A stretch of DNA of 39,088 bases from a bacterium (GTDB lineage Bacteria > Patescibacteriota > Gracilibacteria > Absconditabacterales > Absconditicoccaceae). Position numbers and translations under genes: made by a program. The stretch lies in contig JAHFJL010000006.1 in the NCBI GenBank assembly GCA_023245855.1, forward strand, positions 1 to 39,088, written 5' to 3'. Shown here piece by piece: positions 1 to 39,088 of the stretch (the stretch's first letter is position 1; each line of letters opens with the position of its first letter). The notes below the pieces were generated by a model, which worked only from the letters and a program-made list of their open reading frames with translations, had not been told where the DNA came from and did no database searches.

Positions 1-2510
<2,510 letters not shown>

Positions 2511-2619
2511 AAGATTTATTGTTCTTATAAACGTAATATACTATATTATTGTTAAATACCTACATCATGTCCACGTTTTTCTACGATTTTTGTAGTGTAA
2601 AAAAAAGTGAGCGGAGTAC

Positions 2620-2647
2620 CTTATATCAATTTAGGTAAGTATTGCAA
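2620..2647 (-). promoter_or_regulatory. Promoter of the 23S rRNA gene
   Basis: On the minus strand TTGCAA (2647-2642) is followed after 16 bp by TATAAG (2625-2620). It lies about 105 bp upstream of the estimated 23S 5' end, leaving room for a processed leader. The box shapes match other promoters in this window. Confidence 0.55.
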
Positions 2648-2898
2648 GACTTTTTTATACTTTCTTACATATATTTTTAAGGTAGGTAGTAAGCTTTCAA
2701 ACTCACGAAAACGTACCATTTGCACAGAATTTTAGGAAAGAAAGTCAACCTAGAATCCTCAATAATAATCTCAATTGTCAAAAAAATAGTGATTATGATC
2801 AGAATTAAATAATTGATTTTCCATAGCAGATGCGAAAAAAAATTAATAAATGACAGTGTCGATACCTGTCCAAATAAAAAAAATGATATGTCAAAATT

Positions 2899-2926
2899 TT
2901 GACAAGAAAAAATATATCAGTACAAT
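2899..2926 (+). promoter_or_regulatory. Promoter of the gene at 2960
   Basis: TTGACA (2899-2904), a 16-bp spacer, then TACAAT (2921-2926). The predicted start point falls at the beginning of a hairpin with GAGAT/ATCTC arms at 2932-2947, so the transcript would start with a stem-loop. Confidence 0.55.
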
Positions 2927-2959
2927 TAGAAGAGATACGGTTTATCTCCCTATCATAGC

Positions 2960-4486
2960 ATGAAAAAAAAACTAGGATTAATGCTCGCAATAATAATATG
3001 AGCGCTCTATGCAGTAAGCCAAGCGTCACTAACGCTTAATTTTCCTGATATCAATATCCAATCATTCCAAAATAAATTTTCGCTCGTACATTTTATGGCG
3101 CCAGGAAATGATTTTTGAGGAAGCATATTTTGGTTAGCATCAAAAGCGGTGACATGAACTACTATATCGCTCTGATGACAAAATAGAACATGTACAAAAT
3201 TAATGAGAGGATTATACTTCAATTCACAGAGAGGCAAAAGACTCCGACCTCTAGATGCAGATACGCTTGAGCTCTTGAAGCAACAAAGCACTTCATACAA
3301 TAATCTCCACATCCAAGGAGGGCTTTACACCACCTGCGACACTACGTACAGCGTATTTGGATCTATCAAATATACGCGATGAGGAAGAGACTCATATATA
3401 GTAGCAGGGACAAAATTAGACTACCAGCACAATAAGATGATACCAGCATTTGCACAAAGCTTGGAATATTTTGACAATAAAGTGCCGTTGTGATATATCT
3501 ATGATAGTAATGGGGGGATAGGATATATCGGAGGAGAATTAAGCGGTCATGAGGATCTGATAAATTTTTTGGATAGTTGAGGAAATATCAATAGTTGATT
3601 TACATATTCATGAGATACTATCATCTCACACAATCCCAATCGAGAAACAACAGTGATATCAACAAGCTGAAATAATGCGATACAAACGATGCGAAATCTC
3701 ATCATTCAAGGAAGCGTAGGATTATCAAAATCCATTAACGCCAGTGAAAGGCTTTCAGTACTGGGAAATACAGCAAACAAAACTGTAGTGCTCAATGGAA
3801 GCGATATCAATTCATCAACACTGATCAATATCGCAAAACAAAAAGCTCAAAAATTATGTAAAGGACAGACTATATATAGTACAGAAAACACACTACCGAC
3901 ATCCACAGAAAATATTCTTTGTTTTGATAATAATGGAGACCTTACTATTGATCTCAATCAGCCGACAACATATGAAAATAAAACAATCATCGTACAGAAC
4001 GGAAACGTGATTTTGCAAGGAGGGATGGACCAGAATTCACCAGCACTTGATATCTTTGTAGATAAATGAATGGTATATTTACCAACAAATCCATCTGACC
4101 AGAATTTCGATATCCAATGATTCCCGACATCTTGATTATGATTGAACGCAGGACTTTACCTCAAATGAAACTTCATCATCAATGGACTGATGCTCTGATG
4201 AACTCCAGGATCACCGACAGCATTCAATCACAAACTCCATCTCCAAGGAAAGATAACAATGCTCAATACGCCACTGATACCCACCCAATGAAAAAGAGAT
4301 CAAATCGATGGAATGTTTTGAGCAGGTCCGCAAGACAATTATATCAGTCTGCAAAATATATTTACACGAGAATGCGGACTTGGAGGCACAGGAAGCGACA
4401 ATACATCTTGCAAGCAAGGAACAGAGATATCTACGACACCGCTCGTCATTCTCAATGGAAATTATCCATCAAATATATTACAATAA
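2960..4486 (+). CDS. Exported or membrane-anchored surface protein of unknown function (508 aa)
   Basis: The frame is continuous only when TGA is read as glycine; there are 20 in-frame TGA codons, including two TGA-TGA pairs. The product starts with a KKK cluster and one hydrophobic stretch (residues about 5-21), a signal peptide or signal anchor, so the rest is expected outside the membrane. The body is rich in Asn, Ser, Thr and Gly with alternating short hydrophobic strands (for example TIIVQNGNVILQGG), suggesting beta-rich extracellular structure. Four Cys-containing segments (for example CTKL and TTCDTTY) could form disulfides. I recognise no family. It is followed after 33 bp by the phospholipase D-like gene and probably shares its transcript. 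TAA stop. The gene call is strong; the function is unknown. Confidence 0.85.
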
Positions 4487-4519
4487 AATAACGCAGTTTT
4501 ACTGTAAATAAATAAAAAT

Positions 4520-5554
4520 ATGAAATACAAATTATACAGCAAAACAAAAAAATTTCTGGACGCAGTCTGGCAAGACATAAAAAACGCGAAAACATCTATA
4601 TATATAGAAATGTATATTTTTTCAGATGCAAACGGAAAATATGATTTTACAGAACTTCTTATAAAAAAAGCGAATGAATGAGTAGAAATACTGCTTATAG
4701 TAGATGCTATCGGAAGTCGAGAATTAAAGAAAGAATCTATAGCTAAGATGAAAAAAGCATGAATAGATTTTAATTTTTTTAGTGATCGACTAAGAAGAAC
4801 GCATAGAAAAATAATCATCATAGACAAAGAGATTGGATATTTTGGCTGAAGCAACATGAAAGCTAGCGTACTGCATTGGCTAGATCTTCAGATTAGAATC
4901 AGAGGAAAAAGAATAATCAGACCGCTCACAAGAACATTTGTGCGTACTTATAAAATGTGTGGAGGAAAAAATGAAAAAATACTGAAACAATATAAAAAAG
5001 GAATATTAAAAAAAATAAAAACATTTTTCATAGAAAGTTTTCCAGGTCATAAGATGTATAGTTTAACTGATTACTATAAAGAAAAAATAATTACTGCCAA
5101 AAAGTATATAAAAATAACCACCCCCTATTTCATTCCACCCCGCTGGTTGATAGCGCTTTTGGATGATGCGAAAAAAAGAGGAGTAATCGTAGAGATAATC
5201 ATTCCGCAAGATACAGATATCAAAATACTCAACAAGATAAATTACCATTATATCAACGAATTATTGGATCTAGGGATACATTTTTATGTAATCAATAAAA
5301 TGAATCACGCAAAAGTGATGATAGTTGATGATGAAGAAGTAATAATCTGATCACAGAATATCGACAGACTCTCATTCAATCATAACTACGAAGCTGGCGG
5401 GATTTTCAAACAGAAAAAAATTGTGCATAATTTAGTTACATTATTTGATGATCGAAAAAGACAATCTCAATGATATAAAAAGACCAATATAAGATTGAGC
5501 ATTTGAGATAAGATCATTGGTCAGTGTTTAAAATTATTTTTCTATTTCATATAA
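4520..5554 (+). CDS. Phospholipase D / cardiolipin synthase-like protein (344 aa)
   Basis: Two HxK(x4)D catalytic motifs are visible: H95-K97-D102, followed by GYFGGSNM, and H263-K265-D270, followed by IIGSQNID. Two HKD motifs in one chain form the active site of the PLD superfamily, which includes cardiolipin synthases and phosphatidyltransferases. Six glycines are encoded by TGA, among them the Gly just after each HKD core. Bacterial cardiolipin synthases usually run to about 480 residues with N-terminal membrane helices; this protein lacks them, so it resembles the soluble ClsB-type or a PLD-family nuclease. Start ATG at 4520, 33 bp after the previous gene; TAA stop followed by a strong terminator. 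Family assignment is firm, substrate is not. Confidence 0.88.
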
Positions 5555-5562
5555 GATAAGAC

Positions 5563-5594
5563 AAAAAAAAGAGGAACAGAATCCTCTTTTTTTT
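5563..5594. terminator. Bidirectional intrinsic terminator
   Basis: AGAGGA and TCCTCT arms (6-nt loop) flanked by an A-run on the left and a T-run on the right. It sits between two convergent genes and can stop both. Confidence 0.85.
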
Positions 5595-5615
5595 CTTCTA
5601 TGACATCAAAACTTA

Positions 5616-8600
5616 TTATTTGAAATATTTGCTGAGATCAAGTGTTTGATTAAGCGTATTTCCTAAAGTATCCGTAGCAGTGATAACAACAGGACCAAGT
5701 ACATCGATAGTGAAAGTTGCTGTAGGTCAATTTTTAAATTCATAGAGTGTTGTTCCATTTCTTGTTATCTTTCCTCAAGAAATTCCAGATGGATCATCAA
5801 GAGTAAGAATCACTGCATAAGTACCATCAGGATTTTTGGTGATACCGATTTGATTTTCAAGCACCTTAGGTCATGCTGTATTTGTATTTGTATTTGCTGG
5901 TGTTGGCGTTGGCACCAGAGGAGTAATTGCTCAAACATCAAGCGTAACTTTTATTGTTGTTTTGTTAGAGAATCCTGCAAAATCAAATGCCACCACATCG
6001 AGATCATACGTTCCGTTTTTTAATCCTGTTCAAGTAACAGTGACAGATTTAGTATCCGTGATGCTCTTAGTATTTCATTGAGGATAACTGAATGTAACGA
6101 GTTGAATAGAATTGAGGAGAACCATTACCTTTCTGATGTTTTTGGGCGCTACAACACTATAGGAAACCGTAAACTCTTTGCCGATAGTTGAATCACGGGA
6201 GGGAGCAGAGACATTTACAATGATATTGGTATCAGGTTTCGCAGCCGTTCAATCACATGTTTGTGTGGGTGTCTGAACAAAGATATTATTGAAAGTATAA
6301 GTAACTTTTCCGCTAGAAAAGGATCAGCCTGTACCCATTGAACCAGAACCTATGAATGCTGAAGATTCTTGCCATCGTTGAGTAATCTCTTTCAGATCCA
6401 TACCATTGGGTATAAAGCTGTTGGGTACGATAATATATCCATTTTTAGTATTTTCAGGTGCGGTATAAGGACTAGCAGCTCCATTACAACTACTATCATA
6501 AGTGATGCTTTGTATAAGATCATCAGCTACAGGATCTGGCGCTCCAGCATATTTGAGAGTAGAGATCACTAAATTGGCAGGAGTAGAATCTGTAGCAAGC
6601 TTACCAGATAATTTATCTATTTTTATGCTGACAGTATCTTTGTCAGGCATATTTTCATTGGTGATATAATTATTTTTGAGCAAGGCACTCATAAATTTTT
6701 TGAACGGATCAGCCAACGCTCATCCAAAAGCATTTACATTCATTGCTGAAGCATCAGTATTTCACATCCAAAGCATAATGACTCTACTTGGAGTATATGC
6801 ACACAACCATCCATCTCTAGGACGATTTCCTTTGGGTGTTTTTACATCTGAAGTTCATGTCTTGAGCCCAAAAGAAAGTCACGCTACATTGAATTTATTT
6901 TCCCATCAAATAATTCTTGATGCAGAATCTGATAATATTTTTCGGATCAAAGATCTGATTCCTGGTTTAATAATCTCAGATTGTACATTCATTCATGTTC
7001 TCTGATACAAGAGAGAGCCGTCTCTAGCTCTGATTTCAAGGATGGGATTAATGACACCAGGAGTGTCAGTTGAAAGATGTGAATATGCATTTGCCATTTG
7101 CAGCATAGGCACTTCTGCAGCTCCCAAAGCTAGGGTATATCCGTATTCTGTATTTAAGTTCACTCCGCTTAAACCCAGCTGTCTCAAAAACGGTTTTGCA
7201 ACAAGTTCTCATCCGATAGCAGTGATCATTTTGGCAGCAGGAACATTTCTACTATGCCCAAGCGCTTTTCTGAGTGGCAACATACCTTCGAATCTATCAT
7301 CAGCATCATTGGGATGATCAGGTCATATTTGAAATGGGATATCAAAGATGGGGGTATCTAGAGTCAATGGCAACGTCGCTAATCCCATAGAATACATAAA
7401 GGGTTTCATAGCAGATCACGGTTGTCTTGGACTTCTCACCATATCGTTTTGTCATTCTATAGTCTCATTGAAATAATCCATAGAACCTACATATGCCAAT
7501 ACTTCACCATTAGTAGTATCTAGATAGAGCATAGAACTATTATTTGCTCCATTATCCTGTAAAGCAGGATTATTAGCCTGTAAAGCATCTTCAGCAATCT
7601 TTTGGATATTGAGATCTAATGTTGTCTTAATCGTAAATCAACCTTTGAAAAGGGTTCCGCTATCATATTTCTGTTCAAGTTGCTCTATAATTCGTTGGAC
7701 AAAATGAGGAGCTAACATTTGAACTGTATTTTTGCGGAATTGATAATCCAATCATTGGATCAATGCTTCCTTGAGTTGTGCTTCAGTGATATAATCATCT
7801 TCAAACATTCTTGTCAAAGCGAGATCTTTTCTTCCATTGTTATATTGGACATGTAAGGTTACACCTCATGTTATTGAAATACTAAATGAACCTATTCATT
7901 TCAAAAATTTTACAACATCATTATTGCTTTTTTTATTAGAAAAATCTGAACTATTTATAATGGAAGCAAATTTATCATTAATCTGTTTTTGAATACCGGT
8001 ATCTACTTTTGCACTATAATCACTTGGACCTTTGAGGGTAAAATCGCCCATGACTAATTTTCTATTTTTGTAAGGATCATACAAGGAAGGTCATTTAGGA
8101 AGAGAAGCCAAAATAGAAGCTTCGAGAACAGTAACATCTTTTGCAGATTTTGCAAAATAAGTATTGGATGCCGCTTCTACACCATAAGCATTATTACCAA
8201 AAAATATATAGTTAAGATAAAGTTCTAACGTTTTGGTTTTCATATCTTTGCGAAGTTCTGCAGGCGTAAGATTTCATTTTTCTTGATGGATCTGTTTTTC
8301 CAAAACCCCTCCTAATCTACTAGTCAAAATAATTTCTTTTAGTTTTCTTGTAATTTTTCTATCCTTAGTCAACAAAAGATTTCTCACTAACTGCTGAGGA
8401 ATTGTAGAAGCTCACTGAAGTCCATTGCGAGGATGAATAACATCATTGACTCATGCTCTAAGGATACCGATAGGATCAAGTCCATTATGTTCCCAGTAAC
8501 GTTGGTCTTCCAATGCGACGATAGCATTTACGATAGTAAGAGAAATTCATGAATAGTCGACATATTGCCTATTTTCATCAAAGAGTTTGTAAAGGATTTG

Positions 8601-8849
8601 TCAATTTCTATCTTCGATAAGCGTAGCTTCACTAAAAACCATATTTTTGATGCTAGTGACATCAGGCAAACCAACCAGTACATTTCTCGTAAACCAGAAA
8701 CCAAATACTACGGTAAAAAATACAAATACAGACAAAAGCCAAAAAAATATTTTCTTTTTTCTATTGGGGTGACTATGATAATTGTGTGAAGTATATGTTC
8801 ATCCACTAAAATTTGGAGAATAGAGTCTTTTTTGATTGAAATAACTCAT
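5616..8849 (-). CDS. mrcA: Class A penicillin-binding protein (PBP1A type) with C-terminal Ig-like domains (1077 aa)
   Basis: This bifunctional peptidoglycan synthase has a membrane helix (about residues 33-53), a GT51 glycosyltransferase domain with the catalytic ALEDQRYWEHNG motif (Glu114) and QQLVRNLLL, and a transpeptidase domain. Transpeptidase motifs are SAMK (nucleophile Ser479, preceded by a TGA-encoded Gly), SRN and KTGT (663-666, the Gly is TGA). After about residue 840 a roughly 230-residue extension contains two Ig-like repeats ending in DLSKYFK, joined by a Pro/Thr/Asn-rich linker. Typical PBP1A proteins are 650-850 residues, so this extension is notable and may bind surface polymers or partners. 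Start MSYFNQKRL is the first Met in frame; the end is a double TAA. The promoter at 8903-8930 is its own. Confidence 0.95.
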
Positions 8850-8879
8850 AAAGTAAGATAACTAGTAAAAAGAAGAAAT

Positions 8880-8898
8880 CTACTGTTTAAGACAGTAG
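8880..8898 (-). terminator. Hairpin with U-rich tail in the PBP leader
   Basis: Seven-bp arms CTACTGT/ACAGTAG with a 5-nt loop; on the minus strand it is followed by ATTTCTTCTTTTT. It lies between the LysM-CHAP gene and the PBP gene. It could terminate transcription from upstream, but it also sits at the predicted +1 of the PBP promoter, so it may be a 5'-end hairpin or attenuator. Confidence 0.5.
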
Positions 8899-8902
8899 AC
8901 CT

Positions 8903-8930
8903 CTTATAAAAATATATGATGTATTTTCAA
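8903..8930 (-). promoter_or_regulatory. Promoter of the class A PBP gene
   Basis: On the minus strand TTGAAA (8930-8925), 16-bp spacer, TATAAG (8908-8903). It fits in the 103-bp gap after the LysM-CHAP gene and gives a leader of about 45 nt. Confidence 0.6.
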
Positions 8931-8952
8931 TGGATAGATTATTATAAAATTG

Positions 8953-10047
8953 TTATTTTCCGTAAATATAACATTTGATTTTTGAATTATTTGTATTTTC
9001 CCAGCGTTCTGTAACAACGAATTTAGCTATATAGTTCATGTCTCTGATAATCATTTTATTGTCATCAGGATAATAATTGATGACTTTTCCTACATGTCCA
9101 GCAGATGAATTAATATTACTATAGACAATCAATGCTCCGACAGCTGGTTTGCTTCCAATTCTATATCAAGCTTTTTGAGCATTAGAACACCATTGAGTTG
9201 CATCGCCACCAAAAGGCCTATTTTGAGTAGTATCATCAACATAAGGGAATATTTGTGGACTTATGATAGCAGCATACCAAGTACAATTTCATGCATAAAA
9301 TCCATTTTTTATAGGTTTGGTATAAGTCCATTGTGAAATAATTTTACTTTGGATATCTGGAGCAGTGTTTTGATCATCTAAAGCAGCGATAACAGTATTA
9401 GATTTAATTACTTTAGAAACAATTTTCCCAGATTTATTAATCACAGGCTTATTAGTTATAGTAGATTGAGGGATAATTTCCGGTTTTGGTCTATCAAGTA
9501 GACCAAGATCATAAGCCTTTTCTTTTGAAACATTTATGAATACTTCTTGACCAGGAGCAAATATTTCCGATTCATCCTGAACATAGTTTAATGTCATCAA
9601 ATCTTGTAGATTGAGATTATATTTATTTGCAAACACGACAACATTGATTTTATCTTTGGTAGTATAGATAATACCATCTATCTGGTTGGATACCTTGAGT
9701 ACCAGACCAGGAGTGAGTTCATCATTTTTGTCAGTTTTGATAGTATTATCTTTTTGTATGCTAGAAACAGTAGATCAAAAGACACTTGCAATTTTAAGTA
9801 AAGTATCTCATGTCTGGACGGTATATTGAATCACACCATCGGTAGTAGTGCTGGTATCTATATTTATAGCATCCAAGTTGATATTGTAAGAAATGCCATC
9901 ATTTCCTTGTATAAATCCTGAATTGATTGATAACAGCTCGTCTCCTTTCGAAAAGATATCAGCGTTAGCAATCACAAAGATAAAGAACACAATAAAACAT
10001 AACGACAAAATAAACTTGAAATAGTTTACACGATTAAATTTTATCAT
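8953..10047 (-). CDS. Secreted LysM-LysM-CHAP peptidoglycan hydrolase (364 aa)
   Basis: An N-terminal hydrophobic segment (about residues 10-30) acts as signal peptide or anchor. Two LysM-type repeats follow (about 74-122, with YTVQTGDTLLKIA, and about 133-180, with FANKYNLNLQDLM and FAPGQEVFINV). After a linker rich in Pro, Ile and Lys comes a CHAP domain (about 250-360) with FYAGNCTWYAA, where Cys255 is the expected nucleophile and the Gly before Asn is TGA, and AGHVGKV, which supplies the catalytic His. CHAP enzymes are amidases or endopeptidases that cut peptide stems; LysM binds GlcNAc polymers. The gene starts 19 bp after the tRNA-Ser 3' end and could be transcribed with it. TAA stop. 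Confidence 0.93.
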
Positions 10048-10066
10048 ATAAGATAAGAATAATAAA

Positions 10067-10156
10067 TGGCGGAGAGAGTGGGATTTGAACCCACGGTCCG
10101 GTTGCCCGAACGGCTGCTTTCAAGGCAGCTGCATTCAACCACTCTGCCATCTCTCC
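10067..10156 (-). tRNA. tRNA-Ser (anticodon UGA)
   Basis: The minus strand folds into a class II tRNA: acceptor GGAGAGA/TCTCTCC, a long variable arm (GTTCGGGCAAC region), T-loop GTTCAAAT and anticodon loop TTGAAAG with anticodon TGA reading UCA. Discriminator G is followed by an encoded CCA at 10069-10067. The anticodon spelling UGA is unrelated to the recoded UGA codon. It lies 19 bp upstream of the LysM-CHAP gene. Confidence 0.95.
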
Positions 10157-10425
10157 ACAGATACAATAAGGGTTTATTAGGTGATTGAATACTACAATAA
10201 GAAATACTAATTATTTCCCTTTGATTTTCAAGGAATAAATTACATAGACCTTTTTTGACGTAATATCCAAGATATTTGATGAAAAAAGATTGAATTCATA
10301 GTAGTATTAACTATTTATATAATATATAAGATACAAGATCTATGATGCAGGAACTATTGAGCTATACGTACCATAAATCGTGAATCATGAATTATGAATC
10401 CAGTTATTTAGTTGTTAATTAATTT

Positions 10426-10938
10426 ATGGAATATCCCATCAAACGCATTCAAACAGGAATAAATAATCCTATCCTTAGAAGCATATCTGAAGAAATCAAA
10501 GAGTTCGATGAAGAACTTGCACTTTTTTGTAAAAAATTACAAGTATTGATGTGGCAAAACAAAGGAGTCGGATTAGCCGCTCCACAAGTAGGCGAAAACA
10601 TCAGAATCATCGCCACCAGCCAACGAGAAAGAAAAAAAACCAAAGATAAGCTTCTCTGAGAGACAATTATGATAAATCCTAAAATCATAGCAAAATCAAA
10701 AGAAACGATTCTTTGGGAAGAAGCATGTATTTCTCTACCTAATGCAACAGGAATGGTAAGAAGACATAGAGACATTCATATAGAATTCATGGATATTAAA
10801 GGGGAAAAACAAAGCAAAAAATATAAGGAATTCAATGCAGTAATCATCCAACATGAAATGGATCATCTCGATGGAATATTATTTATGGACAAAATAGTAG
10901 AAAAAAAACCTGAGAAGAAAAAATCAGTAAAAAAATAA
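10426..10938 (+). CDS. def: Peptide deformylase (170 aa)
   Basis: This enzyme removes the formyl group from the N-terminal methionine of new proteins using a metal ion. All three family motifs are present: GVGLAAPQVG (47-56), EACIS with metal-ligand Cys101, and HEMDH (143-147) with the two metal-ligand His and the catalytic Glu144. The second motif is normally EGCLS; here Gly is replaced by Ala. One in-frame TGA (Gly) lies in the middle loop after KDKLL. The tail is Lys-rich (KKPEKKKSVKK). Start ATG at 10426. A weak candidate promoter (TTCATA, 17 bp, TATAAT) ends at 10323. The gene faces the FtsL-like gene. TAA stop. Confidence 0.95.
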
Positions 10939-10956
10939 GTCGTCATAATAAAATAT

Positions 10957-10982
10957 AAAAAAAATCCCACCAAAGCGAGATC
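10957..10982 (-). terminator. Terminator of the rsmH / FtsL-like unit
   Basis: On the minus strand ATCTCGC and GTGGGAT arms (7 bp including two G-U pairs, loop TTTG) are followed by a run of eight T. It lies 28 bp past the stop of the FtsL-like gene. The G-U pairs make it directional. Confidence 0.5.
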
Positions 10983-11009
10983 AAAAAGAATTTCAAAAAT
11001 TGTTAGGTA

Positions 11010-11402
11010 TTAGTTGTTAGCTGTTAGTTGATTTTGAAGGAATCAAAGCTGAAGCGCATCAGGTATTTTCACTATTTCAGCAGTTACATTTACTACGTCT
11101 CTTTTGAATGTGGTCATTTGTACAGCATCCCAGTTATGCTGAGTATAATCAAGAAGTTTTGTTTTCAATATTTCATATTGGAATCCTATAGCGGTAAGAT
11201 TCTGATCAGCTTGTTTGAGGAAATATCAACGCGTAGAAGAAAGATTGATGAAATAGAGATAGAAGAATGCGCAAACTAAAAGAAACAAACTCAAAACAGA
11301 AACCTTAAAAATTTCAACGATACTGTCGTAACGTTTATATTTGCTGATGATTCAGGTATAGGCCCTAGTTACTTGGCCAGGAATAAAAGCAAACTTCTTC
11401 AT
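11010..11402 (-). CDS. FtsL-like small bitopic division protein (130 aa)
   Basis: The product has a basic N-terminus, one membrane helix (about residues 36-54, rich in Leu and Phe) and a C-terminal extracellular region of about 75 residues with helical heptad-like spacing (LKQADQNLTAIGFQYEILKTKLLDY). Size, topology and position directly after rsmH are those of ftsL in the division and cell wall (dcw) cluster, where FtsL recruits the septal synthase with FtsB. FtsL sequences diverge widely, so the call rests on topology and context. Three glycines are TGA-encoded. There is a 95-bp gap after rsmH. TAA stop. Alternative: a FtsB/DivIC-like protein. Confidence 0.6.
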
Positions 11403-11497
11403 ATCTTTAAAAGTTTATAAAGTCTAAAGTCCATAAAATCAAAGGTCAAAAGAATTCTATCATTATTAGTTTTCAACTACTTGTCTCGAGATAAGAG

Positions 11498-12391
11498 TTA
11501 GTTATTAGTTAATTTTTCTATAACTCTGATTTTAGCGCTTCTTGCAGCTCTATTGAGAACGACTTCTTTATAATGAGGTTTGATCGCTTTTTTGGTAACC
11601 AATTTATATTTTCATGTATTAGCTAAAGCATTGAATGCTTGTTTCACAAATCTATCTTCGATGCTATGATAGGTAATTATACAACATCTTCAATCTGAAT
11701 TGAGACATTCGAGGAATGCTCACAAAAATTTTTGAAGATTATCCAATTCGCCGTTTACCTCGATCCTAATGGATTGAAAAATAACAGTACATGCCTTATC
11801 TCCGAGTCAACATGTATTCAAAATCAGTTTCAGATCTTGAGTTGTAATGATTGGTTTTTGCTTCCTTGTGGTAACAATATGTTGGGCAAGTTCAAGAGCT
11901 TTTGCCGAAGAAAAGTCTGCATAATGTTCAAAAAGATGTCTGAGTTGGTCAGAAGAATAAGTGGCTAGCAAGGTAGCCGCAGATTTGGCTTGAGTAGTAT
12001 CAAATCTCATATCCAAAGGAGCTATGCCTCTGATGCTAAATCCACGCTCAACGGCTTTGAAATGTTCAAGATTCACTCCGAGATCATTGAGGATAAAATC
12101 AGCTTTTCTATCATGCAAAACAAAAACAATATCAGCATAATTGCCACGCACATATTCGATCCTAGTTCCGATATTTGTCCCTTGTTCGTTATCCCTAATT
12201 TCAATAAGTAATTTCGCTTTATTCATCATAAGCTCATCAATATCAAATGCAATCAAATGAGCATTTTGAGCTAAAGTCAAAAGTGCAGCGGTATGTCACC
12301 CATGCCCAAGTGTGCAATCGACTATCAATTTGGAATCAGGTGGCAAAAACGAGAGCACTTCCTGAAGCATAACCGGCGTATGAACTAACAT
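11498..12391 (-). CDS. rsmH: 16S rRNA (cytosine-1402-N4)-methyltransferase (297 aa)
   Basis: RsmH (MraW) methylates the P-site region of 16S rRNA using S-adenosylmethionine. Recognisable segments are the start LVHTPVMLQEVL, the SAM-binding DCTLGHGGHT (second Gly is TGA), the acidic strand IAFDID, the conserved DLGVNLEHF (usually DLGVSS), RGFSIRGIAPLDMR, and the C-terminal CIITYHSIEDRFVKQAF. Length is usual (about 300). No mraZ lies upstream; instead the region is a divergent promoter zone. The FtsL-like gene follows. Stop TAA. Confidence 0.95.
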
Positions 12392-12418
12392 ATCGTAGCG
12401 ACAAATAAAACAAAAATC

Positions 12419-12446
12419 ACTATAAGCAAACTACGAGAAATAGCAA
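12419..12446 (-). promoter_or_regulatory. Promoter of rsmH
   Basis: On the minus strand TTGCTA (12446-12441), 16-bp spacer, TATAGT (12424-12419), about 25 bp upstream of the start codon. Confidence 0.5.
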
Positions 12447-12467
12447 AACAATCTCCGAGAACGTGAC

Positions 12468-12495
12468 TTGACTTCATTGAGAAAATAAGTATAAG
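12468..12495 (+). promoter_or_regulatory. Promoter of the first orphan paralog
   Basis: TTGACT (12468-12473), 16-bp spacer, TATAAG (12490-12495). The same two hexamers and spacing recur before the second paralog. Confidence 0.6.
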
Positions 12496-12538
12496 CTCCA
12501 ATTCGAAAACAAAAAAACAACCCTAAAAAAACAAAAAA

Positions 12539-12910
12539 ATGGAAACAGCCACAGCACAAAAAACAGAAGGATTGATGTTCTTTTATGTAGAAAAAAAGCT
12601 TAGTTTAATTGATATCACAGAAAATCAGATTTCCAATCCCATTACAAAAGAGGCGCTCATGACAATAAAAAAGATTGAGATAGATCTGAAAAACAAACTT
12701 TCTCATTGGGGAATCACAATAGAAACCAAAGATGGGAAAGAATTAAAAGACGCTTTTTCAATAGTATTCTTTACAAAGAATATGATAGATTCACAAATAT
12801 GGCCTGGTCATAGGATTGAATTTAAAGATTTTAATAAAGAATCTTTCATGAAAAAAATGGAAGAATTCGTTGAAAAATATGATATTTCAATGAAAACATT
12901 TGCAAAGTAA
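12539..12910 (+). CDS. Orphan protein, first of a tandem paralog pair (123 aa)
   Basis: A soluble, charged protein with no signal peptide or membrane helix. It shares its whole length with the next gene: GLMFFYVEKKL, ITKEALMTIKKIEIDLK, LSHWGITIE, IVFFTKNMI and a helical tail FMKKMEEFVEKYD. Alternating hydrophobic strands and two amphipathic helices suggest a small alpha/beta domain. I recognise no family. Unlike most neighbours it has no TGA codon. It is monocistronic: own promoter (12468-12495) and own terminator (12919-12948). Start ATG at 12539 has no clear Shine-Dalgarno sequence. TAA stop. Confidence 0.8.
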   Translation: METATAQKTEGLMFFYVEKKLSLIDITENQISNPITKEALMTIKKIEIDLKNKLSHWGITIETKDGKELKDAFSIVFFTKNMIDSQIWPGHRIEFKDFNKESFMKKMEEFVEKYDISMKTFAK

Positions 12911-12918
12911 TAGAGTAG

Positions 12919-12948
12919 AGAGGTTCGGTTTTCCGAGCTTCTTTTTTT
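12919..12948 (+). terminator. Terminator of the first orphan paralog
   Basis: GAGGTTCGG and CCGAGCTTC arms with a TTTT loop, followed by T8. Nearly the same hairpin follows the second paralog. Confidence 0.85.
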
Positions 12949-12983
12949 ATATCAGATTTTTTATCTGGTATTATCAAAAAAAA

Positions 12984-13011
12984 TTGACTTCCTATCAAGG
13001 AAACATATAAG
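12984..13011 (+). promoter_or_regulatory. Promoter of the second orphan paralog
   Basis: TTGACT (12984-12989), 16-bp spacer, TATAAG (13006-13011). Confidence 0.65.
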
Positions 13012-13035
13012 TTCATAAAATAAATACAAAAATAT

Positions 13036-13407
13036 ATGACAACAATAATAACCATACCAAAAATGAAAGGATTAGTGTTTTATCTGAAAGAAAAGCTCAT
13101 TGCAACTACTAGTACAGATAATCAAACTTTAGATCTAAGAACAAAAGAGATTTTGATGCAAATAGAAACTATTGAGATAGATCTTAAAGAGAAGTTCACT
13201 CACTGGGGAGTAGCGATAAAAATAACCAAAAACAAACAGACAAAAAACGATTTTCTGTTAATATTCTTTACAAAAAACCACATACACTCATGTGTCTGGT
13301 CAGGATATAGCACAAAATTTGACACATTTAACGAGAAAGAATTTATAAAAAAAACAGAAGAATATATCGATAACTATAACACAACAACAAAAAAATTTAA
13401 GAAATAG
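13036..13407 (+). CDS. Orphan protein, second of a tandem paralog pair (123 aa)
   Basis: The same length as the preceding gene and alignable from end to end: GLVFYLKEKL, TKEILMQIETIEIDLKEK, THWGVAIKI, LLIFFTKNHI and FIKKTEEYIDNY. The shared HWG and FFTKN motifs are the most conserved and are the best clues to a functional surface. It has no TGA codon, no signal sequence and no recognised family. Promoter, coding region and terminator are all duplicated, with a repeat period of 497 bp, so the copying event took the full transcription unit. By eye about 40% of residues are identical, so the duplication is not recent. TAG stop. Confidence 0.8.
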   Translation: MTTIITIPKMKGLVFYLKEKLIATTSTDNQTLDLRTKEILMQIETIEIDLKEKFTHWGVAIKITKNKQTKNDFLLIFFTKNHIHSCVWSGYSTKFDTFNEKEFIKKTEEYIDNYNTTTKKFKK

Positions 13408-13413
13408 CCAAAT

Positions 13414-13442
13414 GAAGTTCGGTTTCTCGAGCTTCTTTTTTT
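13414..13442 (+). terminator. Terminator of the second orphan paralog
   Basis: GAAGTTCGG and TCGAGCTTC arms, loop TTTC, then T7; a homolog of the hairpin at 12919-12948. Confidence 0.85.
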
Positions 13443-13567
13443 AATTAAGACGCAATTATCATAATACTACGAAAAGCATTGTGATTGATTTACAAAAGCT
13501 TTTCCGTAAGCTAAATTACACATACTTTGAAAATTTCAAATTCAAAATTTAAAATTTAAAATTATTT

Positions 13568-14977
13568 ATGAAAATAGGTTTAGTAGGTTCTACGAACGTA
13601 GGGAAATCAACGCTTTTTAATAGGCTCATCAGACAATTTAGAGCAATAGTGACAGACATTCCAGGAACCACCAGAGATATCATTCAACATGAAACACTCA
13701 TCGACGACATCGGAAGGGTAACTTTTTTCGATAGTCCAGGACTATTGGATTTTACAGAAGAAGAAGTGTTGATCAAAAAAATAATAGATGAATCTGACCT
13801 TATTCTCTTTGTGATTGATGATAGCGTTGGGATTACGGCAAAAGAGCAACATATCATCTCTTATATCATCGCCAAAAAGAAAAGAAACAACACCATCCTC
13901 GTGATAAATAAGATTGACATCAAACATAAGGAAAAAGATGATGATCTTGCCATCAATGAATACTATCATTTAGGATTTGATTACATCGTAGGTATCAGCG
14001 CAAAAAAAGGAAAAAATCTCGAAAATCTCAAAGATATGATTACAAAAAAATCCCTTAAAACTGAACTGATAAAAGAAGGAGAAGCCGAGTTGTCAGGAGA
14101 AGGATTCGATATCAAACAAGAAGCAGGAACACACCTAGCAATAATCGGTAAACCAAATGCAGGAAAGTCTACACTTTTAAATACGCTCATGAAAAAAACC
14201 GTTTCCAAAGTAGAAAACACTCCAGGAACCACTCGTGATTATATTTCAGGGCGTTTCACTTTAGAGAGAAAAAAATATGTAGTTTATGACACTGCGGGTA
14301 TCAGAAAAAAATCTGATCTCCATGGGATAGAAAAGATCGCTTTCGACAAAACATTAGAGATGTTAAAATACAAAAGACCTATAGTAGTATTTTTAGTTGA
14401 TGCTACTGAAGGAATTTCTCACAGAGATATGACACTGATTCAAGAGATTAATAATCTCGCATTACCGATGATAGTCTGCCTCAACAAGATCGACCTTTTA
14501 ACTCCAAAAGAACTAAAGCTTCTCAATCTCAAATCTAAAGCGATATTAGAGTTTGCAAAATATATGCTCATTTTCCCGATTTCAGCAAAAACCCAAAAAG
14601 GGATCAAAGAGATATTTAAGGTCGTAGGCCAAATGAAAAAAGAAGCTGAAAAGAGGATAGATACCTGAGAATTGAATGATATCATAGGAAAAGAATATAT
14701 TAATAGACCGCCAAGATTCCCAAAAAATAAAATCTGCAAAATAATGTATATCACTCAGATAGATATCAACGCACCCACATTTGTTGTCTTTGTAAACCAC
14801 AAAAATAGGGCAAATTTCGCATTCAAAAGACGATTAGAGAATAGCATCAGAAACCATTTTGGCTTCATTGGAACTCCTATCGTAATCAGATTTAAAGAAA
14901 GACAGGATTCTAGGATTGCAAAAAGAGAACAAGAAAGGCAAGAGATGAAAGCAGCAAACGAAGAAAATAAAGAATAA
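13568..14977 (+). CDS. der: Ribosome assembly GTPase Der (EngA) (469 aa)
   Basis: Der has two tandem GTPase domains and a C-terminal KH-like domain, and acts in 50S subunit maturation. Domain 1: P-loop GSTNVGKST (Lys13; usually GRPNVGKST), DSPG, NKID. Domain 2: P-loop GKPNAGKST (Lys200), TPGTTRD, DTAG, NKID. The C-terminal part contains INRPPRFPKNKI and FVNHKNRANFAFKRRLENSI typical of the KH-like domain, then a charged tail. A single TGA (Gly) just before ELNDIIG would truncate the KH-like domain under the standard code. Upstream is an AT-only repeat (13533-13563, units of AAATTCAAAATTT type). lspA follows after 40 bp. TAA stop. Confidence 0.96.
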
Positions 14978-15017
14978 AATTCTCGGTAGGGATGATTTAA
15001 TTTAAATTTCCATATTC

Positions 15018-15434
15018 ATGAAATATTTCAGACTTTTATTAGGAATATTCATTCTCATTGGATTGGATCTCATATCCAAATATCTTTTCTATAATCTTAA
15101 GTATCTAGAACATACCCCACTAATTCTACCGACATTGAACACAGGGATTTCACGATCATTACCTGTCCCATTGATGATTATTATCACCATGAGCATATGA
15201 GGAATCTGACTTTTTATGCGACTTTTTATAAAAAACAAGGTGTGATCGATAACAACGGCTCTTTTGATGGCAGGAACGATTTGAAATTTTTGAGATAGAA
15301 TTATATATGGAGGGGTAAGAGATTTCATAAATATCGGATTATTTAACTTCCCTATCTTCAACTTTGCAGACATCATGCTGAGTATTTGAGTAGGGCTACG
15401 AATCGTTAAAGTTATTCTTGAAAAAAAGGAATAA
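15018..15434 (+). CDS. lspA: Lipoprotein signal peptidase II (138 aa)
   Basis: LspA is an inner-membrane aspartyl protease that removes the signal peptide from diacylglyceryl-modified prolipoproteins. Conserved blocks: N-terminal helix with DLISKYLF, NTGIS, GNFGDRIIYGGVRDFI (catalytic Asp93) and FNFADIML (catalytic Asp118). Four membrane helices are expected. Six TGA codons encode Gly, including both in GNFGD context. It is shorter than the usual 150-170 residues, mainly in the first periplasmic loop. It probably belongs to an operon with der. The Lgt-like gene at 17582 would act one step earlier. TAA stop. Confidence 0.92.
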
Positions 15435-15537
15435 AAATCTACAATTCCAAAACAATCACATGGGATTTGGGACAAGAAACATAGACCTTGTACCTTTTGC
15501 CTTGTACCAATATTGTTTTATTACTTATCTATATATG

Positions 15538-15870
15538 ATGCAATACACAGGAACCGTAAGATTTATTGGACCAAAAGAAGAAATTGGAGCTAACGCACTC
15601 GTGAAACAGACAGTTGTACTTGAAGAAGACACAGACAGAGAATTTAAATGAGGATTGGCAGTAGATTTTTTCAAAGACAAAACAGAATTACTCAACGGAG
15701 TTAAAGTTGGAGATATGATCACCGTACATCTCAACACAAGAGTAAACGAATCTAAAACTCAACCAGGAAGATTTTTCAATAGTATCACTGCATGGAGATT
15801 AGAAGCAGGGCAAGGAAGCGAAAAACCAGCAAGCAAAAAATCTGAAGCTAACGATGACTTACCATTCTAA
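15538..15870 (+). CDS. DUF3127-like OB-fold protein (110 aa)
   Basis: The sequence MQYTGTVRFIGPKEEIG, an acidic strand, LAVDFFKDKTELLNGVKVGD, TRVNESKTQPGRFFNSITAWRLE matches the pattern of DUF3127, a small beta-barrel family resembling single-stranded DNA-binding proteins. The acidic C-terminus DDLPF looks like the SSB tail that recruits replication and repair partners. A role in nucleic-acid binding is inference. Two adjacent in-frame ATG codons (15535 and 15538) can start it and no Shine-Dalgarno sequence decides. One TGA (Gly). It follows lspA by about 100 bp and ends in TAA before a strong terminator. Confidence 0.75.
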
Positions 15871-15891
15871 TCAAAAATTTAACTAGCTAAG

Positions 15892-15923
15892 AAAAAAAAC
15901 GACCATTAATAGGTCGTTTTTTT
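15892..15923. terminator. Bidirectional intrinsic terminator
   Basis: AAAAAACGACC and AGGTCGTTTTTT arms around ATTAAT, between convergent genes. Confidence 0.9.
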
Positions 15924-15928
15924 ATATA

Positions 15929-17473
15929 TTATTTATCAATAGTTTTTCCATTCACATACACATTGATTCTAGATTTCAACTTAGAAATCGTTGTATACCG
16001 AGGCGGCTTGATTTTTATAGTGAAAGATGATATTTCTGGATATGAAAAGAGTACTTGTCTAGCACTATCTTCATTCAACCCCACGATACGCTCTTTCATA
16101 TCAGGCAAGATACCATTAATATCCTTAGAAAAATCATAGGATTGTTTGATATCAATTTTAGTAGGTATTACAAAAACATTACCTGTTTCTTGTTTCATAT
16201 TTTGGAAAAACGATATGGAAGACATATCTATTTCAAAAATCTTCATCTTATCAAACATTCTTTGTTTAACATATCTATCAACAACTGAAAGAAGATCTGT
16301 TTTTTTGACATAATCAAAGTTAAGACGGACTATAATGGTTCATTTAAGTAATGGTGTTTTCTCTCAAGGAATATCTTGGATTTGAATATCCTTGATTTGA
16401 GTTTTGATCAATCAATCAAAATCCAAAACCAAAGAGTCAGGAGTTTTGAAATTAGCAGCAATGATATTCATTTTTTGTTGATATATGGAATCTATAAGCT
16501 TACCAGAAAGAATAGAGATATCACTGGTTGAAACTGTACCCTGAGACTGTAAATTTCATCCAGAAAAATCTTCCAAAACCTGTCCATAGATATTTTGTGT
16601 ATAATAGCTATCTTTTATATTTTTGATATATACCTTGGTTCATTTAGGGATATTACCTCTTAATCACATCAAAACACCCTGAATATCAGTTTCCATAGCT
16701 TTGAGAATAACTGATACTTTACCTGGATTTCTTTCCGTTCATTGAGGAACAAGAAAATCTTTGGTTGCAAGAAATTGACGGCCGTCATTAGTGACAAACC
16801 TTGTATTTGCCAAAAATGAATAGTCTTTTGGGATCATATTAATAATTTCTACCATTCCCTGAGAAGGCTGTTGAAGATATTTGATATTAGCAGTACTTAT
16901 AGTCATATCATATTTGTAGTCGATATATCCGGAATAATAGGGTACCGTAAGATATCTAGAATATTGTGGATAAGTGAGATCACTTGCAGAATAATAACGG
17001 AAATTATATATGACATTTTCTATCTGACTGGTAGGTACTAAATTTATATTAGTACTTGGAAGGATCAACGAATACAAAAGATACAAAACGATAAATACAA
17101 ACAAAACCTCAAATCCAAAAACTACATAAAAAATATAATTTTTTTTGGTATACACTTGGAGATGAAATTTTTTAATATTAAAGAAAAAATCATAGATAAG
17201 CTTAAGATATTTTATGACTTTATGTTTTTCTTGATGGAGGACATTGAGTCCAAGACTTGAAAAAAAATATTTGGATTTTTCTGTTTTAGTAACAAACAAA
17301 ACATTAAGCGATTTTTTTTCAATAAGTTCTTTGATCTCTTTTCCCCGCCATTCATTATCAAAAAATGAATGCTCAGGATCTATATAAATATAGATAGTTT
17401 TCCCATTCGGCACTTTTTCTATGGTTTTAAATATTTTGTATAAACTATGTTCTTTAAGAAAAAACAACTTCAT
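15929..17473 (-). CDS. Baseplate J-like single-pass membrane protein (514 aa)
   Basis: The N-terminal 110 residues look like a small Rossmann-type domain (KTIYIYID, then LNVLFVTKTEKSKYFFSSLGLNV, resembling the strand-helix-strand unit seen in CPR proteins annotated baseplate J-like). A membrane helix follows at about 112-138, then a long external part starting PSTNINLVPTSQ and containing a repeated beta-rich region (YIDYKYDM, TRFVTNDGRQFLATKDF, LSVVDRYVKQRMFDK). I recall this architecture from CPR genomes, where its role is unknown; a link to pili or to a secretion device is speculative. Several TGA codons encode Gly. A candidate promoter lies at 17490-17517. TAA stop. Confidence 0.6.
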
Positions 17474-17489
17474 ATATAGAAACTATGAT

Positions 17490-17517
17490 ACTATAAAATT
17501 TTTATTATTTTGGTCTA
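17490..17517 (-). promoter_or_regulatory. Candidate promoter of the baseplate J-like gene
   Basis: On the minus strand TAGACC (17517-17512), 16-bp spacer, TATAGT (17495-17490), 17 bp upstream of the start codon. The -35 box matches only four of six consensus positions. Confidence 0.35.
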
Positions 17518-17581
17518 CTTTTTGTCATCCCATATATTAGGATATTTGTCTACTTTTATATTTCTACTTCCTATTGTTCTA

Positions 17582-18364
17582 TTACTGTTGTCCTTCATCA
17601 ACTTTATGTCGTTTAACATATAGGAAATACGTAATTAATGCAACAATCCATGCTGCATATTGTTTAATATCAAACATAAGATTTCCTAAAGAAAATACGA
17701 TATGTCTAGGATATTGCTGCATCATTAAGACAAAACTTACAAATATTAAAAGCAAAGAAAATCCAAGCATTCCATATCCAAATCTTTTCTTTTTGAGAAT
17801 TTTAATATATAAGGTAACAAACAACGATCAAAGAGAAAGGAAAAGTCCGATAGGATAAACAAGATTAAATTTATTGAGCTGACTATCAGAATGAAGTGCT
17901 TTGATACCTAACCAAGTAGTAGTGGTATTTCAGATGAAATTATCTCCTAAAAGAAGAAAAAGTCATAAAGGGACGAGCGAAAGCCCAAATGAAAAGAATA
18001 ATATATCTGACCAGACTTTCTTATTTTCTACCCTGACAATCTTTTTAAGGAATATATATATAGAAATACAGATCCCCAGAAGAAGTCCCGCAAAATGAAA
18101 TTTATATCCATATGGAGAGACCAAAATACCAATCTCAGACCAATTAGTAGGAAGGATACCTACATCAAAAATAAAATTAACATATGATCAAAGAAAATAG
18201 GTCAGTACAATCAAAAATGGTAACCAATAGAAAAGTTTCCAAAAATTTTGATGATATTTTTTAGTAAGATATCGAGCAATACCCAAGAATACCAGAAAAG
18301 AAATAACAATACCTATTCCCGTCATATAAATTTTTGATCACCACAAGATAATATAGGGATACAT
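17582..18364 (-). CDS. Divergent prolipoprotein diacylglyceryl transferase (Lgt)-like membrane protein (260 aa)
   Basis: Seven or so hydrophobic helices fill this protein. Order and spacing of features resemble Lgt: an early helix with GIGIVISFLVFLGIARYL, a motif SPYGYKFHFAGLLLGICISI in the place of Lgt's SFHGGLIG, then PLGLFLLLGDNFIGNTTTTWLGI in the place of the PLGxxxGRxGNFxNxExxG signature, and a C-terminal hydrophobic part. The Lgt signature Arg is replaced by Asp (GDNFIGN), so activity is uncertain. Lgt adds diacylglycerol to prolipoprotein cysteines, the step before LspA, whose gene is 2 kb away. Length is near the usual 260-290. Glycines at several of these sites are TGA. TAA stop. Alternative: an unrelated polytopic protein. 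Confidence 0.55.
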
Positions 18365-18422
18365 AAATTGAGTGAAAAACTAAAAACTAACAGTGAAAAA
18401 TGAATGATTCGTCTTTATATTA

Positions 18423-18444
18423 ACTATTGTCATTTTACAATAGT
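18423..18444. promoter_or_regulatory. Inverted repeat between rny and the Lgt-like gene
   Basis: Eight-bp arms ACTATTGT/ACAATAGT with a 6-nt loop. There is no T-run on either side, so it is not a standard terminator. It overlaps a possible -35 box for the Lgt-like gene and could be an operator or an RNA-processing site. The flank 18470-18500 consists of ACTATT-type heptamer repeats. Confidence 0.35.
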
Positions 18445-18501
18445 CGATTTTAATAATTCCATCACTTTTCACTATTCACTATTAACTATTAACTATTCAC
18501 T

Positions 18502-20004
18502 TTATCTGAGGAATTCAATAATCTTTGTCTCTCTGATACCAGTAACCCTAATAATACCAGGATAATCAAGTTTCTCTTCAATCTTCGTTCCGATAGTTTT
18601 GAGTAATTTTTCAAGTTCGTTATCTGAGATCTCTTTTGGATTAACATAAACCATGATTTCTCTACCTGCTTGCATGATATGTACTTTATCAATACCAGGG
18701 ATTTCATAAATAAGTTTTTCGAGTTCTCCCATCTTTTCTATAAAAAGGTCTTTAGTATTGAATCTCGCACCAGGTCTGGAAGCAGAGATAGCATCAGCCG
18801 CAGCTACAATCCATGAAATAGGATTGTTGATAGGTACATCATAGTGATGTGATTCAGCAGCATTGACGATGATAGGGTCCATACCAAGTTTTTTCAATAC
18901 TTCAGCTCCAATAGCAGCATGAGATTGCCCTGTGGTTGCAATGATTTTTCCGATATCATGGAAAAGTCAGGCTTTTTTAGCTAATATGGGATCAAGTCAA
19001 AGTTCAGTAGCGATAGCTTCACAGATTTTAGCCACTTCGATACTATGCTGCCAAAGATTTTGTCCATAACTATATCTAAGGAAATATTGTCCGATCATTT
19101 TCACTAATTCAGGTTTCATCATAGGGATATTGAGCATAGCCAACGCTTCCTTGCCTTTTTCAGCAAGCAGATTTTGGAGATCAGCGACCACTTCGTTATA
19201 AGTCTTTTCGATATAGAATGGATTGATTCTTCCATCTTTGATCAATTTTTGAAGCATAGTTGCAGCGATATATCTTTTTTCACTATCAAACGAGGAGACT
19301 CTGACTGTCAACGGAGTATCATCCACGATAAGTTCGACTCCCGTCATTTTCTCAAAGTATCAGATATTTCTCCCTTCTCTTCCAATAAGTTTTCCTTTAA
19401 GGTCTTCATTAGGAAGATCAATGATTCTGACGGTAAATTCATCTACGCTGCTTACAGCCACCCTCGGCAAAGCCTGAGCAACGATAATAGCAGCTTCTTT
19501 ATCTGCTTCTTCTTTTGTGATTCTTTTGAGTTTTTCAACAAAGGAAACCATATCTTTTTGATATTCCTTTTCTACGGTAGAGAATAATTGTTCTTTAGCC
19601 TCATCTTTTGTCAATTTAGCAATATCAGAAAGTTTTTCTGTTTGTTGCTGAACAATACCCTCCATCTCTTTTTGTTTATCTACAATCTTCGATTTTTCTT
19701 GTTCCAACTTTTCAAGTTTTTCGTCCATTTTTTCCTCTCTAGCAAGAAGCCTATTTTGGATGACTTCCATCTTTTCTAATCTTTGAGCTTCTATCTTTTG
19801 TGCTTTTTCTTCAGCAAGTTCAAGCAGTTTATCAACTTTTTTCTTTGCAGCTTCCAACATCTCTTCTTCAACTTCTTTAACAGACTCCATTCTCTTTTTG
19901 AAATCTAACGCTTTCTGGGTAAGGGTCTTTTTGTATCCATAGAACCCTCCCAGTCATCACGCTCCAAGGGCCACGATAATCAGGATAATGCTCAGTATAT
20001 TCAT
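18502..20004 (-). CDS. rny: Ribonuclease Y (500 aa)
   Basis: RNase Y is a membrane-anchored endoribonuclease that starts mRNA decay. The order of parts is typical: N-terminal membrane helix (about 2-22, with TGA-encoded Gly-Gly), long coiled coil (about 35-170, Lys/Glu-rich), KH domain (about 195-270, with GKLIGREGRNI), and an HD domain with LWQHSIEVAKI and LFHDIGK (His349-Asp350), metal-binding residues for phosphodiester cleavage. The end VTGIRETKIIEFLR is standard for the family, as is the length near 500-520. It has its own promoter and a leader with a 9-bp hairpin. TAA stop. Confidence 0.95.
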
Positions 20005-20066
20005 TTTTGCAAAAAGTTTATAGTATAAAAGGAGACCAAAAAGTTCCAAAAAAACTTTTATGTCGA

Positions 20067-20092
20067 TTTTATCCCATTTTTACGGGATAAAA
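20067..20092. promoter_or_regulatory. Leader hairpin of rny
   Basis: TTTTATCCC and GGGATAAAA arms (9 bp) around an 8-nt loop. It lies in the roughly 100-nt leader between the rny promoter and start codon. There is no T-run, so it is not a classic terminator. Confidence 0.5.
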
Positions 20093-20110
20093 AAATAACG
20101 TCTAAGTTTG

Positions 20111-20138
20111 AGTATAGTATTTATGAGATAAGTTTCAA
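20111..20138 (-). promoter_or_regulatory. Promoter of rny
   Basis: On the minus strand TTGAAA (20138-20133), 16-bp spacer, TATACT (20116-20111). Confidence 0.55.
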
Positions 20139-20186
20139 CCGAAACTTCATCTGCAGACTTGCCAAAAAAATAAAACACATGATAAA

Positions 20187-20214
20187 TTGCATCTGAGAAG
20201 ATTTTCACTATATT
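20187..20214 (+). promoter_or_regulatory. Promoter of hflX
   Basis: TTGCAT (20187-20192), 16-bp spacer, TATATT (20209-20214), 34 bp upstream of the start codon. Confidence 0.55.
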
Positions 20215-20247
20215 CTAGCTATATTTAGTTAAAAAAACAATAAAAAT

Positions 20248-21381
20248 ATGGAAGATAGAGATCAAAAACAATTAAGAGTGTTTCTCGTAGACATAGTCAC
20301 CAAAGATACCAGTCCAGAACTTCTGGAAGATAGGATGAAAGAACTGGAGAGCCTAGTAGAAACCTATGGAGGACTAGTGATTTTGAAAAAATTTCAAAGA
20401 AAAGATCAACCCGACTACCAGACCTATGTGGGTAAAGGAAAATTAGAAGAAATTATGGCAGATATGAAAAGATTAGATGCCAATGTTTTGATCGTAGGGA
20501 ACTCACTCAAACCCTCACAAATATATCATCTCAACGAACTGTTTCGCCCCATGAAAGCAGAAGCACGAGATAGGGTAGATCTGATATTGAAGATTTTTGG
20601 TAAGCATGCTGAATCTATGGAATCAAGATTGCAGATCGAACTTTCAGCTATCAAACATATGGGACCAAGGATTTATAGGATGGGAATGGAACTTTCCAAA
20701 CAAGGATGAAATGCAGGATGAGGAAAATGAGCGATGAGAGGAATCGGAGAAACAAATACTGAAATCATGAAAAGACATCTAAAAGAAAAAGTACGAAAGA
20801 TAGAGAAAGAACTCGAACAATACGAAAGGATGAGGAAACTCCATAGAGAAGGGAGAATCAGAAAAGGAATGCCAACCGTAGGAATCGTAGGATATACCAA
20901 CACGGGAAAGTCTTCGTTACTGAATGTCATGACCAAAAAATGAATTCTTGCAGAAAATAAATTATTTGCCACCCTAGGAACTCATGTAGGTAAACTCTAT
21001 ATTATGAAAAATCCTGAAACAGGTGAATGAAAAGAAATTCTCCTAAACGACACGATATGATTCATTCGCGATTTGCCTCCAAGACTTATCAAAGCATTTT
21101 CGTCTACCTTGGAAGATAGTATAGAATCCCAACTTCTCCTCCATGTTATCGACGCATCCGATCCGTTTATCGATGAAAGAATAGAGATAGTAAATCATAT
21201 TTTAGATACTATCGGAGCAAAACAAAAAAGGATTATGGTATTCAACAAGATTGATTTACTGGATAAATCACAGCTCGCCGAATTAAAAAAACACTTCCCC
21301 CAAAAGGAAAATGTCTGGATTTCAGTAAAAGATACTATGAACTTGGAAGATATCAAAACAGCTATTATCAGCAATATATAA
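20248..21381 (+). CDS. hflX: GTPase HflX (377 aa)
   Basis: HflX is a ribosome-associated GTPase that splits stalled ribosomes under stress. Visible parts: N-terminal HflX domain with TYVGKGKLEEI and LKPSQIYHLNELF; glycine-rich linker KQGGNAGGGKGAMRGIGE, where three Gly are TGA; coiled helix of basic residues; GTPase domain with P-loop GYTNTGKSS (Lys221), FATLGTHVGKL in the switch I region, DTIGFIRDLPP (G3, its Gly is TGA) and NKIDLL. Shorter than E. coli HflX (426), mainly at the C-terminus. Its TAA stop directly abuts the stop codon of the convergent cmk gene. Confidence 0.95.
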
Positions 21382-21930
21382 TTATTTTTTGAACTCATTA
21401 AATACCTCTATAATCTCATCAGCGACTTGTTCAACTGATTTTCCTGTAGTATCGACCACAAGATCAAAATTTTTCTTATCAGTGATATCTACTCCGTACA
21501 TATCTTTAAATCTTTGTTGATCATCCAGATTTCTTTTGATAGTCGCTTCTTGAACAGCCTGAAGAGAATTATAGGCATCACCCGTTCTTTCTTTATCACC
21601 ATAAATTCTCTTGGCTGCTTCTTCATCACTAACATCCAAGAAAACTTTAAAAGCTTTCGGCTGACAGTAAAAGCCAAGTCTGCTATCCAAAATAATAGTA
21701 TCGTTTATATCCAAATTTTTTTGATATTCTTCATATTTGAGGTCAAATTTTTCCCTATGTTCCGGTTGTTCTCAAAGGAGATTAAATTCAGAAATAGTGA
21801 GTCCCATATGAGTAGCAAGATCTCTTTTCATATTTCAGATAGAAATATATCTGTATCATAATTTTTCAGTAAGAATCTTAGAAACCGTTCATTTTCCACT
21901 GCCTGCTTTCCCGGCCATAGTTATAATCAT
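21382..21930 (-). CDS. cmk: Cytidylate kinase, archaeal-type (182 aa)
   Basis: A small P-loop NMP kinase. It starts MIITMAGKAGSGKGTVSKIL (Walker A; the last Gly is TGA), then ATHMGLTISEFN and ILDSRLGFYCQP, and ends with a helical tail. The short form, with AGKAGSGKGT and the LDSRL motif, resembles the archaeal-type CMP kinase (AAA_33/Cmk2-like), which phosphorylates CMP/dCMP with ATP. Distinguishing CMP from AMP kinase by eye is not certain; no long LID domain is seen. It converges on hflX with zero spacing, so no terminator can fit between the coding regions. TAA stop. Confidence 0.8.
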
Positions 21931-22018
21931 TTCAAAAAAACAATGATAAATTATAGATTATTGATGATAAATTTCCCATTTTCCTTGTTCCTTGTCCCTT
22001 TCTCCTTTCCCCATAATA

Positions 22019-22276
22019 TTATACAAGCAGATTAAGTATCATATTTACTGATTCTTCAAACACGGGTTGATTGAGTGAATAAAAAACGAATTGTCATCTC
22101 CTTTCATCTAGCACTAAATTCGATCTTTTAAGAACATCCAGATGATGAGAAAGCGATGCTTGAGTAATGTCAAAATGTGTCAATAATTCAGAAACAGTCA
22201 TTTCTTTCTGTTTTAGAAGCTGGATTATTCTTCTGCGATTCCTGTCAGACAAGGTCTTGAAGATAGTATCCATCAT
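22019..22276 (-). CDS. ArsR/SdpR-type winged-helix repressor (85 aa)
   Basis: The protein is a compact ArsR-family winged helix: IFKTLSDRNRRRIIQLL (first helices), TVSELLTHFDITQASLSHHLDVLKRSNLV (helix-turn-helix) and the wing DERRGQFVFYSLN, with a short dimerisation tail. It contains no cysteine, so it lacks the metal sites of ArsR/SmtB sensors, and the FYSLN tail resembles the autorepressor SdpR of Bacillus. Two adjacent Met codons can start it. One TGA (Gly) at the wing tip would cut off the last 24 residues under the standard code. It is divergent from the FecR-like gene at 22514, a possible target. TAA stop. Confidence 0.85.
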
Positions 22277-22477
22277 TTTGAATGGTGATTAAATAAACAC
22301 CCGATAAAAGAAAGAATATACTTTAAAAATACAAATACAAGGGAAAACAAACCAAATCCCAAGTACATTAACACCAAACAAAAACAAGATTAAATGTATT
22401 ATAAAACAAATGTCCACCCAAAAAGAAATCAAAGTCTATTTTATTGTCACAAACTGTCTAGTTCTTCGTATACATAT

Positions 22478-22491
22478 GGGTAAGAATACCC
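22478..22491. promoter_or_regulatory. Short palindrome upstream of the gene at 22514
   Basis: GGGTA/TACCC arms with a 4-nt spacer, placed just after a candidate -10 box (TATACA, with TTGTCA 19 bp upstream). It could be an operator, perhaps for the divergent ArsR-type repressor, but the arms are only 5 bp. Confidence 0.3.
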
Positions 22492-22513
22492 TATTTCATC
22501 AATGTATAAAATT

Positions 22514-23872
22514 ATGAAACTTCAAGAATTCTTCAACACACAAAAACATATATGATTTACTGATATAGATAAATTAGATCTCTATCAGAGCATTTTATAT
22601 AAAAAGACAAGAAAATCCTCGCTCAAAAGGACATCTTTTGTATATACAAAATATTTTGTATACAGCACAATCTTCGTATTTTTGATGCTAGGAACATATG
22701 GAATGTATCTTTTCAATGGAGCTAACGTAAAAGATTACAACCGATTTGCGGTTACGTCAAATAGCAACAATATTGTACAAGCGGATTATATAGCACAAGT
22801 GATAGACTTTAATGGTAAATTTTCTATCGAACATAATGGTGTGATAGCTCAAACCAACAATATCGGAAATGGTGATACCATTTTGCTCAAAGAAGGAGCT
22901 CAATTAATATTCGAAATCAATAGCGGGACCCAGTCCAAAATTATCGGACCAGCTAAATTAGTCATCCAGAAAACTACTACAGATAATTACAAACTCAACC
23001 TGATCTATGGAAACTTTATTCAGATGAAATGAAAGGATCAAAAACAACAAACCATCGAACTCGCAATCAACGATATAATAGTAAAACAACAAGATAAATC
23101 TCAACCCATGAACTTCGAATTTGTAAAAAACGGAGCTAACCAAGTCATCAAAAACAATGGAGCTAATATCATTATAACAAAAAATAATGGTACAGATAGA
23201 AGCACAACAATGAGTAACAAGCAAGTATTAACGATCCAAAACAACGACATTAAATTGTTTGCAAATGTAGATAGTTTCTCTAAAGCCATCCAAGATAAGA
23301 ATATCTCACAAACATTTTCAATCACAACAACAAAAGAAGAGATAAATTCATGAAAGACTGAAGATAATTCACTGCTTGCATTGTTAGGAACCAGCCAACA
23401 AATAGCAATTGACACAAACAATCAGGAAATTACAAAAACCATTTCATCGGTAATGACCGACAACAAAAAAATACTTACTCCAGAACAAGACGATACACTC
23501 AGCAATACGCTTTATGCGGAATTTACTGCTCCTGAACTCAAGGAAATATCTATAGCATTTTCTCAATGAGACGACGAGTCCTTTACTATCACGTACAGCA
23601 AAATAGAAAAAAGGATTAAGCTCATAGCAACTACCCTTAATATAGAGTATACAAACCAATCTTGAGATCCTATTCAAAAGCTTACAGGAACTATAAAATT
23701 TTTGGATATACTGATCAATAAAATCAGTGGAGAATACAATATCCCACCAAAATACATAGACAGTCTTAAAACTATTCAAAATCAGATAGCTAATATATTC
23801 AAACAAGGACATGGAACAGCACCAGTTCAAACATGAACCACGACTTTAGCAGGTACTTGAACATCAGAATAA
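22514..23872 (+). CDS. Membrane-anchored protein with FecR-like segment (452 aa)
   Basis: A basic cytoplasmic head of about 45 residues (one TGA at residue 14) precedes one membrane helix (about 47-67). The external part starts with a region (about 95-175) of the FecR type: a generic signature of GDTILLKEGAQLIFEI, then a second strand pair with IIGPAKLVIQ and IYGNFIQM. FecR-like domains are beta-rich periplasmic modules known from anti-sigma regulators. No sigma factor gene is near, so this copy may serve in the envelope rather than in signalling. The remainder is Asn/Thr/Lys-rich with no known motif and a Thr/Gly-rich tail. Five TGA codons lie in the second half. The CutA-like gene follows after 36 bp. 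TAA stop. Confidence 0.7.
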
Positions 23873-23908
23873 TATTGTCTACGATTTTTTAATACTACAA
23901 AAAAATAT

Positions 23909-24151
23909 ATGCTTATTTTTTTTTATAAAAACGAAGGAAGGAAACTGAAACAGATAATCATCTGACTCCTCAAATCATGAGCAGCTACCAAGATTAGGAG
24001 ACTCAATTACATCCAATCCTATACCCTTCACGAAGACAAAATCCAAAAAATCGAAGAAAAAGCTGTAATCGTGGAATTCACTCCAGAAAACCAAAAAAAA
24101 GTAGAAGGAATGTTAAAAAAATCAGATATAAAAGAATATCGTTTTTTATAA
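23909..24151 (+). CDS. CutA1-like small protein (80 aa)
   Basis: The pattern of a first strand MLIFFYKNE, a helix LKQIIIGLLKSGAA, strand and turn NYIQSYTLHEDKIQKIEEKAVIVEFT and helix NQKKVEGMLKK follows CutA1, a trimeric ferredoxin-like protein named from divalent cation tolerance. It is shorter than usual (about 105) and lacks the C-terminal HPYEVP block, so it may be a trimmed or diverged relative. Two TGA codons encode Gly in LLKSGAA and before it. ATG at 23909. It sits between two FecR-like genes. TAA stop. Confidence 0.5.
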
Positions 24152-24255
24152 AATAAGAATTTTTTTGTCCTCCTTTATTTTAAAGGAGGGGTGGTACAAA
24201 GTACCGGAGGATTTAAATCCCTCTATCCGGAGTTTACCACGTATTTAACGGGAGA

Positions 24256-24321
24256 CTTCTCCTTCATCCACGAAAGTGGACTTTATCCTTTACAGGATTC
24301 CCTTCGGTCTCAAGGGAGACA
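24256..24321 (-). repeat. 66-bp multi-hairpin repeat, copy 1
   Basis: Read on the minus strand it matches 62 of 66 positions of copy 2 at 32703-32768. It can form three successive hairpins with arms CCCTT/AAGGG, TCCT/AGGA and TCCAC/GTGGA, and an outer TCTCC/GGAGA closing stem. The four differences from copy 2 all fall in loops or linkers. Confidence 0.85.
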
Positions 24322-24361
24322 GAAATAGAAATTTTCGAACTTGAGCATAGATCCAGCAAAT

Positions 24362-24389
24362 TTGCAAAGGGATTTTTTTTGTATATAAT
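24362..24389 (+). promoter_or_regulatory. Promoter of the gene at 24446
   Basis: TTGCAA (24362-24367), 16-bp spacer, TATAAT (24384-24389), directly after repeat copy 1. Confidence 0.65.
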
Positions 24390-24445
24390 TAAAGACAATA
24401 TACCTTCTACTTTCTACCTTCTACCTTTTATCTTCCCCCAAACTC

Positions 24446-25594
24446 ATGCTTAAAAAGATTTTCACAGGAATAGGATTAGGTTTACTCGCTTTTGTAGGAG
24501 TATATCTCTATTTTCTGTATGCAGGTGATACTATAACTTTCCTAAGCTGGATACAAACCAATATCCTCTATACCCTGACATTTTTTGTGTCGATAGTGCT
24601 TATCTATATCCTACAATGAGGAAACAAGATATCCGGGTTTTTGATGTTCGTAATTATCATGATCAACCTCTATATTCTGGGAGATATATTTTTTAGGAAT
24701 AATATCGGGCTTAGCAGTGTACAATTTATAACCTTATTTGGACTTATTCTGCTAGCAATAGCAGTGACATATATCACCCACCGAGTACGCTATATCTTTA
24801 TGAGTCTGATAGGACTGGGAATAGCAGGTATGCTTCTGATAGGAGTGCTTCCACTCTACAAGACCATGCCAAACCTCAACGACTTCATCCAATCACAAAA
24901 AGCGCAAATCATCAATCAATGAGCAGGATGAAGTGCAAATGAAGGAAAATTATTGATTAAAAACACCTTAGGGAGTAAAGAAATAAACATCAAAGATCTG
25001 ACCCAAAATGATCTCAATCTCTCAGAAAAGACTCAGATTAGTTTTATTTCACCAAATCAGAATACTTCACAAAAGATATTTATTGATTTAGGGAATGGTT
25101 CTTTTATCAATCTTAGTCCTCAATCAGCTATTACTCTTCAAAAATCTTGAAACAATGCCATTATGCAGATACTCCAAGGAAATATAGAATATTATATGCC
25201 AAAGGAACTTTCATGAGCACTTCAGCTTATAGGTCAATATCAATGAAAAAATATAGAAGACATCCAAAATAGTATTCGAGCTAACCTAGTAACCCAATTT
25301 GAACAAAAAAAAGAAAATTTCTTTATCAATCAACTCGGGGGAACCATGCTCCTCAATCCAACCGTAAACAAAGTAATCAAATTTTTTATCAACACGCTGT
25401 ATAGCATCAGTCCAAAGACCTACCAACAAAATCTAGATAATTATAATATAATCCAGCAATATTTTGGAAACAACACAACAGGAACAGCATTATCAATAGC
25501 TACAGGAGAAAATCTGAGAAACATCATCAACGATATCATGTCTCAAGTCAAAAAATGAGCGGGAGAAACCAAGATCAATCAACGATTACAATAA
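24446..25594 (+). CDS. Polytopic membrane protein with FecR-like external domain (382 aa)
   Basis: Five predicted membrane helices occupy residues about 6-26, 38-57, 62-82, 90-110 and 115-137. The rest is external and includes IDLGNGSFINLSPQSAITLQ and MQILQGNIEYYMP (about 210-255), matching the FecR pattern of a polarised strand pair followed by a second pair. A C-terminal helical region (about 265-375) follows. The combination of a five-helix membrane part with a FecR-like domain is unusual and parallels the neighbour at 22514, which has one helix. Several TGA codons encode Gly. It has its own promoter and terminator. TAA stop. Confidence 0.7.
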
Positions 25595-25599
25595 AAAAT

Positions 25600-25631
25600 A
25601 AACCCTGTCATATTCAAGGCAGGGTTTTTTT
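25600..25631 (+). terminator. Intrinsic terminator
   Basis: AAACCCTG and CAGGGTTT arms (8 bp) followed by a T-run, just after the stop at 25594 and before a convergent gene. Confidence 0.85.
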
Positions 25632-25644
25632 ATTTTGAATCATC

Positions 25645-28509
25645 CTAAGAAACATCAGGTCATACGATATGATGAGTGATATTTTCAGCTATTTTCTTGT
25701 ATCCAGAAGCAAGGAGATGGATATTATCAGCTTGATATTCAGTACTTTTTAAAGCAATTTCTTTGTGGGTATCAATAATCGGCAAAGCATTTTCCGCAGC
25801 AAACTCAATAATAATAGTATTTACACGATCCACTTTAAAATCGGGAATTTTATCTTTGTCTTGAGAATAAGATAAGGTAGATACTACAAGTTGGACGGGG
25901 GCTATCTTTTCTTTGATTTTTTGAAGATTATCTTTGAGTTTAGCGATAAGTCCATGAGTAATATCATTAGTTCAAGTGACCAGTACAAGAGATTTTTTTG
26001 AATGTATAGGAGTGATGATATTAGAAATAAATCCTAAAAGCTCTCAAGTATCATATCCATCATGATAAAAAGTATCTACTTTAAGATTTCAATAAGAAGG
26101 AGTATGTATTCACCCTGCATGTGAATCCCCTACCAAAACTATATCATCCAATTTTTTTGCAAGAATCTCAGGGAGTATCGGATTTTTTTCAGTAGATTCT
26201 CAAAGAGGAGCAACACTATTTACTGCAGTCAGGAAATTTTCCAAGCTAGTTGGAGATATCAAGGAGATATCTTCTTTTTGGGCACTCGTAATAAGAGTTT
26301 CTTTACCAGAATATTGGAGCATATCATATCAGATTTTAATAATATATTTTTGAGTTTCTTTTGGAATGTGTTTGAATGTTATTGAATTTATCTTTTTTCA
26401 AGAAATAGTCCCAGGTCAGGCATTATAGTGAGCAAGGATATTTACGGTATCATCACCGGCATTTTTACGTTCACTGAGAAATAAAGCGCAAGCCTGAGCT
26501 CCTATGATAGGATTGGTAAATATTTTTTCGTATTCAGATCTAGGATATCATAATTTAACAATAAATTCTTTTGCTGTCTCAGGTATAAACTGAAATAATC
26601 ATTGAGCTCATTTTTCAGATCAATGAATTGTGACACCGTCAGCTTGATAGAGCTGACCAGAACTCTCTGTTTTCATAAGATTAAGCAGAATACCATAGGG
26701 TAATCCATCTTTTATTTCCAAGAAATGAAGATATTGGATAAATTTAGGATTTTCAGAATAATTTTCTTTGGGTCAAGTAGCCAACCTCATAAGTTCCGGA
26801 TCAGATTCAGATATCTTTTCATAAGAAATAGGAGAAATTATCATAGGTGCCTCCGTAGGTGATGATATTTTAAAATCAACAACATTAAGTAATCAGATAT
26901 TTATTCATTCTATAAAATATTTATCTCCTATTAATCCTCCGATCACAGCCAAAGCAAAAGAATCTTTATCTACATTTTTTGAAGTTATAAATTTTTTAGT
27001 TGGATCAGCCAATAAAGGTATGATATATTTGAGGTATTCATCAATAAATGATTCTTTATCAGTGATTTTAGTAATATCAACAATATTTTTATTATTTTCT
27101 AGAGTAATAGCGTTTGGAGCGAATTTAGTGACTATATTTGGATTAAGGGTTGCTGAAGATAAGGTCTCTACTAAAGATTTTTTAAGTCAAATATAATCTG
27201 CGGGTATTTTAGCTTTCATTGCTGTTTCTAAAACAGGAGTAGGAGCAGATAAATCACAAACTTTCCAAGTACCCGTGTCTCCATCGTGAGTAATGGTAGA
27301 ATCAATATTTTTCTGATAACGAGTATAAGCAGCAGAAATAAACACATTATCTATTTTCATATCATCTAATTTTTCTTGGATATATTTTTTATGGAGTCAA
27401 TTAAGCCCTCAACGAAAACCCAGTACTCATAATACAAAATTCATTACTCCTCCATCTTTTTTTTCTCAAAAAATATCAGCAGGAAAATCTACACCCACCA
27501 ATTCGCCGAGATTTCCTAAAAATGGGATTTTGATATCCAAAAAACTAGCTATCTTATCGATTAAATCCGTAGCTTTAGTGGTGAATTTTTCTCTGCCATC
27601 CAATAATTTATCAGCAGTGATAAGTGATTTTTGTATTGCGGTGATAGTTTTTTCATTGATAGGGAGAGCATCATTATCCACTATTTTCTTTAATTTAACT
27701 TTTTCATCATCACTAAGTGTGATAGATAGTGAAGAATTTAAGCTCAATACCTTGGTAATATCTAATGCATTTAATTTTTTTTGGTCAGATCGGATATTTT
27801 GTGAAAGAAGTTCCTTGAATTTATAAGGATTCATAAGTTCAGGTATGTTTTGTGATGAAATGATGATATTTTTTTTATCAGAAAGGTATCAAGTGATATT
27901 TTGGACCTTATAAGCAAGATCAAAAAATTTATTAGCAGAACCGAGCTTTCCAAAAGCGGTATAGAGTCATTTAAAAGCGGTACCAGCATCGGTTGATTGA
28001 GCATGAGAAAATGCAGTAAAAAATTCGGCAGATCAATGAGCTCACTGAGCTGCAAGAGTATCCATCATAGCAAATTGGATACCTACACTCATACTATTTT
28101 TTATACTATTAGAAAATCATCCTAATTCTTGATCTATATATTTTCTCACCACTTTATCGATTTCTAAAGCGAAATTTTCCACTTTATCCTCAGTTCATAG
28201 GATTATCAAAAGTTTGGCATGCATTTTACTATCTTTCATAAGTTCATACGCCCGATCTTTATTAATTTCTATAATATCTTTTAATTGTTTTGTCTCTTTT
28301 TTGGAAGTATTGGCTTCAGTGATTGTTTCTATATTTTTAAACTCATTTAACTGATTTTGAAAAACTTTTAATTCTTCTTCCAGTTTTTTTTGTTGTTTAT
28401 TGATATCCTCCTTTTCTTTATCTTCAACACCAGCCAAAATATTGGATTTTAATTGATCCAACTCTTTGGTTTTTATCTCAATATTTTTTTGTAAGTTTTC
28501 TTTATCCAT
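25645..28509 (-). CDS. Lytic transglycosylase - SGNH hydrolase fusion protein (954 aa)
   Basis: Three parts are visible. The N-terminal about 560 residues start with a Lys/Glu/Gln-rich coiled coil (about 1-75), then helical sequence of no known family; there is no signal peptide. Residues about 595-720 are an SLT-type lytic transglycosylase: LNLMKTESSG with catalytic Glu615, EKGAQGLFQFIPETA, and ILAHYNAGPG. Residues about 785-950 are an SGNH hydrolase: VLVGDSHAGG (nucleophile Ser796), VLVTGTNDITHG (block III), and DNIHL with Asp928 and His931. SLT enzymes cut the glycan strand; SGNH enzymes include peptidoglycan O-acetylesterases. Many Gly in these motifs are TGA. It is last in a minus-strand series with pilins and PilT. 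TAG stop. Domain calls are firm, the joint role is inference. Confidence 0.88.
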
Positions 28510-28611
28510 ATACAAAAAGAAGAGGAAATATAAATATATACAATTATATCTAAATTTAAAAAAAAAGCAAAAATCTGACAAAAAATCAGATCCCTTTAAT
28601 ATTTAATAAAA

Positions 28612-28688
28612 TGGAGCAAGCGACGAGACTCGAACTCGCAACCTCTTCCTTGGCAAGGAAGCGTTCTAGCCAATTGAACTACGCCTGC
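28612..28688 (-). tRNA. tRNA-Gly (anticodon GCC)
   Basis: Cloverleaf with acceptor GCAGGCG/CGCTTGC, D arm GTTCAATTGGCTAGAAC, anticodon arm CTTCC-TTGCCAA-GGAAG, T arm with TTCGAGT, discriminator T and encoded CCA (28614-28612). Anticodon GCC reads GGC/GGU, so this is not the tRNA-Gly(UCA) needed to read UGA, which is not in the window. Confidence 0.96.
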
Positions 28689-28830
28689 ATTTAAAGATTT
28701 CTATTACTCATAACCTGTCCGGTAAACCGGACCGTTCTAGCCAATTGAACTACGCCTGCATTTAAAGATTTTTATTACTCATAACCTGTCCGGTGAACCG
28801 GACCGTTCTAGCCAATTGAACTACGCCTGC
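28689..28830 (-). repeat. Two 71-bp tandem units derived from the tRNA-Gly gene
   Basis: Minus-strand units 28830-28760 and 28759-28689 each begin with an exact copy of tRNA-Gly nucleotides 1-27 (acceptor 5' strand and D arm). A GTCCGG/CCGGAC hairpin with tetraloop TTCA or TTTA replaces the anticodon arm. Then AGGTTATGAGTAATA aligns with the variable loop and T arm of the true gene, but without a T stem or a 3' acceptor strand. The units differ at two of 71 positions, and the true tRNA starts at the next 71-bp step. Confidence 0.9.
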
Positions 28831-28843
28831 ATAATAACTAAGA

Positions 28844-29254
28844 TTATACTTCTATGATTTCTATATTTTTATCTTGTTTTTGTTTTTTGACTTTATCAGT
28901 AATAAGTACATTTGTCCAAGCAAGAAGCGTTAAAACTACTCACAATACCTTAAAAATATCACCTACATAAACAGTATTGATTATATCATTAAGTAAAACA
29001 GTATCTCAGATGATAATCAAAGCTATTCCAAGTACAAACAAGCTTGCTTTAGTCATTTTAAAATGTATAGGATATATTCCAAACAAAATAAACAAAAACA
29101 AACAAATCAAAGCCAAAACTAGATAATATAACGAATTATATTCCAAAAAAGCTCATTGAACTATCATAGTATTTTGAAAAAATAGATATGCTAAATATCC
29201 AAGAAAAGCTCAAGAAATAACGCTTATAAAAACTCTTTTAAAAATATCCTTCAT
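28844..29254 (-). CDS. Small polytopic membrane protein of unknown function (136 aa)
   Basis: Four hydrophobic segments (about 8-27, 38-61, 70-84 and 95-115) end in a charged cytoplasmic-type tail KVKKQKQDKNIEIIEV. Four TGA codons encode Gly. I recognise no family; size and topology are too general to assign. It ends 14 bp before the tRNA-Gly repeat array and lies in the minus-strand series that contains the VirB2-like pilins. TAA stop. Confidence 0.7.
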
Positions 29255-29638
29255 ATATCCCAAAAAAATAGATAAACATAACTATATCCTAGTATATACA
29301 TCCAAAAAAAAAATTCAATCAATAATTTAAATCAGTTTATATTTATTATTATTTATTTTTTAATTAATTTAAATATATATCATATAATATACTATAAGAA
29401 AATAATATTAACAATATATCAATATATCAATATATATAGTTCTTATCTATATTTTCATAAAAATATAATCTAAGTTGCCAATGTTAAAATGTTAAAAACT
29501 TATCAATACATAAAAAATTTACGATAAAATGTATTTTTATAATAAAATACTCTTTATAAAAACAAAAAACTCCCCTATAAGGAGTTTAAAGTATTTTTCC
29601 TAAAAATGGTGTATCAAAAAAATGTTAAAAACTTCTAC
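29255..29638. other. AT-rich intergenic region with a duplicated gene end
   Basis: This 384-bp gap is very AT-rich (ATATATCA-type repeats around 29340-29450). A segment at 29486-29527 resembles the end of the pilin gene and its 3' flank (29621-29660): both contain ATGTTAAAAACTT and AATTTACGATAA. The terminator at 29556-29587 lies between them. No other gene is seen. Confidence 0.5.
29556..29587 (-). terminator. Terminator of the pilin-like gene unit
   Basis: On the minus strand AAACTCC and GGAGTTT arms around a 7-nt loop are followed by TTTGTTTTTA. It is 52 bp after the stop of the gene at 29639. Confidence 0.75.
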
Positions 29639-30013
29639 TTACAATAAATTTACGATAATTCTTACTATCGCATAAGAAAATATTGCTATCAAAATTCAGA
29701 CCAAAGCTCACACCAACAACTTATTTGCTTCTTTCATTTTAGCAGGATCACCCTGAGCAGTAATAAGTTTTATTCATCAATAAATTAACACTCACATACA
29801 GATAGCTCATATAGAAAACCAGAGATATTGATTTATTGTCTGAATAGTCTGAAAAAGTGTTGATTCATTACCTTGTACTTGGGTTGGTCAAGTAACTATA
29901 ACATCCTGTTGTCATTGGCTAGAAGGTACTTCAACTACAATAGCAAACGTAGAAAAAATACATGTAAATCAAATTAATGTAAACACTATTCCATGAAAAA
30001 AATTTTTCATCAT
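29639..30013 (-). CDS. VirB2/TrbC-like pilin, short form (124 aa)
   Basis: A signal peptide (about residues 1-25, MMKNFFHGIVFTLIGF start) is followed by a short Gln/Pro/Thr-rich segment and two membrane helices, LWFSIGAICMGVLIYGGIKLI (about 66-86) and LLVGALVGILIAIFSYAIVRIIV (about 99-121). They are joined by a loop with the hallmark AQGDPAKMKEANK. This is the pattern of the TrbC/VirB2-like pilin family of conjugal transfer systems common in CPR genomes: two helices and a basic cytoplasmic loop. Such subunits build the extracellular pilus of type IV secretion systems. Seven or more Gly are TGA. Either of two adjacent ATG codons can start it. TAA stop, 18 bp after the larger pilin gene. Confidence 0.8.
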
Positions 30014-30031
30014 AAATAATATCAAATAAAA

Positions 30032-30727
30032 TTAATGGGTTCAATAATAAGTATTTCATCAATTACTAGAAGAAGAATTAGATGATGTCGATGGAGGTCC
30101 ATTCAAAGAGCTAACGGTAATAGAACTAATAAGATTGATAATTCATAAACTCATAAGCGCTATAAGGATTCAAACCACAATAAATATAATATTTTTTTTA
30201 GCATCTTTCACTTCACCTCATTTAGCTGATTCCAAAACATACATAATTCCATTATATATTACCATAGTTACGGCAAGTACCATAGTTATTCTTAATAAAA
30301 ATTTAGTTATCCTCACAATAAGAGGAGCATTATTAGTTATAGTGACGGGATCATTAGTTCATCCAAGTATTTGTTGACAAAAATTTGATGGTCATCAATT
30401 ATATCATACAGCACTTATTTGTGTTTGTAAATCAGTAGAATTAAGATGTTGACCATTAACGGTACATCAACCAAGATTAGTCTGTACACCTACTCATTGC
30501 TTCAAAACCTCATTTCCCACCGCATTTTTGCCAGCTCAAAGATTTACAATAGTTTGACTGCTTACAGCAGGTTGAAAAGCCTGTTCTAAAAGATCTTGAG
30601 CATAAATTTTACTACTAAAAATAGAGATTATTCCTGAAGTGATAAGCAACAAAAAAGTAAAGAACATAAAATTAAATGTCCTATATGATCTGAGATGTAA
30701 AATAAATGTTTTATGAAGATTTTTCAT
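30032..30727 (-). CDS. VirB2/TrbC-like pilin, long form (231 aa)
   Basis: After a basic head and a signal peptide (about 18-43, ending KIYAQ) comes an external segment of about 85 residues rich in Asn, Gly, Gln and Thr with two Cys (GGCTVNGQ and NFCQQ) that may pair. Two membrane helices follow, IVRITKFLLRITMVLAVTMVIYNGIMYV and NIIFIVVGIVIALMSLGIINLI, joined by ESAKGGEVKDAKK, the same loop design as the shorter neighbour. The end is a Ser/Asn/Gly-rich tail. The two genes are diverged paralogs in tandem. Start ATG at 30727; it begins 5 bp after the gene upstream. TAA stop. Confidence 0.78.
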
Positions 30728-30732
30728 AGATA

Positions 30733-31143
30733 TTAAATTTGAGTAAGTAAATTTTCTGCTTCCTTATCTTCAATTTCCTCATGTTGTGCTTCTTGTTGTT
30801 TAATAGCATCCATTTTTTTTGTATAGACCATATCTTCCCGTTTTTGAGTATATTTAGTTTTCATTTCGTCCTTTTTTTGTTCATACTTCTGCTCTATTTC
30901 AGAAAGTTTTTGTTTTTCTCTTGTGAGAATATCTCTTAATTTATCTATTTGTTCTTTATTCATCATAGGTAAAAGATTAAACCACGATTGTTTTTCTTCG
31001 GTGGAATCCATAGATTTAGAATTCAATACCAAGATGATAATATCAGACATAGTAGTCAAAAATTCATCAGGAATAGTAAAATTAACAGCCAATTGTCGTA
31101 ATTCTTGCGGTAATTTTACTTTGATAAGATCTGTATTTACCAT
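30733..31143 (-). CDS. Charged coiled-coil protein of the pilus locus (136 aa)
   Basis: The product has a compact N-terminal part (LIKVKLPQELRQLAVNFTIP, then a helix with MSDIIILVLNSK) and a long Lys/Glu/Gln-rich coiled coil (about 68-130). It has no signal peptide or membrane helix and no TGA codon, so it is probably cytoplasmic. It lies 5 bp upstream of the long pilin gene and 26 bp downstream of the 64-residue gene, in an operon led by pilT. I recognise no family; a scaffold or adaptor to the motor ATPase is possible but unproved. TAA stop. Confidence 0.75.
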   Translation of the reverse strand: MVNTDLIKVKLPQELRQLAVNFTIPDEFLTTMSDIIILVLNSKSMDSTEEKQSWFNLLPMMNKEQIDKLRDILTREKQKLSEIEQKYEQKKDEMKTKYTQKREDMVYTKKMDAIKQQEAQHEEIEDKEAENLLTQI

Positions 31144-31169
31144 GAGTATAAGAGTATATAAAATTTTTT

Positions 31170-31364
31170 TTATTTTTTATTTTCATGAAGTTGAGATAAT
31201 AGTTCTTCAGCTTCCTGTTCTTCTTTAAGATGATATTGATGTGCCTTAGATTCAATAATAGGCACTTTTTTCATATTTTTTTTCATTTTTTCTATTTCTT
31301 TAGGTGATATATATTGTTTATATGTCCCTCATGTGTATGCTCCAGGTGTATCTCCCATATACAT
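31170..31364 (-). CDS. Small charged protein of the pilus locus (64 aa)
   Basis: Start MYMGDTPGAYTGGTYKQY (one Gly is TGA) is followed by a Lys/Glu-rich helix including EEQEAEELLSQLHENKK. The C-terminal helix resembles the end of the next protein (EDKEAENLLTQI), so the two may share a short partner-binding motif. No family recognised. It sits between pilT (66-bp gap) and the 136-residue gene (26-bp gap). A second Met at residue 3 is possible. TAA stop. Confidence 0.6.
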
Positions 31365-31429
31365 ATGATTAATAATCTAAAATAACTTCCATCATAATTC
31401 ATTCTTAATTATTTATTCTTCATCCATTT

Positions 31430-32500
31430 CTACTGTTGTCCTGCTCAAAACAACCACCCCACTTCTTTAGGGTCAATAATCTGTTTATCAATCAATCTTT
31501 GAGTATATTTTTTTAGATTAATCATCCCGATAAGTGAAGAGGTCTCAATAATATTATCAATTTGTTCTATCGCTCTTTTTTTGATATTATTTTTTATAGA
31601 GGTGGTATTAATCATAACTTCATAGATTCATACTCTGGATTTTTCATCTTTGGTTCTTACTAAGAACTGTGATTGGATTCAAATCAACGATTCGGCTAAC
31701 CTATCACTGATACTATCCTGAATTTCTGGTGGAAAAAAAGAGATATATCTATTTACGGTATTTGCAGCAGAATTGGTATGAAGCGTAGAAAATACCAAAT
31801 GCCCCGTTTCAGCCAAACTCAAAGCTGATTCAGCAGTTTCTCTATCACGGATCTCTCCGACAAAGATAATATCGGGATCTTCACGCATAGAGGATCTGAG
31901 TGCATTAGAAAATGATCGAGTGTCATGCCCAATCTCTCTTTGTGAGACAATACATTGTTTGGGTTCAAAAACGAATTCTATAGGATCTTCTATCGTGATA
32001 ATATTTTCATTTCTGGTTTCATTCAAATACTGAAGCATAGCTACAAGCGAAGTGGATTTACCGGATCCTGTAGGCCCAGTCACCAGATATAAGCCTTTCT
32101 TAGCTGAAAGAATATTTTTTTTGATGCTTTCAGCGATATCTGAAAATATAAGCTCTTCAAGATTTTTAGCTACAGCATTGATTTTTCTCATAACCACACC
32201 GACTCTTCCTGTCTTAAAAAAAGCATTGACTCTATAAGGAACATTATTTTTAGATACATAAGCAAAATCAGCCTCCTTATCGCCGAGAAATTTATCAAAT
32301 CTTTGAGGATTTCATTGAAAAAGTTGTCTCAAAACAATCTCCATAGATTCATTACTTAATTTTCCAGCAGTTTCTTCTCTAACAACATCACCATTCATTC
32401 TATAAGAAATACTTTCTCCTCATGACAAATGAAGATCAGAGATATTTGGATTTTTTTCTATCAGAGCTAGGATTTGTTCAATATCAAATGAATTTGCCAT
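31430..32500 (-). CDS. pilT: PilT-family pilus retraction ATPase (356 aa)
   Basis: PilT is a hexameric ATPase that depolymerises type IV pili. Visible parts: N-terminal PAS-like domain with ISDLHLSGGESISYRMNG; Walker A GPTGSGKST (Lys148); Asp box ITIEDPIEFVF; Walker B DPDIIFVGEIRD; His box FSTLHTNSA; and the C-terminal segment with SLIGMINLKKYTQRLI. Length is typical (about 345-360). The Gly pairs in LHLSGGES and elsewhere are TGA-encoded. It has its own promoter and leads the series of pilin-like genes. No pilB, pilC or pilM is in the window, so the motor may serve pili encoded elsewhere. TAG stop. Confidence 0.94.
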
Positions 32501-32580
32501 CCAAAATAACTAACAACTAAAAATGAAATGATTATTTTTTGATACCTGTGTCTTAAATCTTGTATCTAGTATCTAAGTTA

Positions 32581-32608
32581 ATTGTATCCAGAAACCTAAA
32601 TTTTGCAA
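32581..32608 (-). promoter_or_regulatory. Promoter of pilT
   Basis: On the minus strand TTGCAA (32608-32603), 16-bp spacer, TACAAT (32586-32581). The leader is about 75 nt. Confidence 0.5.
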
Positions 32609-32702
32609 ATTTTGGAAAGGTCAAAAAGAAAAAGATTTGACTTTTAATACATTTATGAGATTTTTAGTAAAATATTCTAGGTATTTGCTATAGAATTTTT
32701 GT

Positions 32703-32768
32703 TGTCTCCCTTGAGACCGAAGGGAATCCTGTGAAGGACAAAGTCCACCTTCGTGGATAAAGGAGAAG
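32703..32768 (+). repeat. 66-bp multi-hairpin repeat, copy 2
   Basis: Homologous to 24256-24321 in the opposite orientation (62 of 66 identical). Hairpin arms: CCCTT/AAGGG, TCCT/AGGA and TCCAC/GTGGA, with a possible outer TCTCC/GGAGA stem. It lies 66 bp upstream of the -35 box of the LCP gene. Confidence 0.85.
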
Positions 32769-32834
32769 CCGAAGGCAGAGAGATTTGAACTAAAAAAAAG
32801 AAAAAAATAAATCATGAATATAAAAATAGATCCC

Positions 32835-32862
32835 TTGATGTTTGATTAAAATATACTATAAG
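32835..32862 (+). promoter_or_regulatory. Promoter of the LCP gene
   Basis: TTGATG (32835-32840), 16-bp spacer, TATAAG (32857-32862). Confidence 0.55.
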
Positions 32863-32902
32863 GAGCAATCAATATTGCTTTATTTATTAATTGTGTTGTG
32901 TT

Positions 32903-34387
32903 ATGTTTTTGAAGAAAAAGACATTCAGAAACAAAACGATCTGAGAACTCAATAATTATAATTCTTACAGACCCTTTTCTTGATCAGCTGGAGTAATAAA
33001 ATTGATTATCATACTTTTTTGTATTTTTTTAGTATTTTATGTAGGAAAATTTCTCATAAAATGAGCTCAAATAGTAGGAGGATATATCGGTAAATGAACA
33101 GTAAAAATAATGTCTTCAGCCGTAGGAGATGAGATGATAAGAGATGATTTTTGAAATATCAATGTTATAATTGCTTGATTTGGATGAGAAGGTCATGGAG
33201 GAGGATATCTTGCTGATTCTATCATGGTAGCATCATTTAATCCAAGATTATGAGCAGTGACTATGATGTCTGTACCGAGAGATTTATATGTATTCAATGA
33301 CCAAGAGAAAATCATAGGGAGAATTAATGCTGTTTTTTCCCATAGTGTAGGGAGAAAACTTCAATTAGATACATGAGCAAAAGCGCTTTCAGATAAGTTA
33401 GAGCAGATAATGGGGATTAAAACACCCTATTATGCTTTAGTGGATTTTTGATGATTTAAGGATGTAATAGATACCTTAGGATGAATCACTATTGATGTTC
33501 CCGAAGTTATCCATGATACCACATATCCAGCAGTGGAAAACTGATGATATATGACCGTCCATTTTGATACGGGTATAAACGTTATGGATTGAGAAAAAGC
33601 GCTTGAATACGCGAGATCTAGACATTCAAGTTCAGATTTTTCGAGATCATTGAGACAGCAATTGATCATCCAAGCGATAATAAATAAACTCATGTCAAAC
33701 GGATTAGGTAATGTAAATAAATTAAAACAGTTGTATACCAACTATACCAAGATGGTTACTACAAATATTTCACTCAAAGAAATGATTGGTATGGTAAAAT
33801 ATGTCGACAATCTTAAACATATATTTTCATTCTGATATACTACCGAATGTTCGGAGATGAATTATAAATATTCCTTTCCCGCATGTTTTCTTTATAATCC
33901 ACCGAGAGAGCTTTTTGATGGAGCTTCGGCAATAGTTCCCATATGAGGAACTACTCCTACAGATGTTTCATTTTATGATTATACCAAAAATTTTGCTTTT
34001 TATGTTGCACACAACCAAGAATATTTGATAGAAAACCAAAAGATCCAAGTTCTCAACGCTATAGACAAAAAATATGCTAAAGCTACAATCAAAAGATCAG
34101 ATGCATTTGCAAATCAGCTTGCAGTAAAACTCAAGAAGTATGCTTTCAATATTCTGAGTGTCCAAAATTTTTCTCACTCTCTTTCGGGGACTACGGTATA
34201 TGTACTTGGAAGTTGAGAGTATAAACAAACGATTAAAACACTCAAAAACTTTGTAAACATAGATCAAGTAATTACTATTCCAGATCCTATTCTAGTACAA
34301 CAATATTCATGAGCAGACCTACTTCTTGTATTAGGAAATGGATATATTGATCAGTTAATATCCAAATCATTTAGTTATTATAGATAA
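32903..34387 (+). CDS. LytR-CpsA-Psr (LCP) family protein (494 aa)
   Basis: LCP proteins are membrane-anchored phosphotransferases that attach polymers such as teichoic acid or capsule to peptidoglycan. A cytoplasmic head and one membrane helix (about 32-53) precede the LCP domain (about 75-255): ADSIMVASFNP, VTMMSVPRDLYV, GRINAVFSHS, YYALVDFGGFKDVIDTLGG, GEKALEYARSRH and FSRSLRQQLIIQ. The conserved Arg and Asp residues that bind the polyprenyl diphosphate are present. A C-terminal LytR_C-like domain (VQNFSHSLSGTTVYVLGS, about 405-490) follows. Nearly twenty TGA codons encode Gly, among the highest densities in the window. TAA stop; rnc follows after 39 bp. Confidence 0.93.
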
Positions 34388-34426
34388 AACAACCAAATAA
34401 TTTTTTAAATTTATTTTGTGCAGGAG

Positions 34427-35149
34427 ATGTTTGATCAAGTACTCAATAGTAAAAATGAGATTATTTCTTATCTCAAAAATCTCTGAATACCCACAAAAGA
34501 GATAAAAAACGAGGATTTGATGCTCACAGCATTTATCCACAAATCATATGCTGCTGATTATAAAGATAATATCCACCACAACGAAAGACTAGAATTCGTG
34601 GGTGATGGAATATTAGGTGCTATCATTGATAAGCTCTTGTTTATCGAACATCCTGAGATGCCAGAATCAGAATTAACACTATATAAGATAGCTTTAGTGA
34701 GAGAAGAGATTCTTGCCGAAATAGCCCAAGATATCAAACTCAATGAGATGGTATTCATCAGTAAAGGTGAAGAAAAAATGCAATGAAGATACAAGGAATC
34801 CATTCTTTCTGACACACTTGAAGCATTGATTGGATATCTCTATTTAGATGTATGAGTAGATAGTACCGAACAATTCATCAAAACATATGTATATAGCAAA
34901 ATCCATCAGATATCAAAAAATCCAATCCAAAGTTACAAAACAATGGTCCAAGAGATAGTGCAAAAGCTTCATAAACAAGTACCAGAGTATAATGATATCG
35001 AACATAAGAAAGATGAGAAGTGAAATGTGATAGAATATAAATCAGAGATCTCTATCGTGGGAAAAAAAGTCAGTGAATGATTTGGTTCAAATAAGAAAAA
35101 AGCACAAGAAGAGGCAGCAAAAAACTATTATGTAAGCTTAAAATTATAA
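34427..35149 (+). CDS. rnc: Ribonuclease III (240 aa)
   Basis: RNase III cuts double-stranded RNA, as in rRNA maturation. The RNase III signature ERLEFVGDGILGAII holds metal-binding Glu56 and Asp60, and SDTLEALIGYLYLDVG supplies the second Asp and Glu. A double-stranded RNA-binding domain with NPIQSYKTMVQEIVQ and NKKKAQEEAAKNYY completes it. Five TGA codons encode Gly. The ATG at 34427 directly follows AGGAG, too close for a normal Shine-Dalgarno spacing, so an in-frame GTG at 34418 may be the true start. TAA stop. Confidence 0.93.
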
Positions 35150-35218
35150 TGATTGGACTTGAAAAAAAGGTATAAATAGATACAGTTCATAACGTTTTTT
35201 AGACTTTATAATCAAAAG

Positions 35219-36184
35219 ATGAGACCATTTTCTATTATCAAAAGAGCGTATTTGTGGGTAAGTATCGGAGGAATAATTTTGATTATTGCCTTATTTATGT
35301 TTTTCAAAAATGCTAGATATTCTGAAGAATTCACTGGAGGAGTAAAAATCACCGTTGCAGGTAATCTTGATCAAAATAAGGTAAAAAGCGATATTACCTC
35401 TTTCCTTGCTACGGAATGATATCCCAACAGTGAAGTAGGAGTACAACTCACAAAAGATACAACCGATCTTTCTTTGAGAACTCAGGTAACAAGTGATGAT
35501 AAGGTAAATGTTTTATCAAAAGACATCCAAGCTTTCCTTATCCAAAAAGGATATATCCAAAACACTCAACAAGTGCTTGAACAATCTATCACATGACCTA
35601 GCGTAGGAGCATATATGCAAAAATCTGCTAAAAATGCACTGATCGTAGGTATTATTTTGATGGCGATATATATGTTATTTTCATTTGCTGGAATCAGAAA
35701 AGAGATTTCACCAAGTATTTTAGCTTTGGTAGTTATCGCTACGATGGTGTTTGATGTGGGAGTTCCTGCATGAGCATATGGATTTTGGATGATGATAGAC
35801 AAGACAATGGCTGTAAATACAGTATTTATCATAGCAGTACTGACAAATATGGGATACAGCATCAATGATACTATTATCATCTTTGATAGAATAAGAGAAA
35901 ATATCACAAATAAAGCAGGACAAAAATGAATATTATTTGGTAAGATTTTTGAAGATAGTCTTTGGCAGACCATGAGAAGATCATTAGGTACGGTATTTTC
36001 AGTATTATTAGTGATTATTGCAATGTATCTCCTTGGATCAGGAGCTATTAGAGAATTTGCTTTCACAATATGAATGTGAGTGATCTTTGGATCATACTCC
36101 TCTATCTTCATTTCAGCACCGCTTACCTATATTCTTCTCGGTAAATACAAAAAAGAAAGAAAAGAAATGTTAGCACAAAAGTAA
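35219..36184 (+). CDS. secF: Protein translocase subunit SecF (321 aa)
   Basis: SecF works with SecD to drive late steps of protein export by the Sec channel using the proton gradient. Visible: first helix, then EEFTGGVKITV at the start of the external domain; SVGAYMQKSAKNALIVG; TNMGYSINDTIIIFDRIREN, the family signature; RRSLGTVFSVLLVIIAMYLLGSG; and the last helices ending APLTYILL. Six helices are expected. No secD gene lies directly upstream, where it usually is; rnc is there. Several TGA codons encode Gly, including one in the FGGxx-type loop. TAA stop. Confidence 0.94.
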
Positions 36185-36312
36185 TAAAATGTAATATTCT
36201 ATCGGACGTAATGAATAATAATGTGTAGTAATGAATTATAATTACACGAAGCATATTATATCGGAGATCTATTACACGAAGTAAATTACGTTTATTTGTT
36301 TATTATCATAGT

Positions 36313-37044
36313 TTGGAAGTTCTTTCTAAAATTGTTTGTTACCACAATGATGATTTTTATTTTATGTGGAAACCGCGCTCTATGCCCACAGCTTTTGGGC
36401 AAGAGATATGTTTTTTGGATATACTTTTATGAAAAGATATAGACCCAAAGACTGATTTTTCTATTCCAGCATTTTTACTCCCTTATCTCAATCTTCCTTC
36501 CTTCAAGACATATACGCTTACGGCTACGACAATCCAAAACCAATTCAAAATATTCGGGATGGATCAAGAATTAGGATTACTCAATAGACTCGACAATGAA
36601 ACAGCAGGATTTCTTTATTTTGCTAAGAATCAAGAAGTTTTTGATAAATATAAAAATGTGCAAGCCGAAGGTCAGGTCAGTAAACAATATATAGCCCAAA
36701 TCTATGGAGTACCCAAAGACAAAGAATTTGAAATAGATACTCCCATCATGCATCACAAATACAAGGAAGATAGGATGATTCTTGTTCGCAGTGACAAAGA
36801 TGCTGAAAAATGAAGAAGTAGACAACATCATGTACATACAACTGTCAAAGTATTAGATACTAATAGAAAAAACCTTATCACTACCCTACTTGTGACAATC
36901 TATAAAGGAGTTAGACATCAAATAAGAGTGCATTTGGCAGGTATAGGATATCCAGTTATAGGTGATACACTGTATGGAGAAGAACAAAAAAAAGGGACAT
37001 TACGTCTTTGGAGTATGGGATTTCAAATACACGATAAAAAATAA
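36313..37044 (+). CDS. RluA-family pseudouridine synthase (243 aa)
   Basis: The catalytic motif LGLLNRLDNETAGFLYF (catalytic Asp in RLD; the more usual form is HRLDxxTSG) and the C-terminal GVRHQIRVHLAGIGYPVIGDTLYG identify the RluA/RsuA group, which isomerises uridine in rRNA or tRNA. Two Met codons in frame (36364, 36385) would cut into the N-terminal strand pair IVCYHNDDFYFMWKPRSMP, so the TTG at 36313 is preferred; this is uncertain. There is no S4 domain at the N-terminus. One TGA in the head and one in DAEKGRSRQHH. The upstream 128 bp carries ATTACACGAAG-type repeats. TAA stop. Confidence 0.85.
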
Positions 37045-37052
37045 ATATATAG

Positions 37053-37105
37053 TTGACAAAAAAACATAAATATGTATACAATATAAAGCATATTTATGTT
37101 TTTTT
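37053..37105 (+). promoter_or_regulatory. Promoter nested in a 17-bp perfect inverted repeat
   Basis: TTGACA (37053-37058), 16-bp spacer and TATACA (37075-37080). Arms 37058-37074 and 37089-37105 are perfect reverse complements (core CATAAATATG). The left arm is the promoter spacer; the 14-nt loop carries the -10 box. The right arm ends in T8, so the same repeat can act as terminator of the RluA-type gene (stop at 37044). Confidence 0.7.
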
Positions 37106-37112
37106 TATAAAT

Positions 37113-38753
37113 ATGGAAAATAAGGTAAACTGAGATGATGGATATTATACGGGAAATGATTTATTAGATTCAAATGAAAAAATCCTTTTCCAAAAAATCA
37201 ATGAAGCGATCAAACAACAAAAAACAGTGATTGCTAATATTTTTTCATTAAAAGAAAAAAATGATGAAAAACTACAAAAATATAGGAAAGAAATAGAAGA
37301 ACTTAAGGTACAACAAGCTCCTGAATCTAAAATCAATACATTAGAGCGTGTTCGTTCCACGATAAATCATACACAATCACTTATCATTCAAATACTCCAA
37401 CCGACATTCAATCAATTATTTGATGAAATTGCTGGTGATTTTGCTTTATGAGGATTAGGATATAATGAGAAATTAAGGACCAGTACATGGTTAAATTTTA
37501 TATTAGGATATAGAAAAATAGAACATAGGATAGATGGTTCCAGAGATCAATATAGATACGAGTTTGCTGCTAGAACCAGAGAGGAAAAAAATGAAAAGAA
37601 AATACAAGAAAAGGCAGAAAAAATCAAGAAAAATAAAGAAAAAGTACAGCTTCCGCTAGATCATCTTCTCCTCAATCAACAAACTTATCCAGAACTCAAA
37701 CAAACTATGTTGATAAAAATAGACAGTATAGTGAGTGATTATCAGCAAAAAATTTTAAAAGATACCAAAGACCCTACACAGCTAAAATGCCTTATAGACA
37801 ATTATTTTCTCTTTATTTTCCTTCAGATGCTTATCCAAAGCAAGGTAGTCTTTGATACCAAAAAACCTAGAAGTAATCCATTTTTTGTTCAGGTCCTAGA
37901 TGATTGTTTGCTTCATATACAAGAAAAATATGGTATAATTTTAACGATATCATCAGATGATATTAAGAAGAAATTTTTTAGTAAAATAGATGAAACAACT
38001 CAACCTTTAGAATTAATATATAAAAATTGCACAGAATCAGATCTTTTAGAATGGGAAAGATATCTCAATACTTATTTTTTTGTTCCAAAAAAAACATCTG
38101 TAGATCATCTCCGTAGAAGAATTATGAGTGATCGCATCTCTAGCATGCAAAGAATGGAAAACTATCGGGAAATGTTAAATCCCCTCTATCATTGAGCCAA
38201 AGAACAAAGGGATAAAATTCTCAAAACGATAGAAATATTAGAAAAACATCAAGCGAATGATAATATGATAAGTAATATATTACAACAAATTAAGGAAAAC
38301 CTAGTAAAATCAGAAGAAGATATGAAAAATAGCGTAGTTTTTGAAGAAGAGCCGATTATAACCAAAAATCCTGAGTCAATAATCAAAATACAACAACAAT
38401 ATCTTAAATGGTATCAAATACCTGTTCAATATCGAAAAATATTTGGTGTAGTCATAAATAGACTCAATCATTTTCATCAAGTTAAGGCACATCTAACCAA
38501 AAAAGCCAATAAAAACAATGAAAAGATCTTAGATCAACTTATTGATTCTGATCAAAAAATCGAAGATATTCTTCATTATCTTAATAAATTAATTACAACC
38601 AACTACGTTTCTACTCATTTTCATCAAAAATGGACCAAAAAACAACAAGAAAAATATCAAATAATACAATCCTTATGTAATGGAACCCAAAAAATACAAA
38701 ATATCATAAAACCCAAAGAAGTTATAACATGACAAATTGCTTTAGAGTTTTAG
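37113..38753 (+). CDS. Large coiled-coil protein of unknown function (546 aa)
   Basis: A soluble, mostly helical protein without signal peptide or membrane helix. Coiled-coil regions are near residues 30-75 (EKNDEKLQKYRKEIEELK) and 155-180 (TREEKNEKKIQEKAEKIKK), and in the C-terminal third. The middle contains folded-looking sequence with Trp, Tyr and Cys (LKCLIDNYFLFIFLQML, NPFFVQVLDDCL). Four TGA codons encode Gly (at ENKVNG, FALG, LYHG and VITG). No family recognised. TAG stop. It is controlled by the unusual promoter-repeat at 37053-37105 and followed by another unknown gene. Confidence 0.8.
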
Positions 38754-38764
38754 GTAGACAATAT

Positions 38765-38793
38765 TTGATTTTTTTGTCTAATCTGACTATAAT
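38765..38793 (+). promoter_or_regulatory. Promoter of the gene at 38826
   Basis: TTGATT (38765-38770), 17-bp spacer, TATAAT (38788-38793); the only recognised promoter here with 17 bp. Confidence 0.6.
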
Positions 38794-38825
38794 TACATAA
38801 ATTTTATCTATTTTTTTATGTCTAT

Positions 38826-39088
38826 ATGATAAATGTTCCAGCAAAAGATATTAATTTTAAGCCTTTGACTCCTGAACGAGCACAAGAGTATCTCCAAAAA
38901 AAACCACAATACTTGGCAATTTGGAAATCTTTGATTCCAAGATATTTTGGAGCTAATGAATTTTGTTATATAATAAATACCATTAGAACGAAAAGAATAG
39001 ATGCTAATGATAAAATTTCTCAAAAAATTGAGACTCTAGAGCATAAAAAGAATGAAGAATGACTTTCTTGAGATGAAATTCAAAAAGT
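38826..39088 (+). CDS. Protein of unknown function, 5' part only
   Basis: The visible 87 residues start MINVPAKDINFKPLTPERAQ and continue through a helical, Lys/Glu-rich stretch with two TGA-encoded Gly near the edge (NEEGLSGDEIQK). The frame is still open at the right edge. No signal peptide. The style (soluble, charged, helical) resembles the neighbour at 37113, but I see no homology. No family recognised. Confidence 0.7.

Follow-up and report, generated by a model that had tools for sequence, protein, structure and literature searches.

The gene described here lies on the minus strand of a 39,088-nucleotide stretch of Absconditicoccaceae DNA (contig JAHFJL010000006.1; hereafter the window), where a reading frame runs from an ATG at 28509 to a stop codon at 25645-25647. 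The frame is open only under genetic code 25, with 27 TGA codons read as glycine, and encodes a protein of 954 residues made up of a helical head (residues 1-560), an SLT lytic transglycosylase domain and an SGNH hydrolase domain (Table 1). An earlier reading of the DNA (the original prediction) had proposed a fusion of these two enzymes, and the fusion is borne out. The SLT domain scores well above the Pfam cut-off for PF01464 (41.4 versus 21.3 bits, E 1.2e-10, residues 600-705) and, with its Glu615 and its GLFQF and AHYNAG motifs, belongs to the SLT family; against the PHROGs collection it matches endolysin/lytic tail families (E 8e-14). The rear domain falls below the cut-off for Lipase_GDSL_2 (PF13472; 24 bits versus 32.9, E 6.4e-5), which is exceeded in relatives of the same layout (G001, G005 and G014); it is assigned to the SGNH/GDSL hydrolases by its sequence blocks (Ser796, Asn848, Asp928/His931) and by the predicted structure of the tail (pLDDT 83), for which the best Foldseek match is 1yzf (E 4e-8, probability 1.00).

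The catalytic residues named in advance (Glu615, Ser796, Asp928 and His931) are found at exactly those positions, and Asn848, in block III, completes the SGNH set. The proposal that the same architecture be sought in relatives also proved fruitful, in that SLT and SGNH domains follow the same head in G001, G004, G005 and G014; because of this recurrence, the fusion is no assembly accident. Thus the domains, the residues and the leaderless state of the protein were correctly foreseen, and what had been missed is the minus strand, the constancy of the head, the swapping of the enzymes behind it and the shared C-terminal tail.

Table 1. Features of the head gene and its surroundings in the window
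Feature	Position	Strand	Basis or remark
Membrane protein	24446..25594	+	Cluster 4; adjacent in 12 genomes, irrespective of tail; weak FecR hint
C-terminal tail PDVS	25648..25659	-	This protein's version of the family's C-terminus of hydrophobic plus small residues
SGNH/GDSL hydrolase domain, residues 784-950	25660..26160	-	Ser796, Asn848, Asp928, His931; fold match
SLT lytic transglycosylase domain	26305..26817	-	Glu615; GAQGLFQF and AHYNAGPG motifs; PF01464
Head core, residues ~265-560, GxGFxGGxxGL motif (G364, G367, G368, G371)	26830..27717	-	26 of 27 members
Head, residues 1-560, all-helical	26830..28509	-	Profile search, AF2 model
tRNA-Gly(GCC)	28612..28688	-	Upstream of head gene
VirB2/T4SS-pilin-like protein	29639..30025	-	PF18895, 32.9 bits versus cut-off 26.6
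Second, weaker T4SS-pilin-like protein	30032..30727	-	PF18895, 18 bits, below cut-off; NF045849, E 1.7e-4
136-aa coiled protein	30733..31143	-	Cluster 2, 13 genomes; beside both pilins in nearly all cassette genomes
PilT-type pilus ATPase, end of pilin cassette	31430..32500	-	TIGR01420, 361.6 bits versus cut-off 319.1

A constant head and exchanged tails

The head is a new helical domain, seen only in the taxonomic family of the window's organism and without a match to a solved fold. By profile search it is present in exactly one copy per genome in 27 of 49 genomes searched from the SR1/Absconditabacteria taxonomic family, covering 9 of 22 genera; across some 300 further genomes of the class, for which gene calls were mechanical, the head was not found and matches were to the SLT part only. 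It is likewise without match in the viral contigs searched and in Pfam, and a PDB sequence search with it returned only coiled-coil noise. An AlphaFold2 model built from 26 sequences is all-helical (pLDDT 84.2, pTM 0.72), and a Foldseek search with this model gave nothing at E<=0.001 in the PDB or BFVD. Around half of the family's genomes, most relatives being incomplete MAGs, are without the head, which is therefore not required for the lifestyle as such.

Within the 26 sequences Gly368 is invariant and Gly364, Gly367 and Gly371 are nearly so. Three members are missing residues 1 to ~265 and keep the second half (~265-560), and one, G010, is the exception in having the first part of the head only. 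The core is accordingly taken to be the second half, which bears the GxGFxGGxxGL motif.

Behind this one head stand tails of at least six chemistries (Table 2), those assignments given as weak being sub-threshold Pfam matches and alignments. No enzyme was recognised in the tails of G065 and G029, and in G011 a frameshift may cut the gene. An assignment of the G007 tail to GH108, suggested by eye from an EGGY motif, was not adopted, there being no match in Pfam, NCBIfam or the PDB. In G019 (L028:7008-9911) the last module, residues 811-941, carries the sequence CNHGADRNG and replaces the SGNH domain; its match to PF03162 (E 4e-4) is below the cut-off.

Table 2. Enzymatic tails found behind the head
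Tail	Genomes	Basis or remark
SLT + SGNH	G000, G001, G004, G005, G014	
SLT alone	G071	
Phage-type lytic transglycosylase + SGNH	G008	9udh, E 1.5e-40; PHROG 4928, E 1.5e-48
GH19-like	G068, G069	Weak assignment
GH19-like + SGNH	G064	Weak, E ~0.001
Phage_lysozyme2-like	G067, G006; by alignment G003, G022, G066	Weak
Glucosaminidase-like	G010, G024, G059; by alignment G026, G030, G021	Weak
VanY	G070	33.7 bits versus cut-off 25
Degenerate SLT + tyrosine-phosphatase-like domain	G019	

The histories of head and tail differ. On a quick tree of the heads, in which the long branches of G014 and G019 are unsure, genus changes seven times, which is the minimum, tail class ten times and the SGNH domain five times. 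The SLT domain of G071 is 56-62% identical to those of genus g1, the corresponding heads being 30-33% identical, and glucosaminidase-like tails from different genera are mostly 45-58% identical, with heads at 21-29%. Tail identities so far above head identities between genera imply, therefore, that tails have moved between lineages. The SGNH domain of the 954-residue protein is, moreover, 56% identical to that of G008, in which the middle transglycosylase is of a different family; thus, the middle enzyme has been replaced between the head and the SGNH domain. Taken together, the family is firmly described as a modular leaderless protein with a vertically inherited head and swapped tails. In all other genomes having both head and SGNH domain, the latter follows a peptidoglycan glycosidase (SLT, phage-type lytic transglycosylase or GH19-like), an arrangement to be expected if the domain clears O-acetyl groups out of the way of these enzymes.

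The termini and a possible route out of the cell

The N terminus of the 954-residue protein is not hydrophobic, the highest Kyte-Doolittle mean over any 15-residue stretch of residues 1-70 being -0.12, which accords with the signal peptide previously noted as missing. By hydropathy none of the 27 members has a hydrophobic N terminus, a signal peptide or a clear transmembrane segment, and we agree with the earlier view that export would need another route. As a control, 12 SLT proteins without a head, from 12 relatives (L077-L084 and L086-L089), all carry a hydrophobic segment at the N terminus, and their last residue is K, R, Q, D or N; two that lack both head and leader (G028, G033) end in A.

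The C termini of the head proteins are biased in composition. The last residue is alanine in 16 of 26, versus 2.3% of 218 conserved neighbouring genes, and A, S or T in 21 of 26, versus 6.0% of the same genes; the binomial P for the alanine excess (~1e-20) is overstated, the proteins being related. At least one member ending in -A occurs in 7 of the 9 genera, over non-homologous tails. The motif is short and degenerate, with the 954-residue protein ending VS and G014 ending SK, and of the 53 places in the genomes where the tail pattern matches, 30 were inspected; the sole long reading frames there were head-family members, with no wider cargo set emerging. The shared C terminus may thus be regarded as a candidate export signal, as judged from sequence. 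The leaderless state of the members, the C-terminal bias and the SLT control together point to a non-Sec route, the information for which would lie in the head, the C terminus or both.

A second, shorter type of leaderless protein (L027:7823-8965, L073:4905-5870 and L097) was also observed, with an SLT or glucosaminidase-like domain and KKxIxK...N N termini that are similar by eye; all three end in -A (KYNA, KLVA, EYLA).

Genomic neighbourhood and wall chemistry

VirB2-like pilins had been reported nearby; they start 1.1 kb upstream of the head gene, and the nearer one exceeds the PF18895 cut-off (Table 1). The pilin cassette adjoins the head gene in no more than about half of the genomes, and the adjacency is in part ordinary synteny, because clusters 10, 12 and 16 and tRNA-Gly travel too. 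The tRNA-Gly gene is beside the head gene in most g1 relatives and in the g15 genome G022; in two g14 genomes it lies a few kb off. Upstream of the intact copy in the window, two more partial tRNA-Gly 5' halves lie in tandem at 28662-28832 with a 71-nt period, a decayed tRNA array. On the other side, genes of 456, 80 and 382 residues (22502-25594) are kept beside the head gene in most g1 relatives and in certain other genomes; two of the products resemble membrane proteins, and one has the weak FecR hint. In three genomes whose tails differ (G004, G006 and G022; L019:4669-5424, L052:2327-3112 and L025:11108-11863), the gene immediately downstream of the head gene encodes a monofunctional peptidoglycan glycosyltransferase (PF00912).

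VirB4- and coupling-protein-type ATPases were found in all 14 genomes tested, the coupling-protein matches (PF12696) being weak and possibly including other P-loop ATPases. The VirB4-type match is on contig C26 and the window on C13, so the head gene is not encoded with virB4. No tail-matched immunity gene was found, the flanking genes in g1 differing little between tail types. The lack of such a gene is unusual for antibacterial effectors, but a predator that attacks other species runs little risk from its kin.

With respect to the wall, the window's organism probably makes its own; a PBP gene (5616-8849) and an RsmH/MraW-like gene (11498-12391) are recognised from sequence. A search of 14 genomes gave AT3-type acetyltransferases (the OatA family) in one and MBOAT proteins in none, and neither an OatA- nor a PatA-type acetyltransferase was recognised in the window's own genome. 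It follows that the SGNH domain, if acting on O-acetyl-MurNAc, would more likely serve a foreign wall. The folds nearest to the SGNH model are those of general lipases, thioesterases, sialate O-acetylesterases, Cj0610c and OatA, the last two being listed by Foldseek among many SGNH enzymes and not singled out. O-Acetylation blocks lytic transglycosylases and lysozymes (PMC6174289). The activity proposed for the domain is removal of the 6-O-acetyl group from MurNAc.

Possible roles of the head protein

On balance, we lean slightly towards the view that the head protein is a single-copy modular wall hydrolase which is exported without Sec and cuts the peptidoglycan of the bacterium to which the cell is attached; the two Absconditabacteria in cultivation are lethal to their hosts (PMC11452946, PMC8080830). 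The original prediction had named an effector against the host wall as a tempting idea, and as one worth testing it holds up. Export, the foreign target, the SGNH substrate and the exporting machine are all parts of this account that we infer. The constant head, perhaps with the short C-terminal tail, would carry the protein out, and the exchangeable rear enzymes would then cut the foreign peptidoglycan. In the 954-residue protein, the SGNH domain would first strip ester groups, most likely 6-O-acetyl, from MurNAc, and the de-esterified strand would let the transglycosylase make 1,6-anhydro ends. A T4SS-like system using the neighbouring pilins is the first candidate for the exporter, although a less than even one.

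Several known systems share features with such a protein. The X-Tfe effectors of Xanthomonas and Stenotrophomonas (e.g. XAC2609 and TfcB) are likewise leaderless and join a constant region to varied antibacterial enzymes, including GH19 peptidoglycan hydrolases (PMC10933484, PMC11253643); as with these, the head protein lacks a signal peptide, its genome has T4SS-type ATPases and its enzyme is predicted to be antibacterial. By contrast, the constant region here is N-terminal, about 560 residues long and unrelated, there is one copy per genome with no immunity gene seen, and no C-terminal, VirD4-binding XVIPCD domain was found by Pfam, the enzyme reaching to the last few residues. Polymorphic toxins also have a constant front and an exchanged enzymatic rear, but an adjacent tail-matched immunity gene is missing here, and all enzymes recognised, except the phosphatase-like tail of G019, act on or beside peptidoglycan. 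In Neisseria, the lytic transglycosylase LtgA and the SGNH O-acetyl-peptidoglycan esterase Ape1 form a complex with mutual stimulation, which supports in trans the principle of the same two chemistries working together (PMC7083599), the esterase role here being a presumed one; there, however, two proteins work on the cell's own wall, whereas here a single chain has no signal peptide. VirB1, TraG and PrgK, the wall hydrolases of T4SSs, resemble the head protein in being multi-domain peptidoglycan hydrolases near pilin genes, and differ in that the latter has no signal peptide or transmembrane segment, is not beside virB4 and is not constant in enzyme type. Phage tail lysins and internal virion proteins are close in their SLT and lysozyme domains (PHROGs 669, 196 and 4928), but the head is absent from the viral contigs searched and its gene is not in a phage locus.

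Some of these likenesses suggest other readings. The protein might be a VirB1-like space-maker, opening the cell's own wall for the neighbouring pilus/T4SS-like machine, in which case any glycan-cutting domain would serve and swaps would follow; the original prediction had floated a VirB1-like role as the other tempting idea. The pilins, the PilT ATPase and the 136-residue protein do adjoin the head gene in about half of the genomes, even where their order is rearranged; in some monoderms the VirB1 type is a two-domain peptidoglycan hydrolase (PMC12102498); and the glycosyltransferase gene follows the head gene in the three genomes mentioned. Yet in many genomes the head is present and the cassette is not, one member carries VanY, there is no signal peptide, and the genome has no recognised O-acetyltransferase as the source of a self substrate for the SGNH domain. 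Most genus relatives, moreover, have a separate SLT protein with a membrane segment (not found in the window's genome, which is 90.6% complete), and with VirB4 encoded elsewhere and the catalytic domain exchanged too freely, a VirB1-like role becomes unlikely. The missing signal peptide would also suit a protein that stays in the cytoplasm until lysis frees it, or an autolysin acting at a set time; the -A terminus would then be an ssrA-like proteolysis tag and not an export signal, and non-polar C-terminal -A ends do resemble C-terminal degrons. It is difficult, however, to see repeated swaps for other wall enzymes that still bear active sites persisting if there were no wall substrate, and the conserved 560-residue head would be unexplained, which makes this reading decidedly unlikely.

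Descent from a phage or virion-associated lysin of the tape-measure or tail-lysin kind, domesticated and with no role against hosts, could account for tails that resemble phage endolysins and baseplate hubs, and for a helical head with weak tape-measure matches (best in BFVD E 0.015, TM<0.1). No phage genes were recognised beside the head gene, though, and the head is inherited vertically, in one copy per genome. With the head also on none of the viral contigs searched and without a Foldseek match, and no contractile sheath in 12 genomes, a phage origin was set aside as very improbable.

A broader proposal extends the preferred reading, that of a wall hydrolase exported against an attached bacterium. 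It is possible, if doubtful, that SR1 bacteria possess a new class of leaderless modular effectors, in which a helical carrier and a short C-terminal signal would deliver exchangeable peptidoglycan-cutting warheads, in some cases accompanied by a de-esterase, to the wall of the bacterium fed on, by way of a T4SS-like machine that lacks a relaxase. The head protein is a concrete, testable cargo candidate for the widespread T4SS-like machinery of host-dependent Patescibacteria, bearing on how these, the Absconditabacteria included, breach another bacterium's wall, and the head could mark host-attacking lineages. In the SLT-SGNH version, the partnership of transglycosylase and de-O-acetylase, so far known as two proteins, would be united in cis on one chain.

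Elsewhere in the window, positions 1-2519 of the minus strand hold a 23S rRNA gene truncated where the contig ends (Rfam, 2015.6 bits), the reading frames there being spurious, and adjacent paralogous proteins of 123 residues, falling in one cluster, are encoded at 12539-12910 and 13036-13407.
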